Assembly (NCBI RefSeq): GCF_019737615.1
Contig: NZ_JAHKKS010000002.1
Span: 62,001 to 126,000 of the forward strand
DNA length: 64,000 nt
Source of the DNA: Sphingobium xanthum
Lineage (GTDB): Bacteria; Pseudomonadota; Alphaproteobacteria; Sphingomonadales; Sphingomonadaceae
Direction: 5' to 3'
Part shown: positions 1 to 64,000 of the stretch, piece by piece
Numbering within the stretch: position 1 is the stretch's first letter
How the letters are laid out: each line of letters opens with the position of its first letter
Position numbers and translations under genes: made by a program
The notes under the pieces: model-generated
What the model was told of the DNA's origin: nothing
The model's database searches: none
What the model saw: the letters and a program-made list of their open reading frames with translations, nothing else

Positions 1-1052
1 CGGGTGATGCGCGGATCATCCTTCTCGGCCCAGACGGCCTTGCCCGGCGCCTCGGCATCCTGACGCATGGTGCGCAGCTTCACGATGTAGAATTCCTGCC
101 CGTAGAGGCCAACGCGCAGCTGCCTGTAGAAGGCCGGCCCGCGGCTATCCAGCTTCACGATCAGCGCGCCCAGAATGATGAGGGGTGCAGCGAGCGCGAG
201 CAGAACGGCGCTGGCCGTCACGTCGAACAGACGCTTGGCGAAAGCCGACAGGCGCTGCCCCGAGGAGAAACCGTCCGAAAAGATGAGCCAGCTCGGATTG
301 ACGGTGTCGAGATCGATGCGGCCGGTCTCGCGCTCCAGGAAGGTCGAGAGATCGTTGACGTGGACGCCCGTCGTCTTGATGCGCAGCAAGTCGCTCATCG
401 GCACCGAATTGCGGCGCTCCTCCAGCGCGAGAATGACTTCGCTGGCGGCAAGGCGGACCACGAAATCCGACATGTTGAAAATGGCGTTGCGGTTGATCGC
501 TTCCTCGATCACCTGCTCGCCGTCGTTCATCGCAATATAGCCAACGACGATGAAGCCCGAACCCGAGCGGCGCTCCAGTTGGCGAATGCGGTCCGCGCGC
601 TTGCCCGCGCCGAGCACGACAAGGCGACGCTTGAACGCTTCTCCGCCCAGCATCGAGCCGAGCAGGATTCGCAAGGAAATCAGGAACAGGAATGCGAGGA
701 CCATCGCGTAAAGCGAGTTGGAGCGCCACAGCGTGTAGTCCGGCATGGCGAAATGCATGACCGACAGGAAGATGACGCCGAGCGAAATCGCGACCAGCAG
801 CCGCGCCATGGCGAAGCGCAGGGAAGTGAGCGCTTCCGGCCCATAGACACCGACGGCGATCATCGCCGTCTGCAGCGAAACGGCAAAGCTCAGCAGCGGC
901 GCGATGCGCGTGTAGATCTGCTCGACATCCATCTCGATCTGATGGGCGCGCAGCACCCAGCCAGTCTCGGCCGCCGCGAGGAGCAGCGCGAAGTCGAAAA
1001 TGCCGAGCATCAGCACCGCATGCGGAATGTAGTGCTTGAACAACCTGATCAT
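1..1052 (-). CDS. sugar transferase (polyprenyl glycosylphosphotransferase), 3' end outside window
   Basis: About 350 residues are visible; the C-terminal catalytic part is cut by the window edge. The N-terminus has hydrophobic helices (MLGIFDFALLLAAAETGW and further segments to about residue 135), then a Rossmann-like segment beginning RRLVVLGAGKRADRIRQLER, then the start of the bacterial sugar-transferase domain (AKRLFDVTASAVLLALAAP, later YIVKLRTMRQDAE). This order is that of inner-membrane enzymes that move a sugar-phosphate from a nucleotide sugar to undecaprenyl phosphate, and it best recalls the PEP-CTERM/EPS-associated branch. The ATG at 1052 has a GGGGGA stretch about 11 nt upstream. 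It is transcribed away from a divergent small membrane-protein gene. Substrate sugar is unknown. Confidence 0.85.
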   Translation of the reverse strand, partial: MIRLFKHYIPHAVLMLGIFDFALLLAAAETGWVLRAHQIEMDVEQIYTRIAPLLSFAVSLQTAMIAVGVYGPEALTSLRFAMARLLVAISLGVIFLSVMHFAMPDYTLWRSNSLYAMVLAFLFLISLRILLGSMLGGEAFKRRLVVLGAGKRADRIRQLERRSGSGFIVVGYIAMNDGEQVIEEAINRNAIFNMSDFVVRLAASEVILALEERRNSVPMSDLLRIKTTGVHVNDLSTFLERETGRIDLDTVNPSWLIFSDGFSSGQRLSAFAKRLFDVTASAVLLALAAPLIILGALIVKLDSRGPAFYRQLRVGLYGQEFYIVKLRTMRQDAEAPGKAVWAEKDDPRIT

Positions 1053-1096
1053 GCCGACGCTATTCCCCCGGGCGCCAGGATCGCTGGACGCTCCGC

Positions 1097-1148
1097 TTTA
1101 CACCATCCTGTCAGATTCTCCGACATCGTCGGATCGATACAGGGTAAA
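1097..1148. promoter_or_regulatory. interrupted dyad in divergent intergenic region
   Basis: Between two divergent genes lie nested inverted arms: TTTAC (1097-1101) with GTAAA (1144-1148), CCTGT (1107-1111) with ACAGG (1139-1143), and CCGAC (1120-1124) with GTCGG (1128-1132), all roughly centred near 1124-1126. The symmetry suggests a regulator-binding site serving one or both genes, or an mRNA hairpin in one leader. No regulator is assigned. Confidence 0.35.
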
Positions 1149-1279
1149 TGGCAAATATATGTTGAACAGGGCAGCTGTATCGCAGCTCTGTGCGGGTCGC
1201 GGTGCGCGAATTTACATTTTGCTAAGTCCGTTGGCTTACCCGGGAGATGCACTTGCGACGCTGCAAACCGGATATCGGC

Positions 1280-1663
1280 ATGTCCAACCGACTCTACACA
1301 TATATGGCGCTCGGCATCCTCATCGTTGCACCGATTATCGTGCAGATCGTGAGCCATGTCGTGCCCGCCGCGCCGCAAGCGACGGAAGCTGCAGACGAAG
1401 CTGTCAGTAAGCCGCAGCAGCAGCCGGAAGAAGTGGCCAAAAAGCCCGTAGTCGCGCCGCAGCCGCCACCGCAACCGCAACAGGCGCCGTCAAGCGACGC
1501 GCTCGTCCACACCACGCCGACGCTCGACACGCAGGGCATCGCGCCCACCGCCGTTGGCGCCGTCCAATCTGCTATCGCGCCTCCGCCGGTGGCCCCTGTC
1601 GGGAAGCCGGCAGACGATGCCGAGCCGGCGCCCAGGCGGCGCTCGACGCATGTGGACCAGTGA
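1280..1663 (+). CDS. small proline-rich membrane-anchored protein, unknown function
   Basis: 127 residues from the ATG at 1280. A single hydrophobic helix (YMALGILIVAPIIVQIVSHV, about residues 7-26) is followed by a tail rich in Pro, Gln and Ala and ending in basic residues. It looks like an inner-membrane anchor with an extended, low-complexity tail. An in-frame ATG at 1247 would add 11 residues; neither start has a well-placed ribosome-binding site, and 1280 is preferred because it puts the helix at the N-terminus. I do not recognise the family. Its position divergent from a sugar-transferase gene suggests, weakly, a surface-polysaccharide connection. Confidence 0.55.
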   Translation: MSNRLYTYMALGILIVAPIIVQIVSHVVPAAPQATEAADEAVSKPQQQPEEVAKKPVVAPQPPPQPQQAPSSDALVHTTPTLDTQGIAPTAVGAVQSAIAPPPVAPVGKPADDAEPAPRRRSTHVDQ

Positions 1664-1692
1664 GCGCAGCCATTTCCGCTCGCTGAGCAGCG

Positions 1693-3033
1693 TTACTTCC
1701 TGAGCAGGTCCAGCGCCGCCAAAGTCAGCGCCTTGCTCGCCGTGCCGATCACGGCTTCAGGATCGGGCGCCCAGAGCGGGCTGTGCAGGCCCGGCAAGCT
1801 GATCTCGCCCTTCTGCGCCCGCTCGACCTTCGCCGGATCGACACCGCCGACCCAGAAGATGAAGCTCTCGATCTTTTTGTCCGCGCGATAATATTGGCTG
1901 AAATCCTCGCCTGCCATCACCGGCGGCACGGGCTTTACCTTGTCGGCGCCGAACTGCGCCGCGAACAGCGCGGCCAGACGTTCCGTTACGGCCGGCGTGT
2001 TGAAAGTGGACGGCGTATAGTTCTTCTCAGCCTTCATGATCGGCATGCGGTCTTCGGGAAGGCCCGCCGCGATCGCCTCGCCCCGCGCGATGCGCTCGAT
2101 GCCGGAAAGCAAAGCCGCGCGCGTTTCGTCCGAATAGCTGCGCACGGTGATCAGCAGCTTGGCCTCGTCCGGCACGATGTTGTGCTTGGCGCCCGAGATG
2201 AAGCTGCCGACGGTGATGACCGCCGGTTCCTTGGGATCGCGCTCGCGGCTGATCAGCGTCTGAAGCGAGGTCACAATCCGGCTCGCAAGCACGATCGGGT
2301 CCTTCACCAGATGCGGATAAGCGCCATGGCCGCCGACGCCGCGCACGGTCAGATCGACGCTGTCGACATTGGCCAGAGCCCAGTCCTTGGGATAGCCGAT
2401 GGTACCAGCGGGCAGCTCGGCACTGTCATGAAAGGCGAGGACATAATCCGGCTTGGGGAAGCGCGTGAACAGGCCGTCCTCCAGCATCGCCCGGGCGCCG
2501 AGGCCGATTTCCTCGGCCGGCTGCAGGATCATGACGAGCGTGCCGGACCATTTGTCCTGCATCGCGGAGAGCGCCTGCGCCGCGCCGATCCAGGCCGACA
2601 TGTGCGTGTCGTGCCCGCAGGCATGCATGACCGGGCTCTCGATGCCGTCCCGGGTGGTGGCGGCGACCTTCGAGGCGAATGGCAGGCCGGTCTTCTCCTC
2701 GAGCGGCAGGGCGTCCATGTCCGCGCGGATCATCAGCACCGGGCCGGGACCGTTCCTGAGCACCGCGACGACACCGGTCTGGCCGACCTTCTCCGTCACG
2801 GTGAAGCCGAGCTTGCGCGCGCGCGCCGCCAGCTTGGCGGAGGTCTGGACTTCCTGGAAGCTCAGCTCCGGATTGGCATGGAGATCGCGATACAAGGCAA
2901 CGAGGCCCGGCAAATCTCCGTCCACCTTCGCCGTGACGGCCGGATCGGCCATGGCCGGGGCCGGTGAACTCAACGCCATCAATGCTCCTCCGATCAGGCC
3001 GGCGACCCGGGCCGCCCTCGTCCGTTTCATCAT
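1693..3033 (-). CDS. secreted M20 family amidohydrolase/peptidase
   Basis: 446 residues. A signal peptide (positively charged start, hydrophobic core, cleavage near SPAPAMA, about residue 29) indicates export to the periplasm. The zinc-binding HACGHDTH motif lies at residues 137-144, with RADMDALP at about 103-110, QPAEE downstream and AGEDFSQYY near the C-terminus. This is the pattern of the hippurate hydrolase/N-acyl amino-acid amidohydrolase branch of M20 (metal-dependent deacylation of N-acyl amino acids or peptides). The start is the first of two adjacent ATGs, with GGGGAG about 7 nt upstream. A longer reading frame upstream overlaps the next gene and is not used. Exact substrate unknown. 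Confidence 0.9.
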   Translation of the reverse strand: MMKRTRAARVAGLIGGALMALSSPAPAMADPAVTAKVDGDLPGLVALYRDLHANPELSFQEVQTSAKLAARARKLGFTVTEKVGQTGVVAVLRNGPGPVLMIRADMDALPLEEKTGLPFASKVAATTRDGIESPVMHACGHDTHMSAWIGAAQALSAMQDKWSGTLVMILQPAEEIGLGARAMLEDGLFTRFPKPDYVLAFHDSAELPAGTIGYPKDWALANVDSVDLTVRGVGGHGAYPHLVKDPIVLASRIVTSLQTLISRERDPKEPAVITVGSFISGAKHNIVPDEAKLLITVRSYSDETRAALLSGIERIARGEAIAAGLPEDRMPIMKAEKNYTPSTFNTPAVTERLAALFAAQFGADKVKPVPPVMAGEDFSQYYRADKKIESFIFWVGGVDPAKVERAQKGEISLPGLHSPLWAPDPEAVIGTASKALTLAALDLLRK

Positions 3034-3113
3034 CCTGGTCTCCCCGATAGTGTCGAGCATAAGCGCTTTTGCGTCCGGCGAAAGAGGGCGCGGGCCGGAC
3101 AGGACTGGATCGG

Positions 3114-3707
3114 TCAGATCGATGGCCGATTGTAGCGGGTCGCCGTCAGCCGCTCGGAGACGGCGCAGGATTTGGTGTCCCGCAGGCCCTGCGCCCGTAA
3201 AGCCTCGCGGATGGCGGTATCGCCGAAGGTGACCTTTCCCTTGGGATAGATCGCCCAGAGCGCCATTTGCGGCGCGGCGGAAAGCGCATCCAGCGCTTTC
3301 GCCAGATCGTCCGAGCCATTGACGCAAGCGATCAGCATCGTCGCTGCTTCGCCGGCAGGGGCCAGCGCGCCATCAACGGCCTCCGCCAACACCACATCGT
3401 CGCACACGCCGATCAGCCGCGCTTTGGCGCCCTTATCGAGGCCCAGCTTCGCGCGCAGGCTCGGCGGCGGCTTGGCGATCGCCTCAGCCCAAGACGCTGC
3501 CGCGCGCGCACCGAGCGCGAGCCGGACAGCGTCCCCCTGGCACACGAAGCACAGCATATCGTCCTCGACACGGAGGTCCGTCATCGCAGCCTTGGGAAAG
3601 CGTCGCCTGATCTCGCCGCGCAGGATCAGCTCGCTGCTTTCCAGCAAGGCGCGCACCTCGCCTGCCTCGCCGCCAACCTCGGCATGAACCAGCGCCTCTC
3701 GCCCCAT
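3114..3707 (-). CDS. DUF3052-like protein downstream of ArsR
   Basis: 197 residues, soluble. The C-terminal third (MALWAIYPKGKVTFGDTAIR, then ALRAQGLRDTKSCAVSERL) resembles the DUF3052 pattern of a WxxxPK segment followed by a GLxDxKxCAV segment; the N-terminal half is a small alpha/beta domain I cannot name. Its ATG shares one base with the stop of the ArsR gene (TGATG at 3709-3705), so translation is coupled and the two are in one operon with the VOC gene. Function is unknown; co-regulation with an ArsR repressor suggests a small stress or detoxification operon. Confidence 0.65.
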   Translation of the reverse strand: MGREALVHAEVGGEAGEVRALLESSELILRGEIRRRFPKAAMTDLRVEDDMLCFVCQGDAVRLALGARAAASWAEAIAKPPPSLRAKLGLDKGAKARLIGVCDDVVLAEAVDGALAPAGEAATMLIACVNGSDDLAKALDALSAAPQMALWAIYPKGKVTFGDTAIREALRAQGLRDTKSCAVSERLTATRYNRPSI

Positions 3708-3988
3708 CAGCCTTCTCCCAATTCCTCGATCCTTTGCGCCACGCTGGCAAGCAACGCCTTATCGGTTCGATACATCCAGAAGCGCCCGCGCCGCTCCAGA
3801 ATCAGCAGGCCGGACTTGCGCAGCACCCTGAGATGCTCGGACACCGTCGCGAGCGACAGGTTCGACAACGCGGCAAGATCGCCCGCCGCTTGCTCGGAAC
3901 TCAGGCAGGCGCGCACGAACATCCGCCGATCGGGATGCGCCAGGGCGCGCAACGCTTCGTCGAGCGCCTCGGCCTCCCGAACCTCCAA
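3707..3988 (-). CDS. ArsR family winged-helix transcriptional regulator
   Basis: About 93 residues. The winged helix-turn-helix is plain: ALRALAHPDRRMFVRACL, then LAALSNLSLATVSEHLRVLR as helix-turn-helix and LERRGRFWMYR as wing. No CxC metal motif is visible, so it is not an obvious metal sensor and belongs to the type that regulates VOC or SRPBCC neighbours. No ATG fits; the TTG at 3988 is the nearest plausible start, just 5 nt beyond the VOC stop codon, so the start is uncertain. It sits between a VOC gene and a DUF3052-like gene, and a perfect palindrome precedes the operon, which fits autorepression. Confidence 0.8.
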   Translation of the reverse strand: MEVREAEALDEALRALAHPDRRMFVRACLSSEQAAGDLAALSNLSLATVSEHLRVLRKSGLLILERRGRFWMYRTDKALLASVAQRIEELGEG

Positions 3989-3992
3989 GCGA

Positions 3993-4328
3993 TCACTGCT
4001 GGATGAGGGTGAGGAGATTGCCGGCCGGATCGCGCACCTGCCCCTTGCGCACCCAGCCATTGTCCACGGCCGGCATCGCAACCGACCCGCCAAGCGCTTC
4101 CGCCTGTGCCAGCGCCGCCTCCAGATCGGGGACAATGATGCCGATGGTGAGCGATGCGGTCGGTGCCTCGACGATGGCACCATCCAGCCCCGGCGTCGCG
4201 ACCTGCGCATAGCCCGGGCCGCGCGAGGCGATCGTCCAGCCGAATAATGTACCGTAGAAATCCCCGAGCCGCCCCAGCTCGTCACCGGCTATGTCGAAAT
4301 GCCCGATCGCGCCTGCCTGATAGCCCAT
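3993..4328 (-). CDS. VOC (glyoxalase/bleomycin-resistance) family protein
   Basis: 111 residues, one complete VOC fold: GAIGHFDIAGDELGRLGDFY at the start (first beta-alpha unit), GPGYAQVATPG, then AEALGGSVAMPAVDNGWVRK and RDPAGNLLTLIQQ at the end. The family binds a divalent metal or small ligands and includes glyoxalases, dioxygenases and drug-binding proteins; this short single-domain form gives no substrate. The start has GGGAGG about 9 nt upstream. It is first gene of a three-gene operon with an ArsR regulator and a DUF3052-like protein, about 30 bp downstream of a palindromic operator candidate. Confidence 0.85.
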   Translation of the reverse strand: MGYQAGAIGHFDIAGDELGRLGDFYGTLFGWTIASRGPGYAQVATPGLDGAIVEAPTASLTIGIIVPDLEAALAQAEALGGSVAMPAVDNGWVRKGQVRDPAGNLLTLIQQ

Positions 4329-4357
4329 GTCCGCCGCCTCCCGATGAAGGCAACATT

Positions 4358-4377
4358 ATTTCGTTAATTGACGAAAT
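4358..4377. promoter_or_regulatory. perfect inverted repeat, probable ArsR operator
   Basis: ATTTCGT (4358-4364), six-base spacer, ACGAAAT (4371-4377): a perfect 7-6-7 inverted repeat, A/T-rich in a high-GC region, lying 30 bp upstream of the VOC-ArsR-DUF3052 operon start and 15 bp beyond the rmuC stop. Its size and symmetry suit a winged-helix dimer, so the ArsR protein encoded in the operon is the natural ligand (inference). Confidence 0.7.
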
Positions 4378-4392
4378 GTCAAGGGTAGCCGG

Positions 4393-5838
4393 TCACTCGG
4401 CCGCTTCGGCCCGGTCGGGCGCATTATCGTCCTCGAGTCCGCCATCGCTGACCAGCGGCTCCGGCAGGCGCGCCAGCGTCTCGGCCGGCTCGATCGTCTC
4501 GATATCGCGCGAGCCGGTTTCGACACTCAGATCCTTGAAGCGACGGCCCGTCACCAGCACGCGATTCTCGAAGCTGGAAACGAACTTGTTGTAATTGCTG
4601 ACCGAGCCATTGAGACTGCGCCCCAGCGCCGCGAGATGTCCGGCTGCCACGGACAGCCGCTCGTACATCTCCTTGCCGAGCGCGCCGACCAACTGCGCTT
4701 GTTCGGCCAGCTTCTCCTGCCGCCAGACGCTCGCAACCGTGCGCGTGATCGCGATGAGATTGGTCGGCGTTGCCAGCAGCACGCGCCGCTCGAACGCCCA
4801 TTCCCAAAGCGCCGCGTCCTGCTCCAGTGCAGCGGAGAGGAAATGTTCGCCAGGGATGAACATGACGACATAGTCTGCCGCCTTGCCGAAGCGCGTCCAA
4901 TAGTCCTTGGCGCCGAGCTGCTGGGCGTGGAGGCGGATCGCGGCGGCATGCTGGCGCAGATGCGTAGTGCGTGCCGTGTCATCAGGCGCTTCGGTCGCGT
5001 CCTGATAGGCATTGAGCGAGCATTTGGCGTCGATGATGAGCTCGCGCCCGCCCGGCAGCCGCACGATCACGTCCGGCCGCAGGCGCCCGTCCTCGGTCTC
5101 GACCGAGACCTCGCGCAGATAATCGATATGTTCGCTGAGCCCCGCCTGCTCGAGCAGATTGTAGAGCGACTGTTCACCCCAGCGCCCGCGTGCCTTCGGG
5201 CTGGAGCGCAGGGCATTGACCAGCCGCTGCGTCTCGTCGCGCACTTGCCCCTGCCCTGCCCGCACCAGATCGATGGATTCCCGGAGCGCCGCATAGCTAT
5301 CGACGCGCTCCTTCTCGACCCGGCCAAGCCCTTCTTCATAACGCTTCAGTGTCGTCTCGACCGGCTGCAGCAGCGCTTTCAGGCTCGCTTCACTCTTCTC
5401 ATGCGCCTGCACCATGTGGCGGTCGTTGCGCTCGGTCAGCGCCTTCTGCGCTTCGGCGAGCATCTTGCCGGCGGTGTCGGCGAATTGCAGCGAGAGCTGC
5501 TCGCGCGCTTCCTTCAGCGCCTTGATCTGCGCTTCGAACCCTTCCGTGCGGGCATGCGTATCGGCGCGCAGAGCGGCCAGGTCGCGCTCCGCGGCATCGC
5601 GCGCTTCGTCGGCGCTTTCATATTTGACTCGAAGCTCTTCGGCCTGCCCGGCGCGCTCGACGGCGACCGCGAGATCGCGCAGCGCCGCATTGCGCATCTC
5701 TTCCAGCGTCGCGATCCGCTCCGCAAATGCCCGGCGCTCAGCCTCGACCGGCGCAGCCATGCGGGCGCGGACGATCCAGCCGGCGACGAGTCCGGTCAGG
5801 GCGGCAAGCAGGGCAATGACGAGAGCGAGCGGCGACAC
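4393..5838 (-). CDS. rmuC: DNA recombination protein RmuC
   Basis: 481 residues with the usual RmuC plan: N-terminal membrane anchor (LALVIALLAALTGLVAGWIV), a long coiled coil to about residue 190, then the nuclease-like domain with GRWGEQSLYNLLE, RLPGGRELIIDAKCSLNAY and VVMFIPGEHFLSAALEQD. RmuC limits inversions at short inverted repeats and is thought to act as a PD-(D/E)XK-type nuclease; the IDAK segment carries the expected acidic and lysine residues. Start is GTG at 5838 with a GAAAG stretch upstream. The C-terminal tail after the conserved domain is acidic and low in complexity. Confidence 0.93.
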   Translation of the reverse strand: MSPLALVIALLAALTGLVAGWIVRARMAAPVEAERRAFAERIATLEEMRNAALRDLAVAVERAGQAEELRVKYESADEARDAAERDLAALRADTHARTEGFEAQIKALKEAREQLSLQFADTAGKMLAEAQKALTERNDRHMVQAHEKSEASLKALLQPVETTLKRYEEGLGRVEKERVDSYAALRESIDLVRAGQGQVRDETQRLVNALRSSPKARGRWGEQSLYNLLEQAGLSEHIDYLREVSVETEDGRLRPDVIVRLPGGRELIIDAKCSLNAYQDATEAPDDTARTTHLRQHAAAIRLHAQQLGAKDYWTRFGKAADYVVMFIPGEHFLSAALEQDAALWEWAFERRVLLATPTNLIAITRTVASVWRQEKLAEQAQLVGALGKEMYERLSVAAGHLAALGRSLNGSVSNYNKFVSSFENRVLVTGRRFKDLSVETGSRDIETIEPAETLARLPEPLVSDGGLEDDNAPDRAEAAE

Positions 5839-5907
5839 GGGCGACTTTCATGATGGGGAACGAAATGAGAACTTATCGCCTCGTTCCGACCATGGCAAGC
5901 GCCGTGA

Positions 5908-6414
5908 TCAGCCGTTGGGATGCGCCTTGAAGAACGCGCCGAGCTGGCCGAGCATCGTCGCCCACCAGTCGATCACATCGGCGAAATTCTTCTGGTTGAG
6001 CCCGCCGACGGTCGTCACGTCATAGCTGAACGACAGCGACTTGTCCTCCGCGTCGAAGGACATCTGGCTGAAGCGCTTCTCCTTGTTCCAGAGATTGGCG
6101 AGCGCCGCGCTGTTGCCGCCATCATCGGCGAAGTCGGTGCGAAACTGAATGGAACCGCAGGCCTTGTTGGCCTCGCATTCGTAGAAATAAACCCGGAAAT
6201 CATAGCCCGCTGCAGCGCTCTCGATCATCGGATTACCGGTGTTCGTGCTCTTCTTGAGCACGGCCTTGTAGCCGGCAGCCTGAAGCGCGCTCACGACCGT
6301 CTGCGGCGCGCTCGCACAGACCATGTTCGCGGCGCAGGGGTCCTTGTCCGCCGCCATCGCCGCCTGTCCAAGCCCAAGCGCCAGTGCGAAGCCCGCAAAT
6401 GTCATCCCACGCAT
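5908..6414 (-). CDS. YbjN domain-containing exported protein
   Basis: 168 residues. A signal peptide (MRGMTFAGFALALGLGQAAM, cut near AMAAD) is followed by a YbjN-type domain: VVSALQAAGYKAVLKK, GNPMIESAAAGYDFRVYFYE, then IQFRTDFADD and LNQKNFADVIDWWATMLGQL. Two cysteines after the signal peptide and two in the middle could form disulfides in the periplasm. YbjN-domain proteins resemble type III secretion chaperones in fold, and their periplasmic versions have no settled role. The ATG at 6414 has AGGGGGA 5-6 nt upstream. It stands alone between rmuC and a flavin monooxygenase. Confidence 0.8.
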   Translation of the reverse strand: MRGMTFAGFALALGLGQAAMAADKDPCAANMVCASAPQTVVSALQAAGYKAVLKKSTNTGNPMIESAAAGYDFRVYFYECEANKACGSIQFRTDFADDGGNSAALANLWNKEKRFSQMSFDAEDKSLSFSYDVTTVGGLNQKNFADVIDWWATMLGQLGAFFKAHPNG

Positions 6415-6475
6415 GATCGTTCCCCCTTCTACCCGCGGGAACTTTACGAGATGGAACGCCGCGCGAAAAGGCCCC

Positions 6476-7681
6476 TCATAGCGCCATCGCTCTCCCGACG
6501 GGCATCGGGTCACCGACGATCCGCCGCGAAATGACGGCCGACATCGTGGCACTGGACGGATTTTCCATCTGCTTGCGCGCGGTTTCTCGTTGCTCGGCGC
6601 GCTTGCGCGGGTCCTTCTGGCTCATCTGCGTCTTGAAATGCTGGGCACTGGGCGACGTGATCTCAAGGAAGATTCGCCGACGCTCGGCCGCATAATGGTC
6701 GAGCGCCTCCTCGCCCACATGGCCATGTATCACCGCGCCGAGCACCTGGAACAAGGCATTGGCGTCCATGAAGCCGGTCGTGAGGCCGAGGCCGCCGCAG
6801 GGATTGCAGGCATGCGCCGCATCGCCCGCCATCAGCACGCGATCGACGCGGAAGCTCGGCGCACAGCGCTCATGGCAGCGATAGGGCGCAGCCTGATCGA
6901 TCCGGTATTCCGTTTCGGGCGGCATGAAGGCGCGATAATGCTCCGGGATACGATCCCACATGGTCTCCTCATCGAGCGCGCCATCCTCGCCATAGGTGAG
7001 ACGCCACAAATGCCCGCGATTGAGCCGCGCGATCACGGCCCAGTTCACCGGATCGATCACCATGTTCGTATCGAAATAGCCGAGCGAGGTCAGGTCGACC
7101 TCGACATTCGTGGCGACGAAGCGGTCCGGCCAGGTGAAGCCCTCAAACTCCATGCCGAGCAGGCGCCGCGTGGTGCTGCGCGCGCCGTCCGTGCCGATCA
7201 CCCAGCTGGCGCTGATCTCCTTGCGGCCTTCCGGGGTCTCGATGCCGAGCAGCACGCGATCACCCTGCTGCTCCAGCGACTCCAAACGATGCTCCCAGTG
7301 GACGCGCGTGTTCGGCAAGGCGGCAAGGTGGCGTCCGATGATCGCGGCAAGCTCATGCTGTCCGAAATGCAGGTTGAAATTGTACTTCTGGTCCGGGAGC
7401 GCGGCCCTGGCGTAGTTGAATTCGATGATCTCGCCAGTGTCGGGATAACGCATGCCGAGACGCTTGCAGTGGAAGGCGATGTCCATGCAGTCGTCGATGA
7501 CGCCGACACGGTCCAGCAGTTCCAACGTCACCGGATGATAAATGGCGGCGCGCGGCGAATTGACGATATCCTTCTCGCTGTCGATCAGGGTGACATCGAT
7601 GCCCTGTCGCGCCAGCCCCAGTGCGGTCATGAAGCCGACCGGACCCGCGCCGACGATCACGACGTCTCTCTTCTCCGCCAT
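6476..7681 (-). CDS. FAD-dependent monooxygenase (PHBH/aromatic hydroxylase type)
   Basis: 401 residues. The N-terminal dinucleotide fold is VVIVGAGPVGFMTALGLARQ, the mid-protein WVIGTDGARSTTRRLLG is the NAD(P)H/FAD DG motif, and the second FAD motif is VLMAGDAAHACNPCGGLGLT. This is the single-component flavin hydroxylase family (PF01494), which hydroxylates aromatic or polyketide-like substrates using NAD(P)H and O2. It lacks the C-terminal thioredoxin-like domain of phenol hydroxylases. The ATG at 7681 has AGGAGA six bases upstream. It is transcribed divergently from the radical SAM gene; substrate cannot be told from sequence. Confidence 0.88.
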   Translation of the reverse strand: MAEKRDVVIVGAGPVGFMTALGLARQGIDVTLIDSEKDIVNSPRAAIYHPVTLELLDRVGVIDDCMDIAFHCKRLGMRYPDTGEIIEFNYARAALPDQKYNFNLHFGQHELAAIIGRHLAALPNTRVHWEHRLESLEQQGDRVLLGIETPEGRKEISASWVIGTDGARSTTRRLLGMEFEGFTWPDRFVATNVEVDLTSLGYFDTNMVIDPVNWAVIARLNRGHLWRLTYGEDGALDEETMWDRIPEHYRAFMPPETEYRIDQAAPYRCHERCAPSFRVDRVLMAGDAAHACNPCGGLGLTTGFMDANALFQVLGAVIHGHVGEEALDHYAAERRRIFLEITSPSAQHFKTQMSQKDPRKRAEQRETARKQMENPSSATMSAVISRRIVGDPMPVGRAMAL

Positions 7682-7811
7682 TGCGCTCTCCTTGCCGGCG
7701 ACGTCGCCGAATCCGGGCGGTCCCAAGGTGCGCGGGAGGTGTTGAGATGTCAATTTCAAGCACAGCCGGTCGTCTCATTCCCACTTGTGCCTCACCGCGC
7801 CTTGCCAAATT

Positions 7812-7826
7812 GTTCTCTTTATGTTC
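7812..7826. promoter_or_regulatory. LexA-type SOS box GTTC-N7-GTTC
   Basis: GTTC (7812-7815), seven bases, GTTC (7823-7826): exactly the direct-repeat operator of alphaproteobacterial LexA. It overlaps a possible promoter, TTGCCA (7802-7807), 17-bp spacer, TCTTAT (7825-7830), and ends 10 bp before the ATG of the radical SAM gene, where a bound repressor would block transcription. Confidence 0.6.
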
Positions 7827-7836
7827 TTATCAATCC

Positions 7837-8901
7837 ATGTCCCTCATCAAGGGTCGTGGCGCCCAGTCCAACAGCGAATCGTCGCGTTTCAACCTGCCAT
7901 CGCGGGAAGCGGATGGCGATTGGCTGGACTTTCGGCTGGAAGACGAGGATGCGCCGCCGCCGCTGCGGACGCAGATCACCGAGGAGCGCGCCCGGACGAT
8001 CATCACGCGGAACAACTCGCCAGACATCGGCTTTGATCAGTCGATCAACGCCTATCGGGGCTGCGAACACGGTTGCGTCTATTGCTTCGCGCGGCCGACC
8101 CACGCGCGGATGGACCTTTCGCCAGGGCTGGATTTCGAGAGCAAGCTGTTCGTGAAACCGGAAGCCGCGAAGCTGCTGCGCGCGGAGCTGGCAAAACAGC
8201 GCTACTTAGTGAAAACCATTGCGATGGGGACGAACACCGATCCCTATCAGCCGATCGAGGGGCGATGGCGGATCACCCGCGCCTGCATCGAGGTGCTGGC
8301 CGCCTGCAAACATCCGCTGATGATCACGACCAAGTCGGACAGGGTGACGCGCGACATCGATCTGCTGGGGCCGATGGCGGCGGACGGGCTGGTCGCGGTC
8401 GGTCTCTCGGTGACCAGCCTCGACCCTGCGCTTTCCCGCAAGCTGGAACCCCGCGCTCCGCATCCGCACAAACGCATCGCGGCGATCCGGGCGCTCACTG
8501 AGGTCGGCATACCGGTCAATGCATGCATCTCGCCGATCATCCCCGCGATCAACGATCATGAGATCGAGGCGCTGGTCGAGGCCGTGGCCGAGGCGGGCGC
8601 GCGTTCGGTGTCCAGTATTCCGGTACGACTGCCCTACGAGATCGCGCCGCTCTTCCGCGAATGGCTCTCGGAGCACTTCCCGGATCGGGCCGGCAAGGTG
8701 ATGCACCATCTCCAGTCGATCCGCGGCGGGCGCGACAACGACCCCGGCTTCGGCAGCCGCATGCGGGGGGCCGGACCTTATGCCGATCTCATCCGCTTGC
8801 GTTTCGATCGTGCCCGCAAGCGCTACGGGCTCGGCAATGGCCGCATCGCCCTACGCACCGATCTGTTCGTGCCGCCAGGCGATCAGGGTCGACTGTTCTG
8901 A
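7837..8901 (+). CDS. PA0069 family radical SAM protein (SplB-like)
   Basis: 354 residues. The radical SAM cluster motif CEHGCVYC gives C76, C80 and C83, preceded by SINAYRGC and followed by FARPTHARMDLSPGLDFE, a signature of the PA0069/Rv2578c group related to spore photoproduct lyase. It should bind a 4Fe-4S cluster and SAM; the reaction is not established in the family. The ATG at 7837 has no Shine-Dalgarno sequence and the predicted transcription start falls close to it, so the mRNA may be leaderless. The LexA-like box immediately upstream points to a DNA-damage-linked role. Confidence 0.9.
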   Translation: MSLIKGRGAQSNSESSRFNLPSREADGDWLDFRLEDEDAPPPLRTQITEERARTIITRNNSPDIGFDQSINAYRGCEHGCVYCFARPTHARMDLSPGLDFESKLFVKPEAAKLLRAELAKQRYLVKTIAMGTNTDPYQPIEGRWRITRACIEVLAACKHPLMITTKSDRVTRDIDLLGPMAADGLVAVGLSVTSLDPALSRKLEPRAPHPHKRIAAIRALTEVGIPVNACISPIIPAINDHEIEALVEAVAEAGARSVSSIPVRLPYEIAPLFREWLSEHFPDRAGKVMHHLQSIRGGRDNDPGFGSRMRGAGPYADLIRLRFDRARKRYGLGNGRIALRTDLFVPPGDQGRLF

Positions 8902-8921
8902 TCTGCGCCGGGCGTGAAAAA

Positions 8922-8946
8922 GGAGCGGCCCGTGACAGGCCGCTCC
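8922..8946. terminator. bidirectional intrinsic terminator
   Basis: Perfect 9-bp stem GGAGCGGCC (8922-8930)/GGCCGCTCC (8938-8946) with a 7-nt loop, flanked by AAAAA on the left and a T-rich run on the right. It lies between convergent genes and can serve both. Confidence 0.8.
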
Positions 8947-8965
8947 CTTCTCTTTTCGATAGGGA

Positions 8966-9622
8966 TCAGGCGAAGCTGACAGCCGTCTTGCGGCGACGCA
9001 TCGCCGTGCCGACCAGACCGAAGCCCAGGATCATCATCGCCCAGGTCGCCGGCTCGGGGACCGCGCCGCCGACGGCACCATCGAAGATGATCTTGTCGAG
9101 CAGCGGATCATTGTTGCCGAGATTGGTGCTGGAATTGATCGTGAAGCTGATCGTGGTCGATGCCCCGGTCGCTACATAATTGATCGAGGTCGTCGTGAAC
9201 GGCTTCTGGAACACGCCGCTTCCATCGGCCACGATCGTGAACTGTGTCAGCACCGAGCCGATCATTACGTCGAGGATGGTCGTCGCACCGAACGTATTCT
9301 CGCCCGAATAGCCGAACGTCAGGGTATAGGCCTCACCAGCCACGGTCGCGACCGTCTGCTGGATGCCATCGCCGAGCGCCGGCAGCGGCGAACCGAAGCC
9401 ACCGATGTCGTAGTAATATTCGCCGTCATAGGCTGGCGTGTTGAACGCCGAATAAGCGATCACGCCATCCGCATGGCCAATGTTGGTCCAGCCCGGAGGC
9501 GTGGTCGTCTGGCTGGTCGAGGCCTCGAAATCGCCGTTGATCAGAAGATTCGCGGCCGACGCCGGCGCGCTCATCACAAGGGCGCCTGCCGCGACCGCGG
9601 CAAGCAGATGAAGATGCTTCAT
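8966..9622 (-). CDS. PEPxxWA-CTERM sorting domain protein
   Basis: 218 residues. Signal peptide (residues 1-23, ending APASA), then NLLINGDFEAS, an opening common in carbohydrate-binding-like beta-sandwich PEP-CTERM proteins, and a C-terminal sorting tail with VPEPATWAMMILGFGLVGTA followed by MRRRK. The tail is the PEPxxWA variant found in sphingomonads: the PEP motif, a membrane helix and a basic cluster, processed by an exosortase as the protein crosses the inner membrane. The product is probably surface or matrix associated. The ATG has GGGAGA upstream within a 9-base block (TGTGGGAGA) that also precedes the other two PEP-CTERM genes here. Confidence 0.92.
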   Translation of the reverse strand: MKHLHLLAAVAAGALVMSAPASAANLLINGDFEASTSQTTTPPGWTNIGHADGVIAYSAFNTPAYDGEYYYDIGGFGSPLPALGDGIQQTVATVAGEAYTLTFGYSGENTFGATTILDVMIGSVLTQFTIVADGSGVFQKPFTTTSINYVATGASTTISFTINSSTNLGNNDPLLDKIIFDGAVGGAVPEPATWAMMILGFGLVGTAMRRRKTAVSFA

Positions 9623-9889
9623 GAGTTCAGTCTCCCACATGAACTTGAAAAGCAGCCGAGCCGGCTGCCGCAGTCCGCGACCCATGAAGACGCTTTTATC
9701 ACGACCGACGGATCAGCCGCGCAGCGCGATTGACAACTCGTTTACCGTCATTGCGGCGCGGCCTCAATCGAGCGACGGCAAAAGCCGCTCAAGCGTGCGC
9801 AACCATCGACGACATGATGAACGAACGGCAATATGGGCGGACTAAGGCATCCATGCGCCTGTGCACGAAGAAGCAGCGAAGGTGCGCTG

Positions 9890-10975
9890 TCAGGACGCGC
9901 GATTGGGAGCCAGATCCCGCATATTTCCTGTCATCATCGCGCTGGCCCGCTGCGTCGCGGCGCGTGTGTCATTCGCGAGTTTCTTCACTTCGCTGGCCAC
10001 AACGGAAAAGCCGCGGCCCGCCTCGCCTGCGCGCGCCGCCTCGATCGAGGCATTGAGCGCCAGCAAATTCGTCTGCGAAGCGATATCGCCGATGGTCGTT
10101 ACGATCGCGCTGAGCTGGTCCATCGTTTCTTCGAGTGCGCGCTTGCGAGCCTCGAGTTCTGCCTGGAAAGCCAGACCCTCAGCGAGCCGATCCTGCACTT
10201 CCTGTTCCAGCTCGACCCGGCGCGTGATGTCCGTCGCGAACTTGACGACCTTGATCGGCTTGCCGGCCGGATCGAGTACGGGGTTGTAAGTCGCCTGCAA
10301 CCAGATGTCGCGACCGTCCTTCGTCCGTCGCTTGTAGGTTCCGCCGTCATAGTCGCCGCGCCCGAGCTTGCTCCAGAAACGCCGATAATCCTCGCTCGCG
10401 GCATCCTCGGGCGTGCAGAACATGCGGTGATGATGGCCGACGATCTCTTCCAGTCGATAGCCCGCCAGACGCAGGAAATGTTCGTTCGCGCCAAGAATCC
10501 TGCCGTCGAGCGAAAACTCGATCCGGGCCTGGGAGCGGTTCATCGCTTCGGACAAGGCGAGATGCTCGCCACGCGCCAAGGTTTCGCGCGTGACGTCGCG
10601 CGCGATCTTGACGACGCGCTCGACGCGCCCGGCCTCATCTCGCACCGGGCTGTAGGTCGCGTGCAGAAAGACGGGCCGGCCGTCGCGTGCGACACGTGCA
10701 TAGACGCCTTCGTCGAATTCGCCCGACGCGAGCTTTTGCCAGAACCGTGCGTAGTCGGAGGTGCTGAGATGATCGGCCGAGCAGAGCATCCTGTGAGGCT
10801 GGCCCACCAGCTCATCCAGCGCATAGCCGAACGTCTCGACAAACAGGTCGTTGACCCAGATGAGTGTGCCGTCCGGCTGAAATTCAGCGACCAGCTGCGA
10901 CTGGCAAAGCGCTTGCCAGACCGAATCCAATTTTCCAGAAAACGCCACCGGCCACTCCATATTCACGGTTATCAT
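9890..10975 (-). CDS. soluble PAS-PAS methyl-accepting chemotaxis protein
   Basis: 361 residues, no membrane segment. Two related PAS domains (about 20-125 and 140-255), each with a motif like [16 protein letters not shown] / [16 protein letters not shown] and a PAC segment ([20 protein letters not shown] / [20 protein letters not shown]). A short signalling tip follows: [20 protein letters not shown] then [15 protein letters not shown]. It would be a cytoplasmic chemoreceptor sensing redox, oxygen or a small ligand through PAS and signalling to CheA/CheW. The methyl-accepting hairpin is very short, with only about 75 residues after the second PAS. Start at 10975 is tentative; a second in-frame ATG lies at 10960. 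No ribosome-binding site is obvious. Confidence 0.88.
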
Positions 10976-11069
10976 GGGGCTGCCATGGTAAAAAGCACGC
11001 TAAGGACGTTGCTCCGGACGCAAATTTTACATGTCGCAGGTCAGCGTATCGCGAGCGCGTGCGCCATAG

Positions 11070-14000
11070 TCAGGCAACGACGCGCAGTTGCGGCCCTCCC
11101 GGCCCCATGTCGATGCTCGCAACGCCGGTGATCGTCTCGATCCGCTCGGCCAGTTCGCCATCGATCTGGAAGTCGCTGCCGAGGCGGACCTGCGCCCTGC
11201 CGAGCGGCGTCTTCGTCTCGATCAGCACTTCAGAGCGCCCGCCGCGCCGATCGCCCAGCATAGCGGCGAGCGGCGCGATGGCCTCGGACGCGACGACCTG
11301 AACGACCAGGCGCAGCCGCGCGGCGCTCTGCACGCGCGAAAAAGGCGTGACACCGCGCACGGTGACGCGCGGCGTCTCTTCGCCTGGCTGGCGATCCAGC
11401 TCCACGGTCAGCAGCGCGCACTCGCCCTCTTCATACATCCGCGCCAACGTCTTGCAGCCATCCTCATCGAAGCAGCTTGCCTGAAACTGCCCGCTGCTGT
11501 CCGAGAAGGTCGCCGAGACGAACCGCCCCCCCTTGCGCGTGTCACGCCAGCGAATGTCCTCGACGAGGCCCGCCATGGCAGCACCGCTGCGCTCGCCTGC
11601 GCCGAGGCCGTCCGCCTGACCGCACAGCTCGGCATAGCTGCGCACCCCGCGCTCCTTGCAGAGCTGGCGATAACGATCGACCGGATGCGCCGAGAAATAG
11701 AAACCGAACGCCTCCTTCTCCTGCGCCATGCGCTCGCTGAGCGCCCAGCTGACGTCGATCGGCAGCGGCACATCGGCATGCGCGACCTCGTCGCCACCGA
11801 AAAGGCCACCCTGCCCGCTCTCGCGCGACTCCGCCGCCTTGGCCGCGACCGAGAGGATCGTCTCCGCCGCGGCATGGACGACCGCGCGGTCCAGCCCGAT
11901 ACAATCGAATGCACCGCCGGCCGCGAGGCTCTCAAGCTGCCGGCGATTCAGCAGGCGTGGCTCGATCCGGTCGGCCAGATCGTCAAGATCGCGGAAGCGC
12001 CCGTTCCGGTCGCGCTCCTCGACCAGGGTTTCCATGGCCTTCTCGCCGACGCCCTTGAGCCCACCCAGCGCATAGCGCACCGCCATGCGCGCCGCATCGT
12101 TCGGGTCCGGCTCGACCGAGAAGTCGGCGGCGCTCACATTGATGTCCGGGCCGAGGCACGTCAGGCCCATGCGGCGCATGTCATCGACGAACACGCAGAG
12201 CTTGTCGGTCTGATGGATGTCGAACGCCATCGAGGCGGCGTAGAACTCTGCCGGGTGATGCGCCTTCAGCCACGCCGTCTGATAGGTGAGCAGCGCATAA
12301 GCGGCGGCGTGACTCTTGTTGAAGCCATAGCCGGCGAACTTGTCGATCAAGTCGAACAGCTCATTGGCCTTCTTCTTGTCGATCGCATTGATCTTGCAAC
12401 CCTCGACGAAGGTCGCGCGCTGCGCGTCCATCTCCGCCTTCACCTTCTTGCCCATGGCGCGACGCAGGAGGTCGGCGCCGCCGAGCGAATAGCCGGCGAG
12501 GATCTGCGCGGCCTGCATCACCTGCTCCTGATAGACGAAGATCCCGTAGGTCTCCTTCAATATGCCTTCGAGCAGCGGGTGGGGATATTCGATCTCCTCG
12601 ACGCCGTTCTTGCGACGGCCGAACATAGGGATATTGTCCATCGGGCCGGGGCGATAGAGCGCGCCGAGCGCGATAATGTCCTCGAACACGGTCGGCTTCA
12701 CCGCCGCCAGTGTCTTGCGCATGCCCTCGGATTCCACCTGGAACACGCCGACCGTGTCGCCGCGCTGGAGCAGGGCATAGGTCTTCTCGTCGTCCCAGCT
12801 CAGCGCATCGAGATCGACCGTGACGCCACGCGCGGCCAGCAGCTGGATCGCGCGCTGAAGCACGGACAGCGTCTTGAGGCCGAGAAAGTCGAACTTCACC
12901 AGACCCGCCGTCTCGACATATTTCATGTCGAACTGCGTCACCGGCATATCGGACTTCGGATCGCGATAGAGCGGCACCAGCTCGCTCAGCGGCCGGTCAC
13001 CGATCACCACGCCGGCAGCGTGGGTCGAGCTGTTGCGCGGCAGGCCTTCGAGCATCATCGCCTGATCGACGAGGCGCTTGATCTGCCGGTCCGCCTGATA
13101 TTCGGCCACGAACTCGGCCGAGCCGTTCATGGTTCGGGCGAGCGTCCAGGGATCGGTCGGGTGGTTCGGCACCAGCTTGGCAAGCCGATCGACCTGATTA
13201 TAACCCATCTGGAGAACGCGGCCGGTATCCTTGAGCGCCGCGCGCGCCTTCAGCGTACCGAAGGTGATGATCTGCGCGACATGGTCGTGACCATATTTGT
13301 TCTGCACGTAGCGAATGACCTCGCCGCGCCGCGTTTCGCAGAAGTCGATGTCGAAGTCCGGCATCGAGACGCGCTCGGGATTGAGGAAGCGCTCGAACAG
13401 CAGGCCAAGTTGCAAAGGATCGAGATCGGTGATCGTGAGCGACCAGGCGACCACGGAACCCGCGCCTGAACCACGGCCCGGCCCCACCGGAATATCCTGC
13501 GCTTTCGCCCATTTGATGAAATCGGCAACGATGAGAAAGTAGCCGGGGAAGCCCATCTGGATGATGACGTCGAGCTCGAAATCCAGCCGGGTCACATAAG
13601 GGTCACGCTCAGCCGCATCGACAATGCCGAGCTTGTCGAGCCGTGCGGCAAGGCCGGCATGGGCATCCGCGCGCAATTGCGCTTCCTCGCCAGCCCGATC
13701 GCCGGCAAGGCTCGGCAGGATCGGCTTGCGCTTGGGCGCCATCACCGCGCAGCGCTGCGCCACGACGAGGGTATTGGCAATCGCCTCGGGCAGATCGGCA
13801 AATATCGCCGCCATCTCGTCGGCCGGCTTCATCCAGCTCTGCGGCGAGCTTTTCGGCCGCTCATCGCTATCCACATAGCTGCTGTTGGCAATGCAGAGCA
13901 GCACGTCATGCGCGCCATGAAAATCGCGATCGGCATAGCAGGCGGGGTTGGTCGCGACGATCGGCAGATCGCGCGCATAGGCCAGTTCGATCAGCGTTTC

Positions 14001-14558
14001 CTCGGCGCGCTCCATCACCGGATCGCCGGCACGCGAGAGCTCGATATACAGACGGTCGCCGAACAGGGCCTGCAACCGGTCGAGATAGACGCTAGCCGCC
14101 TCGGGCTGGTCTTCCGCGATCAGACGGGCCAGCGCGCCCTCGCCCGACGCAGTCAGGCAGAGCAGCCCGTCGGAAAAGCGCTCCAGCGCCACGAACTCGA
14201 CATGGGCGTCCGCCGTTTCGGGCCGCTCGACATGGGCCTGGCTCACCAGTGCGCAGAGATTGGTGTAACCGGTCTCGTCCTGCGCGAGCAGCACCAGCCA
14301 GTCGAGCACGATCGATGCATTGTCCGGCCGCCCTGGCCGGGCCACAGCGATTGTCGCACCGATGATCGGCTGCACGCCGGCCTTCGCCGCGGCCTCGGAG
14401 AAGGACATGGCCGCATAAAGCCCATTGCGATCAGTCAGCGCGGCGGCAGGGAAACCGAGATCCCTGGCGCGCGCCGCGAGTTGCTTGGGCGCGATGGCGC
14501 CCTCGAGCAACGTATAGGCCGACAAATTGCGAAGCGGGACATAGGGCGCATGCGGCAT
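11070..14558 (-). CDS. dnaE: DNA polymerase III alpha subunit (DnaE1)
   Basis: 1162 residues, the usual DnaE1 length. Order: PHP domain (LRNLSAYTLLEGAIAPKQLA), polymerase core with VGPGRGSGAGSVVAWSLTI and the catalytic aspartates in MPDFDIDFCETRRGE, finger region with GIFVYQEQVMQAAQILAGYS, tandem helix-hairpin-helix (ALGGLKGVGEKAMETLV), a clamp-binding-like QGGLFG, and an OB-fold C-terminus. It replicates the chromosome with the beta clamp. In the PHP domain the usual metal-binding histidines of the first motif are replaced (NLSAY), so no proofreading is expected from it. The ATG at 14558 is chosen because AAGG lies 8-9 nt upstream; an ATG at 14564 is also possible. Length and the PHP/OB parts argue against the mutagenic DnaE2. 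Confidence 0.95.
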   Translation of the reverse strand: MPHAPYVPLRNLSAYTLLEGAIAPKQLAARARDLGFPAAALTDRNGLYAAMSFSEAAAKAGVQPIIGATIAVARPGRPDNASIVLDWLVLLAQDETGYTNLCALVSQAHVERPETADAHVEFVALERFSDGLLCLTASGEGALARLIAEDQPEAASVYLDRLQALFGDRLYIELSRAGDPVMERAEETLIELAYARDLPIVATNPACYADRDFHGAHDVLLCIANSSYVDSDERPKSSPQSWMKPADEMAAIFADLPEAIANTLVVAQRCAVMAPKRKPILPSLAGDRAGEEAQLRADAHAGLAARLDKLGIVDAAERDPYVTRLDFELDVIIQMGFPGYFLIVADFIKWAKAQDIPVGPGRGSGAGSVVAWSLTITDLDPLQLGLLFERFLNPERVSMPDFDIDFCETRRGEVIRYVQNKYGHDHVAQIITFGTLKARAALKDTGRVLQMGYNQVDRLAKLVPNHPTDPWTLARTMNGSAEFVAEYQADRQIKRLVDQAMMLEGLPRNSSTHAAGVVIGDRPLSELVPLYRDPKSDMPVTQFDMKYVETAGLVKFDFLGLKTLSVLQRAIQLLAARGVTVDLDALSWDDEKTYALLQRGDTVGVFQVESEGMRKTLAAVKPTVFEDIIALGALYRPGPMDNIPMFGRRKNGVEEIEYPHPLLEGILKETYGIFVYQEQVMQAAQILAGYSLGGADLLRRAMGKKVKAEMDAQRATFVEGCKINAIDKKKANELFDLIDKFAGYGFNKSHAAAYALLTYQTAWLKAHHPAEFYAASMAFDIHQTDKLCVFVDDMRRMGLTCLGPDINVSAADFSVEPDPNDAARMAVRYALGGLKGVGEKAMETLVEERDRNGRFRDLDDLADRIEPRLLNRRQLESLAAGGAFDCIGLDRAVVHAAAETILSVAAKAAESRESGQGGLFGGDEVAHADVPLPIDVSWALSERMAQEKEAFGFYFSAHPVDRYRQLCKERGVRSYAELCGQADGLGAGERSGAAMAGLVEDIRWRDTRKGGRFVSATFSDSSGQFQASCFDEDGCKTLARMYEEGECALLTVELDRQPGEETPRVTVRGVTPFSRVQSAARLRLVVQVVASEAIAPLAAMLGDRRGGRSEVLIETKTPLGRAQVRLGSDFQIDGELAERIETITGVASIDMGPGGPQLRVVA

Positions 14559-14720
14559 GGCCATGCCCTTATGTGGTTCCGATCCGAGTCTGCGCAAGCC
14601 GCCCGATCCGCGCGGCCCGACTTGTCCACAGACTTTTGCACCGCGGGCCCGTAACCTTGCCAGTAACGCAATTTCATGGTCCAACTTGCGGCCAGATCAC
14701 CATCTTGGGGGAGTGACAGC

Positions 14721-15884
14721 ATGAACGACGTTACACCCGGCGGCTCGGACAACAATCTTGTCGAGCGGGCCAAGGCCATCATCCTGAAACCCAGGGAGGA
14801 ATGGCCGATCATCGAGCGCGAGACGTTATCGAGCGGCGACCTTTTCACCCGCTACGCCGTGCCGCTCGCCGCGATAGGACCGGTCGCCCAGTTCATCGGC
14901 GGCCAGCTCTTCGGCTATGGCGCGCTCGGCTTCACCTATCGGCCCGGCATCATGGGCGGCCTGTCCATGGCCGTCGTCGGCTACGTGCTCTCGCTGATCG
15001 GCCTCTTCGTCATCAGCTTCGCGGCCAACAAGCTGGCCCCGACGTTCGGCGGTGAGTCCAGTTCGCGCAACGCCTTCAAGCTGGTCTGCTATTCGATGAC
15101 GGCTTCGTGGATTGCCGGGATCTTCGGGCTCATACCCTCACTCAGCTTTCTTGCGATCGTGGGCCTCTACTCCTTCTATCTCTTCTATCTTGGTGCCGGC
15201 CCGCTGATGAAAGTGCCGGCCGAAAAGAGCGTGACCTACACGATTGTCACCGTCGTCTGTGTCCTTCTACTGTATATCGTCATCGGCACGGTGACGGCGA
15301 GGGTCACCGGCCTGTTCGGCGGCATGGCGCTGCAGAGCGGTACGGTCAGCGATTCCGATGGCGGCACCATCACCCTCCCCGGTGGCGGCGCGCTCGACAC
15401 CGGCAAAATCGAACAGGCCGCCAAGGACATCGAGGCGGCGGCGACGGGCAAGGCCGAGACCGTCGCGGCGAGCGATTTGCAGGCGCTGCTGCCGACCAGC
15501 ATCGGCAGCTATCAGCGCACCTCGATCGAGAGCAGCAAGGCCGGCCCCGCCAGCCAGGCGGAGGCGCGCTATGAAGCAGACGGCAAGAGCTTCCGGCTCA
15601 AGGTCGCCGATGTCGCCATCGCCGGCGCGATGGCGGGCATGGCCGGCGTCTTCGGCGTCGAACAGAACAAGGAAGATGCCGACAGCTACGAAAAGACCAC
15701 CACTGTGGACGGCAATCTCGTGCAGGAAAAATGGGACCGATCGTCGAACAGCGGCTCGTTCATGACGATGGTCGGCAAACGCTTCATCGTCGAGGCCGAC
15801 GGTGAGGCAGCGAGCATCGACGAACTGAAGGCTGCGGTCGCGAGCATCGATGCAGGGCGATTGGCACGCCTCGCCGGAGGCTGA
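14721..15884 (+). CDS. Yip1 family membrane protein
   Basis: 387 residues. After a cytosolic start (ERAKAIILKPREEWPIIERE, typical of bacterial Yip1 proteins) there are about five hydrophobic helices between residues 45 and 205 (for example AVVGYVLSLIGLFVISFAAN), then a soluble C-terminal domain of about 170 residues with alternating polar and hydrophobic strands. The bacterial family is uncharacterised; the eukaryotic Yip1 fold acts in membrane traffic. The ATG follows GGGGGAG with an 8-nt gap. It is divergent from dnaE and followed by a strong terminator, so probably monocistronic. Confidence 0.8.
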   Translation: MNDVTPGGSDNNLVERAKAIILKPREEWPIIERETLSSGDLFTRYAVPLAAIGPVAQFIGGQLFGYGALGFTYRPGIMGGLSMAVVGYVLSLIGLFVISFAANKLAPTFGGESSSRNAFKLVCYSMTASWIAGIFGLIPSLSFLAIVGLYSFYLFYLGAGPLMKVPAEKSVTYTIVTVVCVLLLYIVIGTVTARVTGLFGGMALQSGTVSDSDGGTITLPGGGALDTGKIEQAAKDIEAAATGKAETVAASDLQALLPTSIGSYQRTSIESSKAGPASQAEARYEADGKSFRLKVADVAIAGAMAGMAGVFGVEQNKEDADSYEKTTTVDGNLVQEKWDRSSNSGSFMTMVGKRFIVEADGEAASIDELKAAVASIDAGRLARLAGG

Positions 15885-15903
15885 CAGGGGCCGACAGGCG
15901 AGG

Positions 15904-15930
15904 AAGGGCGCGCGCCGTGCGCCCTTTTGC
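15904..15930 (+). terminator. intrinsic terminator after Yip1 gene
   Basis: AAGGGCGC (15904-15911) pairs with GCGCCCTT (15919-15926) around a 7-nt loop, and the 3' arm runs into TTTT. It lies 20 bp after the stop codon. Confidence 0.8.
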
Positions 15931-16000
15931 CACTCCGATGTGAGAGGCCCAGCGGTCGCCACGCTTCGACACCCGGCATCGCGCCTGATCGCCAAAAGAA

Positions 16001-16028
16001 AGGCCCGCCGGATCGCTCCGACGGGCCT
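16001..16028 (-). terminator. intrinsic terminator of second PEP-CTERM gene
   Basis: AGGCCCGCCGGA (16001-16012) pairs with TCCGACGGGCCT (16017-16028) with one mismatch and a 4-nt loop. On the minus strand the hairpin is followed by TTTCTTTT. It sits 27 bp beyond the stop codon at 16056. Confidence 0.75.
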
Positions 16029-16055
16029 CTGTCTTCCCACTATGTCGCGTATGAA

Positions 16056-16625
16056 TCAGGCCGCGACGACGGCCTTGGACTTGCGCGTGCGCAGCGCGCC
16101 GCCGACCATGGCGATGCCGGCAACCATCATGGCCCATGTCGTCGGCTCGGGAACCGCGCCACCGGCACCGTTGATGTCGAGCGACACAACGGTGTTGGCG
16201 TCGAAGCTGAGGCCCTGCCAGTTGACCGTGATGCTGTCAGCCGTCCAGCTGACGTTCGCCGCGCTGAAGCCGGCCATATTGGTCGCGCCGTTGATCGTCA
16301 CGCTGGTGAAAGCGCCGATCGTGTTGAACACGTCGGTGATCACCCAGCCGTTGAACGCCGCACCATTCCACGACGTACTCGTGGTGAAGTCCACGAAGAT
16401 GTTGGTGTCGGAAATGTCGATCGTGCCGGTGCTGTCAGCAATGTTGCTGACCTCGATGCCCGCACCAACGACCTTGTTGCCGTTATCAGCAAAGCCATAG
16501 GGCGAACCGCTGTCCGGATAATAATATTGATAGTTGATCGTGGCGCCATCGAGCAGAACCGCATTGGCATTGCCGGAAAGCGTCGCGGCAGCAGCGGCTG
16601 CAAGGACGACAAACGACTTCTTCAT
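16056..16625 (-). CDS. PEPxxWA-CTERM sorting domain protein
   Basis: 189 residues. Signal peptide MKKSFVVLAAAAAATLSGNA, cut near NANA. The mature part is rich in Asn, Thr, Ser and Gly and predicted all-beta, with no known enzymatic motif. The C-terminus has VPEPTTWAMMVAGIAMVGGA followed by RTRKSK, the sphingomonad PEPxxWA exosortase tail. The start has GGGAGAG about 5 nt upstream, again inside TGTGGGAGA. A terminator follows at 16001-16028, so it is a single-gene unit. Function beyond surface targeting is unknown. Confidence 0.9.
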   Translation of the reverse strand: MKKSFVVLAAAAAATLSGNANAVLLDGATINYQYYYPDSGSPYGFADNGNKVVGAGIEVSNIADSTGTIDISDTNIFVDFTTSTSWNGAAFNGWVITDVFNTIGAFTSVTINGATNMAGFSAANVSWTADSITVNWQGLSFDANTVVSLDINGAGGAVPEPTTWAMMVAGIAMVGGALRTRKSKAVVAA

Positions 16626-16794
16626 AAATCTCTCCCACAGAGAATGTGATGACTGCCCGGAACGCCCACGCAGCCGGATGGTTGCGACTCTGTTCATTCT
16701 GATTAACGATCGCTTACACGCTGCGTGCATCCCGCGCAATTTAATCGCGGTGACACTGTCCAATCCTCGCACATTGCCCTCGTCTCGTCGCAAT

Positions 16795-17466
16795 CTACCA
16801 GGTCAGTGCTTCGCCATCATAGGCCCAAAAACGACCGGTGTTGTCGAGGTTCAGACCAGCCAGCACGTTCCTCAAGCCCGTCGCGCTGGTCTCGACATCG
16901 ATGTCGGCGCCTGCTCCGCCCATATCGGTGCGCACCCAGCCGGGATGCAGGGAGGCGACGGCGATCCCTTCCTCCGCCAGATCGGTCGCGAGGCACTGAA
17001 CGACCTTGTTCACGGCCGCCTTCGACGCGCGATAGGCGACATGATCGGATTTGGCATAGGCCATCGATCCCATCCGGCTCGAAACAACGGCGACTTTCGC
17101 GTCCTTCGCCGCGCGCAGATTGGGCAGCAGCGACTGAATGACGCGGAGCGGCCCGAGCACATTGGCGTCCAGCGTTGCCGCGAACCCGGCAAAGTCCATC
17201 GCCGTCGCGCTCTGGTTCGCCGCGTCCGGGCCGATGACACCGGCATTGGCGATCAGCAGGTCGATGGGCTTGCCGCCCAGTGCCGCTGCCGCCTTCGCGA
17301 CAGACTCGCCGCTGGTCACATCCAGTGCGACGGTCGTGCCGAACAGTGGATCGGCCTTGTCGATGCCGCGCATCATTCGAATGACCTCGTGGCCTTCCCG
17401 CGCATATTGGCGCGCCAATTCCAGCCCGATACCGCGATTTGCGCCGGTGATGACGATGGTTGCCAT
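16795..17466 (-). CDS. short-chain dehydrogenase/reductase
   Basis: 223 residues. The cofactor motif TGANRGIG is at residues 7-14, NAG in LLIANAGVIG, and the catalytic YRASK (Tyr and Lys) follows VAVVSSRMGSMAYAKSDHVA; the serine is within VSSRMGS. This is a classical SDR of the C-factor/carbonyl-reductase-like subgroup, NAD(P)-dependent, substrate unknown. AAGGAG lies about 8 nt before the ATG. It starts 49 bp beyond the lolD stop codon on the same strand and may be read through from the lol operon. Confidence 0.9.
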   Translation of the reverse strand: MATIVITGANRGIGLELARQYAREGHEVIRMMRGIDKADPLFGTTVALDVTSGESVAKAAAALGGKPIDLLIANAGVIGPDAANQSATAMDFAGFAATLDANVLGPLRVIQSLLPNLRAAKDAKVAVVSSRMGSMAYAKSDHVAYRASKAAVNKVVQCLATDLAEEGIAVASLHPGWVRTDMGGAGADIDVETSATGLRNVLAGLNLDNTGRFWAYDGEALTW

Positions 17467-17515
17467 GATGCCACTCCTTGCCAGGGCCACCGCCGGAGGC
17501 GCGGCCGAAAGGTTG

Positions 17516-18187
17516 CTAGTCCAGAACCCCGTCATGCAGCCGCACGATCCTGTCCATCCGCGCTGCGAGGCGCTCGTTGTGCGTCGCGATCAGCGCTGCC
17601 GAGCCTTGCTCCCGGACGAGCCGGACGAACTCGTCCAGCACGACATCGGCCGTGCGCTCGTCCAGATTGCCGGTCGGCTCGTCCGCCAGCACGAGGGCCG
17701 GCTTGTTGGCCAGCGCCCGCCCGACAGCAACGCGCTGCTGTTCGCCGCCGGAAAGCTGGCTCGGTTTGTGATCGAGCCGGTGCCCGAGGCCGAGGCTGGA
17801 AAGCAGGCTCTCCGCGCGCGCCTTCGCCTCATCGGTACTCTTGCCGAAGATCAGCTGCGGCAGGATCACATTCTCGATCGCGCTGAAATCCGGCAGCAGA
17901 TGATGGAATTGATAGACGAAGCCAAGCCGCTCGCGGCGCAAGGTCGTGCGGCCGTCATTGCCCTCGCCCGCCACCTCGACACCACACAGGCGGATCGATC
18001 CACCATAGCCGCCTTCCAGCAACCCGATGGCCTGCAACATGGTGGACTTGCCCGAGCCAGAGGGACCGAGCAGCGCCACGATCTCGCCCGCGCCAACTCG
18101 CAGATCGACGCCGCGCAGCACGTCGATCTGCGCGCCGCCCTGCGTGAAGCTGCGCGAGAGCGCGGAGACGGCCAAAACCTCGCTCAT
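17516..18187 (-). CDS. lolD: lipoprotein-releasing ABC transporter ATPase LolD
   Basis: 223 residues. Walker [10 protein letters not shown] (41-49), Q-loop region [20 protein letters not shown], signature [15 protein letters not shown] and Walker [15 protein letters not shown]. The [16 protein letters not shown] stretch is characteristic of LolD among MacB-like ATPases. With LolC/E it extracts outer-membrane lipoproteins from the inner membrane and passes them to LolA. It begins 6 bp after the lolC/E stop codon, so the two are co-transcribed and probably translationally coupled. Confidence 0.95.
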
Positions 18188-18193
18188 GCCACT

Positions 18194-19444
18194 TCACTCA
18201 TAGCGCAGCACCTGCACCGGATCGGTATTGGCGGCCTTGAGTGCCGGATAGAGCGTCGCGAGGAAGCTGAAGCCGATGGCCATCAGGCAGATGGCGACGA
18301 TCTCCACCGGATCGGGCTTGGAAGGCAAGGTGGTGAGGAAACGGATCGAGGGGTCCCATATCTGCTGGCCGGTCAGGAATTGCACGCCGTCGAGAATACC
18401 CTGACGGAAGAAAAGGATGATCGAGCCCAGCACCAGCCCCGCCAGCGTGCCGAGCGATCCGATAGCGAGGCCGACAGTCACGAAGATGCGCAGCAGGCTG
18501 CTTCGCGTCGCGCCCATCGTCCGCAGAATAGCAATGTCGCGCGTCTTGGCGCGCACCAGCATGATCAGCGAGGAGAGAATGTTGAACACCGCCACGAGAA
18601 TGATCAGCGATAGGATGACGAAGCTCACCACGCGATCGACCTGCAAGGCCTCGAACAGGCTGGAGTTCATCTGCCGCCAGTCGATCACCAGCGCCTGCCC
18701 GCGCACCTGCTCGGCCAGCGGTGCGAGGATCTCGCCGACCCGGTCGGGATCGTTGGTCTGCACCTCGACCATTCCGACCTTGTCACCCAGCAGCAGCAAG
18801 GTCTGCGCATCCTTCATCGGCATGATGACGAAGGCCTTGTCGTAATCGTAGATGCCGATCTCGAAGATCGCGCCCACTTCATAGGGGATTTGCCGCGGCA
18901 CCGTGCCGAACGGCGTCGATCGCCCGGCGGGATTGATGATGCTGATCGTCTGGCCGACGGTCACGCCCATATTTTCGGCCAGCCGCGATCCGACCGCGAC
19001 CTTGCCGCTGCCGGTGCGAATCGCATCGAGCGATCCGGCGACGACCTTACCCTTGAGCGAAGGGCTTTCGCGAATATCCTCTTCGGTCATGCCTCGGATA
19101 AGGGCGGCCTCGACGCGGCCCTGAAAGGTCGCGAGCAGCGGCTGCTCAATCAGCGGCGATGCGCTCGTCACGCCCGGCGTGGCGCGCGCCTTCGCGGCAA
19201 TGTCCTGCCAGTTGTCGAGTCGCCCGCCATAGCCCTGCACGACCGCATGGCCGTTCAGGCCGACGATCTTGTCGAACAGCTCGGCCCTGAAGCCGTTCAT
19301 CACGCTCATCACCACGATCAGCGCCGCGACCCCCAGCATGACCGCGATCAGGCTGATCGCCGCCACGAGAAAGATGAATCCCTCGCCTTTACCGGGCAGC
19401 AGGTAGCGCCGGGCAATCATCTGTTCATAGCGGTTGAGGATCAT
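18194..19444 (-). CDS. lolC: lipoprotein-releasing ABC transporter permease LolC/LolE
   Basis: 416 residues. One transmembrane helix near the N-terminus (FLVAAISLIAVMLGVAALIV), a periplasmic domain of about 220 residues including NGFRAELFDKIVGLNGH, then three C-terminal helices with the coupling segment LVRAKTRDIAILRTMGATRS and the end PALKAANTDPVQVLRYE. This is the LolC/E fold. Only one permease gene is present beside lolD, which suggests a single LolF-like or homodimeric permease as in many alphaproteobacteria, or a second gene elsewhere. It is first gene of the lol unit. Confidence 0.93.
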   Translation of the reverse strand: MILNRYEQMIARRYLLPGKGEGFIFLVAAISLIAVMLGVAALIVVMSVMNGFRAELFDKIVGLNGHAVVQGYGGRLDNWQDIAAKARATPGVTSASPLIEQPLLATFQGRVEAALIRGMTEEDIRESPSLKGKVVAGSLDAIRTGSGKVAVGSRLAENMGVTVGQTISIINPAGRSTPFGTVPRQIPYEVGAIFEIGIYDYDKAFVIMPMKDAQTLLLLGDKVGMVEVQTNDPDRVGEILAPLAEQVRGQALVIDWRQMNSSLFEALQVDRVVSFVILSLIILVAVFNILSSLIMLVRAKTRDIAILRTMGATRSSLLRIFVTVGLAIGSLGTLAGLVLGSIILFFRQGILDGVQFLTGQQIWDPSIRFLTTLPSKPDPVEIVAICLMAIGFSFLATLYPALKAANTDPVQVLRYE

Positions 19445-19829
19445 GATGCTGCGGGCAGCCTCGACAGGGGGTGCCTTCCTCTATGGCGCGGGCGTGCCGG
19501 TGGCAAGGGTTGCAGCGGAAAACCGACATGTCGTAGCGTCAGGCATCGTCAAACCCCATCTGTTGCGGAATTGGCACAGATGCCGAAGCAATTTTTCGGG
19601 AACCCTGTTTGCCAGTGACAGGGCCGGACACCTCGCTTAGCTTCGTCGCTGAAACACAGGCTTTTCATAGCAGGCCGTGGTTCAGGGACGTCGCTCTCCC
19701 GCCTACTCGCTTGAGGGGGCCGGTTAGGTGAGCGGAGACGACGCCAAAGGGGGAGACGATTTTTTCGTCCACGGGCGCCCGGATCGGAAATCGATCTGGG
19801 CGCTTAGTCTTTCTGGGCAACGTGCCCCT
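19445..19829. other. gene-poor region with strong hairpins
   Basis: No credible protein gene on either strand. Two structures stand out. The arms at 19776-19785 and 19793-19802 form a 10-bp stem with one G:U pair and a 7-nt loop, and GACGA/TCGTC around a T-rich loop lies near 19755-19769. These could belong to a small RNA, to the upstream control of hsp20, or to the lol leader. Nothing identifies a known RNA family. Confidence 0.35.
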
Positions 19830-19857
19830 CTTGAAACCCCCTCCCCCGCACATATCT
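19830..19857 (+). promoter_or_regulatory. putative sigma-32 heat-shock promoter of hsp20
   Basis: CTTGAAA (19830-19836) matches the RpoH -35 element; a C-rich spacer is followed by CCCGCACATAT (to about 19855) in -10 position. It lies about 105-130 bp before the hsp20 ATG, leaving room for a structured leader. Confidence 0.5.
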
Positions 19858-19865
19858 GAAGCTCG

Positions 19866-19953
19866 TCCGATCGCCACTCAGGGATCGGATGATGAACCGG
19901 GCGCCCGGTGCGGGGTCCGGCATCGCACCTATCAAACACGCTCCTTTGGAGGA
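19866..19953 (+). promoter_or_regulatory. ROSE-like RNA thermometer in the hsp20 leader
   Basis: The leader can fold into successive hairpins: TCCGATC (19866-19872)/GATCGGA (19883-19889), a palindromic CCGGGCGCCCGG around 19898-19908, and GGTGCG (19907-19912)/CGCACC (19924-19929). The last one pairs CTCC (19941-19944) with GGAG (19948-19951), burying the ribosome-binding site GGAGGA (19948-19953). The GCTCCTTTGGAGGAT stretch is very close to the conserved 3' hairpin of ROSE elements, which melt on heating to allow translation of small heat-shock genes. Family membership is inferred from this similarity and from the gene downstream. Confidence 0.7.
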
Positions 19954-19960
19954 TTTGACT

Positions 19961-20428
19961 ATGCGTGGTTTCGACCTGACTCCCTATCGCCGCAGCACGG
20001 TCGGCTTCGACCGACTGTTCGACCTCATCGAGAACAGCGCGCGGCAGCAGACCGACAATTATCCGCCCTTCAACATCGAGCGCCTGGACGAGGACCGCTA
20101 TCGAGTGACGCTCGCCGTCGCCGGGTTCAAGGCCGACGAGATCGACATCACCGCTCAGCAGAACCTACTGCAGGTGAGCGGCCGGAAAGCCGAAGTCGCC
20201 GAGAGCGACCGCACGAAGTTCCTGCACCTCGGCATTGCCAATCGGAGCTTCGAGCGCCGCTTCGAGCTGGCCGATTTCGTCCGCGTCGAGCGCGCTGACC
20301 TCTCCGATGGTCTCCTGACCGTCGAGCTGGTGCGCGAGATCCCCGACGCGATGAAGCCGCGCAAGATCGCCATCAACGGCAAGGGTGAGGTCATCGACCT
20401 CGCAACCGGCGACAAGAACGCCGCCTGA
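19961..20428 (+). CDS. Hsp20 family small heat-shock protein (IbpA-like)
   Basis: 155 residues. N-terminal DLTPYRRSTVGFDRLFDLIE is the IbpA-type arm; the alpha-crystallin domain runs from about residue 35 (YPPFNIERLDEDRYRVTLAV) to 130, with GLLTVELVREIPDAMKPRKI as the conserved end and an IAI-type anchor. It holds unfolded proteins for DnaK/ClpB. The ATG at 19961 is fixed by GGAGGA 7 bases upstream; a longer frame from 19889 would translate the leader. A sigma-32-like promoter and ROSE-like leader indicate double heat control. Confidence 0.95.
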   Translation: MRGFDLTPYRRSTVGFDRLFDLIENSARQQTDNYPPFNIERLDEDRYRVTLAVAGFKADEIDITAQQNLLQVSGRKAEVAESDRTKFLHLGIANRSFERRFELADFVRVERADLSDGLLTVELVREIPDAMKPRKIAINGKGEVIDLATGDKNAA

Positions 20429-20462
20429 GCCGTAGTACGAGCTCTCTAACCAGTCAGAGAGT

Positions 20463-20492
20463 GGGCGTCCGGGGAAACCCGGGCGCCCTTTT
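20463..20492 (+). terminator. intrinsic terminator of hsp20
   Basis: GGGCGTCCGGG (20463-20473) pairs with CCCGGGCGCCC (20478-20488), one G:U pair, GAAA loop, followed by TTTT. Confidence 0.85.
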
Positions 20493-20502
20493 GTGTCTCA
20501 TT

Positions 20503-20586
20503 CGTCATCCCAACGAACGCTGGGATCTCGGGTAGAGGTAGCCGGGCCGCGAATTTATGAGACCCCAGGTTACGCTGGGGTGATGG
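20503..20586. repeat. paired palindromic repeat (REP-doublet), no gene inside
   Basis: Left unit 20503-20532 begins CGTCATCCCAACGAACGC and has an imperfect internal stem (CCCA...TGGG). Right unit 20557-20586 is the same kind of sequence in inverted orientation (GAGACCCCAGG...CTGGGGTGATG). The pair is separated by about 25 bp. The layout matches the terminal repeats of the GIY-YIG element at 52.6 kb, but without a gene. Confidence 0.6.
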
Positions 20587-20598
20587 CATGGGGTCAGG

Positions 20599-21345
20599 TC
20601 AGGCTTTCACCCGGTAGTGATAGCCATAGAGATCGCGCCCGATGCCGAGCCCCGCGTAAAGCCGCCGCGCCGGTGCGTTGTCGGCCATGACCTGCAGCGC
20701 AACACCCTCCACACCCTGCTGTCGCGCCCACAAGATCAATCCCGAGACACACTGGCGTGCCAGTCCAAGCCCACGCAGCGCCGGGTCCGTCACTACCGAT
20801 TCGAGCGCCAGCAGGCCGTCCTGTATTGCGCCGAAAGCGATCGAGGCGATCCGCCCTTCGTGTCGAGCTGCGGCAAAGCCACATGGCAGCAGGAGCGATG
20901 CGATGATCGCGCGATAGGCCGCACAGCCGGTTGGGTCATTGCCGCTCAGGCGATCACGGGCAGAGAGCCAGTCTTCATCCGGCAAGTCGGCCACGGACAC
21001 CTGGCCCGCCGTTTCCAGCGTCAGGTCGTCCATGTCGCCATAAAGCGTCCGCGTGACGCCATCGATCTCATAGCCCCGCGCCGCCAGCTTGGTGTCGATT
21101 CCATCGATGATCCCGGGCACGCGAAACAGGACGCGCTGCCCCAGTCGCCGATACGTAGCCTCCACCCGCTCGATATGCGCTTCATCGATCAGAGCGCCGG
21201 GATGCAGTGGATTGGCCGAGTTCGCCCGTCGCGTCGGGCCGCCGGATGCGCGTAGCAGCCAGCCGCCCAGCACAATCTCGCGATGTGACGGCCAGGCGTT
21301 GAGGCAGGCTGCCTCGATCCGCCAATTGAGCTCCTGCGATGTCAT
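20599..21345 (-). CDS. GNAT family N-acetyltransferase
   Basis: 248 residues. The C-terminal half holds the GNAT core: IASIAFGAIQDGLLALESVV, then DPALRGLGLARQCVSGLILW with the acetyl-CoA pyrophosphate loop R-G-L-G-L-A, and DNAPARRLYAGLGIGRDLYG near the end. The N-terminal 120 residues, including EIVLGGWLLRASGGPTRRAN, form a second degenerate GNAT-like or accessory domain seen in a group of paired-domain acetyltransferases. Acceptor unknown. It is transcribed toward hsp20 and separated from it by a terminator and repeat pair. Confidence 0.85.
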   Translation of the reverse strand: MTSQELNWRIEAACLNAWPSHREIVLGGWLLRASGGPTRRANSANPLHPGALIDEAHIERVEATYRRLGQRVLFRVPGIIDGIDTKLAARGYEIDGVTRTLYGDMDDLTLETAGQVSVADLPDEDWLSARDRLSGNDPTGCAAYRAIIASLLLPCGFAAARHEGRIASIAFGAIQDGLLALESVVTDPALRGLGLARQCVSGLILWARQQGVEGVALQVMADNAPARRLYAGLGIGRDLYGYHYRVKA

Positions 21346-21401
21346 GAGCGCTCCCCAAAAGGGGAGCCTATCGATCTGGCCTCACGCGCTCAAGCGCCGG
21401 A

Positions 21402-23036
21402 TCAGACCAGCCGGCTCTGCTTCACCGCCGCGGCAATGAAGCTCGCGAAGAGCGGATGCGGATCGAACGGCTTGGACTTGAGCTCCGGATGAAACTGCAC
21501 GCCGATGAACCAGGGATGGTCCGGCCGCTCGATGATCTCCGGCAGCGTGCCGTCCGGCGACATGCCGGAAAAGAACAGTCCGCCCTTTTCCAACGGCTCG
21601 CGATAACTCGCATTGACTTCGTAGCGATGGCGGTGCCGCTCGCTGATGTCATTGCCGCCATAAATGCTCGCAACGACGCTGTTGCCGGTCAGTTTCGCCG
21701 GATAGGCGCCGAGCCGCATCGTGCCGCCGAGGTCGCCCTCGGCGGTGCGCTTCTGCAAGCCTTCCTTGCTCATCCACTCGGTGATGAGACCGACGACCGG
21801 CTCGTCCGTCGGGCCGAATTCGGTCGTGGAGGCGGCGGCAATGCCCGCCGTGTTCCGCGCGCCCTCGATGCAAGCCATCTGCATGCCGAGGCAGATGCCG
21901 AAGAACGGTACCTGTCGCTCGCGCGCGAAGCGCACCGAGGCTATCTTGCCTTCCGATCCGCGTACGCCGAAGCCGCCGGGCACGAGAATGCCGTGCATCG
22001 GCTCGAGTTTCGCGGCGATGTCGCTGTCCTCGGCTTCGAACAATTCGGCATCGAGCCACTGGACCTTGACCTTCACGCGGTTGGCAAGACCGCCATGCAC
22101 AAGCGCCTCATGCAGCGACTTGTAGGCGTCCGGCAGGCCGACATATTTGCCGACGACGCCGATCGTCACTTCGCCTTCCGGATTCTGCTGGCGGTCCATG
22201 ATGTCCGCCCAGCGCGCCATGTCCGGCTCCCGAACGCCCTCGATGCCGAAGGCGCGCAGCACGGCCGTGTCGAGGCCCTCGGCATGATATTGCGCCGGCA
22301 CCGCATAGATGCTGCTCGCGTCGAGCGCGGGGATCACTGCATCCTTGCGGACGTTGCAGAACAAAGCGATCTTGGCCCGCTCACTGTCCGGCAGCGGGTG
22401 CTCGGTGCGGCAAAGCAGGATATCGGGCTGGATGCCGAGCGAGGTCAGCTCGCGCACGCTATGCTGGGTCGGCTTGGTCTTGAGCTCGCCGGCCGCCGCG
22501 ATATAGGGCACCAGCGTCACATGGACGAAGATGGTCTGGCCGACGTCCAGCTCGTTGTGGAGCTGGCGGATCGCCTCCATGAACGGCAGGCTCTCGATAT
22601 CGCCCACCGTCCCGCCGATCTCGCACAGCACGAAATCGACATCGTCCGTCTCGGCAAGGGCGAACGCCTTGATCTCGTCAGTGACGTGCGGGATCACCTG
22701 CACGGTCGCGCCCAGATAATCGCCGCGCCGCTCGCGCTGGATGATCGTCTGGTAAATGCGCCCCTGCGTCACATTGTCGGCCTGACGGCTCGCGACGCCC
22801 GTGAAGCGCTCATAATGGCCGAGATCGAGATCGGTCTCGGCGCCGTCGTCCGTCACATAGACCTCGCCATGCTGATAGGGCGACATCGTGCCCGGATCGA
22901 CATTGAGATAAGGATCGAACTTGCGGGTGCGGACCGTGAAGCCGCGCGCCTGGAGCAGCGCGCCGAGCGAGGCGGCCATGAGGCCCTTGCCAAGCGAAGA
23001 GACCACGCCGCCGGTGATGAAAATGAACCGCGCCAT
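21402..23036 (-). CDS. pyrG: CTP synthase
   Basis: 544 residues. N-terminal synthetase domain with [20 protein letters not shown] (P-loop), [20 protein letters not shown] and [13 protein letters not shown]-terminal class I glutamine amidotransferase with nucleophile Cys in [19 protein letters not shown] and the His-Glu pair in [10 protein letters not shown]. It converts UTP plus glutamine and ATP to CTP. It lies 84 bp downstream of secG on the same strand, a common alphaproteobacterial neighbourhood. Confidence 0.98.
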
Positions 23037-23120
23037 GGGAGGTGAGGCTTACTCGTTACTCGACGAAAAGGGCAAGCGAACGAATCCGCCGCCTGCGAAA
23101 AAATTATGCTGTGCGCGCAA

Positions 23121-23510
23121 TTATTGGGCGAGCGGGACCGACTGGTTGGTCGTCACCGGGGCAGCGCCGTTGCTCGCGGCTGCGGCGGCGCCGGAAAGCG
23201 CATCGCCGTTTGCAGCGGGAACGGCGCCATCATCGACCGGTCCGGCCTTGCCGACCAGCGACGTGTCCACCGTGGCCGCGCGGTGCTGCGTGGCGGCAAT
23301 GACCGCCAGCACGATGCTGAGGCTCACGAAGACCGTGGCCAGAACAGTCGTCGAGCGCGTCAGGAAATCCGCCGCGCCGCGCGCCGACATCAGCCCGCTC
23401 GGGCTGCCGCCCATGCCGAGACCGCCGCCTTCCGAACGCTGCATCAAAATGACCGTGACGAGCGCGGCCGCGACGATGGCCTGGACGACGAGAATGAAAG
23501 TGAACAGCAT
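23121..23510 (-). CDS. secG: preprotein translocase subunit SecG
   Basis: 129 residues. Two membrane helices (FTFILVVQAIVAAALVTVIL and TTVLATVFVSLSIVLAVIAA) joined by a cytosolic loop with QRSEGGGLGMGGSP and MSARGAADFLTRST, the SecG hallmark. The Ala/Asn-rich tail after residue 80 is longer than in E. coli but usual in sphingomonads. SecG assists SecYE during protein export. It is upstream of pyrG in the same direction. Confidence 0.93.
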   Translation of the reverse strand: MLFTFILVVQAIVAAALVTVILMQRSEGGGLGMGGSPSGLMSARGAADFLTRSTTVLATVFVSLSIVLAVIAATQHRAATVDTSLVGKAGPVDDGAVPAANGDALSGAAAAASNGAAPVTTNQSVPLAQ

Positions 23511-23810
23511 GAGGGTGCGGCAAATCCGGTTATGGTCTTGAAGCCGCGCATGTAGCGTCGAAACGCGACGGGTTCAACCTCGCCGCACCGCACACAATGA
23601 AGGCCGAGTCGCGGACACGCCGAACCGTCGCGCCAGAACGGCAGGACGGTCGGTACAACGGCGCGAAACCGACGCAAATCTGTCTCATACAGGGACGACC
23701 ACGCCATTCGCGGCTCTCGCGACGCACGACTCGTCGCAAAGCGTCCGCATCATCTTGCGTAGCCACGCGCCGCGCCGCTTACTGAAAAGGTTAATGCGTG
23801 GGAGAATATG
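23511..23810. other. intergenic region between secG and OmpA-lipoprotein genes
   Basis: About 300 bp between divergent genes. Short frames here have no start signals or recognisable products. It must hold both promoters; I see no clear promoter hexamers or repeats. The end carries GTGGGAGA, the ribosome-binding site of the lipoprotein gene. Confidence 0.4.
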
Positions 23811-24350
23811 ATGTCGCACATCCTGAAAATCGCGCCTGTCGCCGCCCTTTCCGCTCTGCTGCTCAGCGGCTGTGCCACGAAAGAGTATGTCGATAGCCGG
23901 GTCGCCTCGCTGAACAACCGCATCGATGGAGTCGATCGCACCGCGCAGGATGCCCTCTCCCGCGCGACGGCCGCCCAGAAGCTCGCGGAAGGCAAGTTCG
24001 TCTATTCGGTCGTGCTGAGCGACGAGAGCGTCAAATTCCCCTTCGCAAAGGCCGATCTCTCACCCACGGCCGAGACTCGCCTCGCCGAGCTCGCCAAGCG
24101 GCTCATCACCGACAACAAGAACGTCTATCTCGAGATCCAGGGCTATACCGACAATGTCGGCACGCCCGCGCGCAATCTGCGCCTCGGCCAGGCCCGCGCC
24201 GACGCCGCCATGCTGTACCTGCATCGCCAGGGCGTCCCGGCCAACCGTATGGCCACCGTCTCCTATGGCGAGGCCCAGCCCGTCGCGCCGAACACGACGG
24301 CGGACGGCCGCGCGAAGAATCGGCGGATCACCGTGGTGGTGCTGAACTAG
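23811..24350 (+). CDS. OmpA family outer-membrane lipoprotein
   Basis: 179 residues. Lipoprotein signal with lipobox LLLSGC (Cys21), a short coiled-coil stretch (KEYVDSRVASLNNRIDGVDR), then the peptidoglycan-binding OmpA C-terminal domain: FPFAKADLSPTAETRLAELA, EIQGYTDNVGTPARNLRLGQ and NRRITVVVLN. It would anchor the outer membrane to peptidoglycan. Two adjacent ATGs exist; 23811 is preferred because GGAG lies 6 nt upstream, whereas 23808 leaves only 3. It converges on uvrC with 5 bp between the stops. Confidence 0.92.
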   Translation: MSHILKIAPVAALSALLLSGCATKEYVDSRVASLNNRIDGVDRTAQDALSRATAAQKLAEGKFVYSVVLSDESVKFPFAKADLSPTAETRLAELAKRLITDNKNVYLEIQGYTDNVGTPARNLRLGQARADAAMLYLHRQGVPANRMATVSYGEAQPVAPNTTADGRAKNRRITVVVLN

Positions 24351-24355
24351 GCCGC

Positions 24356-26278
24356 TCACCCATGGAAGAAATCATAGACCTGCTGCGCTACGGCTGACGA
24401 CACACCGGGCGCGCGCTGGAGATCATCCAGGCTCGCATTGCGCACCGCGCTCGCCGTGCCGAAGTGCATGAGCAGCGCCTTCTTTCGCGCGGGACCGATA
24501 CCGGGGACCTCATCCAGCGAACTCACCGTGATCGCCTTCGCCCGCTTCTGCCGGTGCGCGCCGATGGCGAAGCGATGCGCCTCGTCCCGCAACCGCTGGA
24601 GATAGAAGAGCACCGGGTGATTCACCGGCAGCTGGAAATCGCGCCCGTCCAGCAGGTGGAAGACTTCCCGGCCTTCGCGGCCATGATGCGGCCCCTTGGC
24701 CACACCGACCATCGGTACCTCCTCGATACCGAGTTCCTCCAGCACTTTCCGCGCCGCATTGAGCTGCCCGCGCCCGCCGTCGACCAGCACCAGATCGGGC
24801 CATTCGCCCGTCTCGCGATCCGGGTCTTCCTCCTGCACGCGCCCGAAGCGCCGCTCGAACACTTCGCGCATCATGCCGAAATCGTCCCCAGCGATCGTCT
24901 CGGGCTTCTTGATGTTGAACTTGCGATAGGCGTTCTTGCGGAACCCCTCCGGCCCCGCGACGACCATCGCGCCCAGCGCATTCGTGCCCTGAATATGGCT
25001 GTTGTCGTAGATCTCGATGCGGTCCGGCGGCCCTTCCAGCGCAAACAGATCGGCCAGTTCGGTGAGGATCTTGCCTTGCGCACTGCTTTCCGCCTGGCGC
25101 CGCTCCAGCGCTTCCACGGCATTGCGCTGCGCCTGCTTGATCAGCTTCACGCGCTCGCCCCGCTGTGGCACCTCGATGCGCACCTTGCGCCCGATGCGCT
25201 GCGTCAGTGCCTCGGCGAGCAGCAAGGTCTCGGCCGGCTCGCGATCGCACAGGACCAGCGGCGCAGGCGGCACATCCTCGTAGAATTGCGCCATGAACTG
25301 CATCAGCACTTCATCCTCGCTCACCTCGGCGGTGTGGACCGGGAAGAAGCTGCGATGCCCCCAATTCTGCCCGCCGCGGATGAAGAAGGCCTGGATGCAC
25401 ATGCCGCCATTCTTGCTGGCGAGCGCGAAAATGTCGGCGTCGCCCAGCCCCTCGGCATGGATCGCCTGGCTACCCTGGATGAAGGTCAATGCTTTCAGCC
25501 GGTCGCGATAGACGGCGGCCATCTCGTAATCCATCGCCTCGGCCGCCTTGGTCATGGCATCGCCGAGCTTGGCCTGCACCTTGGTCGATTTGCCCCCGAG
25601 GAAATCCTGCGCGTCGGCCGTCAGCTCGGCATAGGCCTCCTCGCTGATCCGCCCCACACAAGGCGCCGAACAACGGCGGATCTGATAGAGCAGGCACGGC
25701 CGCGACCGGTTGTTGAAATAGCTGTCCGTGCAACTGCGCAGCAGGAACAGCTTCTGCAGCGCATTCAGCGTTTTGCGGACCTGCCCCGCGCCCGCGAACG
25801 GCCCATAATATTGTCCCTTGATCCGCCGCGCACCACGATGGAGCTGCACGCGCGGAAAGGCATGATCCTCGCGCAGCAGGATGAAGGGGAAGCTTTTGTC
25901 GTCGCGCAGCAGCACATTGTAAGCGGGCCGGAACCGCTTGATGAGCTGCGCCTCCAGTAACAGCGCTTCAGCCTCATTGTTGGTCGTGACGATCGTCATC
26001 GATCGGGTCTGCGAGACCATCCGCTGCAGCCGCTTGGGCAACCGATCGACCTGTGTGTAGTTCGTCACGCGATTGCGCAGCGCCCGCGCCTTGCCAACAT
26101 AGAGCACGTCGCCGCGCGCATCCTGCATCCGATAGACGCCCGGCCGCGTCGGCAGGGTCTTCAGCGTTTCGCGGATCGCCGCCACACCGGTTTCGATATC
26201 TGGCGTATCGCTGCCGCGAATGGCATAGGTCGCCGCCTCCTCATTGAAACGGTTCGGTGATGAGGGGCGATCAGTCAT
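24356..26278 (-). CDS. uvrC: excinuclease ABC subunit C
   Basis: 640 residues. GIY-YIG nuclease domain from about residue 43 (TRPGVYRMQDARGDVLYVGK), a cysteine cluster (CTDSYFNNRSRPCLLYQIRR, then CSAPC), UVR motif around 235-265, RNase H-like endonuclease domain with EIYDNSHIQGTNALGAMVV and LVLVDGGRGQLNAA, and C-terminal HhH2 (VPGIGPARKKALLMHFG). UvrC makes both incisions in nucleotide excision repair. No GTTC-N7-GTTC box is seen in front of it, so SOS control is not indicated here. Confidence 0.97.
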   Translation of the reverse strand: MTDRPSSPNRFNEEAATYAIRGSDTPDIETGVAAIRETLKTLPTRPGVYRMQDARGDVLYVGKARALRNRVTNYTQVDRLPKRLQRMVSQTRSMTIVTTNNEAEALLLEAQLIKRFRPAYNVLLRDDKSFPFILLREDHAFPRVQLHRGARRIKGQYYGPFAGAGQVRKTLNALQKLFLLRSCTDSYFNNRSRPCLLYQIRRCSAPCVGRISEEAYAELTADAQDFLGGKSTKVQAKLGDAMTKAAEAMDYEMAAVYRDRLKALTFIQGSQAIHAEGLGDADIFALASKNGGMCIQAFFIRGGQNWGHRSFFPVHTAEVSEDEVLMQFMAQFYEDVPPAPLVLCDREPAETLLLAEALTQRIGRKVRIEVPQRGERVKLIKQAQRNAVEALERRQAESSAQGKILTELADLFALEGPPDRIEIYDNSHIQGTNALGAMVVAGPEGFRKNAYRKFNIKKPETIAGDDFGMMREVFERRFGRVQEEDPDRETGEWPDLVLVDGGRGQLNAARKVLEELGIEEVPMVGVAKGPHHGREGREVFHLLDGRDFQLPVNHPVLFYLQRLRDEAHRFAIGAHRQKRAKAITVSSLDEVPGIGPARKKALLMHFGTASAVRNASLDDLQRAPGVSSAVAQQVYDFFHG

Positions 26279-26351
26279 GGAGGGGATTTAGGACTGAGGT
26301 GCGAACGGAGCAATGCCGGGAAGGCACATCCGCAAAACAACCTCACTTCTG

Positions 26352-26507
26352 CTCCTCTCCCCTCGCGGGAGAGGAAAGCGAAACTTGCGACCGGCGGTCG
26401 CTAGCGCAGCTTGGAGAGGGGGTTTTGCGGTGGTACGGCTGGCCGCCCCCTCCCCCTCCCACCGCGTCCGGCGGCGCCCCCCCCCCTCTCCCGCGAGGGG
26501 AGAGAGG
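26352..26507. repeat. paired inverted repeat element (G/C-rich doublet)
   Basis: Left arm 26352-26374 contains TCTCCCCTCGCGGGAGAGG; right arm 26484-26507 is its inverted copy. Each arm is itself palindromic. Inner C/G-rich tracts (GGAGAGGGGG near 26413 and CCCCCTCCCCCTCCC near 26447) are also complementary, so the whole 156 bp can fold on itself. No coding content. It lies between uvrC and the ATP synthase operon end. Confidence 0.65.
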
Positions 26508-26524
26508 ATCGCGGAAACGAAAAA

Positions 26525-26548
26525 GCCGGGCTGAAACCAGCCCGGCTC
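26525..26548 (-). terminator. terminator of the Fo ATP synthase operon
   Basis: AGCCGGGCTG (26525-26534) pairs perfectly with CAGCCCGGCT (26539-26548), 4-nt loop; on the minus strand it ends in TTTTT. It lies 27 bp after the atpF stop. Confidence 0.88.
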
Positions 26549-26575
26549 TTCATGTCTGGCTATTGCCGGCGGCGC

Positions 26576-27217
26576 TCAGTGCGTCAGCTTGGAGATCACG
26601 TCGTCGACCAGGTCCTTGTCCGCCTTGGCGTCGTGGGTCTGCTTGATGAGCGCGGCAGCCGCAGCCGTCGCGGCCGTCGCAGCCTTGGCGCGAACGTCGG
26701 CGATCGCGGCACGCTCGGCCGCGCCGATCTTGTCCTCGGCCATCTTCTGGCGACGCTTCACCAGCGCCTCGGACTCCGCCTTGGCAGCCTTGATCAGATC
26801 GGCAGCCTCTTCCTCGGCGGCCGCACGCATCGCGTCGGCATCCTTGGCGGCGGCGGCGATCTTCGCCTGATATTCCGCCTTCAGCGCCTCGGCCTCGGCG
26901 CGCAGCTTGGCGGCCTCGTCGAGCTGCGAGCGGATCGTCGCGATCTTCTTGTCGAGTGCACCGCCGAGCAGCGCCGGAACCTTCTTCCAGAGCAGCACGG
27001 CAATGAACACCAGCATCGCTAGGCTGACCCAGGCCGTGGCATCCATGCCGACGGCCTTGGGCTCAGGGCCATGCGCGGTCGGGCCGCCATGCGCCTCGGT
27101 CGCGGCATGAACGTCGCCGCTCAGGCCCTGGACCTTGTCGGCCTGATCGAGATTGTGCGCCACGGCCTGCGAGGCGTTATCCAGATGCTCGGCGGGGCTG
27201 TCGCTATGATTGGCCAT
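26576..27217 (-). CDS. atpF: F0F1 ATP synthase subunit b
   Basis: 213 residues. An unusual N-terminal extension of about 57 residues (Ala, His, Asp rich) precedes the single membrane helix ATAWVSLAMLVFIAVLLWKK; the rest is one long Ala/Glu/Lys-rich helix (KIATIRSQLDEAAKLRAEAE and on) forming the peripheral stalk with b'. The extension is common in sphingomonad and related b subunits. Its ATG overlaps the end of the b' gene by one base, so the two are translationally coupled. Confidence 0.93.
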   Translation of the reverse strand: MANHSDSPAEHLDNASQAVAHNLDQADKVQGLSGDVHAATEAHGGPTAHGPEPKAVGMDATAWVSLAMLVFIAVLLWKKVPALLGGALDKKIATIRSQLDEAAKLRAEAEALKAEYQAKIAAAAKDADAMRAAAEEEAADLIKAAKAESEALVKRRQKMAEDKIGAAERAAIADVRAKAATAATAAAAALIKQTHDAKADKDLVDDVISKLTH

Positions 27218-27702
27218 CAGATTACCGCCTTCACTGCCTTGAGCGCCGCATCGGCCGACACGTCGGTCCCGGCCAGACGACGGACGATGTCCGCCGCAGC
27301 TTCGGCCGCGACTGCCTCGATCTCACCCAGCGCCTTGCCGCGCCCGGCTTCGATCTCGGCTTCGGCAGCGGCCAGCTTCTCGCCGATCGCCGCGTCTTCC
27401 TTGGCCAGCTTGGCCTCGCGGTCCTTCGCTGCCTTGGCCTTCGCCTCGGCAAGCTTGGCCTGCGCGTCGGCGCGGGCCTCGTTTTCCTTCGCCCGCCAGT
27501 CCGCTTCCAGCGCATCGGCGGCTGCCGAATTGGCCTTGGCGGCTTCCAGATCGTCGGCGATCTTCTTGTCGCGCGCATCCACCGTCGACTGGACCTTCGG
27601 CACCATGCCAAGGCCGATGACGAAGAACACGATGCCGAACGTCAGCAGAAGCCAGAAGATCTGCGATGAGTAGGTTGCGGCAAGTTGGGCTATTTGAGGC
27701 AT
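27217..27702 (-). CDS. atpG: F0F1 ATP synthase subunit b'
   Basis: 161 residues. Membrane helix FWLLLTFGIVFFVIGLGMVP near residues 16-35 and the KVQSTVDARDKKIADDLEAA start of the stalk helix, the mark of the b' subunit in photosynthetic and alphaproteobacterial enzymes. It pairs with b as a heterodimeric stator. Between atpE and atpF, same strand. Confidence 0.92.
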   Translation of the reverse strand: MPQIAQLAATYSSQIFWLLLTFGIVFFVIGLGMVPKVQSTVDARDKKIADDLEAAKANSAAADALEADWRAKENEARADAQAKLAEAKAKAAKDREAKLAKEDAAIGEKLAAAEAEIEAGRGKALGEIEAVAAEAAADIVRRLAGTDVSADAALKAVKAVI

Positions 27703-27777
27703 ATCACCTGTCCGTCAGCGCGATCCGGTGGTGCCCTTGGGCCGCCACCGCACCGCTTCGTTTGTCAGATCGTGAGA

Positions 27778-28005
27778 TCAGGCAACGAAGATCAGGATCA
27801 TCGCAACGACGAACGCCAGCAGACCGAGAAGCTCGGCGGCGGCGAAGCCGATGAACAGGCGGCCCTGCTGGCCGTCTGCGGCGCCCGGATTGCGCAGCGC
27901 GCTCTCGAGGAAGCTGCCGAAGACGTTACCCACGCCGATGGCGGCCATGCCGGCACCGATTGCTGCGAGGCCGGCGCCGATGAGCTTTGCGGCTTCTGCG
28001 TCCAT
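27778..28005 (-). CDS. atpE: F0F1 ATP synthase subunit c
   Basis: 75 residues, two hydrophobic helices. First helix AGLAAIGAGMAAIGVGNVFG with the Gly-rich packing motif; polar loop SALRNPGAADGQ; second helix with the proton-carrying Glu in FAAAELLGLLAFVVAMILIF. No sodium-type ligand set is obvious, so proton use is assumed. Forms the rotor ring. Confidence 0.96.
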   Translation of the reverse strand: MDAEAAKLIGAGLAAIGAGMAAIGVGNVFGSFLESALRNPGAADGQQGRLFIGFAAAELLGLLAFVVAMILIFVA

Positions 28006-28052
28006 GGTAATAAACTCCTTCTCTAAAATCAGTCAGTCAGTTGATTGAAAAC

Positions 28053-28838
28053 TCAGTGCAGATGCTCGGCATCGTGGATGTACAGCGACGTGAGCAGTGC
28101 GAAAACATAGGCCTGAATGCCGGCGACGAGCACTTCGAGCGCCGAGACGCCGATCATCAGCGCGAAGCTCGGGATGCCGACGACGCCGCCCCAGAGCGGG
28201 CTGGCATTGGCGGAATTGATCACGAAGCCGGCCAGCACCTTGAGCAGGATGTGCCCGGCGATCATCGCCACGAACAGTCGGAGGCCGAGGCTGAACGGGC
28301 GGAACAGGAACGAGACCAGCTCGATCGGGAAGATCACCAGCACCATCGGCAGCGGCGTGCCGTGAGGGATGAAGAGGCTGAAGAACTTGATCCCGTGCTT
28401 GAAGAAGCCGACGATCAGCACGATCGAGAAGCTCAGGATCGCCAGCACGCCGGTGACGGTGAAGTGGCTGGTGAAGGTGAAGGGATGCAGGCCGATCACG
28501 CCGAGCGGCAGCAGGCCGAGCAGGTTGGCGAAGAGGATGAACATGAAGAGCGAGAAGATGTAGGGCACATACTTGCGACCGCCCTTGCCGATATTCTCGT
28601 CGGTCAGCTTGGCGATGAAGCCCGTCATCGACTCTACGGCGGCTTGCCAGCGGCCCGGAACGAGCTCGCGCTTCATGCCGCCGAGCATGAACACCCATAG
28701 CACGACGACGGTGATGACCATCCAGAGCGCGCTGTTCGTGAAGGCGATGTTGTAGCCGCCAATGGCCAGATGATCGGTGCCGAACATCGGCTCGATCGCG
28801 AACTGGTGCATCGGGTCAATCTTGCCGGATTCTGCCAC
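28053..28838 (-). CDS. atpB: F0F1 ATP synthase subunit a
   Basis: 261 residues, five to six membrane helices. The conserved proton-channel helices are present: FSLGLRLFVAMIAGHILLKV, with the essential Arg in LGLRLFVAM, and ALEVLVAGIQAYVFALLTSL near the C-terminus. N-terminal MHQFAIEPMFGTDHLAIGGY is typical of alphaproteobacterial AtpB. Second gene of the operon. Confidence 0.96.
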   Translation of the reverse strand: MAESGKIDPMHQFAIEPMFGTDHLAIGGYNIAFTNSALWMVITVVVLWVFMLGGMKRELVPGRWQAAVESMTGFIAKLTDENIGKGGRKYVPYIFSLFMFILFANLLGLLPLGVIGLHPFTFTSHFTVTGVLAILSFSIVLIVGFFKHGIKFFSLFIPHGTPLPMVLVIFPIELVSFLFRPFSLGLRLFVAMIAGHILLKVLAGFVINSANASPLWGGVVGIPSFALMIGVSALEVLVAGIQAYVFALLTSLYIHDAEHLH

Positions 28839-28882
28839 GTATCAATCCCGTTTAGCCGTCTGCGAGTAAGACGAAAGCGTCC

Positions 28883-29206
28883 CTATTGCGGAGGACGCTT
28901 CGTCGAAATCCTTATGATGTTCCTGAAGGCCACGATGATCCCCAAGAAGAGGAAAACCAGCAGGAGCCAGGGCGACGTGCCGATGAACCGGTCCAGGACC
29001 CATCCAACAAGCGCACCACCGGCAAGACCGCCAAGCAGTTCCGCGAGCACCCGGTTACCCAGACGATAATTCTCGTCCATGCCACCGGTCTGGCCCGTTC
29101 CGGTCCTGACCTGTTCGATTGCTTCCGCGCGCTTCACCCGCTCATCGAGCGACTTCAGGCGGTCATCTTCGGCAATCCGGTCTTGCCCGGGGTCGGTCTC
29201 GGCCAT
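28883..29206 (-). CDS. atpI: ATP synthase assembly factor AtpI
   Basis: 107 residues. A charged N-terminal half (RIAEDDRLKSLDERVKRAEA) is followed by two helices, LAELLGGLAGGALVGWVLDR and SPWLLLVFLFLGIIVAFRNI, the AtpI/ATPase_gene1 pattern. AtpI helps assemble the c-ring. It is the first gene of the Fo operon, as in other alphaproteobacteria where Fo and F1 genes are separated. Confidence 0.9.
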   Translation of the reverse strand: MAETDPGQDRIAEDDRLKSLDERVKRAEAIEQVRTGTGQTGGMDENYRLGNRVLAELLGGLAGGALVGWVLDRFIGTSPWLLLVFLFLGIIVAFRNIIRISTKRPPQ

Positions 29207-29291
29207 GTCGCCACCTCTGTTTCACGTCGCTTGAGCGCGCAAAACCGCCAGCTCCATGACGCGCCAAGTCCGCCCCCGTCAAGGCGCGGCC

Positions 29292-29320
29292 CGTGTAGAA
29301 AGGCAAGCCTCGCAAGTCAA
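29292..29320 (-). promoter_or_regulatory. putative sigma-70 promoter of the Fo ATP synthase operon
   Basis: Read on the minus strand: TTGACT (29320-29315), a 17-bp spacer, TACACG (29297-29292). The -35 is near consensus, the -10 is moderate; it stands 86 bp before atpI. Confidence 0.45.
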
Positions 29321-29395
29321 CAACGGCGTCACGGATGGCGCGGGACTGCGGAATATGGCGAGAAACGATTGCAGCAGAGCGACGAATCGCCCCCT

Positions 29396-29782
29396 TTAGT
29401 TGCCCGCCGCCGCGCAATAATCGGGCAGCGCGATCGGCCCGGCGCCCTTGGTCTGCCAGTCGCCCGTGCCGATCCGGTAGATCTGCCCCTGTGACACGCG
29501 GGTCGCGAGCGTCTGGCAACCGGTCACCGCCGCGGCATCGGCCACGGTCGCGCCGCGCTTCTGCGCCAGGCCGGTATAGGCGTCGCGGCGCTTGATGTTG
29601 AGATCGTCGACCGCCTTGCGGACAGCCGCGCTCACCGTACCCTTGATGCCGAGATAGCCGTCCGACTGCTCGCCGACCGTGCCGGCTGCCTTGGCGGCGC
29701 TGATGACGTCCTGCGCAAAGGCGGGCGACCCGACCGCGACCAGGGCGGCAAGCGCGGCGATGCTCATGATGCTGCGTGTCAT
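29396..29782 (-). CDS. ydbL: YdbL family periplasmic protein (DUF1318)
   Basis: 128 residues. Signal peptide MTRSIMSIAALAALVAVGSP, cut near PAFA. The mature protein has KAAGTVGEQSDGYLGIKGTV and VDDLNIKRRDAYTGLAQKRG, the DUF1318/YdbL pattern: GxVGExxDGYLG, then NxxRxxxYxxxA. In E. coli YdbL is proposed to be a chaperone that modulates the YdbH-YnbE bridge. Its ATG overlaps the end of ynbE by 4 bases, completing the ydbH-ynbE-ydbL operon. Confidence 0.9.
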   Translation of the reverse strand: MTRSIMSIAALAALVAVGSPAFAQDVISAAKAAGTVGEQSDGYLGIKGTVSAAVRKAVDDLNIKRRDAYTGLAQKRGATVADAAAVTGCQTLATRVSQGQIYRIGTGDWQTKGAGPIALPDYCAAAGN

Positions 29783-29988
29783 TGCGGGAATAGCTCCGGA
29801 TTGTTCTGGATGAGGTCCTTGGCGTCCTGCTGGAGCCGCACGACCACTTCCTGCTGTATCTTCACGTTGAGATTGATCTCGATCGGCTTGTCGGGCGCGC
29901 GCACCTGGATACAGCCGCCAGCCATGGCGGCCACCAGCAGCCCGATCCCCGTTCGCGTCATGTCGCGCAGCCATTGTCGATCCCTCAT
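29779..29988 (-). CDS. ynbE: YnbE-like outer-membrane lipoprotein
   Basis: 69 residues from the ATG at 29988, which overlaps the ydbH stop codon in ATGA. Lipobox AMAGGC with Cys26; the short mature part IQVRAPDKPIEINLNVKIQQ matches the YnbE signature (VxxPDKPIxINLNVKIxxE). YnbE multimerises at the outer membrane and joins YdbH to bridge the periplasm. An internal ATG at 29961 would give a 60-residue form with a more normal lipoprotein signal; the overlapped start is preferred for coupling. The gene is short and embedded in a longer shadow reading frame of ydbH. Confidence 0.88.
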   Translation of the reverse strand: MRDRQWLRDMTRTGIGLLVAAMAGGCIQVRAPDKPIEINLNVKIQQEVVVRLQQDAKDLIQNNPELFPQ

Positions 29989-32900
29989 TTCTGCACCCCT
30001 TCTATCCTCTTGTCGCTGTCCGTTGGCTGAACGGCAAGCCGCCCCGTGTCGGTGATGACCGGCGCATAGCGATCGCCGAGTTGGTTGCGGATCACGGCGC
30101 TCGGGTCCGAGAAGCTCGCCGCCGTGTTGAGCAGGCCCCGGAAAGGCGCCTCGATCCGCACGTTGAAGATGAACGGCAAGCCGATGAACGGCCGCGCGAG
30201 GAAGCTCCTGCGCGCTTCTTCCGTACCCTGGTTGATGCCGTTGACGGTGATCCGCGTCACGAACTCGCCGTCGAGCGCGCCGTCCAGCATGATCGCCAGG
30301 CAGCGATAACGCAGATTCTTCAGCGCATCGAACGCCAGCTTGCCGAAAGCGCCGAGCTGCGCGTTCGAGACTTCGCCCACATAGGCGAGATTGCCGGACT
30401 GGCGCACCGGATCGCACGGCACATTCAGGCCTTGCGTCGTCGTCAGCACCAGCGGCGCATTGCCCTGCTGGCGCGCGACGAGGACGCCGCCCTCGATCCG
30501 CCCGCCATGCTCGTCGAACACCATCGGCAGCAGGCCATCGAACGTTCCTGTCGCCGAGATGTTGTCCAGCTCCAGCGTATTGATGAACGCGCCTGCCTCG
30601 AGCCCGACCACCCGGAAGCTGAGATGACGCGGCTTGCGCGCATCTAGGTCGAGGGTTGCCGGCAGCAGTTCCAGCGTGCCGCCGGAGAAGGGCCACGAGC
30701 CGCCCTCGATCACCGCCTGCTCGTTCGATCGCAGCGCATAACGGATCGTCCCGTCGCGCACATCGACACCCGGATTGACGCTGCCGATCGTCATGACCTG
30801 TCCGGGCTCGGTGCGCAGGCCGAGCAGGTCCGCGAACTTGATCGTGGTCGCGAAGCCGCTGACCGGACCAAAGGCCGCCGCGAACGACATGCCTCGCGTC
30901 GAGAAGGTGCCGGTGCTGGTGACATCGGTCCCCGTCCAGCGTATCTGGCCCGTCCCCTCGACCGGCCCATCGACATTGGCGATCACGCCCAGCGCCAGCG
31001 GTGTCAGGTCGTCCGGCTGGATCGCACCGCCGAAGCGCAGGCTGTCTACCTTGAGGTCCGCCTGCCCCGCCCCGCTCGACAGCTCGTGGCGGATCACGAC
31101 CGAGGCGACGGGCACCTGCCGCGCAGGATGCACCAGCACGCCGGTTGCATCGATGCGATTGTTCGCCAGCGTCAGCTGCACGCCCTGCCCCGTCAGCGGA
31201 TTGAACCGCGCCGCCGGCGCAGTGTCGCTCACGCGCAAGCCGCCATCGACCATCAGCCGCCCGTTCGCGAACGTCCATCGTCCGCCAATCTGCGTCAGGT
31301 CCAGCGGCACCGTCTCGATGCGCGCCGTGCCGCCTTCCAGGGTTCCGCCGATGCCGCCCGCCATCGCCCCGATCGCGCCTTCCAGCTTCGACGCCGCAAT
31401 GCGCACCGGCGCCTCGGCCGCGCCGATCCGCACATCCGGCCGCACCAGGTCGAAGCGGCCGTTCGCCAGCCCGTAACGCACGAAATCCGCTGTGAAGACA
31501 AGAGGGCTCGTCCCCATGCGGCCGGTGAGCCGCGTCTGGCCGAGCCGCAATTGCCCGCCAGAAATGCCGCAGAGCCGCAGCTGAGCGGGATCGAGCGACA
31601 GGCTCGACAGGCGCAGCGACGCCCAGCGCACAGGCGCGCAGTCTCCGGCAAGCGCAATCGCGCCGTCCGACCGCATCCGCGCATCTAGCGGCACGGTCAG
31701 CCCCCTGAGCGCCCCGTCGGGCAGAGGTCCGTCGAGCGTCAACACTGTGCTCAACTGCACTTGCCCGCTTGGCTCGATCCGGAACCGCGCAGGCGCGAAC
31801 GCAAGGCGCGCCGTGCCTGCCGAATAAGCCGCGAGCCTCGCCGTTCCGTTCACCGCCCCGCGTTCGTCCGCGGCGAAATCAATGCGTCCCTCCGGCAGGC
31901 CGCCGCCAACCATTTCCAGAGCGCCGGATGCCTGCAACGCGCCATCGGGCCAGCTATATTTGACGCCCGTGCCGGCGATAGCCCGGACCCGCGCTCCACT
32001 GGCCGACGCCAGTTCCAGCCGGTTGACCTGCGCATTGCCGCGCGTCCCGAGCAGATTGAGATCGCCCCCGATCGTCAGCCGGTTCGCCTTGCCGATCCGC
32101 TCGATCGCCTGCGCCAGCTTCTCGGCCAGCGGCGCGACCGGCGTGTCGGACGCCGCGCTCATGATACGGCGCAGATCGATCCCGTCCGCCGGGCGGGCAT
32201 TGTCGATCGTTGCCAACCCTTGCCACGCCACTGCCCGGTTCCGCCCTGTCGGGTTGAGCGCGAAGTTCCCGCCGATCTTGGCTGCATCCGTCAGGACGCC
32301 GTCGATCGAGGCGCCGCTGGCGGAGATCGACGCGCTGCCGCGCAACTCCTCGGCCTTGCCCGAAAAGGTCACGAGGCCGGAAAGCCGCTCCACCCGCCGC
32401 TCACCCTGCTCCGCTCCATCCGCGAAGAAACTGAGCGCGCCGCCAATATCCTCAAGAGCCAGATCGGTCCGCAGATTGACGTCGATCTTCGGCATCGCCA
32501 AAGCGAAGCCGCTTTCCGGACAGACGACGGACGGCGTCGAAACCGGCCCCTTGAGCACGATGCGCTCATTCTCCGTGGCCACATCGAGCGGCGCCTTCAG
32601 CCCTGCGATCCGGCAATCGGCATAGCGCAGCGACGTCGCGGCCAGCCCAAGTGTCCCGGCAAAGCCGGAAGGCAGATAGCCGCGGCCCTGCAACACCAGG
32701 ACCAGCGGGCCATAGCCGGTCGCAATGTCCGCCCGTGCATCGTCGACATCGACCGTCCACTGCGGCAGCGCCGCCTCGCCCTCGCCGCCTTCGATCAGCC
32801 GGTTGAGCTGGCCGAGATCCAGCACGCCGTCCTCGCGCAGTCGTCCGCGCAATCGCACCCCGCTTGCCTGTACGCGCGTGATGCGTGCGCCGTTCAATCC

Positions 32901-33203
32901 CCAGCCGACATCGATCTCGACGAACCGCACGGTGACATCGGGCCTCGCCGGATTGCCGATGACCAGATTGTCCAGCCGCTGCGTGCGCGGCCCGATGCGC
33001 GTGACCGTGTAGCGGCCCTGCACGCCCCGCGCAGCGAGTTCGCGGGCGATGAACGTGTCAGCGATCGGCTTGCGTGCGAGCCAGAGGGCGCCGGCCGCCA
33101 GCGCGAGGACGATCGCGACGCCTCCGCCGATGCGCTTCGCGCGGCCCAGCCGGCGTGATCGCCTGCCCGCCTGTTCTTCCAGCACTTCGGCATCCTCGGC
33201 CAA
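29985..33203 (-). CDS. ydbH: YdbH family AsmA-like intermembrane lipid bridge protein
   Basis: 1072 residues. One N-terminal helix (GGGVAIVLALAAGALWLA, about 26-43) anchors it in the inner membrane; the remainder is a very long series of short beta strands with repeated patterns such as VRLRGRLREDGVLDLGQLNR and AWQGLATIDNARP, as in AsmA-like proteins that form a hydrophobic groove across the periplasm. The C-terminal DUF2125/YdbH part includes ITVNGINQGTEEARRSFLAR and GLLNTAASFSDPSAVIRNQL. In E. coli YdbH and YnbE form a bridge that keeps outer-membrane lipid balance, redundant with TamB and YhdP. First gene of the operon. Confidence 0.92.
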   Translation of the reverse strand: MAEDAEVLEEQAGRRSRRLGRAKRIGGGVAIVLALAAGALWLARKPIADTFIARELAARGVQGRYTVTRIGPRTQRLDNLVIGNPARPDVTVRFVEIDVGWGLNGARITRVQASGVRLRGRLREDGVLDLGQLNRLIEGGEGEAALPQWTVDVDDARADIATGYGPLVLVLQGRGYLPSGFAGTLGLAATSLRYADCRIAGLKAPLDVATENERIVLKGPVSTPSVVCPESGFALAMPKIDVNLRTDLALEDIGGALSFFADGAEQGERRVERLSGLVTFSGKAEELRGSASISASGASIDGVLTDAAKIGGNFALNPTGRNRAVAWQGLATIDNARPADGIDLRRIMSAASDTPVAPLAEKLAQAIERIGKANRLTIGGDLNLLGTRGNAQVNRLELASASGARVRAIAGTGVKYSWPDGALQASGALEMVGGGLPEGRIDFAADERGAVNGTARLAAYSAGTARLAFAPARFRIEPSGQVQLSTVLTLDGPLPDGALRGLTVPLDARMRSDGAIALAGDCAPVRWASLRLSSLSLDPAQLRLCGISGGQLRLGQTRLTGRMGTSPLVFTADFVRYGLANGRFDLVRPDVRIGAAEAPVRIAASKLEGAIGAMAGGIGGTLEGGTARIETVPLDLTQIGGRWTFANGRLMVDGGLRVSDTAPAARFNPLTGQGVQLTLANNRIDATGVLVHPARQVPVASVVIRHELSSGAGQADLKVDSLRFGGAIQPDDLTPLALGVIANVDGPVEGTGQIRWTGTDVTSTGTFSTRGMSFAAAFGPVSGFATTIKFADLLGLRTEPGQVMTIGSVNPGVDVRDGTIRYALRSNEQAVIEGGSWPFSGGTLELLPATLDLDARKPRHLSFRVVGLEAGAFINTLELDNISATGTFDGLLPMVFDEHGGRIEGGVLVARQQGNAPLVLTTTQGLNVPCDPVRQSGNLAYVGEVSNAQLGAFGKLAFDALKNLRYRCLAIMLDGALDGEFVTRITVNGINQGTEEARRSFLARPFIGLPFIFNVRIEAPFRGLLNTAASFSDPSAVIRNQLGDRYAPVITDTGRLAVQPTDSDKRIEGVQK

Positions 33204-33280
33204 GTTGGTCAGCTATCCCTTCCGGCCTGCGCGTTCATTCCGCTTGCCGCTCTTCCGGCGCTTGCTTAGCTCTAACTCTC

Positions 33281-33988
33281 ATGAGCGAAGGCCGATCCCA
33301 GAGCAAGAGCGCGCCGGCGCATGATGGCGCCGGCCATCGCGCGCGCCTGCGCCAGCGTCTGGCCGAAGGTGGCCCCGATGCGCTGCTCGATCATGAGCTG
33401 ATCGAGTATCTGCTCGCCCTCGCTATCCCCCGCCGCGACACCAAGCCGCTCGCCAAGCAACTCATCGCCCGTTTCGGCGGCATTGGCGGCGTGCTGACGG
33501 CGGATTGGGATGCGCTGGCGCAGATCGACGGCCTCGGCGATACCAGCATCGCCGCGCTCAAGATCGCGCAGGCGGCCGCCCTGCGCCTGCTCAAGGGCGA
33601 GGTCGCGCAACGTCCCGTTCTGTCGAGCTGGCAGGCTTTGCTCGATTATCTGCGCGCTGACATGGCGCATTTGCCGGTCGAGCGAGTCCGCGTGCTGCAT
33701 TTGAATGCCCGCAACATGCTGATCCGTGACGATCATATGGGCGACGGCTCGATCGATCAGGCCGCGATCTACGTGCGCGAAGTGGCGAAGCGCACGGTCG
33801 AGCTTGGCTCCGCCAGCGTGATTCTCGTCCACAATCATCCGAGCGGATCGCCCGAGCCCAGCCGACAGGACATCGCCATCACCCGCCAGATTATCGAAGC
33901 CCTGAAACCGCTGGGCGTTTCGGTTCACGATCATCTCATCATGGGCACGGAAGGCCACCACTCAATGCGCGGCATGGGGATGATCTGA
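33281..33988 (+). CDS. radC: RadC family JAMM/MPN+ domain protein
   Basis: 235 residues. N-terminal helix-hairpin-helix part (LTADWDALAQIDGLGDTSIA) and C-terminal MPN+ domain with the metal motif HNHPSGSPEPSRQD preceded by a conserved Glu (REVAKRTVELGSASVILVHN). The name RadC comes from a misassigned E. coli radiation mutant; the JAMM fold suggests a metallo-hydrolase, possibly a nuclease or isopeptidase, with roles reported in recombination and natural transformation. The ATG at 33281 has no clear ribosome-binding site. Divergent from ydbH. Confidence 0.93.
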   Translation: MSEGRSQSKSAPAHDGAGHRARLRQRLAEGGPDALLDHELIEYLLALAIPRRDTKPLAKQLIARFGGIGGVLTADWDALAQIDGLGDTSIAALKIAQAAALRLLKGEVAQRPVLSSWQALLDYLRADMAHLPVERVRVLHLNARNMLIRDDHMGDGSIDQAAIYVREVAKRTVELGSASVILVHNHPSGSPEPSRQDIAITRQIIEALKPLGVSVHDHLIMGTEGHHSMRGMGMI

Positions 33989-33998
33989 CGAAAAAAAT

Positions 33999-34026
33999 GG
34001 GGACGGCCTTGTGAGCCGCCCCCTTT
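33999..34026 (+). terminator. terminator of radC
   Basis: GGGGACGGC (33999-34007) pairs with GCCGCCCCC (34015-34023), one mismatch, 7-nt loop, followed by TTT. It starts 11 bp after the stop. Confidence 0.65.
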
Positions 34027-34325
34027 GCCAGGCGTTGTGGAGGAGTCGTCCTGAGCCGGAAATCCATCCGGCACGGAATATCTTCATGCGTCTCCGAAGA
34101 GATGCTCCAGCCCCTGCCCCGCGGCCAGTGAGGGAGCATCTCCACCCAAAATCAGGGCGTGGCAAGTGCATGCTTTTGCTCAATAACGATCCGACGACGC
34201 GGACCATCGGTTCATCGTGATTCCGTGCGACAAACACGCTCTGCTTTTCGCACCTGCGAGCGGTGATTTTCGCACTTGCACCCGATGGGCCGGCAGCAAC
34301 ACCGTGCCGAATCGGCACAAAATTA
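34027..34325. other. gene-free region with spaced direct repeats
   Basis: No supported gene. TTTTCGCAC occurs twice with a 22-bp offset (34245-34253 and 34267-34275), each followed by (C/T)TGC, i.e. about two helical turns apart. GTGCCGA-A-TCGGCAC forms a small palindrome at about 34305-34319. It is the space between convergent radC and the EF-hand gene, so a promoter role is not expected. Confidence 0.4.
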
Positions 34326-34351
34326 GCCCGGGGCGCGCTGGCGCCCCGGGC
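34326..34351 (-). terminator. terminator of the EF-hand gene
   Basis: Perfect 11-bp stem GCCCGGGGCGC (34326-34336)/GCGCCCCGGGC (34341-34351), 4-nt loop; the minus strand continues TAATTTTG. Confidence 0.85.
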
Positions 34352-34379
34352 CGTCCTTCTGATGCCATTGTCGGACTGA

Positions 34380-35003
34380 TTAGCCCTGGCTCAGAAACTG
34401 CGTCAGCTCGACCTTGCTGACGAGCTTGTCGGCGTCCTTATCCGCCGATGCGAAGGCATTGGTGGCATAGGTCTTCACGTCGGCATCAGCCGCTTGCTTG
34501 CCCGTCTCGGCCGCCTTGAACTTGGCGATCCATGGCTCGAACTCGGTCTTGGAGAGCGAGCCATTGCCGTCGGCGTCCGCCTGCGGGAACTGCTGGTCCA
34601 CGAAAGCGGCGACCTGCGTGTTCGCTGCCGCCGGCTGTGCCGGGGCCGCATCCGCCTGCTGGGCAGGAGCCGGAGCCGGGGCCGTCGGAGCGGCCGGCGC
34701 CGGACTGGTCTGCGCCTGCTCGGCCGGCGCGGGCTGCGTCACGGGATCGCTGGGCGCCGGAGCGGTCTCAGCGGTCGTGGGGGCCGCAGGCGCCGGATTG
34801 GCCGCCGGCTCGCTGGCCGGGACCGGCGTCGTGTTCGGCTGAGCCGGGGCCGGCGCGCTCGCCGCCGGCGGTGCCGGGGCAGGGTCTGCCGGTGCGGCCG
34901 AGGTCGGATCGCTCGGCGCGGAAGCTTCCTGGGCCCAGCCCGGCGCGCCGATCAGGGCAGCGGCAATAACGAGGCTCGAAGCCGTGATTTTCTTCATATT
35001 CAT
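34380..35003 (-). CDS. exported EF-hand protein with Pro/Ala-rich linker
   Basis: 207 residues. Signal peptide (MNMKKITASSLVIAAALIGA, cut near GWAQ). Residues 27-128 are a low-complexity Pro/Ala/Thr linker with A-P repeats. The C-terminal domain has two canonical 12-residue calcium loops: DADGNGSLSKTE (143-154) and DKDADKLVSKVE (188-199), each ending in Glu at position 12. It should bind two calcium ions in the periplasm. The ATG at 35003 has AAGGA about 8 nt upstream; 34997 is an alternative. Own terminator, so probably monocistronic. No partner is apparent. Confidence 0.88.
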   Translation of the reverse strand: MNMKKITASSLVIAAALIGAPGWAQEASAPSDPTSAAPADPAPAPPAASAPAPAQPNTTPVPASEPAANPAPAAPTTAETAPAPSDPVTQPAPAEQAQTSPAPAAPTAPAPAPAQQADAAPAQPAAANTQVAAFVDQQFPQADADGNGSLSKTEFEPWIAKFKAAETGKQAADADVKTYATNAFASADKDADKLVSKVELTQFLSQG

Positions 35004-35246
35004 GGCACGTCCTTTCCTGTCTGGTGCTCGTGCTAATGCCCATATGGGGTCGCGGGTTGCGAGGGACATCGCGCGGCGGGACGAACCGACCTTCCGTGCG
35101 CGTCAAGTGGAGCCGGAAGGCGCTTCCATAGCAGTTTCTGATTGCTGTTTCTGCGCGCGGCGGGAGGCCTGTCGGGTGTCGATTGCCCGCGCCTTCCCGC
35201 CCTGCTAGGGGCCTGCCGACTCCCCTTTTCTGTCAGGAACCCGATC

Positions 35247-36566
35247 ATGGTGCCCCGCTATTCCCGCCCGCAAATGACCGCGATCTGGGAGCCGGAAGCG
35301 CGCTTCAGGATCTGGTTCGAGATCGAGGCGCACGCGACGGACGCTCTGGCGCAGCTCGGCGTCGTGCCGGAAAGCGCGGCCAAGGCGCTCTGGGACTGGT
35401 GGAAGACCGAGCCGGCGATCGACGTGCCCGCCATCGACGCGATCGAGGCCGTCACCAAGCATGACGTCATCGCTTTCCTGACCTGGGTGGCCGAGCATGT
35501 CGGCGAGGAAGCCCGCTTCATGCATCAGGGCATGACCAGCTCGGACGTGCTGGACACCTGCCTCAACGTGCAGCTCACCAAGGCGGCGGACATCCTGCTC
35601 GCCGATCTCGATGCGTTGCTGGAAGCGATCAAGCGCCGCGCCTTCGAGCATAAGCTGACCCCGACGATCGGCCGCAGCCACGGCATTCACGCCGAGCCGG
35701 TGACCTTCGGCCTGAAGATGGCCGAGGCCTATGCCGAGTTCAGCCGCTGCAAGACCCGCCTGATCGCAGCGCGCGCCGATGTCGCCACCTGCGCCATCTC
35801 CGGCGCTGTCGGCACCTTCGCCAACATCGATCCGCGCGTGGAGGAGCATGTCGCGGCCAAGCTCGGCCTCACCGTCGAGCCTGTCTCGACGCAGGTCATC
35901 CCGCGCGACCGCCACGCGATGTTCTTCGCCACGCTCGGCGTCATCGCCAGCTCGATCGAGCGGCTCGCCGTCGAAGTGCGCCATTTGCAGCGCACCGAAG
36001 TGCTGGAAGCCGAGGAATATTTCTCGCCGGGCCAGAAGGGCTCCTCGGCCATGCCGCACAAGCGCAACCCGGTGCTGACCGAGAATCTGACCGGCCTCGC
36101 CCGCGTCGTCCGCTCGGCGGTCGTCCCGGCGCTGGAAAATGTCGCCCTCTGGCACGAGCGCGACATCTCGCACTCGTCGGTCGAGCGCTTCATCGGCCCC
36201 GACGCCACGATCACGCTCGATTTCGCGCTCGCCCGCCTCACCGGCGTCATCGACAAGCTGCTCGTCTATCCCGAGCGCATGATGAAGAACATGAACCGCA
36301 TGGGCGGCCTCATCCATTCGCAGCGCGTCCTCCTTGCGCTCACCCAGGCCGGCGCGAGCCGCGAGGACAGCTATGTGATGGTCCAGCGCAACGCGATGAA
36401 AGTCTGGGAAAGCGACGGCGCCCTGTCGCTGCTCGATCTGCTGAAGGCCGATCCCGGCGTGTCCGCAAAGCTCGGCAATGCGGAGCTCGAGGCGCTGTTC
36501 GACCTCGATTATCACCTCAAGCACGTCGATACGGTCTTCGGGCGCGTGTTCGGCGCCGCGGGCTGA
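35247..36566 (+). CDS. purB: adenylosuccinate lyase
   Basis: 439 residues. Conserved superfamily motifs: TSSDVLDTCLNVQL, GRSHGIHAEPVTFGLK with catalytic His, and the signature GSSAMPHKRNPVLTENLTGL. It catalyses two fumarate-releasing steps in purine synthesis (SAICAR to AICAR, adenylosuccinate to AMP). The start is at MVPRYSRPQM, which is the usual N-terminus in alphaproteobacteria, with AGGAA upstream; a longer upstream frame is not supported. Confidence 0.97.
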   Translation: MVPRYSRPQMTAIWEPEARFRIWFEIEAHATDALAQLGVVPESAAKALWDWWKTEPAIDVPAIDAIEAVTKHDVIAFLTWVAEHVGEEARFMHQGMTSSDVLDTCLNVQLTKAADILLADLDALLEAIKRRAFEHKLTPTIGRSHGIHAEPVTFGLKMAEAYAEFSRCKTRLIAARADVATCAISGAVGTFANIDPRVEEHVAAKLGLTVEPVSTQVIPRDRHAMFFATLGVIASSIERLAVEVRHLQRTEVLEAEEYFSPGQKGSSAMPHKRNPVLTENLTGLARVVRSAVVPALENVALWHERDISHSSVERFIGPDATITLDFALARLTGVIDKLLVYPERMMKNMNRMGGLIHSQRVLLALTQAGASREDSYVMVQRNAMKVWESDGALSLLDLLKADPGVSAKLGNAELEALFDLDYHLKHVDTVFGRVFGAAG

Positions 36567-36656
36567 CGCTCTTCCCGCCTTTTCTATCCCCCTAGGCAAC
36601 GTCCCCCCTTCCCCCTATGGTCCGATCAAAGGACCACGCAGGGGAGCCAAAAGCCG

Positions 36657-36998
36657 ATGCAGTTCCTGAGAACCGCCTTCTGGGTCGTGCTGGCGATCAT
36701 CATCATGATCTTCAGCTTCGCCAACTGGACTCCCGTCACCATCAATCTGTGGGGCGGCCTGCAGCTCGAGACCAAGCTGCCTGTCCTCGTCATCACCGCC
36801 TTCCTCGCCGGCTCATTGCCCTTCTGGGCGCTGCACAAGGCCACGCGCTGGCGCCTGCGCCGCAAGCTCGACACTGCCGAGCGCGCGCTTGCGGCGGTCA
36901 CGCCGACCGCCTATGCCGCGCCCAGCCCGCCGGCTGCTCCTGTTCCTCCGGCGCCCTCTGAACCGCCATCGCCAGGATCCCCGCCGGACCGCTTATGA
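36657..36998 (+). CDS. LapA domain membrane protein (DUF1049)
   Basis: 113 residues. Two helices, TAFWVVLAIIIMIFSFANWT and KLPVLVITAFLAGSLPFWAL, with the NWTPVTINLWGG stretch between them and a Pro/Ala-rich cytosolic tail. This is the LPS-assembly-protein-A (LapA/YciS) domain; in enterobacteria LapA works with LapB and FtsH in tuning LpxC. Its stop overlaps the pyrF start (ATGA), so they are coupled, an order seen in many sphingomonads. Confidence 0.85.
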   Translation: MQFLRTAFWVVLAIIIMIFSFANWTPVTINLWGGLQLETKLPVLVITAFLAGSLPFWALHKATRWRLRRKLDTAERALAAVTPTAYAAPSPPAAPVPPAPSEPPSPGSPPDRL

Positions 36999-37669
36999 CC
37001 AGCATCATTTACGTCGCCATCGACACGCCGCAGCTGACCCGCGCCCAGCAGATCGTCCAGCAGGTCCGCAATCATGTCGGCGGCATCAAGCTCGGCCTCG
37101 AATTCTTCTGCGCAAACGGCCATCATGGCGTGCATGAGATGCGCAAGTTCGGCCTGCCGATCTTCCTGGATCTCAAGCTCCACGACATTCCGAACACCGT
37201 CGCCAAGGCAGTGCAGGCACTGCATTCGCTGGAGCCGGCGATCCTCACTGTCCACGCCTCGGGCGGCCGCGCGATGATGGAGGATGCAAAAGCTGCGGCC
37301 GGTATCCATACGAAGGTTGTCGCCGTCACGATGCTTACCAGCCTCGATCAGACCGACCTCGAGGAGACCGGCGTCAGCGGCGATCCGCTGGAGCAGGTGA
37401 CGCGCCTCGCGAAGCTGGCCCGTGACTCCGGCCTGGACGGGATCGTCTGCTCGGGCGCCGAAGTCGCCCATGCCCGCAAGCTCTGGCCGAGCGGCTTCTT
37501 CGTCGTCCCCGGCGTCCGCCCGGCCGGCGCCAGCAAGGGCGATCAGAAGCGCGCGGTGACGCCCCGCCAGGCGCTCGACAACGGCGCCTCGATCCTCGTC
37601 ATCGGCCGCCCGATCACCCAGGCCGCCGAGCCCGACATTGCTGCCCGCGAGATCGAGGCGACACTTTAA
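36995..37669 (+). CDS. pyrF: orotidine 5'-phosphate decarboxylase
   Basis: 224 residues. Catalytic motif FLDLKLHDIPNTVAKAVQAL with the Asp-Lys-Asp network, start IYVAIDTP, and the phosphate-binding GVRPAGASKGDQKRAVTP and GASILVIGRPIT. It makes UMP from OMP. Overlaps the LapA gene by four bases. Confidence 0.96.
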   Translation: MTSIIYVAIDTPQLTRAQQIVQQVRNHVGGIKLGLEFFCANGHHGVHEMRKFGLPIFLDLKLHDIPNTVAKAVQALHSLEPAILTVHASGGRAMMEDAKAAAGIHTKVVAVTMLTSLDQTDLEETGVSGDPLEQVTRLAKLARDSGLDGIVCSGAEVAHARKLWPSGFFVVPGVRPAGASKGDQKRAVTPRQALDNGASILVIGRPITQAAEPDIAAREIEATL

Positions 37670-37788
37670 ATCTATTTTTACTGCACGTGCGAAATAATCG
37701 CTTGCAGGTCGTCGGGATAAGCGCTCAAACGCACATATCTTGAAAAAATCAGGAGAGGTTGCCTTCACACTGCTTTTGGGGGAGCGGC

Positions 37789-38847
37789 GTGCAAGACGAC
37801 GTATTGAGACTCGCATTCGAAGTTCATCGTGCCACCGAAGAGAAGATCGACGTCATCGACGCGCTCACTCGCCGGACAAGGGTATTATCTCTCAACGCCC
37901 GCATCGAGGCCTCGCGCGCCGGAGAACATGGTGCTGCCTTCGCGGTCGTTGCGCAGGAGATGTCGGATTTCGCCAGCGAAGTCGCGCAACTCGCCGCCGA
38001 ACTGCGCGAGGTGATCGCCACCAATACCGAGCAGATCCGCACCGCCGGCGAGGATCTCGCCCACAATCTCCTAGGTGCACGCTATGCGGACATGTCCCGC
38101 AATGTCGTCGAGATCATGGACCGCAACCTCTATGAGCGCTCCTGCGACGTGCGCTGGTGGGCGACGGACAGCGCCATCGTCGATGCGGCGGGCAGCACCG
38201 ACAGAAGCGTCCATGCCTGGGCGTCCGAGCGTCTCGCGACCATCCTGCGCTCCTACACTGTCTATCTCGATCTCTGGGTGGCGGACATCAACGGCAAGGT
38301 CGTCGCGCAGGGACGCGGCGGGCGCTATGGCGGCATCATCGGTCAGGATGTCTCGCGCAGCCAGTGGTTCCGCCGCGCGCTGGAGACGCCCTCGGGCGAT
38401 GCCTTCGCCGTGTGCGACATCGCCCGCGAGCGCCTGCTGGAGGACGCCGCGGTCGCCGTCTATTCCACCGCGATCCGTCGCAACGGCGACACGCAGGGCA
38501 CCCCGATCGGCGCGCTCGGTATCTTCTTCGATTGGGAGCCGCAGGCGCGCGACGTCGTGCAGAATGTCGCCCTGACCGACGAGGAGAAGACCCTCTGCAG
38601 CATCATGCTGCTCGACGCGCAGCACAAGATCATTGCGACATCGGACGGCAATCGACGCCTCGGCGAGCAATATGAGCTGGGCGTCCGCGATCCCCGGCGC
38701 GGCTTCTACCGGCGCGACGACAGCATCATCTCATATGCATTGACCCCCGGCTACGAGACCTACAAAGGCCTTGGCTGGTACGGCTGCATCGAGAGCAAGG
38801 TACAAGGCATCGAGACCGCCGCGCAGGCGAGGCGCGCGACGGGTTGA
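37789..38847 (+). CDS. soluble protein with MCP-like N-terminal helix and Cache-like C-terminal domain
   Basis: 352 residues, no membrane helix or signal peptide. Residues 30-62 (RTRVLSLNARIEASRAGEHG then AFAVVAQEMSDFASEV) resemble the tip of a chemoreceptor signalling hairpin, and the surrounding 1-95 is helical. Residues about 150-340 look like a Cache/PAS-like sensor: DLWVADINGKVVAQGRGGRY, IIGQDVSRSQWFRRALE, and VYSTAIRRNGD. The order (signalling first, sensor last) and the lack of a membrane anchor are opposite to normal Cache receptors. Start is GTG at 37789 with GGGGGAG five bases before; a TTG at 37759 is less likely. A cytoplasmic chemoreceptor or regulator is inferred. Confidence 0.75.
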   Translation: MQDDVLRLAFEVHRATEEKIDVIDALTRRTRVLSLNARIEASRAGEHGAAFAVVAQEMSDFASEVAQLAAELREVIATNTEQIRTAGEDLAHNLLGARYADMSRNVVEIMDRNLYERSCDVRWWATDSAIVDAAGSTDRSVHAWASERLATILRSYTVYLDLWVADINGKVVAQGRGGRYGGIIGQDVSRSQWFRRALETPSGDAFAVCDIARERLLEDAAVAVYSTAIRRNGDTQGTPIGALGIFFDWEPQARDVVQNVALTDEEKTLCSIMLLDAQHKIIATSDGNRRLGEQYELGVRDPRRGFYRRDDSIISYALTPGYETYKGLGWYGCIESKVQGIETAAQARRATG

Positions 38848-38855
38848 CGCTCCCT

Positions 38856-38985
38856 GAAATCCTCCCCGGCAAGGGGAGGTGGCGGTGCTAAGCACTGACG
38901 GAGGGGTACCAACCCTCCGCAAGTGAACACACCTCCATCACAGCTTGCGGCCGTGATCCGCCCCCCTTGCAGGAGGAGGATTTTC
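38856..38985. repeat. paired inverted repeat element
   Basis: Left arm 38856-38882 begins GAAATCCTCCCCGGCAAGGG; right arm 38958-38985 reads as its inverted relative (CCCCTTGCAGGAGGAGGATT). Between them CGGAGGG and CCCTCCG (about 38909-38929) form a further hairpin. No gene inside; it separates the Cache gene from marR. Confidence 0.65.
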
Positions 38986-39014
38986 GCTAAGCCAGTCCCC
39001 TTGTGCCACCTCAA

Positions 39015-39034
39015 AATGATGCATATGCATCATT
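39015..39034. promoter_or_regulatory. perfect 20-bp palindrome at the marR start, probable operator
   Basis: AATGATGCAT followed by its exact reverse complement ATGCATCATT, centred between 39024 and 39025, two bases before the ATG at 39037. A MarR dimer site of this length overlapping the translation or transcription start would give autorepression of marR-MFS (inference). Confidence 0.65.
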
Positions 39035-39036
39035 CT

Positions 39037-39468
39037 ATGACCACCGGTCCCTCCCCCTGCGTCTGCACATCCCTGCGCAAGGCTGCTCGCGCTGTCACCC
39101 GCGTCTACGACGATCGTCTCGCCGCCTCCGGCCTCACCACGACCCAATTCGCGGTGCTGCGCAATCTCGCGCGCCACGGCACGCTGCCGCTCAGCCGACT
39201 TGCCGATCTCCTCGTCATGGACCGCACCTCGTTATATCGCACGCTCGCGCCGATCGAACGGCAGGGTTGGATCGCGATCACTGCCAGGAGCGCCCGGATC
39301 AAGCAGGCCGACCTGACCCCGGCCGGCCATGCCAAGGTCGAGTCCGCCGCCGTCATCTGGGAAGAGTGCCAGGCCGACATTGTCGGCGCCGTCGGCGCCG
39401 ATCAGTGGCAAGCGCTCGAAACCCAGCTTCGCACCCTCGTCGACCTCTCCCGCGCAAGGACAAACTGA
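39037..39468 (+). CDS. MarR family transcriptional regulator
   Basis: 143 residues. Winged helix-turn-helix: ASGLTTTQFAVLRNLARHGT, LSRLADLLVMDRTSLYRTLA as recognition helix, IERQGWIAI and the wing ARSARIKQADLTPAGH. The N-terminus has CVCTSLRKAARAVTRVYDDR, so two cysteines flank the first helix and could give redox sensing. Several in-frame ATGs (39016, 39019, 39025, 39037) exist; 39037 is chosen because it just follows the palindrome, but no ribosome-binding site decides it. One-base overlap with the MFS gene marks an operon. Confidence 0.87.
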   Translation: MTTGPSPCVCTSLRKAARAVTRVYDDRLAASGLTTTQFAVLRNLARHGTLPLSRLADLLVMDRTSLYRTLAPIERQGWIAITARSARIKQADLTPAGHAKVESAAVIWEECQADIVGAVGADQWQALETQLRTLVDLSRARTN

Positions 39469-40748
39469 TGGCCCCGCTCGCCCGCTTCCTCCCGCCGCGC
39501 GGCGTCGCCATCGCCGTGGTCGCCGTCACCTTCCTCGCACTGCTCATCTCCGCCGGTTTGCGCGCCACGCCCGGCGTGCTGCTCGTGCCGCTCGAACTCA
39601 ATTTCGGCTGGGGCCGCGCCAGCATCTCCTTCGCCGCCGCCATCGGAATTTTGCTCTATGGCCTCGTCGGCCCCTTCGCTGCCGCCTTCATGCAGAATTT
39701 CGGTATCAGGCGGACAATGCTTGGCGGGTTGGCGCTCATGTCGGCCTCCAGCTTCGCCAGCCTGTGGATGACACAGAGCTGGCATTACCTGCTCACCTGG
39801 GGCGTCATGGGCGGCCTTGGCAGCGGCGCCGTCGCGATGGTGCTTGGCTCGGCCGTGGTGAACCGCTGGTTCGCCGCGCGGCAGGGCCTGATGATGGGCC
39901 TGCTCGCCGCCAGCACCGCGACCGGCGCGCTCGTCTTCCTGCCCTTTCTGGCGTGGCTGTCCCGCTATGGTGCCTGGCAGCCCGTCGTCATCGCCGTCTG
40001 CGTTGCCAGTGCCGCGCTGCTCCCGCTCGTTGCGTTGCTGGTCCCCGAGCGCCCGAGCGATGCGGGCACGCGCCGCTTCGGCGAAGCGCCGGACGCGCCC
40101 GACCCGCTCGTCCCGCCACGCACGAGCATTGCCGCCGCCATGGCCCTTCCCTTCTCCGCCCTGCGCAGGGCCGTGCGTGTGCCGGTCTTCTGGCTGCTGT
40201 TCGGTACCTTCTTCGTCTGCGGGCTCACCACCAATGGCCTCGTCGGCACGCATATGATCGCTTATTGCGGTGACATGGGCATCGCGCCGGTCGCGGCCGC
40301 CGGCCTCCTCTCTACCATGGGCCTTTTCGATCTGTTCGGCACCACCGCCTCGGGCTGGCTGACGGACCGCTACGATCCGCGCAAGCTGCTCATGGTCTAT
40401 TATGGCCTGCGCGGCCTCTCGCTCATCGCCTTGCCTTTCCAGGACTGGAGTACCGCCAGCCTCGCGGTCTTCGCGATCTTCTACGGGCTGGACTGGATCG
40501 CCACCGTCCCGCCAACCGTGAAGCTCGCCAACCAGCAATTTGGCGAGCGCGACGCACCGATCCTGTTCGGCTGGATCCTCGTCGGTCACCAGATCGGTGG
40601 TGCCGTCGCCGCGTTCGGCGCGGGCGTCATCCGCGAGGAATATGGCAGCTATACGCCGGCCTTCGTCCTTGCCGGCTGCTTTGGCATTCTCGCCTCGCTA
40701 GCGTTCCTGGCGCCTGCGGGGCGCAAGCCTCAGCTCAGCCCAGCATGA
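39468..40748 (+). CDS. MFS transporter
   Basis: 426 residues, twelve predicted membrane helices. The loop 2-3 motif is GIRRTMLGGL-like and loop 8-9 has GWLTDRYDPRKLLMVYYGLR, the conserved MFS D-R signature. The protein resembles the monocarboxylate/oxalate-formate type (LISAGLRATPGVLLVPLELN, FGWGRASISFAAAIGILLYG). Its ATG overlaps the marR stop, with AAGGA 7 bases upstream, so the MarR protein probably controls it. Cargo is unknown; an organic acid or aromatic acid is plausible, given the dioxygenase genes that follow. Confidence 0.88.
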   Translation: MAPLARFLPPRGVAIAVVAVTFLALLISAGLRATPGVLLVPLELNFGWGRASISFAAAIGILLYGLVGPFAAAFMQNFGIRRTMLGGLALMSASSFASLWMTQSWHYLLTWGVMGGLGSGAVAMVLGSAVVNRWFAARQGLMMGLLAASTATGALVFLPFLAWLSRYGAWQPVVIAVCVASAALLPLVALLVPERPSDAGTRRFGEAPDAPDPLVPPRTSIAAAMALPFSALRRAVRVPVFWLLFGTFFVCGLTTNGLVGTHMIAYCGDMGIAPVAAAGLLSTMGLFDLFGTTASGWLTDRYDPRKLLMVYYGLRGLSLIALPFQDWSTASLAVFAIFYGLDWIATVPPTVKLANQQFGERDAPILFGWILVGHQIGGAVAAFGAGVIREEYGSYTPAFVLAGCFGILASLAFLAPAGRKPQLSPA

Positions 40749-40992
40749 GCATCACACCGTAAACCGTTGTGATGATCGGCAGTGCGAGCAGGATGAGCAG
40801 AACAACGCGCAGCGGCTTCCACTTGATCAGCCAATAGCCCGCGAGGATTGCTGCATAAGCGAACAGCATGATCGTCGCGACGCCGAGGCGCATGCCTTCC
40901 CCGGCCGGGTCCTCGCCGCCCGCCTTGTAGAAGAACAGCACGAGCATCAGCAGGCCATTCAGCGCCGCCAATATCTTGAATGTCCAGTCCAT
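40735..40992 (-). CDS. small membrane protein, unknown
   Basis: 85 residues with three hydrophobic helices (FKILAALNGLLMLVLFFYKA, ATIMLFAYAAILAGYWLI, VVLLILLALPIITTVYGVML). The start at 40992 has GGGGGAAG about 4-9 nt upstream. Its end overlaps the MFS gene tail-to-tail by 14 bp. No family recognised. Confidence 0.6.
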   Translation of the reverse strand: MDWTFKILAALNGLLMLVLFFYKAGGEDPAGEGMRLGVATIMLFAYAAILAGYWLIKWKPLRVVLLILLALPIITTVYGVMLMLG

Positions 40993-41062
40993 CACTTCCC
41001 CCAAAAGCGAGACCGCGCCGATCGACACATGACCGCCATCTTCAGTCGCTACAATGCATTAT

Positions 41063-41089
41063 TTCACATATGTATAATATTCACATATG
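41063..41089 (+). promoter_or_regulatory. direct repeats flanking a TATAAT, upstream of the ligAB-like genes
   Basis: TTCACATATG occurs at 41063-41072 and again at 41080-41089 (17-bp offset), bracketing a consensus TATAAT (41073-41078). A second TATAAT lies at 41156-41161, 30 bp before the gene. The repeats suit a regulator acting at the promoter. Confidence 0.5.
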
Positions 41090-41190
41090 CGACAGAAAAT
41101 GGTTGCGTTCGCACTTGCACAACGGCATGGCACTGGAAAGTGCTCTCCGCTCCTCTATAATCGAACTCTGTCCGATCGAAAGGTCAGGCC

Positions 41191-42460
<1,270 letters not shown>

Positions 42461-42466
42461 TCCACC

Positions 42467-44584
42467 TCAGTTCGGCGATCGGTTCGCCGCCGGCGCGTCC
42501 GGCGGCTGCTGATAGCCGTTCCGGTCGAGCCGCAGTTCCGGCCGCACAGCGCAAGGGATGCAGTCAGGATGATAGAGCGGCGGCACGCGCCCGCTCACCG
42601 GATTGGTATATTCGAACCACATCGGCAGGATCATCGGCCAGTCCCATGTGTCGCCGGTCCCGCCCCAATAATGCTCCGCACGCTTGCCGAGCGACTTGAG
42701 CGGGATGTCCGGCGGGAAATTGCCGCCGGAATAGACGCGCGCCGGCACGTTGGGATCGGGCGGCGGTGGGTCCTTGGCCTTCGCCCACAGGCCGTCCTTC
42801 CAGGCCACCGGCTTGATGAAGGGCTCGTCCAGCGACAGGTTCCACAGCCGCCAGACGCCCTTCTCCAGCACATATTCGTTATAATATATGCCGCCCCAGA
42901 AGGAGGCGCCGAAGAACGCCCCCGCCTCGCCCACCGTCTTGCCGGTGCGCGGCTGGAACAGGCGGACATGACCCGTCACCGATCGCCCGTCGTCCGAGAT
43001 CAGGAACACCGGCTGCACCAGCCAATGATAGGAAATGCCGGGCCGCTTCTCCGGCACCTTGCCGGCGGTCCGCGCTGCCAGCACCCGTTCGCGGCCGATA
43101 TAATAGCCGGCGAACGGCGTGACCTTGAAGCCCTTCTCCGCGATCAGCCCGCCGAAGCCGGCCGGATTGCCGTCGTCGAGAAAGAAGCCATAAGCCGAGG
43201 AGACATTGACGGAACCGTCATAAGCGGCCGAGCGCGCCAGCCGCCTTTTGGCTTCGTCCAGCGTGACCGGTGCGGCCTTCCGCGCGGCGATGGCCCCGGT
43301 CAGCGGCAATGCCGCCACCGTCTTGGCGCTGCCCCGCGGCACCACCGCCTTGCCCGTGACCGGATGCACGCCGAGAAACGCGGGCACAGCCGTCCGCGGG
43401 CCGGTCACATCGTCCTGCGGCACCGGCCCGTCCGGCGCATTGGCCCCGCCCGGCACGGGGTCGGTGATCCGGCTCTTGCCCCAGCCGAGGAAGATGTCCG
43501 TCTTCATCTGCGGAAAGCGCCGCATCTCGCGGATCTTCCAGACCCCGTTCTCGCGCACGAAGCGATTGTGGAAGGTAGCGATTTCCCACCAGCCCTTCTC
43601 CTGATCGGCCTCGCCCAGCATGCCGAGCTCAAGCCCGCGCGCGGACGCCTCATTGCCGCCCGGTGCGATCGTGACGATCACATTGAACTGCACGCGGTCA
43701 TTGAGCTGCCCATGGCTGAGCCCCGCCGCGCCAATACTCTCCAGCCAGCGCCGCACCCTCGCCTTGCCGCGCCAGACGCCCTGTCTGCCGACTTCCACGG
43801 CAGCGTCCTTGGCGAACAGATCGGCCACATCGTCCCACATCTTCCGGTCGGCGTAGAAGCCGTACATGGACTGAAGATTGCGGATGCGGTCCTCCTCGTT
43901 CAGCCGGTCGGTCCGCGCTTGCAACGCGGCAAGCGTCGCCCTGGCCGGTGCCGCCGCGCCCGTCGGCGGCGGGATCGGAATGCCCGCATTGTCCTGATCG
44001 AAATGATAAGGCGGTACCGGCAGGTCGCCCCCGCCCCAATTCACCCAACCCTCCTCATAGGGTCCGTCGAACTGCGGGTAATAATGCGCCGTCGCGATCT
44101 TCCAGACCCCGCCCTCGCGCACATAATCATTCACGAAGACACCGCCTTCGATCCGCGCCTTCCCGTCATGGCCATGGAAGATGATCGCCTGCCACCGCGC
44201 CTTGGCGGTCTCGCCGTCCGCCGACAGACTGATGACGGGCGAGTCGATCATCATCGCCGAGAGGCCACCCGCCACTTGCCCGTCCCGCCCGCCGCCATAG
44301 CGCGTCCGCAGGAAGCTCGCGATCGCGGCCGGCCCGCTCGCCGTCAGCGCTTCCTTGACCTGCCCGTCGAACACGAGCCTGCCTTCGGCGGAGAACAGCG
44401 CGCCCACCTCGGTCCAAAGCCCGAACTGGGCATATTGTGCATAGCTGTTCTGAAGCGCGCGCACGGCCCGCAGGCTCTCGGTGCGCTCCACATCGCGCGC
44501 AAAGTTGTCGAGCGCCGGATCGGCCTGCGCGGGCAAGGAGAAGAGTAATCCGATGAGAGCACAGATCAGGGCGAACGGACGCAT
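42467..44584 (-). CDS. exported protein with tandem SnoaL/NTF2-like domains
   Basis: 705 residues. Signal peptide MRPFALICALIGLLFSLPAQ. Domain 1 (about 30-190) has ALQNSYAQYAQFGLWTEVGA and ARIEGGVFVNDYVREGGVWK; domain 2 (about 215-375) repeats it as NLQSMYGFYADRKMWDDVAD and FHNRFVRENGVWKIREMRRF; domain 3 (about 460-620) is more diverged (NVSSAYGFFLDD, YYNEYVLEKGVWRLWNLSLD). Each is a SnoaL-like cone-shaped barrel, a fold used by dehydratases and isomerases of hydrophobic molecules. The ATG at 44584 has AGGAG upstream; a TTG start 15 bp earlier is unlikely. Convergent with the ligB-like gene, 6 bp apart. Function unknown. Confidence 0.8.
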   Translation of the reverse strand: MRPFALICALIGLLFSLPAQADPALDNFARDVERTESLRAVRALQNSYAQYAQFGLWTEVGALFSAEGRLVFDGQVKEALTASGPAAIASFLRTRYGGGRDGQVAGGLSAMMIDSPVISLSADGETAKARWQAIIFHGHDGKARIEGGVFVNDYVREGGVWKIATAHYYPQFDGPYEEGWVNWGGGDLPVPPYHFDQDNAGIPIPPPTGAAAPARATLAALQARTDRLNEEDRIRNLQSMYGFYADRKMWDDVADLFAKDAAVEVGRQGVWRGKARVRRWLESIGAAGLSHGQLNDRVQFNVIVTIAPGGNEASARGLELGMLGEADQEKGWWEIATFHNRFVRENGVWKIREMRRFPQMKTDIFLGWGKSRITDPVPGGANAPDGPVPQDDVTGPRTAVPAFLGVHPVTGKAVVPRGSAKTVAALPLTGAIAARKAAPVTLDEAKRRLARSAAYDGSVNVSSAYGFFLDDGNPAGFGGLIAEKGFKVTPFAGYYIGRERVLAARTAGKVPEKRPGISYHWLVQPVFLISDDGRSVTGHVRLFQPRTGKTVGEAGAFFGASFWGGIYYNEYVLEKGVWRLWNLSLDEPFIKPVAWKDGLWAKAKDPPPPDPNVPARVYSGGNFPPDIPLKSLGKRAEHYWGGTGDTWDWPMILPMWFEYTNPVSGRVPPLYHPDCIPCAVRPELRLDRNGYQQPPDAPAANRSPN

Positions 44585-44731
44585 CGGACTCTCCTGCAAG
44601 GCATGGCCGCGTCAGGCGCGGCTCGCGCGGATCGTCTCTAGCGTCTCGAAGGAAGCGGACAATGTCGGGCTGCGGCTTCTGCTGTCCTATCCAAAATTTG
44701 CTGCCGCTACGGGCAAATCCGCCCGTTCGTT

Positions 44732-45013
44732 TCACAGCTTACGCCGCCGCGTCGGCGCATGAAAATCCGGCTCTTTCCCCGCCACCCAGCGCAGGAAGCT
44801 CGCCATTGCCGGATCGCCGCGCAATGCCGTCAGATCATTCCCCATGCGCTGAAGCTGCCCGTTCGAGAAATTGGCATGGATCGCCCGATGGCAGATCGGA
44901 TGGACGGGGAATGTCTCGCGCCCGCCCTTCGCTCTGGGAATGGGATGATGTCCCTCGATCCGCACGCCCAGCGGCCGCTCGCACAGCCAGCAGCGCCCGG
45001 ACTCCGCCGTCAC
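44732..45013 (-). CDS. HNH endonuclease domain protein
   Basis: 93 residues. CWLC near the N-terminus, IEGHHPIPRAKGGRETFPVH and HPICHRAIHANFSNGQL make the zinc-bound beta-beta-alpha HNH fold (CxxC...HH...CxxxH). Starts with GTG at 45013, overlapping the MOSC stop in GTGA, so the two are coupled. Small single-domain HNH proteins of this kind are common and mostly uncharacterised; the role may be housekeeping rather than mobile. Confidence 0.8.
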   Translation of the reverse strand: MTAESGRCWLCERPLGVRIEGHHPIPRAKGGRETFPVHPICHRAIHANFSNGQLQRMGNDLTALRGDPAMASFLRWVAGKEPDFHAPTRRRKL

Positions 45014-45660
45014 GAAGCGAGCTTCTCCGCCCGATCGCGCCAGGCCTCCGCGAGTACCGGCATGCGCGCCAGCGTCGCTACCCCGGCGGGATCGGTCTTG
45101 TGCCCGCCGCCAACCAGCAGCTTGAAGACGCGCGCGATCGGCCAGTCCGCGTGGCTGCGCTCGACGAGAGTCATCGGCTTCCCCGCCTGCGCCTCGCCCT
45201 CACGGATCACGCGCAGATACAGCCCGCAATGGCCGCTGGCGACTGCCTTGGCGAGCACATCCTTCCGGCCGAAGCGCGCATTGAGCTTGGAGCAGGGCTG
45301 CCGGCCATGGCTGATCTCGAGCAAGGCCGTTCCGAGCTCGAAGCGATCGCCAAGGCAAAGCGCTTCCTCCGTCGCGCCGCGCGTCGCGAGATTTTCGCCG
45401 AATGCGCCGGGGCTGCCCAGCAGCGGATGATCGTCGAGCTGCGAGCGCCACCAGGGATAATGATCCTGCGGCACGAGATGCACCGCCTTGTCATGCCCAC
45501 CATGATGGACCGGATCGGCGACGGCATCGCCTTCCAGGCCGAGCCAGCCGATCCGCACGGGACCGGCGACCGGCGCCTTTCCCATCGCGCTCAGCACATC
45601 AGGCGCAAGCAGAGCGGGCTTGCCGGTCAGCAGCGCATCGAGGGACAGGATCAACGTCAT
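45010..45660 (-). CDS. MOSC domain protein (YiiM-like)
   Basis: 216 residues. Conserved MOSC features: GDAVADPVHHGGHDKAVHLV, PQDHYPWW, GAFGENLATRG, LCLGDRFELGTALLEISHGR and the conserved cysteine in QPCSKLNARFG. The family is a sulfur-carrier domain related to molybdenum cofactor sulfurase; YiiM-type proteins reduce N-hydroxylated compounds with Moco. The ATG at 45660 is used because it begins the conserved domain; an extension upstream overlaps the divergent glycosyltransferase gene. Coupled to the HNH gene downstream. Confidence 0.88.
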   Translation of the reverse strand: MTLILSLDALLTGKPALLAPDVLSAMGKAPVAGPVRIGWLGLEGDAVADPVHHGGHDKAVHLVPQDHYPWWRSQLDDHPLLGSPGAFGENLATRGATEEALCLGDRFELGTALLEISHGRQPCSKLNARFGRKDVLAKAVASGHCGLYLRVIREGEAQAGKPMTLVERSHADWPIARVFKLLVGGGHKTDPAGVATLARMPVLAEAWRDRAEKLAS

Positions 45661-45753
45661 CGCCCGGCCATGCCAGCCCTGCTCGGGCTTGACCAGCCCC
45701 TGTGCCGCATGAACCCCTTTGCGACCAGGCGAAGGCATCGCTATAGCGCCGCG

Positions 45754-46893
45754 ATGCAAGCCAGCGACCTGCGCATTGCCCTGTTCAGCGGCAACTACAA
45801 CTACGTTCGCGACGGCGCCAATCAGGCGCTCAATCGTCTCATGGCGTCCGCCATCGCGGCCGGCGCGACTGTCCGCGTCTATTCACCCACGACCGATCAT
45901 CCCGCCTTCGAACCGGCCGGGGATCTCGTATCGGTGCCAAGTTGGAGCATGCCCGGTGGCCGGGGCGAATATCGCCTCGCCAAGGGCCTGCCTGACACGA
46001 TCAAGGCCGACCTCACGGCGTACAAGCCCAATATCGTGCATGTCTCCGCGCCGGACATTCTCGGCCATCGCGCTGCCGCCTGGGCACGCGAACAGGACAT
46101 CCCCTGCATGGCCTCGCTGCACACCCGCTTCGAGACCTATCCGCGCTATTACGGCCTCGGTTTCACCGAGCCGCTACTCGTCTGGCTGCAGAAGCGCTTC
46201 TACAATCGCGTGGATCAGGTGATGGTGCCGAGTCCGAGCATGGCGAGTCTGCTCCAGACATGGGGCGTCACCAGCCCGATCGGCATCTGGTCCCGCGGCA
46301 TCAATCACGCGCGCTTCAATCCGCAGCGCCGCGACAATGGATGGCGGCGCGCCCTTGGCATCGCGGATGACGATGTCGCGGTTGGCTTTCTCGGCCGGCT
46401 CGTGCTGGAGAAGGGCCTCGGCGTGTTCGCCGACGTGGTGGAAGCGCTCAAGCGCCGCGGCGTGCCGCATCGCGTGCTAGTCATCGGCGACGGGCCCGCG
46501 CGCGCCTGGTTCGCCCAGCGCGTGCCGGAAGCGGTGTTCACCGGCTTCCAGGCGGGCGACGATCTCGGCCGGGCGGTCGCGGGCATGGACATCTTCTTCA
46601 TGCCGTCCGTCACCGAGACGTTCGGCAATGTGACGACCGAGGCAATGGCCGCCGGCGTGCCGGTCGTCGCGGCCCGCGCCACCGGCGCAATCGATCTGGT
46701 CGAGGACGGCGTCACCGGTTTCCTCGTGCCGCCGCAGGACGTCAACGCTTATGCCGACGCGATCCAGCGCCTCATCGAAAATCCAGCCCTGCGCACCTCC
46801 GCCGGCGAGGCCGGGCACAAGCGTGTGCAGGGCTATGAATGGGACGGCGTCAATGCCCGCATGATCGAGGCCTATCTGGCACTGAGCATTTGA
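45754..46893 (+). CDS. GT4 family glycosyltransferase
   Basis: 379 residues, GT-B fold. N-terminal acceptor domain starts LRIALFSGNYNYVRDGANQA; the donor domain has VGFLGRLVLEKGLGVFADVV, VLVIGDGPARAW and the nucleotide-sugar motif PSVTETFGNVTTEAMAAGVP (E-X7-E). The similarity is to the MgtA/PimB-like branch that adds mannose or glucose to lipids. In sphingomonads, which have glycosphingolipids instead of LPS, a lipid acceptor is possible (inference). No ribosome-binding site is strong at the ATG 45754. Confidence 0.87.
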   Translation: MQASDLRIALFSGNYNYVRDGANQALNRLMASAIAAGATVRVYSPTTDHPAFEPAGDLVSVPSWSMPGGRGEYRLAKGLPDTIKADLTAYKPNIVHVSAPDILGHRAAAWAREQDIPCMASLHTRFETYPRYYGLGFTEPLLVWLQKRFYNRVDQVMVPSPSMASLLQTWGVTSPIGIWSRGINHARFNPQRRDNGWRRALGIADDDVAVGFLGRLVLEKGLGVFADVVEALKRRGVPHRVLVIGDGPARAWFAQRVPEAVFTGFQAGDDLGRAVAGMDIFFMPSVTETFGNVTTEAMAAGVPVVAARATGAIDLVEDGVTGFLVPPQDVNAYADAIQRLIENPALRTSAGEAGHKRVQGYEWDGVNARMIEAYLALSI

Positions 46894-46894
46894 A

Positions 46895-46914
46895 GTCAGG
46901 TGGAATCACCTGAC
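46895..46914. terminator. hairpin after the glycosyltransferase gene
   Basis: GTCAGGTG (46895-46902) pairs with CACCTGAC (46907-46914), loop GAAT. No U-tract follows, so an intrinsic terminator is only possible. Confidence 0.4.
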
Positions 46915-46942
46915 GACTCGCAAATGCGTCAACAAATGGGGT

Positions 46943-47374
46943 TCAGCGCAAGATAGCCTTTGCCCGCGCCCATTGCGCATACCAGATCAGGAACAGCAGC
47001 ACGATCCAGATGAAGGCCTGCATGGCCAGCATCGCGGGCGTCGTCATGCTCGCCGGCATCCCGGCCAGAAGCTGATGGATCTGGCTGGCAGCGAGTCCCA
47101 GCAATGACAGGCCGAAGGCCGCCACCGCCCAGCGCGAGCGGAGCAGCAGCAGGATCGATCCGAGCAGCGAGCCCCAGACGCCGACCGCCCAGGCGCCATG
47201 CACCCAGCCCGGCAGACTGTCGATAAACGCGATCACATCGGGCGGGAAATTCGCGAGATAGGCCGCGTTGCGCGTCTGCGTCATATAATAGTCGAAGCAA
47301 CCGAAAGCGTTCCAGAGCAGGCTGAGCAGGGACACGATCCAGTAGCTCCAGCCAATACGTGCCTCTCCGTTCAT
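46943..47374 (-). CDS. four-helix membrane protein, unknown
   Basis: 143 residues with four hydrophobic helices: SYWIVSLLSLLWNAFGCFDY, GAWAVGVWGSLLGSILLLLR, AAFGLSLLGLAASQIHQLLA and LAMQAFIWIVLLFLIWYAQW. A short motif FDYYMTQTRN follows helix 1. The ATG at 47374 has GGGGGAGA about 7 nt upstream; an ATG two codons earlier is too close to it. Similar small proteins are frequent in alphaproteobacteria but unnamed. Confidence 0.7.
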   Translation of the reverse strand: MNGEARIGWSYWIVSLLSLLWNAFGCFDYYMTQTRNAAYLANFPPDVIAFIDSLPGWVHGAWAVGVWGSLLGSILLLLRSRWAVAAFGLSLLGLAASQIHQLLAGMPASMTTPAMLAMQAFIWIVLLFLIWYAQWARAKAILR

Positions 47375-47432
47375 GGTCATTCTCCCCCAAGCATCCCGGG
47401 GGCATCATAGCGCAGTCAGGCGGCAGGTTCCA

Positions 47433-47756
47433 TCAACTCCAGTCGAACGTCAGCGGTGCCTCGCGGAAGGCAAAGCGGTCGAGATGCCGCGCGACAGTGC
47501 CCTTCAGCGCCTCGAGATGCTCGGGGCTGCTGGCGTCGATCTGCACGTCCAATGTCTCGGGCTGCGCGGTCATCGTCACCAGCGCATCGGCCGACCATGT
47601 CGCGCCGCGCGCGTCCTTGGGAAAGACGATCCGGCTCTGCTCCGCCGTGAACTCGACGGTCAGACTGTGGCTCCAGTGCTTGGAAAGCTGCTGGAGATAG
47701 CGGCTGCCCGACCTGGTCGGAACCTTGGCGATACCCGTGGTCATAATGGTGCTCAT
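47433..47756 (-). CDS. DUF2218 family protein
   Basis: 107 residues. The start MSTIMTTGIAKVPTRSGSRY and KHWSHSLTVEFTAEQSRIVF followed by LEALKGTVARHLDRFAFREA match DUF2218, a small alpha/beta domain often found beside siderophore or PadR genes. The ATG at 47756 has AAAAGGA directly upstream; an in-frame ATG at 47840, adjoining the PadR stop, would give a 135-residue form. In either case it is downstream of and probably co-transcribed with padR. Function unknown. Confidence 0.75.
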   Translation of the reverse strand: MSTIMTTGIAKVPTRSGSRYLQQLSKHWSHSLTVEFTAEQSRIVFPKDARGATWSADALVTMTAQPETLDVQIDASSPEHLEALKGTVARHLDRFAFREAPLTFDWS

Positions 47757-47840
47757 AGCGTCCTTTTCAGTCTTTTCGTCCGGCCTGTCCACCTCCGGCC
47801 CGATACCGAGCCGAAGGCGCAGGATTTCGAGACGCCTCAT

Positions 47841-48437
47841 TCAGAGACGCTCGATCTTCCGGACGGCCTCGTCGAGGATCGCGGCGATCTCGTGCGGCAG
47901 TTCGTCATTGCCGTCCTGCCCGCGCAGCTTGGCTTGCAGGGCCGATTTGAGATTGCCCATCGCCCGGCGCACCGGCCCGCGATTGGAGCGCTCGCGCATT
48001 TCGCCCAAGCCTTCCAGCCGGGCCATCAGCGCCGTGACTTCCTCGGCACGCTCGGCCAGATGGGCCTCGCCCGCCGCCGTGATACCATAGAGCTTGCGCG
48101 CGCCTTCGCTCTGCTGCTCGGCGATCAGTTCCATGTCCGCCAGCAGGGTGAGCGTCGGGTAGACCACGCCCGGGCTCGGCGCATAAGCGCCACCGGTCAG
48201 TTCCTCGATCGCGCGGATGAGGTCATAGCCGTGACGCGGCCCGCCCTCGATCAGCTTGAGCAGCACCAGCCGCAATTCCCCGCCATCGAACATCCGGCGG
48301 CCGCGCATCGCGCCCTGGATCGTCTCGTTGACGAAGCTGTTGATGGCGTCGCCGAACTCGGGGCCGAAGCCACCCCATCCGCCGCGCCCGCGTCCCCGGC
48401 CGGCGCCATGCCAGCCTCCCGGTCCACATTTCATCAT
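47841..48437 (-). CDS. PadR family transcriptional regulator
   Basis: 198 residues. A Gly/Arg-rich start (GPGGWHGAGRGRGRGGWGGF) precedes the winged helix: LRLVLLKLIEGGPRHGYDLI, GGAYAPSPGVVYPTLTLLAD and the wing GARKLYGITAAGEAHL, followed by a C-terminal dimerisation helix (ERAEEVTALMARLEGLGEMR). This is the PadR fold. The first ATG at 48437 has AGGAG 12 nt upstream. A palindrome AAGATATATCTT lies 37 bp upstream. It likely controls itself and the DUF2218 gene. Confidence 0.9.
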   Translation of the reverse strand: MMKCGPGGWHGAGRGRGRGGWGGFGPEFGDAINSFVNETIQGAMRGRRMFDGGELRLVLLKLIEGGPRHGYDLIRAIEELTGGAYAPSPGVVYPTLTLLADMELIAEQQSEGARKLYGITAAGEAHLAERAEEVTALMARLEGLGEMRERSNRGPVRRAMGNLKSALQAKLRGQDGNDELPHEIAAILDEAVRKIERL

Positions 48438-48473
48438 GTCGAAAATACTCCTGTGATTCGTTTTGATAGGTCT

Positions 48474-48485
48474 AAGATATATCTT
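48474..48485. promoter_or_regulatory. palindrome AAGATATATCTT, probable PadR operator
   Basis: A perfect 12-bp palindrome of only A/T-rich sequence, between divergent padR and rarA, 37 bp from the padR start. PadR dimers often bind A/T-rich palindromes near their own promoter (family knowledge); the match here is inference. Confidence 0.6.
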
Positions 48486-48558
48486 GGACAGTCATAGTCA
48501 AGCCCCGAACCGCAGCAAGCGCGAGTGCATCTGCGCGACAGTCGATTATATAGGGGCC

Positions 48559-49878
48559 ATGTCAGATCTGTTCGGCGGCCTCTCCGCCGCCTCCCCGCCT
48601 CAGGAACCCCGCGAAGATGCGCCGCTCGCCGATCGCTTGCGGCCGCGCACGCTCGCCGAGGTCGTCGGTCAGGACCATCTGACCGGCGCGGACGGCGCCA
48701 TCGGCCGCATGGTCGCTGCCGGCCGCCTCTCCTCGATGATCCTCTGGGGTCCGCCCGGCACCGGCAAGACCACGCTCGCTCGCCTGCTCGCCGATGCGGT
48801 CGGCATGCGCTTCGCGCCGATCTCCGCTGTCTTCTCCGGCGTCGCCGATCTCAAGGCCGCCTTCGCCGCGGCGCGCGACGCCGCCCGCGCCGGCCAGCGC
48901 ACACTGCTGTTCGTCGATGAGATCCACCGCTTCAATCGCGCCCAGCAGGATGGCTTCCTGCCTTATGTCGAGGACGGCACCGTCACTCTCGTCGGCGCCA
49001 CGACCGAGAATCCCAGCTTCGCGCTCAACGCCGCTTTGCTCTCGCGCGCGCAAGTGCTCATCCTGCGCCGCCTCGACGAGGCGGCGCTCGGCGAACTCAT
49101 CGCCCGCGCCGAGGCGCTGACCGAAAAGCCCCTGCCCCTCACCGAGGATGCCCGCGCCACGCTCATCGCCTCGGCCGACGGCGACGGGCGCTTCCTGCTC
49201 AATCAGGTCGAGACCTTGCAAAGCATCGGTATCGACAACCCGCTCGATCCCGCCGCGCTTGCTGAGCTGCTCCACCGCCGCATGCCGGTCTACGACAAGG
49301 ACCGCGAGGGGCATTACAATCTCATCTCGGCGCTACATAAGGCCCTGCGCGGCTCCGATCCGCAGGCCGCGCTCTATTATATGGCGCGCATGCTCGTCGC
49401 CGGCGAGGAGCCGCTCTATGTCGTGCGCCGCCTCGTCCGCTTCGCCAGCGAGGATGTCGGCCTCGCCGATCCGCAGGCCCTCGCCCAGTGCCTCGCCGCC
49501 AAGGATGCCTATGAGTTTCTCGGCTCCCCGGAAGGCGAGCTGGCGATCGTGCAGGCCTGCCTCTATCTCGCCACCGCGCCCAAATCGAACGCGGCCTACA
49601 CCGCCCAGAAAGCCGCCTGGCGCTCCGCCAGGGAAACCGGCTCGCTGATGCCGCCTGCCAATATCCTCAATGCGCCCACGAAGCTCATGAAGGAAATCGG
49701 CTACGGCAAGGGCTATACCTACGATCACGACACGGACGACGGCTTCTCCGGCGATAATTACTGGCCCGAGGAAATGACGCCGCAAACATTCTACGATCCC
49801 GTCGATCGCGGCTTCGAGCGCAAGATCAGGGAACGCATCGCTTATTGGGAGGGGCTACGGAATGAGCGTGGGAAATAG
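48559..49878 (+). CDS. rarA: replication-associated recombination protein A (RarA/MgsA)
   Basis: 439 residues. AAA+ ATPase with Walker A WGPPGTGKTTLARLLAD (P-loop 64-72), Walker B LLFVDEIHRFNRAQQDGFLP, sensor 1 LVGATTENPSFALNAALLSR, and the C-terminal tetramerisation part with AYEFLGSPEGELAIVQACLY and ANILNAPTKLMKEIGYGKGY. RarA acts at stalled forks with SSB and RecA. Start at MSDLFGG (48559), a typical N-terminus with a clamp- or SSB-type docking sequence; the longer upstream frame is unsupported. Confidence 0.96.
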   Translation: MSDLFGGLSAASPPQEPREDAPLADRLRPRTLAEVVGQDHLTGADGAIGRMVAAGRLSSMILWGPPGTGKTTLARLLADAVGMRFAPISAVFSGVADLKAAFAAARDAARAGQRTLLFVDEIHRFNRAQQDGFLPYVEDGTVTLVGATTENPSFALNAALLSRAQVLILRRLDEAALGELIARAEALTEKPLPLTEDARATLIASADGDGRFLLNQVETLQSIGIDNPLDPAALAELLHRRMPVYDKDREGHYNLISALHKALRGSDPQAALYYMARMLVAGEEPLYVVRRLVRFASEDVGLADPQALAQCLAAKDAYEFLGSPEGELAIVQACLYLATAPKSNAAYTAQKAAWRSARETGSLMPPANILNAPTKLMKEIGYGKGYTYDHDTDDGFSGDNYWPEEMTPQTFYDPVDRGFERKIRERIAYWEGLRNERGK

Positions 49879-51361
49879 GACGACATATAGCCCCTCCTCT
49901 TCAGAGGAGGGGTTGGGGGTGGTGGCGATGCGCCAGCATCGCTCGCAAGGCGATCAGCAGCATCGTCGAAACACCACCCCAACCCCTCCTCTGAAGAGGA
50001 GGGGCTTAACGTTAGCTCTCGCCCTCGCCCTCCTCCCCCTCCCCGCCGCCGCACAAACCACCCCCACCGCCTATGACCGCGCCATCGCCGCCGGCTACAA
50101 GGCGGCCGTCCTCTGCAGCGCCATCTTCACCGGCGGCCGCAAGCAGGCCGATGTGGAAGCGACCGAGCTCAAAGGCATCTATCCGCAATACACCGCCCTC
50201 CTCCCCAGCCTCCCCGCGACGGTCGACACCCGCACCGCCAGCGTCAGCGTCCCCTTCGATCCCGCGCTGCCGCCCCGCCTCGCTATCTGGAAGCCGGTCA
50301 CGGGCTGCACCAACATGCCGATCGGCTTCTCCCCCGCGCAACCGCTCCCGACCTACGCCACGCCGCCCGCCCCTACCCCGGCCGACCCACGCCCCTGGCC
50401 GCTCGGCGACGCCCTCCCGCGCATCGCCATGACCGCGCCGCCGCCGGTCCTCGCCGCGTTCGACGGCACGACCTATGGCAAGGGCAGCGTCACCACCGGC
50501 GTCATCGTCCTGCGCGGCAATCGCATGCTCACGGAGCGCTATGCCGACGGCTTCGGCCCCTTCACGGCACAGCGCACCTGGTCCGTCGCCAAGAGCATCA
50601 CCGGCACCCTCGTGGGCCTCGTCGCGAATGACGCCGCTGTCGATCCCGCCGCCCCCGCGCGCATCCCCGAATGGCAGGACGGCGCACCGGGAGACCTCCG
50701 CCGCACCATCACGCTCGATCAACTCCTGCGCATGGCCTCGGGCCTCTACAGCCCCTATGCCGGCAACCGGACAGACGGCGTCTATTTCGGCGGCACCGCC
50801 GTCACCGAGGAAACGATCGCCCTCCCGCTCGAGGTGCGCCCCGGCACGCGCTTCCGTTATTCGAACAACGACATCATGCTCGCCATGCGCTCCCTTCGCG
50901 CCACCCTCGGCGAGGAGCGCTACAAGGACTATCCCTCCAAGGCCCTGTTCGAGCCGCTCGGCATGAAGCACACAGTCGCCGAGACCGACTGGCGCGACAA
51001 TTATGTCTCCTCCAGCCAGATGTGGACCACCGCCCGCGACCTCGCCCGTTTCGGCCTGCTCTATCTCAACGGCGGCGTCTGGAACGGCCAGCGCCTCTTG
51101 CCGGAAAGCTGGATCAACTACGTCACCACGCCCAAATCCCCACAGCCGGCCGACGATTTCGGCTATGGCGCAACCTTCTGGCTGCTCAACAAATCCCCCG
51201 GCGTGCCCGCAGACACCTACGCCGCCTTCGGCAACCGCGGGCAATATGTCGTCATCGTGCCGAGCCGCCAGATCGTCATCGTCCGCCGCGCCGAGGATCC
51301 CGCCGGCTCCCCGTTCGACATCGCCCGCTTCACCGCTGACATACTCGCCGCGGCCAAATGA
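49862..51361 (+). CDS. beta-lactamase family serine hydrolase; 5' end reads through a repeat
   Basis: 499 residues if begun at the ATG at 49862 inside the rarA end. Catalytic SxxK is WSVAKSITGTL, the tyrosine motif is FRYSNNDIMLA (YSN), and later SSQMWTTARDLARFGLLYLN matches class C/esterase-like enzymes. Residues about 10-49 are encoded by the inverted repeat at 49889-50006 (PSSSEEGLG ... PTPPLKRRG), then a hydrophobic LTLALALALLPLPAAAQ, the expected signal peptide, follows. The repeat has inserted at the gene's 5' end in frame; the true start is therefore uncertain (49862, 49928, or a non-ATG codon just after the repeat). The gene overlaps the next by ATGA. Confidence 0.8.
   Translation: MSVGNRTTYSPSSSEEGLGVVAMRQHRSQGDQQHRRNTTPTPPLKRRGLTLALALALLPLPAAAQTTPTAYDRAIAAGYKAAVLCSAIFTGGRKQADVEATELKGIYPQYTALLPSLPATVDTRTASVSVPFDPALPPRLAIWKPVTGCTNMPIGFSPAQPLPTYATPPAPTPADPRPWPLGDALPRIAMTAPPPVLAAFDGTTYGKGSVTTGVIVLRGNRMLTERYADGFGPFTAQRTWSVAKSITGTLVGLVANDAAVDPAAPARIPEWQDGAPGDLRRTITLDQLLRMASGLYSPYAGNRTDGVYFGGTAVTEETIALPLEVRPGTRFRYSNNDIMLAMRSLRATLGEERYKDYPSKALFEPLGMKHTVAETDWRDNYVSSSQMWTTARDLARFGLLYLNGGVWNGQRLLPESWINYVTTPKSPQPADDFGYGATFWLLNKSPGVPADTYAAFGNRGQYVVIVPSRQIVIVRRAEDPAGSPFDIARFTADILAAAK
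49889..50006. repeat. paired long inverted repeat inside the hydrolase 5' region
   Basis: Left arm 49889-49923 and right arm 49973-50006 are inverted copies differing by one G. Each contains a palindrome CCCCTCCTCTTCAGAGGAGGGG or its complement, so the element can form nested hairpins. The 49 bp between include CGATGCGCCAGCATCG (hairpin). It lies between rarA and the hydrolase domain. Confidence 0.75.
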
Positions 51362-51708
51362 GCGACTGGGACGAAACCGTCGCCTTCGCGCTCACCCTGC
51401 CGGATACCGAGCGCAGCACCTATTATGGCGGTCCGGCCGTCAAGGTCGCGAGCAACGGCCGCCCCTTCATCGCACCGGGCCGCGAGGCAGACGTCTCCTT
51501 CTGCCTGATGATCGATCTCGATACCGTCGAGATGCTCAAGGAAACCGACCCGGACACCTATTATCAGCTGCCCCATTATGTCGGCTGGCCATCCTTGCTC
51601 GTCCGCTATGACAGCAGCGATCCCGCCCGCGTCCGCGCCATGATTGCCCTCGCCCGCGATCAGGCCGCAGCGAAGAAGCCGGCGGCCGCCCGCAAGAAGA
51701 AGAGCTGA
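51358..51708 (+). CDS. MmcQ/YjbR family protein
   Basis: 116 residues. DWDETVAFALTLPDTERSTY, GRPFIAPGREADVSFCLMID and YYQLPHYVGWPSLLVRYDSS match MmcQ/YjbR (CyaY-like fold, sometimes called DNA-binding). The C-terminal end is Lys/Ala rich (AAAKKPAAARKKK). The ATG overlaps the hydrolase stop, so it is coupled to it. Confidence 0.85.
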   Translation: MSDWDETVAFALTLPDTERSTYYGGPAVKVASNGRPFIAPGREADVSFCLMIDLDTVEMLKETDPDTYYQLPHYVGWPSLLVRYDSSDPARVRAMIALARDQAAAKKPAAARKKKS

Positions 51709-51719
51709 GGGGACGTCCC

Positions 51720-52586
51720 TTGAGCCGCTTCACCCATTTCGCCGCGATCGACTGGTCCGGCGCCGTCGGTCCGCGCCAGCCCGGCATCGCCGTCGCGCTC
51801 TGCGCCCTCGGCCGCGAAGCGCCCATGCTGGTGCGCGAGGGCCATATCTGGTCCCGGCAGGACGTCCTCGACTGGATGCTGGACGAGATGCCATCGGGCA
51901 CATTGGTCGGCCTCGATCTCGGCCCATCACTCCCCTTCATCGATCGCGACGCCTATTTTCCCGAGTGGCCGGAAAGCCCCGCCGATGCCCGATCGCTCTG
52001 GGCACTGATCGAGCGCATCTGCGCCGACGATCCGCATCTCGCCGCCGGCAGCTTCGTCGATCACCCGCAAGCCTCACGCTATTTCCGCCGCCATGGCGGA
52101 CGCGAAGGCGATCTGTTCGGCGGCGGACGCGGCCGTCTGCGCGTCACCGAACTGGCGCAGCAGGCGCAGGGCCTCAACCCCTACAGCAACCTCAATCTCG
52201 TCGGCGCCGCGCAAGTCGGCAAGTCGAGCCTCACCGGCATGCGCCTGCTCCACCGCGCCAGTCCCCGCTTGCCCGTCTGGCCCTTCGATCCCGATCCCGG
52301 CCACGGCAGCCTGATCGTCGAGATCTACACCAGCCTCGCCGCGCTGGCCGCCGGCAAGCGCAAGGGCCAGACCAAGATCGGCGCGGAAGAACTCGACACC
52401 CGCCTCGCCGCCTTCGCCTGCGATCCGCACGCGCCCCTGCGCGGCCGCTACACCGATCACGCAACCGACGCCCTCCTCACCGCCTCCTGGCTCCGCCACG
52501 CGCACGATCGCCCGGAGCTTTGGGCGCCAGCGGAGCTCACAAGCGATATCGCGCTGACCGAGGGCTGGACCTTCGGGGTCACCTGA
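51720..52586 (+). CDS. DUF429-like RNase H-fold protein
   Basis: 288 residues. Start HFAAIDWSGAVGPRQPGIAV and later LVGLDLGPSLPFIDRDAYFP resemble the DUF429/predicted RNase H-like fold (first Asp in AIDWSGA). C-terminal RLAAFACDPHAPLRGRYTDH and ATDALLTASWLRHA match the DH...DAL motif of that group. The only start in place is TTG at 51720 with GGGGA upstream. 11 bp downstream of the MmcQ gene. Activity is unproven. Confidence 0.65.
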   Translation: MSRFTHFAAIDWSGAVGPRQPGIAVALCALGREAPMLVREGHIWSRQDVLDWMLDEMPSGTLVGLDLGPSLPFIDRDAYFPEWPESPADARSLWALIERICADDPHLAAGSFVDHPQASRYFRRHGGREGDLFGGGRGRLRVTELAQQAQGLNPYSNLNLVGAAQVGKSSLTGMRLLHRASPRLPVWPFDPDPGHGSLIVEIYTSLAALAAGKRKGQTKIGAEELDTRLAAFACDPHAPLRGRYTDHATDALLTASWLRHAHDRPELWAPAELTSDIALTEGWTFGVT

Positions 52587-52608
52587 GGCCCCTCTCCCCA
52601 CTCAAACC

Positions 52609-52989
52609 CGTCATTCCCGCGAACGCGGGAATCCAGTATCGACCTATCGATGCCGCGCGAGCTTGATCCGATAGTGTATCTGCTGGCCTCGCGCCGAAAC
52701 GGAACGCTCTACGTCGGCGTCACGTCCAACCTGATGCAGCGACTTGCTCAGCATCGAGATGGAAGCTTCAGAGGCTTCACCGCCGACCACGACGTCAAAA
52801 TGCTGGTCTGGTTCGAGCAGCATGCGATCATGGAAAGCGCAATCGTGCGCGAAAAGCAGATCAAGAAGTGGCGGAGATCATGGAAACTCGATCTCATCGA
52901 GCAGTCCAATCCCGAGTGGGACGATCTTGCAATCAGCCTAGGTTTTGAGCCGCTCGGTTGACTGGATGCCCGCATTCGCGGGAATGACG
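52609..52989. mobile_element. miniature inverted-repeat element carrying a GIY-YIG gene
   Basis: A 28-bp end at 52609-52636 (CGTCATTCCCGCGAACGC...) and one at 52962-52989 are inverted copies with 26 of 28 positions the same. Each end is palindromic (ATTCCCGCG/CGCGGGAAT around two bases on the left). The only gene inside, GIY-YIG, begins 13 bp after the left end and its stop touches the right end. The design resembles REP-associated nuclease/transposase units; mobilisation is inference. No target duplication was seen. Confidence 0.65.
52650..52961 (+). CDS. small GIY-YIG nuclease domain protein
   Basis: 103 residues, single GIY-YIG domain. VYLLASRRNGTLYVGVTSNL gives the paired tyrosines (Y10, Y21 with YVG), LMQRLAQHR the catalytic Arg31, and ESAIVREKQIKKWRR the metal-binding Glu69 and conserved KxW. 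This is the short UPF0213/YhbQ-like GIY-YIG group that occurs in many copies in sphingomonads. The ATG follows the left inverted end, with no good ribosome-binding site. Its boundaries coincide with inverted repeats, so it is likely to be part of the repeat element and possibly to act on hairpin ends of the repeat. Confidence 0.85.
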   Translation: MPRELDPIVYLLASRRNGTLYVGVTSNLMQRLAQHRDGSFRGFTADHDVKMLVWFEQHAIMESAIVREKQIKKWRRSWKLDLIEQSNPEWDDLAISLGFEPLG

Positions 52990-53216
52990 TTGAGCTTGGG
53001 CACCGCCTCGCCACCCCCCAACAAAAATTATCCCCCCGCCAATCATCCCTTGGTTGCCAATTCTCAATCGATTTGGCAGAGTTAACTCGTTCAGTCGGGA
53101 GACCCGTCTGAAACGCGGCTTTTGATGTCAGTCAGCTTGCTCCGCGTCACCAACCGCTAAAGCGCACGGCTCCTACGCGACAACGCCGGACTCGTGCTCC
53201 ACTTTGGAGAAACGAA

Positions 53217-53384
53217 ATGGCTCTCAGGAAAAACAGGTTCAGTCGTCCTGCCACGCATCACCAGCGCGGCCATGTCCCCCCGCTCCCGCATTCCTCGTGG
53301 CGCCTCGCTACCGCTGGCGTTTCTGACAGCGCACAGCCGCGGATCGGCACCGCGCGGGACTTCTGGGATCGGCTCGGCATTTAA
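53217..53384 (+). CDS. possible small protein of 55 residues
   Basis: ATG with GGAG 8 nt before it (TTTGGAGAAACGAA). The peptide is basic and mixed (MALRKNRFSR at the start, RDFWDRLGI at the end) with no membrane helix. It is 30 bp before the GATase gene and shares its direction. Too short for coding statistics by eye; an unannotated leader protein or chance frame are both possible. Confidence 0.35.
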   Translation: MALRKNRFSRPATHHQRGHVPPLPHSSWRLATAGVSDSAQPRIGTARDFWDRLGI

Positions 53385-53414
53385 AATGTCGGGCAGAAAG
53401 TCGTCCTCATCCTC

Positions 53415-54116
53415 ATGGTGAAGAGAGCGCTCATCATTCGCCACGTTCCGCACGAAGGGGTCGCCGGCTATCGGCAGCCTATCGAGGCGGCGGGCTATGG
53501 GATCGATCGGGTCGACGTGACCGATCCGGCCTTTGGTTCGCTCGACCTGCGCGAGCCAGATCTGCTGGTCATGATGGGCGCCCCCATGGGCGTCTACGAG
53601 CAGGAACGCTATCCGTGGATCCGCTGCCAGATGCATCGGCTCGCGCTGCGTCTGGGGGCGGACCGCCCGACCCTCGGGGTCTGCTTTGGGGCGCAGATGG
53701 TCGCCGCCGCGCTGGGTGGAGAGGTCTATCCCGGGCCGGTCAGGGAAGTCGGCTTTCACCCCATCAAGGTTCACGACAACGGCCGCACCGGGCCGCTCAG
53801 CCATCTTGTCGACGTGCCCATCCTGCATTGGCACGGCGACACGTTCACCCTGCCGGAAGGCGTCGAGTTGCTCGCATCGAGCGATCTTTACGCGCATCAG
53901 GCCTTCCGGCGGGGACCAAATCTGCTGGCGCTCCAGTTCCATGCCGAAATGGGCGAGGACGAGCGCTTCCACAGCTGGGTCGAGCAATGGCCCGAAGCGG
54001 TGTGTGAGAGCTGCGGCGACGTCGAGCGCCTCCGCGCTGCGCACGAGGAGCACGGCTCCCGTGCCGTCGCCGCCGGCCGCGCGATGATCGGGGACTGGCT
54101 GACGACATTGCATTGA
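53415..54116 (+). CDS. class I glutamine amidotransferase-like protein
   Basis: 233 residues. GATase fold with nucleophile Cys in TLGVCFGAQMVAAALGGEV and the His-x-Glu in ALQFHAEMGEDE; an upstream LLVMMGAPMGVYEQERYPWI is usual in the GMP-synthase-like stand-alone group. It may hydrolyse a gamma-glutamyl bond as in PuuD-like or related enzymes. No synthetase domain or gene is beside it. The ATG at 53415 has no clear ribosome-binding site. Confidence 0.87.
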   Translation: MVKRALIIRHVPHEGVAGYRQPIEAAGYGIDRVDVTDPAFGSLDLREPDLLVMMGAPMGVYEQERYPWIRCQMHRLALRLGADRPTLGVCFGAQMVAAALGGEVYPGPVREVGFHPIKVHDNGRTGPLSHLVDVPILHWHGDTFTLPEGVELLASSDLYAHQAFRRGPNLLALQFHAEMGEDERFHSWVEQWPEAVCESCGDVERLRAAHEEHGSRAVAAGRAMIGDWLTTLH

Positions 54117-54136
54117 GGGCGCGGGAGCGCCCTTCG

Positions 54137-54229
54137 CGTCACCCCGGGCTTGACCCGGGGTCCCGCTGCCTTTTCGCATCAGTCAATCCGCACCAAGAAG
54201 CGGGACCCCGGATCAAGTCCGAGGTGACG
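54137..54229. repeat. paired inverted repeat (REP-doublet), no gene inside
   Basis: Left 54137-54170 begins CGTCACCCCGGGCTTGACCC; right 54197-54229 is the inverted relative (GCGGGACCCCGGATCAAGTC...GGTGACG). 26 bp separate them. Same style as the 20.5-kb pair and as the ends of the GIY-YIG element (all outer ends begin CGTCA). Confidence 0.65.
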
Positions 54230-54552
54230 TATCTCTCGACGAAGCGCGAACCTGCTGTCCTACAAGCGGATAAAATGGCAGCGTCTCTTCATGGCCGTGC
54301 GCAATTCGCACCAAGCCACCGCTCCTTCTCCCCGTAAAAATCACAGAGATTCTCGTGGGTTACCTCGCCCGCGAGCGGACTTTTACGCAATCACCATGGC
54401 GCATATGAGGGATGTTAGAGAAGTTAGCGCCGTAACTTGTTGAAAAGTCTTAACTCAGCCAAACCGACAAAGCGCAACAAAGCGGCAATCCCGCGCACTT
54501 CAGTCAGGTTATCGCCTCTCAAAGCCCCTCAAAGCGCCAATCCAACCGAGTC
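54230..54552. other. gene-free region between GATase and aminotransferase
   Basis: About 320 bp with locally lower G+C. No credible protein frame, no obvious terminator. Two directly repeated TCAAAG stretches occur at about 54516-54560 at the aminotransferase end. Nothing else is recognised. Confidence 0.35.
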
Positions 54553-55707
54553 TCAAAGCAAGCTCTGCCTGAACTGCGCCAACCGCCCCAGCGCCTCGTC
54601 CAGCGTCGCTTCCGGCTTGGTGAAGCAGAAGCGCACGAATCCGGTCTCCGGCGCCTGCGCATAGAAGGCCGAGAACGGGATCGTGACCACCTTGGCTTCC
54701 CGAACCGACCGATCGCAAAACTCCGTGTCCGGCAATTCGATGCCCGACGCCTTGAGATCGGCATGCAGGAACCAGGTCGCCGAGCTCGGCAGGACCGCAA
54801 AGCCGGCATCCTTCAGGCCCGCCTCCAACCGCGCCCGCCCGTCGGCATGGCTGCGCACATGCGCCTTGTGCCATTCGACCGGCAGCATCAGTCCCTCGGT
54901 CACGGCCCACTGCAGCGAAGGCGGCGTAGTGAAGGTCAGGAACTGGTGCGCCTTGGCAAGCACGCTGGCGAGAGGCGGCGCGGCGCACAGCCAGCCGACT
55001 TTCCAGCCGGTGAGCGAGAAGATCTTGCCCGCCGAGCCGATCTTCACGCTGCGCTGGCGCAACCCTTCGACCGCAAGCGGCGAGACATGGCGCGACCCGT
55101 CGAAGATCATCGCTTCCCACACCTCGTCGCAGACCAGCACGATGTCATGCGTCTCGCAGATCACCGCCAGTTCCTCGAACTCGGCCCGGCTGATCATGCT
55201 GCCCGTCGGATTATGCGGCGTGTTGAGCAGGATCATGCGTGTCCTGGGTGTCACCGCGGCGCACAGCGCGTCCATCGGCAGTTTCCAGTCGGGTGGCGCG
55301 AGGCTGATGAAGCGCGGCACCGCGCCGATCAGCTCGGCGAGCGGCGCATAGGCATCGTAAAGCGGCTGGACGAGGATCACTTCATCGCCGGGATTGAGCA
55401 GGCCGGTGATGCAGGCCGCCAGCCCCTCGGTCGCGCCGGACGTCACGACGATCTCGTCATCGGCCAGATCGAGATCCTGATGCGCCTTGTAATAGTGCGC
55501 GATGGCCGCGCGCAGTTCCGGCAAGCCACGCATCGGCGGATATTGGTTGGACCGTTCCGTCAGCGCCCGCGCGGCCGCATCGAGCAGTTCCGTAGGCCCC
55601 TGCGCGTCCGGGAAACCCTGCCCCAGATTGATCGCCCCCGTCTCGCGCGCAAGTCCCGACATGACCTCGAAGATGGTCGTCCCCAGCTTCGCGATGGATC
55701 GGTTCAT
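54553..55707 (-). CDS. class I/II PLP-dependent aminotransferase
   Basis: 384 residues. Conserved fold-type I features: SNQYPPMRGLPELRAAIAHY, VVTSGATEGLAACITGLLNP, LLNTPHNPTGSMISRAEFEE, VLVCDEVWEAMIFDG and the PLP lysine in GSAGKIFSLTGWKVGWLCAA. The N-terminal INLGQGFPDAQGP is typical of the kynurenine/methionine aminotransferase (YbdL-like) group. Acts on amino acids with 2-oxo acids. The ATG at 55707 has AAGGGTG upstream; the longer frame runs into unrelated DNA. Confidence 0.92.
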   Translation of the reverse strand: MNRSIAKLGTTIFEVMSGLARETGAINLGQGFPDAQGPTELLDAAARALTERSNQYPPMRGLPELRAAIAHYYKAHQDLDLADDEIVVTSGATEGLAACITGLLNPGDEVILVQPLYDAYAPLAELIGAVPRFISLAPPDWKLPMDALCAAVTPRTRMILLNTPHNPTGSMISRAEFEELAVICETHDIVLVCDEVWEAMIFDGSRHVSPLAVEGLRQRSVKIGSAGKIFSLTGWKVGWLCAAPPLASVLAKAHQFLTFTTPPSLQWAVTEGLMLPVEWHKAHVRSHADGRARLEAGLKDAGFAVLPSSATWFLHADLKASGIELPDTEFCDRSVREAKVVTIPFSAFYAQAPETGFVRFCFTKPEATLDEALGRLAQFRQSLL

Positions 55708-55909
55708 CTGGTCACACCCTTCCTGTCCCGCACCCGGCATAAGGGGATTGCCGCAATCGCGCCATAGCGAGACCGGAACTGTGGCTTGCAAAGGACGCCG
55801 CAGGAGCCTCGAACCCGCAGGGTTCGCAAGGCCGAACGACCGCCCGAGCTTATGCGAGGAAAAGCCAGGTGGACGGATGTCCGCGCCGGCGCCCGAGGCA
55901 AACAAGAAC

Positions 55910-55984
55910 TGGTGCCGGATGCAGGATTTGAACCCGCGACCTTCGGTTTACAAAACCGCTGCACTACCACTGTGCTAATCCGGC
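55910..55984 (-). tRNA. tRNA-Thr (anticodon TGT), CCA encoded
   Basis: On the minus strand: acceptor stem GCCGGAT/ATCCGGC (perfect), D-arm GCAC/GTGC, anticodon loop TTTGTAA giving TGT, variable loop AGGTC, T-arm GCGGG-TTCAAAT-CCTGC, discriminator A and CCA. Reads ACA codons. The lower base pair of the anticodon stem is a G-A mismatch. Confidence 0.97.
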
Positions 55985-56065
55985 GACGCCGCTGCTCCTA
56001 GTGGATCGCGCTCGCGCGGGCAACCTCCGCCAGCCCGATTCACCGCGCCCACCGGAACAAAGAAA

Positions 56066-56093
56066 AAGGGCGCCGGTTTCCCGACGCCCCTTC
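56066..56093 (-). terminator. terminator of the third PEP-CTERM gene
   Basis: GGGCGCCGG (56068-56076) pairs with CCGACGCCC (56081-56089), one mismatch, TTTC loop; the minus strand continues TTTTTC. It lies 26 bp after the stop. Confidence 0.75.
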
Positions 56094-56115
56094 AATCTTT
56101 TGCCGAAGCAGTCGA

Positions 56116-56667
56116 TCAGGCGAAAGAAACCGCCGTGCGACGACGACGCATCGAGGCACCGACCAGTGCCATGCCGCCGATCATCATCGCCCACGTGGCC
56201 GGCTCCGGAACCGCACCGCTCGTGCCGTTGTACGTCACATCGACGGCGACATAGGCCGACGGGTCGAACGCATTGATGTCACCCGGCAGGTTGATGCCGA
56301 TGTTGATCGCATTGTCCGCCGTGATGGCGAGCAGCTGAGCGAGCGTCAGGGCAACCGTGAAGCTGAACTCCGTGTCGTCGAAGCTGAACGACGTAAAGGT
56401 TGCACCCGGGGTCTCGGGAGCGACGTCGCCGGTCAGACCTTCGAGGTTATAGGACAGATACTCGATGCCCGGGAAGCCGAGCGTATAATCGCCGCGAGCC
56501 GTGACGGTGAACGTGCCGCCCGTGGTCGGCGCAGCAACGCCGGCGAACGAGAACACGAAATCCTGACCGTCCGAGACCTGCGGTTCGCTGTCGGCATAGG
56601 TAACGGCGCCGGCAGTGGCCGGCAGAGCGGCGGCAACGAGAGCCGCGGCAACAAGCTTCTTGATCAT
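56116..56667 (-). CDS. PEPxxWA-CTERM sorting domain protein
   Basis: 183 residues. Signal peptide MIKKLVAAALVAAALPATAG; a predicted beta-sandwich (QDFVFSFAGVAAPTTGGTFT, FDDTEFSFTVALTLAQLLAI); and the exosortase tail AVPEPATWAMMIGGMALVGA with basic MRRRRT at the end. Exported and probably held at or released from the envelope. TGTGGGAGA precedes the start by about 5 bases, as in the other two genes here. Function of the mature domain is unknown. Confidence 0.9.
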   Translation of the reverse strand: MIKKLVAAALVAAALPATAGAVTYADSEPQVSDGQDFVFSFAGVAAPTTGGTFTVTARGDYTLGFPGIEYLSYNLEGLTGDVAPETPGATFTSFSFDDTEFSFTVALTLAQLLAITADNAINIGINLPGDINAFDPSAYVAVDVTYNGTSGAVPEPATWAMMIGGMALVGASMRRRRTAVSFA

Positions 56668-56804
56668 TTAAATATCTCCCACACGAGACCTCGATTGAGG
56701 TGAGTGAGCGATGGATGAATTCGCGAAAGGTTTCAAGACGATTAATGATATTGCACCCAGCCCCTGTCCCGAGAGGAGACAATCTCGCCCGACACAGCTC
56801 CTTG

Positions 56805-57557
56805 TTATATAAAGATGTTCCACGTCGGAATCACTGCCATACACAGGAAAGTCCCGAGTGGCAGACGCATCGTGGCATCGACTGAACGGCCGCGCAGATA
56901 CAGAAACAACACCCATAGAAGCCCTGCCGCACTCGCCGTCAGCAGCACGATCGGCAGCGCCTGCCAGCCCATCCAGGCGCCGATCGCACCGAGCAGTTTG
57001 GCGTCACCGAGTCCCAGTCCCTCCCGCCCACGCAAGCGCCGATAACCCAGGGCCAGCAGGAACAGCCCTGCATAGCCAATCCCCGCGCCAATCGCCCGGT
57101 CGAGAAACGGCGCCGGCAGCACCCAGTCACCGACCGTCAGGCCGATCGCCGCCAACGGCAAGGTCAACGCATCGGGCAGCCAGAAATGCCGCGCATCCAG
57201 CACGGCGAGCGTGAGCAGTATCCAGCCACCGGTCATGAAGAGTCCTGCGGCGGGTAATGGCAGGAGCCAGAGCGCTAACCCGCCGATCAGCGCCGCTCCC
57301 GCTTCCATGAAGCTGTGGACCGGATCGATTCGCGTACCGCATGTCCGGCATCGCCCCCGCGCGACAAGCGCTCCGATCAGCGGCACAAGCTCGAGCGGCC
57401 CGAGCGTGCGATCACAGCCGTCGCATCTCGATCGCCCCCGAACCACGCCCTCGCCGCGCGGCCAGCGCGTGACGATCGCGCCGAGGAAACTGCCGATGAT
57501 CGCGCCCAGCCCACATCCGATGAGGAAGCGGGCGGCATCGCTGGCGAGCCATGTCAC
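56805..57557 (-). CDS. gspO: prepilin peptidase GspO/PilD
   Basis: 250 residues, about eight membrane helices. N-terminal zinc-binding cysteines C45, C48, C70, C73 (CDGCDR, CRTCGT), catalytic aspartates D121 (LDARHFWLPD) and D185 (GLGDAKLLG). It cuts the Gly-Phe bond of prepilins and methylates the new N-terminus. Start is GTG at 57557. Last gene of the gsp unit, 21 bp after gspN, and would process GspG, H, I, J and K made from the same operon. Confidence 0.94.
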   Translation of the reverse strand: MTWLASDAARFLIGCGLGAIIGSFLGAIVTRWPRGEGVVRGRSRCDGCDRTLGPLELVPLIGALVARGRCRTCGTRIDPVHSFMEAGAALIGGLALWLLPLPAAGLFMTGGWILLTLAVLDARHFWLPDALTLPLAAIGLTVGDWVLPAPFLDRAIGAGIGYAGLFLLALGYRRLRGREGLGLGDAKLLGAIGAWMGWQALPIVLLTASAAGLLWVLFLYLRGRSVDATMRLPLGTFLCMAVIPTWNIFI

Positions 57558-57578
57558 TGCGCGCGCGTCACTGGGGCG

Positions 57579-58301
57579 TCACAGGCGCCCGACAGTCCGC
57601 AGCACCTGCTCGGAACCGATCTGGCGGAAGCCGTTTGCGCCGAGCGCCGCGCCCAGGAGCGGATCGGTGCTGCGCACACGCATCGTCGCCTGATAGCTGC
57701 CATTCTCCGTGATCCGGATCGTGAGCTGCTCCTGGCCGGACTGGCTGACCATCGGCAGCTCGACGGCATCGCCGGCGCACCGCGCTTCGCCCGACAGACC
57801 GTTGGACAGGCTGAGGCCAGAAATGAGCGCCGGCACGCGGGCGCGCACGCGCCCCTCGGCAAAGGTGCAGGCGCGGCCGGAAAAGTGGACGGTCAGATCC
57901 TCGAACTCGACCCGGCTGACCGGCAGCGGCGCAAGCGGCGCAGCAAGTGCCAGCGCGCCGGTGACGTCATCGATCCCGCGCCGGTTGAACCCGACCGTGA
58001 TCGCCCCGGATATGTCTTCCGGCGCGCCCAAACGTCGCGAGACGTCGATGCGGACACGCCCGATCAGTAGCTGGATGGGATTGAGAAAGACATCGACCGT
58101 GCCGAGCTGAACGCCGCGGATCTGCAGTTCCTCCGCCCCGCCCCACCAGATCGGCCCGCGCAGCGATCGCGCCGCGACCCCCATATCGGTCAGGCCAAAA
58201 ATGCTGAAGGCAGCGCGCAGCGGCCATGTGACCAGCATCGCAACACCGAGAATGATCGCCAGCATGAGCTTCGCGCGGGTCGTGCGCATCCAGCCGATCA
58301 T
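57579..58301 (-). CDS. gspN: type II secretion protein GspN
   Basis: 240 residues. One N-terminal helix (KLMLAIILGVAMLVTWPLRA), then the all-beta periplasmic part with GLTDMGVAARSLRGPIWWGG (GspN motif xRxVxGxxWxG) and CTFAEGRVRARVPAL. GspN is an optional inner-membrane part of the T2SS platform. ATG at 58301 with AGGAGGTGA upstream, overlapping the gspM stop by four bases. Confidence 0.87.
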   Translation of the reverse strand: MIGWMRTTRAKLMLAIILGVAMLVTWPLRAAFSIFGLTDMGVAARSLRGPIWWGGAEELQIRGVQLGTVDVFLNPIQLLIGRVRIDVSRRLGAPEDISGAITVGFNRRGIDDVTGALALAAPLAPLPVSRVEFEDLTVHFSGRACTFAEGRVRARVPALISGLSLSNGLSGEARCAGDAVELPMVSQSGQEQLTIRITENGSYQATMRVRSTDPLLGAALGANGFRQIGSEQVLRTVGRL

Positions 58302-58780
58302 GGCGTCACCTCCTGGAACACGGCTTGCACGGCGACGGTGCCTTCGGCTGCGCCCGGTACAATGCTGATCGTCTGCACGCTGATGCTCGCGCGCTCCAGC
58401 GTCGAGAGCCAACGCAGCAACGGACCGACGCGCGCCGACCCGATATTGACCGACATGCGCCCCTCGCCCTGCAGCGCCGCGCGATCCAGCGTGAAGCCGG
58501 CCTCGGCCGCGCTCTGCCCGATAAGCTGATCGAGCGGCACGCGATTGGCCCGACTGCGCGTCGCGGGCCGCTTGCGCAGTTCGGCGACCTTGTCGCGCAC
58601 CGAGGCATAGCGATCGAGCGCGGCACCCTGCCGCTCCCAGCCTTCCGCCAGCGCGCCGTTAATCGGCCGCCAGACGCCGAGCCACATGAAGATGAGCACG
58701 GCGATGATGCCGAGCGCTGCCATCAGCCGCCGCTCGCTCAGGCTATGATTGTCCCACCAGATGCGCATGCCCTGCATCAT
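58298..58780 (-). CDS. gspM: type II secretion protein GspM
   Basis: 160 residues. Single helix LMAALGIIAVLIFMWLGVWR near the N-terminus and a short periplasmic ferredoxin-like domain (LLRWLSTLERASISVQTISI). With GspL it forms the inner-membrane platform. The first ATG overlaps the gspL stop (TGATG), other ATGs follow within 12 bp. Confidence 0.87.
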   Translation of the reverse strand: MMQGMRIWWDNHSLSERRLMAALGIIAVLIFMWLGVWRPINGALAEGWERQGAALDRYASVRDKVAELRKRPATRSRANRVPLDQLIGQSAAEAGFTLDRAALQGEGRMSVNIGSARVGPLLRWLSTLERASISVQTISIVPGAAEGTVAVQAVFQEVTP

Positions 58781-59910
58781 CACTGCACCACCATGATATC
58801 GGCCATCAGCCTGCCGCCGCGCTGCTGCACCGCATTGGCGCTGATCCGCCACCCGGCTTCCTGTATGGCGATGAGGACGTCGTTGATGTCCTCCGCGCGC
58901 GACCCGGCGAGTTGCACACGCAGGGCACCATCGGCGCCCTGATTGACGTTGGTGATGACGACATTGGGGTTCGCCTGCATCGCGGTCATCAGACCGGCCA
59001 TCGTGCCCGTGAACCCACCTCGCCCGCCGCGCGCGGCCAGCAGTGCCGTCATGCGGGTCTCCGCCATTTGCGGATCGCTAACGGAGGGATCGATTGTTTG
59101 CGCCAGCGTGACCGTTTGATTGTCGAGCCGCGAAGACTCCGCATTCAAGCGGATGATCGTGATCAAGGAGACGAGCAGGCTGCAGAGGATCATGAGGCCG
59201 ATCATGATTGCGATACGCCGCAGGCGCGCACTGTCGAACAAAGCGGGCGACCGGCGCGCAAAAGCACCCTGGCGCAGATCGAGCGGCGGCTCTTCGAGTG
59301 CAAACAGCAGCGCATCGTCGATCGTGTCGGCTGGCAGGCGCGTGACCGGCGCATCGCCGATGATCAGCGCGGCACCGGCTTCCTCGCCATCGAAAGCGGT
59401 ATCGGGCCCACGCACGACATCGGCATTGCCCACTGGCGCGCGCACGAAGCCGGTCTCGGGCGTCGGCAGCAGAAGCGCGGAGGGAACGATACTCGCCTGC
59501 GCGATGCCATGCTCCTTCGCCCATTCGATCCAGTGCGCCATCGCGCTCTGGCTGGCGACGGCGACGACGTGCGGCGCTTCGGGATCGTCATTGTCGGCGA
59601 CGGCCGCATGCAGTTCGCCCGCTTCGCCAATGCTCGCTTCGAGCGCCATCAGGCGCGCGGCGGCCGCGCCCTGACGGGTGGTCATGCCCGGGCACACGAT
59701 CCAGTGCAGCGTCGTGGCGTGCGGCGGCAGCACGAGCATCGCCGCGCCGACGGCACTGTCCGGTTCGTCCTGCTGCTCAGGCGGCAGCCATTCCGTGCCG
59801 CGCCCGCGCCGCACGATGCGCTCGTCCGCGACCCGATACCAGGTCGGCGGCGCCTCGCGATCGGACGGAAGAAGGATGATATAGTCGTGCTTCAACTGCC
59901 TTCGCCCCAT
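58780..59910 (-). CDS. gspL: type II secretion protein GspL
   Basis: 376 residues. Cytoplasmic actin-like part (to about 225), one helix IAIMIGLMILCSLLVSLITI, and a periplasmic ferredoxin-like end with GGFTGTMAGLMTAMQANPNV. Links the GspE ATPase to GspM and the platform. ATG at 59910 lies inside the gspK end (19-bp overlap). Confidence 0.88.
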   Translation of the reverse strand: MGRRQLKHDYIILLPSDREAPPTWYRVADERIVRRGRGTEWLPPEQQDEPDSAVGAAMLVLPPHATTLHWIVCPGMTTRQGAAAARLMALEASIGEAGELHAAVADNDDPEAPHVVAVASQSAMAHWIEWAKEHGIAQASIVPSALLLPTPETGFVRAPVGNADVVRGPDTAFDGEEAGAALIIGDAPVTRLPADTIDDALLFALEEPPLDLRQGAFARRSPALFDSARLRRIAIMIGLMILCSLLVSLITIIRLNAESSRLDNQTVTLAQTIDPSVSDPQMAETRMTALLAARGGRGGFTGTMAGLMTAMQANPNVVITNVNQGADGALRVQLAGSRAEDINDVLIAIQEAGWRISANAVQQRGGRLMADIMVVQ

Positions 59911-60908
59911 TGGCGGCGGACCAGGCGCACCCGGTCCTTCTCCGCATCCATCAGCACGCTTTCATCCACAACATCTCCCCCGAGATCGGCCCGAAGGGCC
60001 ACCTCGAACCAGCGTGTCTTCTGCACCGTCTGCTCCTTGACGGATTGCGGCGCGGTCAGCCTTGCCATCGCCGGCTGCCCCCAGAAGGTCACGACGCTGC
60101 CATAGCCCTCAAGCGGGCGCTGCGCCAGCACCTGACGCGCCCGTTCGAGCCCCAATGCTTCCGGCGCCAGCATCGCGAGCAACACAGCCTGATCGGGCAG
60201 CAAGGTATTGATGTTGATCGGCGAAAGATCGGTCGTCGGCAGCGTGCAGATCCACGGCCGGATGCGCTGATAGACTTCCGGCGTGACCGAACTCACCATC
60301 AGCAGCTCGCTGGGGTCCGCCATCAGGCCGTTGGCCGTGCGATAGCTCGGCGTGAGGCCCGAATAATATTGATCCTCGGCGCCGCCATTGCCGGGGGTTG
60401 CATCGGTGTCGATCCAGTCGGCAGCGGAGGTCGCGACCTGCAGCGCAATCACGTGATCGACGCCGAGCAACCGCATCAAACCCGCGAATTGCTCGATGCC
60501 TTCGGGCCGCCCGGTCAGAGTGTCCTCATTGCCGGCCACGCTGGACCCGAACTCGTCGTTCGGGCCTTTGACGAGGCTGTTGAGGTTGAAGCAATTGCCG
60601 CGATCGATGATCCGCGCCGTAACCCTGCCACCCGGCACCTGGATCGCCTGATCGCGCCCGAGCCAGCCGCCTTCCAGCGTCGTGCGATCCGGGCGCAGCT
60701 TCACGAGATCGCCGATGCGCGTCGCCGCCATCTGCTCGGCGGTGAGCAGATACGCGCGGCCCTGATCCGCCGAGACGATGTTGCGCGTCATCCTGCTCGC
60801 GAGGGTCAGCCGCTCCAGCGCCACCGCCGTCACGACTGACAGGATCGCGACCAGCAGCAGCACCGTCAGCAAGGCAGCGCCCTCCTCGGATACCCGGTCA
60901 GACCGCAT
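59892..60908 (-). CDS. gspK: type II secretion minor pseudopilin GspK
   Basis: 338 residues. Prepilin leader MRSDRVSEEG followed by AALLTVLLLVAILSVVTAVA, in which the usual Glu at +5 is absent, as expected of GspK. The large globular domain has RGNCFNLNSLVKG and SPININTLLPDQAVLLAMLA, typical of GspK. It caps the pseudopilus with GspI and GspJ. Overlaps gspJ by 11 bp. Confidence 0.92.
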   Translation of the reverse strand: MRSDRVSEEGAALLTVLLLVAILSVVTAVALERLTLASRMTRNIVSADQGRAYLLTAEQMAATRIGDLVKLRPDRTTLEGGWLGRDQAIQVPGGRVTARIIDRGNCFNLNSLVKGPNDEFGSSVAGNEDTLTGRPEGIEQFAGLMRLLGVDHVIALQVATSAADWIDTDATPGNGGAEDQYYSGLTPSYRTANGLMADPSELLMVSSVTPEVYQRIRPWICTLPTTDLSPININTLLPDQAVLLAMLAPEALGLERARQVLAQRPLEGYGSVVTFWGQPAMARLTAPQSVKEQTVQKTRWFEVALRADLGGDVVDESVLMDAEKDRVRLVRRQWGEGS

Positions 60909-61623
60909 TGGATGCGCCTCCCGGTGCCGCCTCGTCCTCGGGCTGGTTGATGGCCGTCCCCACGATAAACCGGAGCGTCAGCGGCGGCTCCTTGCCTCGG
61001 CTGAGTACCATCTCGACCGCCGTCGGCATGTCGGCCGGCTTTTCGGGTGCCCAGCGCTCCAGCCAGGACCCGTTCTTCGCGCGATAGCGCAAGGTCAGCG
61101 CCGTCACGCCGTCGAACAGCACGGCCGGCTCGGTCGGCTCGGCGCCATCCAGCGCATCATAGCCGATCCGCTCCAGACGACCGTCGCGCCACCAATATTC
61201 GATCTTCTGAAGGCTTGGATGACGCAACATGCCGGGATTGCTCCAGCCATCGCGCACGAACTGCATCAGTGGTTCATCGTCCTGCGCCACCCGGCCGAAG
61301 AAAGCGGGCGCGAGCGCGCCATCCTGCGTCCGGCTGATGCGGACGGTCGCCTGCGACAGATCGGCGTCCAGCGTCGAGAGCCCGCGCTGAACGTCCGCCA
61401 GCGCGTCGAGATGGACCCGCACCGCCGCCTGCCCATCGACCGTCGAGCGCAGCAACAGAACTCCGCCGGTGGCCAGCATCGCGAAGATCATGACCGCGAC
61501 CAGCAGCTCGATCAGCGTGAAGCCGTGTTCGGCGGAACGTTCCAAAGATGTGAAGCCGTGTTCGGCGGAACGCTCCAAAGATGCGAAGCCGTGTTCGGCG
61601 GAACGGCGAGTGACTCTACTCAC
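60898..61623 (-). CDS. gspJ: type II secretion minor pseudopilin GspJ with triplicated leader
   Basis: 241 residues. The leader contains three 11-residue units each ending Gly-Phe: SAEHGFASLER, SAEHGFTSLER, then SAEHGFTLIELL. Only the last is followed by the hydrophobic pilin helix (LLVAVMIFAMLATGGVLLLR), so cleavage at G34-F35 gives a normal mature N-terminus with Glu at +5. The globular domain has RGLSTLDADLSQATVRISR. Pseudopilus tip component with GspK and GspI. ATG at 61623 overlaps gspH by 8 bp. Confidence 0.93.
   Translation of the reverse strand: MSRVTRRSAEHGFASLERSAEHGFTSLERSAEHGFTLIELLVAVMIFAMLATGGVLLLRSTVDGQAAVRVHLDALADVQRGLSTLDADLSQATVRISRTQDGALAPAFFGRVAQDDEPLMQFVRDGWSNPGMLRHPSLQKIEYWWRDGRLERIGYDALDGAEPTEPAVLFDGVTALTLRYRAKNGSWLERWAPEKPADMPTAVEMVLSRGKEPPLTLRFIVGTAINQPEDEAAPGGASNAV
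61517..61605. repeat. 33-bp tandem repeats in the gspJ leader
   Basis: Units at 61517-61549, 61550-61582 (both starting GTGAAGCCGTGTTCGGCGGA, differing at one base) and a partial third from 61583 to about 61605. In-frame, 11 codons each. Confidence 0.9.
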
Positions 61624-62086
61624 TGCTCGTCACCTTGCCGTTCAGGTCCATGCGCACGGCGATCTCGCGTCCGTCGCGCAGCAGGGTGAAGCTGAGCGGC
61701 TGATCTGCGCGGCCGACGCTGTCAAACACGATGCGCAATTGCGTTGTCGCGCCAAGCTGCGCCTGCGTGCTGCCGGACCAGTCGCTGGATGCGAGCGGAC
61801 CATCCGTCACGGCCTGCCATTGCCCCTGCTCGCGGCGTTCGAAACCGAAGGCCCTTGGCGACACCCAGAGCGCGACGGGCTTTCCGGCGATGATCGCACT
61901 GTCACGCGCGGCGCGTGCCCGGCCCGCGAACCGATCGATATCGCCAGCAATGCGACCGCGCGGATCGGCCATGGTCAGCATCACCGTCCCCGACAGCAGC
62001 CCGATGATCACCAGCACGACCATCAGCTCGATGAGCGTGAAGCCGCCTTCCCCGGCGCGCTTTAAAGGAATGGACGGCGCTCTCAT
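61616..62086 (-). CDS. gspH: type II secretion minor pseudopilin GspH
   Basis: 156 residues. Leader ends GEGG, then FTLIELMVVLVIIGLLSGTV; prepilin cleavage at G15-F16. The globular GspH/FimT domain has RARAARDSAIIAGKPVALWV (characteristic early helix) and VTDGPLASSDW. Overlaps gspI by four bases. Confidence 0.88.
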   Translation of the reverse strand: MRAPSIPLKRAGEGGFTLIELMVVLVIIGLLSGTVMLTMADPRGRIAGDIDRFAGRARAARDSAIIAGKPVALWVSPRAFGFERREQGQWQAVTDGPLASSDWSGSTQAQLGATTQLRIVFDSVGRADQPLSFTLLRDGREIAVRMDLNGKVTSSE

Positions 62087-62466
62087 TTCATCCGCCCGAA
62101 TGTCAGCACCGCAGGCGACTGCCCCTGTCCGCCGTCGATGCGCAGCGTGATGACCATCATCCGGCCGCTGTCCGCTTCCTCGACTTGCTGCGCCCAGTGC
62201 CATTGCCGCCCGGCATTTTCGATCGTTCCCTCGCTGGCCCCACGGACCGGCGCAGCGGGATCGGTCAGCCGCTCGATCATGAGATTGCGCGCGACGATCT
62301 GCGTCATCGTCCGCATGCGCAGGTCGACCGAGGTGCGCGCCGAGACCGCCTGCAACCGCACCAGCGCAAGCCCGGCAATGCTGAAGATCGTCAGCGCCAC
62401 CAGCATCTCGAGCAGGGTGAACCCCTCGCCCGTGCCTCGTCTTCCGCAGCGCGTGCGCGCGTTCAT
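62083..62466 (-). CDS. gspI: type II secretion minor pseudopilin GspI
   Basis: 127 residues. Leader MNARTRCGRRGTGEG with cleavage at G15-F16, then FTLLEMLVALTIFSIAGLAL. The IVARNLMIERL segment and RQWHWAQQVEEADSGRMMVI match GspI. Located directly after gspG, so the order here is G-I-H-J, whereas G-H-I-J is usual. Confidence 0.85.
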   Translation of the reverse strand: MNARTRCGRRGTGEGFTLLEMLVALTIFSIAGLALVRLQAVSARTSVDLRMRTMTQIVARNLMIERLTDPAAPVRGASEGTIENAGRQWHWAQQVEEADSGRMMVITLRIDGGQGQSPAVLTFGRMK

Positions 62467-62505
62467 CCCCGCGCCTCCCGCGACGTCAGGTCCAGGCCCG
62501 TGGCG

Positions 62506-62964
62506 TCAGAGATCGCTCGAATAAATGTCGGCATTCTCGCCCTCGCCGCCCGTCTGCTTGTCGGCCCCCAGCGAATAGATATCGAACGCGCCTTTGCGGC
62601 CCGGCGCGGCATATTGATAGGCCTGGCCCCAGGGATCGTTCGGCAGCTTCTTGATGTAGCCGCCCTGACGATAGCGCTCGGGCTGAGCGAGACCGGCCGG
62701 CGGCGACATCAGGCTGTTGAGACCGTCGCTCGTGCTCGGATAGGTCAGATTATCGAGGCGATACTGTTCGAGCGCGGATTCCAGCGTCGCGATATCGGCC
62801 TTCGCTTTGGCGACGTTGCTGGTACCCAGCGCACCGAACACGTTGATCGCGACGATCGTGCCGAGCAGGCCGATGATCACGATCACGACCAGCAGCTCTA
62901 TGAGTGTAAAACCGTCTTCGCTCTGACGCCGCGCGGACAGGAGGGGGGATTTTGCGAGGCTCAT
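62506..62964 (-). CDS. gspG: type II secretion major pseudopilin GspG
   Basis: 152 residues. Leader up to SEDG, then FTLIELLVVIVIIGLLGTIV; cleavage at G18-F19. Conserved GspG body: NVAKAKADIATLESALEQYR, YPSTSDGLNSLM and the calcium-loop/C-terminal NDPWGQAYQYAAPGRKGAFD, FDIYSLGADKQTGGEGENAD. ATG at 62964 with GGAG 8 nt upstream, 2 bp after the gspF stop; a TTG two codons earlier is less likely. Confidence 0.96.
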   Translation of the reverse strand: MSLAKSPLLSARRQSEDGFTLIELLVVIVIIGLLGTIVAINVFGALGTSNVAKAKADIATLESALEQYRLDNLTYPSTSDGLNSLMSPPAGLAQPERYRQGGYIKKLPNDPWGQAYQYAAPGRKGAFDIYSLGADKQTGGEGENADIYSSDL

Positions 62965-62966
62965 GG

Positions 62967-64000
62967 TCAAACTCCGGCACCGGTAAGATTTTGCAGCTGC
63001 ATGATGGGCAGCAGGATCGAAAGGATGATGACCGCCACGATCCCGCCCATGACGACGATGATCAGCGGCTCCAGCATGGCGAGCGCAGCAGCCGTGAAAC
63101 CGTCGAACTCGCGCTCGAGATAGTCGGCCGCGCGCTCCAGCATCAGGTCGAGCTGGCCGGCGCTTTCGCCCGAGGCGGCGAGATAGACAAGCAAGGGCGG
63201 AAAGACGTCGGTCCGGCGCATCGCCGCGGAAAGGCTGCCACCGCCGCGCACGGCCTCGACGATATCCGTAGTCGCCGCGCGCAGCACGCGATTGTGAATG
63301 GTCGGAACGGTGAGCGAGAGCCCTTCCATCACCGGCAGGCGGCTCTCGACCATCGTCGAGAGCGTGCGGGCCATGCGCGCGGCGTGAAGGTCACGCAGCA
63401 GGCGGCCGACAAAAGGCGTGCGCAGCAACAGGCCGTCAACGCTCATCCTGACGGCTTCGTTGCGAAGCGCGCGCCATCCAAGAAAGCCGAACGCTCCCAG
63501 CAGGATCAGGAGCGCCCACCACCAGCTGGCGAGGAAATTGGAAAGGCCCATGACGATGCGCGTGAGCAGGGGCAGCTGCTGCCCGAGCGTATCGAACTGC
63601 TCGACCACCAGCGGCACCACGAAGATCATCAGCGACATGACGACGACGATCGCGAACACCGAGAGCACCGCCGGATAGGCCAGCGCGGTCAGCATCTTGG
63701 AACGCATCGTCGCCTGCCGCTCGAGCAGGATGGCGAGCCGGTCGGTCAGCGCCGGCAGGCTGCCCGATCGCTCGCCCGCCGCGATCATCGCGCGGTAGAG
63801 ACCGGGAAAGCTCTTGGGTTCCGCGCTCATCGCCTCGCCGAGGCTGCGTCCTTCAACCACGCCGCCATGCACGCGCGCCACGATGTCGCGCACATGCTGC
63901 TTCTCGCTCTGCCGGGTGATCGTGCGCAGCGCTTCTTCGAGCGGCGACACCTGCGCGAGCGTCGAGAGCTGGCGGGTGAACAGGGTCAGTTCCTTGGAAG
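62967..64000 (-). CDS. gspF: type II secretion inner-membrane protein GspF, 5' end outside window
   Basis: About 344 C-terminal residues are visible of an expected 400. Starts mid-gene with KELTLFTRQLSTLAQVSPLE and continues as two T2SSF domains with helices SVFAIVVVMSLMIFVVPLVV, SWWWALLILLGAFGFLGWRA and ALAMLEPLIIVVMGGIVAVI. GspF is the platform protein that with the GspE ATPase drives pseudopilus growth. Confidence 0.94.
   Translation of the reverse strand, partial: SKELTLFTRQLSTLAQVSPLEEALRTITRQSEKQHVRDIVARVHGGVVEGRSLGEAMSAEPKSFPGLYRAMIAAGERSGSLPALTDRLAILLERQATMRSKMLTALAYPAVLSVFAIVVVMSLMIFVVPLVVEQFDTLGQQLPLLTRIVMGLSNFLASWWWALLILLGAFGFLGWRALRNEAVRMSVDGLLLRTPFVGRLLRDLHAARMARTLSTMVESRLPVMEGLSLTVPTIHNRVLRAATTDIVEAVRGGGSLSAAMRRTDVFPPLLVYLAASGESAGQLDLMLERAADYLEREFDGFTAAALAMLEPLIIVVMGGIVAVIILSILLPIMQLQNLTGAGV

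Follow-up and report, generated by a model that had tools for sequence, protein, structure and literature searches.

CGTC-REPs are palindromic repeats that Di Nocera et al. (2013, PMC3733652) reported without a dedicated transposase nearby. Family CGTC-1 is described there as having a CGTC tag, an 8-bp stem starting with AT, a 4-nt loop and a CCA tail, and as occurring mostly in inverted dimers; it includes the Neisseria dRS3 repeats, and Rickettsia RPE-4 and RPE-6 are counted among the CGTC palindromic repeats. The same paper places REPs predominantly 3' of coding regions, and its authors suggest two possibilities, an early loss of the transposase or CGTC-REPs being served by a wide variety of transposases. 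The arms and short repeat pairs analyzed here fit the published description (PMC3733652), with the difference that a GIY-YIG gene lies between the repeats. Comparison across species suggests that genes like this one, which codes for a protein of 103 amino acids, are the long-missing enzymes of the CGTC-REPs.

A gene placed between inverted REPs of its own type, with that type abundant in the genome and many short inverted REP pairs elsewhere, is the arrangement of REP/RAYT systems, and the locus described here shares it. A RAYT, however, has a Y1/HUH domain, whereas the only domain found here is GIY-YIG (PF01541). Lacking a Y1/HUH domain, the GIY-YIG/CGTC-REP system is not a RAYT system, although it would work like one.

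Free-standing GIY-YIG genes can be homing endonucleases. A 2025 paper reportedly described the Ssn proteins as GIY-YIG nucleases that act site-specifically on single-stranded DNA and, in Neisseria, have a repeated target, and such an enzyme is said to have been given a role in transformation. The protein analyzed here resembles the Ssn nucleases in its GIY-YIG domain, in having a Neisseria homologue and, given their reported target, in its association with a repeated sequence.

A GIY-YIG nuclease gene between two inverted CGTC-REPs

The gene was found in a 64,000-nucleotide stretch of the 4.06-Mb Sphingobium xanthum genome (C12:62001-126000, referred to as the window), in a unit that falls between ORFs of 288 and 233 amino acids.

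51720-52586: flanking ORF, 288 aa
52609..52989, plus strand: whole 381-bp unit, a GIY-YIG gene between a REP and its inverted copy
52609..52637, plus strand: left arm, CGTC-REP with its tag outward, 29 nt
52650..52961, plus strand: GIY-YIG nuclease gene, 103 aa
52961..52989, minus strand: right arm, inverted copy of that REP with two changes and an outward tag, 29 nt
53415-54116: flanking ORF on the other side of the unit, 233 aa

The initial annotation had described the ends as near-identical inverted copies of 28 nt matching at 26 positions. They are indeed inverted, but the arms are 29 nt long and complementary at 27 of 29 positions (93%), with a spacer of 323 nt. The left arm reads, in order, CGTC, an 8-bp stem ATTCCCGC, a 4-nt loop, GCGGGAAT and a CCA tail. 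It shows throughout the features of a CGTC-REP (CGTC tag, short stem starting with AT, loop of 4–5 nt, CCA tail), while the right arm shows them with two changes and has a weakened stem. As single-stranded DNA, the left arm is predicted to fold at -8.0 kcal/mol (z -3.2) and the right arm at about -6.2 kcal/mol (z about -2.1). On this evidence both arms fit CGTC-REPs of family CGTC-1, to which dRS3 belongs. Taken by itself at up to 3 mismatches, the 20-nt palindrome pattern is not rare in the window: it has two matches, a number that 20 of 100 shuffles also reach. A known structured RNA was rejected, as a search of Rfam gave no match in 52300-53400.

Between the left arm and the start of the ORF lie 12 nt, and the stop codon overlaps the right arm by one base, the last of the codon and the first of the arm. 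The annotated picture of palindromic ends enclosing a single GIY-YIG gene, with the stop codon meeting the right end and the start near the left, is therefore confirmed, the ends being CGTC-REP arms around a 103-aa ORF. In Pfam this ORF matches the GIY-YIG domain (PF01541, E 3.6e-14); in NCBIfam it matches no family. The unit does not look like a standard insertion sequence, since no DDE, HUH or other known transposase was found in it by Pfam or NCBIfam.

Among 131 homologous proteins, E68, N87, G18, G23 and H35 are kept in all 131, R31 and Y10 in 130, and Y21 in 129; we take these to be residues of the active-site (catalytic) type. Compared by sequence profile, the closest solved relatives of the protein are the UPF0213 members 1zg2 (E 4.7e-8) and 1ywl (E 4.3e-4). 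A homologue from Neisseria gonorrhoeae is 61% identical over 89 residues. This GIY-YIG protein is also probably related to the Ssn single-strand nucleases.

Copies of the repeat in the Sphingobium xanthum genome

A scan of the genome for the REP pattern with its outer bases, allowing up to 3 mismatches, gave 24 matches, compared with none for the reversed-pattern control. We read the matches as five inverted pairs (the gene unit among them), four single copies, and five solo palindromes that each match on both strands, so that the repeat occurs in this genome in the many, mostly inverted-dimer copies expected of a CGTC-REP.

G000 C1:447101, C4:107601, C19:203614, C19:254511 and C3:91155: solo palindromes, CGTCATTCCCGC-NNNN-GCGGGAATGACG or near it, from the pattern scan

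The four inverted pairs that lack a gene (REPINs) measure 56–66 bp from start to start, and their tags point outward as in the gene unit. PF01541 has four matches in the genome, which are three small genes and one match within a 643-aa frame taken for UvrC. Inverted palindromic arms flank the other two small genes as well (21 nt, 95%; 29 nt, 97%), and the three genes carry three different arm sequences. No such arms accompany the only Y1_Tnp gene of the genome.

Another inverted CGTC-type REP pair, of the CCCGGGCTTGACCCGGG kind and with its tags outward, was seen in the window at 54137-54229, 1.1 kb from the unit. It represents a second repeat type within the same window.

Inverted arms accompany most homologues

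Homologues were sought in 249 genomes of the family (Sphingomonadaceae) and were present in 178, with up to 12 per genome. The flanks were analyzed at 131 family loci, which are the best-matching places plus locus L001 rather than a random draw and include three from the genome of the window. For each, the best inverted pair between the 250-bp flanks was scored, with positions shifted by 500–600 bp in the same loci as the only control. At a threshold score of 16, a pair was found at 102 of the 131 loci and at 8 of 506 shifted positions; in a smaller set, 23 of 30 loci scored above 14, the maximum of 120 shifted positions. Palindromes with outward CGTC-type tags were present on both sides at 88 of the 131 loci (2 of 520 shifted positions). 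Counted by side, such palindromes occurred on the left at 106 loci and on the right at 94, and tag-inward palindromes at 39 and 33, respectively. The median distance from the tail of the left REP to the expected start downstream is 21 nt, whereas the right REP often extends into the 3' end of the frame.

The repeat types recognized at the family loci were TTCCCGCG, TTCCTGCG, CTGAACTTG, CCGGACTTG, CCCGGCG and, by eye, TTGCGAG. Both arms were found in 89 loci, with one named type accounting for both in 75. When the arms of 87 comparable units were aligned, 61 stem pairs differed, comprising 40 paired double changes, 20 single changes and 1 unpaired double change. With 40 of the 61 differences being double changes that keep the pairing, it is the hairpin itself that tends to be kept.

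The arrangement was also found outside the family. From another collection, the best 80 of at least 576 named loci were taken and four were left out for short flanks; a pair was present at 52 of the remaining 76, compared with 0 of 288 shifted positions. Within the same best 80 of at least 576, 40 of the 49 named loci from outside the sphingomonads were positive by at least one of two criteria. The taxa represented among them include Lysobacteraceae, Methylococcaceae, Neisseriaceae, Myxococcota, Planctomycetota, Nitrospinota and Bacteroidota, and many of the sources are metagenome bins. A second out-of-family set of 19 loci, reduced to 17 by one with short flanks and one without the motif, had a pair in 10 (0 of 32 shifted positions). 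In a plasmid collection 33 records matched; four of the eight examined scored at least 16, but so did 5 of 32 shifted positions. Homologues without such ends, which the initial annotation had named as evidence against its reading, do exist (29 of the 131 family loci and 24 of the 76 drawn from the best 80 of at least 576 had no pair at the threshold), although the majority carry a pair.

Another explanation of these data would be that REPs are common between genes, and that REPs or bidirectional terminators merely happen to lie on both sides. The right arm does sit at the stop codon, in keeping with the mostly 3' location of REPs given in PMC3733652. Shifted positions, however, seldom pair (8/506, and 0/288 for the best 80 of at least 576), and the upstream arm, the outward tags, the type matching and the link with copy number would all be left unexplained. 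Chance or terminator pairing was rejected on the counts of 23/30, 102/131, 88/131 and 52/76 (the last for the best 80 of at least 576) relative to shifted positions, and we give this explanation very little credence.

On plasmid AZO_p3 of Azospirillum lipoferum 4B (L197, 1483-1776), a homologue annotated as a GIY-YIG nuclease separates sufB from sufC and has CGTC-type repeats to its left and right. At five other loci (L248, L252, L154, L156 and L159) the homologue is flanked by a CATTGCGAGC...GCAATCCAG repeat, and the arrangement may extend to further CGTC-like families.

Repeat type and number follow the gene

Repeat type was mapped onto a protein tree of 131 rows and 111 columns, in which 61 of 128 inner branches are open. 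It changes 19 times among the 108 typed rows, compared with 44–58 times in 200 shuffles. Two REP types, A and B, were then counted in the 249 genomes; the homologue search had matches in 178 genomes and the two counts in 131 and 129. Copies of the two types have a median of 11 in the 178 genomes with a homologue and of 0 in the 71 without (p 2e-16, relatedness ignored). The type that predominates is usually the type flanking the gene: A exceeds B in 13 of 14 genomes having A-flanked genes only, and B exceeds A in 33 of 38 having B-flanked genes only. Within the 30 genera containing both states, REP number is higher with the gene in 25, lower in 2 and tied in 3. Of the 178 homologue-bearing genomes, 85 have under 10 copies of these two types, and 5 of the 71 homologue-free ones have at least 10 (G018, G032, G070, G136 and G177), for which loss of the enzyme, an incomplete assembly or another route are possible reasons.

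Y1_Tnp occurs in 36 of the 249 genomes and does not predict copy number (p 0.28); the 58 genomes with at least 20 copies include 55 with a GIY-YIG homologue and 9 with Y1_Tnp. On these figures and the armless Y1_Tnp gene of S. xanthum, a Y1/RAYT driver was rejected. The initial annotation had read the unit as a nuclease-plus-repeat system with a GIY-YIG enzyme in the place of the RAYT, and not as a standard insertion sequence. That reading gains support from the inverted REPs, usually of a single type, at most of the sampled homologues, from a REP type that tracks the protein tree and a REP number that tracks the gene, and from the missing link to Y1.

The main rival to such a reading is a domesticated nuclease of the Ssn type, which would recognize REPs but serve the cell, either by influencing which DNA is taken up or by removing hairpins at replication forks; the flanking REPs would then be regulatory or target sites, and REPs would have been multiplied by some other, perhaps extinct, route. 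The 61% identical N. gonorrhoeae homologue, the membership of Neisseria dRS3 in CGTC-1 and the role in transformation that Ssn reportedly has all favor it. It does not explain, however, why REP number drops without the gene, within genera too, and up to 12 homologues per genome resemble elements more than one cell function. This rival also bears on how the units are inherited, as discussed below, and overall we regard it as unlikely.

Units at differing places and deleted derivatives

The initial annotation had called for a search for multiple copies, precise boundaries and empty sites. As for copies, this genome does not hold the gene unit in multiple copies. Boundaries fared better: among 20 stretches from sister species, 18 match the unit and 2 are flank-only sites. 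In 12 of the 18 the longest match begins no more than 1 nt from the first base of the unit, and in 4 it ends at the last base, so that similarity mostly begins at the unit's first base. The match extends past a unit end in L174 (by 10 nt) and in L176 (by 29 nt). At one site in the same genus (G280), both neighboring stretches are present with 19 bp in place of the window's 433 and the unit is absent; some 50 bp outside the unit are also missing, so the site is not clean, and it holds no REPIN. Neither the sister species nor a second genus (g5) yielded a clean empty site of the gene unit from which a target-site duplication could be read.

Units do occupy differing places in sister species. In G287 the flanks of the unit match places on C18 of the window's genome that are separated by 6.7 kb, but the unit itself matches C12. 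Different species of genus g5 carry related genes (83–86% by comparison score) at two sites that lie some 10 kb from each other; other genes differ there too, so that these sites are not clean. Internally deleted units with REP ends are also present in G287 and G280; one of them (L179) shares 85–89% identity with the full G287 unit at each end, and two others (L178 and L181) are similar cases. For many other pairs of close homologues the flanks are common to both, indicating that the gene was inherited in place.

The REPs themselves turn over slowly. Comparison of REP clusters between close genomes gave 94 placements (counted from both sides), of which 80 were shared, pointing to slow turnover, and 11 were flagged absent. 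On reading, these 11 included one clean difference and two cases of a REPIN facing a solo palindrome, the others giving no clear reading. In the clean case a REPIN of one genome is absent from its partner, where the site has the sequence CTATCGTCCGGAG and retains the CGTC tag. In the other two, from the comparison of G174 with G220, one genome has a REPIN and its partner a solo palindrome, as if a deletion had occurred between direct half-stems.

A slow, largely vertical inheritance, with many units at the same place in relatives and most REP clusters shared, is what a domesticated nuclease would lead one to expect; units at differing places in sister species and deleted derivatives that keep intact ends are not. 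The next rival is a homing-like gene, in which the nuclease gene is the selfish part, cuts pre-existing REPINs and is copied into them with the REPs as homology arms, and REPs are not multiplied. The layout of the unit is that of a REPIN in which a gene replaces the linker, with tags outward in both, and homing is an activity of some free-standing GIY-YIG genes. Against this, REP number depends on the gene, the deleted units imply that REPINs can derive from gene units and not solely the reverse, and no REPIN of a relative was found at the place of a gene unit. A homing-like origin seems improbable.

GIY-YIG nucleases as candidate enzymes of CGTC-REPs

Judged from these comparisons, the GIY-YIG gene family is a strong candidate for the CGTC-REP enzyme. 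The 381-bp unit is probably the enzyme-bearing member of a CGTC-REP system in which the nuclease cuts its own REP type, REPINs depend on it, and both spread rarely. A small GIY-YIG nuclease, whose gene is enclosed by an inverted pair of REPs of its own type, would recognize the single-stranded hairpin of that type and cut it, and REPINs, which are two inverted REPs a few tens of bp apart, would be its non-coding dependants; some REPINs of sister species plainly look like internally deleted gene units. Most likely, hairpins would be exposed on single-stranded DNA, either on the lagging strand or on DNA that has been taken up, and then cut. Host repair would subsequently place a copy of the unit with its REP ends, or of a REPIN, at a new site, or collapse a REPIN, with the spread of units and REPINs being rare. 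Recognition is suggested by the type matching of gene and REP, cutting by the kept GIY-YIG residues and by the reported Ssn work, and repeat spread by the changes of location and the deleted derivatives. To our knowledge no GIY-YIG enzyme rejoins DNA, and the route of spread is therefore a guess.

With this gene family, a candidate enzyme can now be named for repeats that were reported without a transposase in 2013 (PMC3733652), and it lies between the repeats in most of the loci sampled. Matched enzyme–repeat pairs of several types make the origin of CGTC repeats directly testable. If the proposal is true, one kind of hairpin-repeat population has acquired drivers from two unrelated nuclease folds. 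Our word searches of the literature for work linking GIY-YIG genes to REPs found no such paper among the matches listed; the one joint match was incidental, and the 2025 Ssn paper lies outside the literature covered. A word search for GIY in PMC12306157 and PMC6006769 likewise gave none. The Ssn paper may already cover part of the finding, and if it reports repeat-flanked genes in many species, the new part would be the link with several types of CGTC-REP, the dependence of copy number on the gene, and a unit that is both mobile and deletable.

A broader proposal, in which we place slightly less than even confidence, is that GIY-YIG nucleases are the dedicated mobilizers of the whole CGTC-REP superfamily across bacterial phyla. 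This would amount to a second, independently evolved form of REP transposition that uses neither HUH nor DDE chemistry, with specificity set by a few residues and possibly with insertion at CGTC targets. Position 73 best separates two of the repeat types: of 25 A-type proteins 24 have K there, and of 50 B-type proteins at least 49 have R, N or A, making it a lead for repeat specificity that is confounded with descent.
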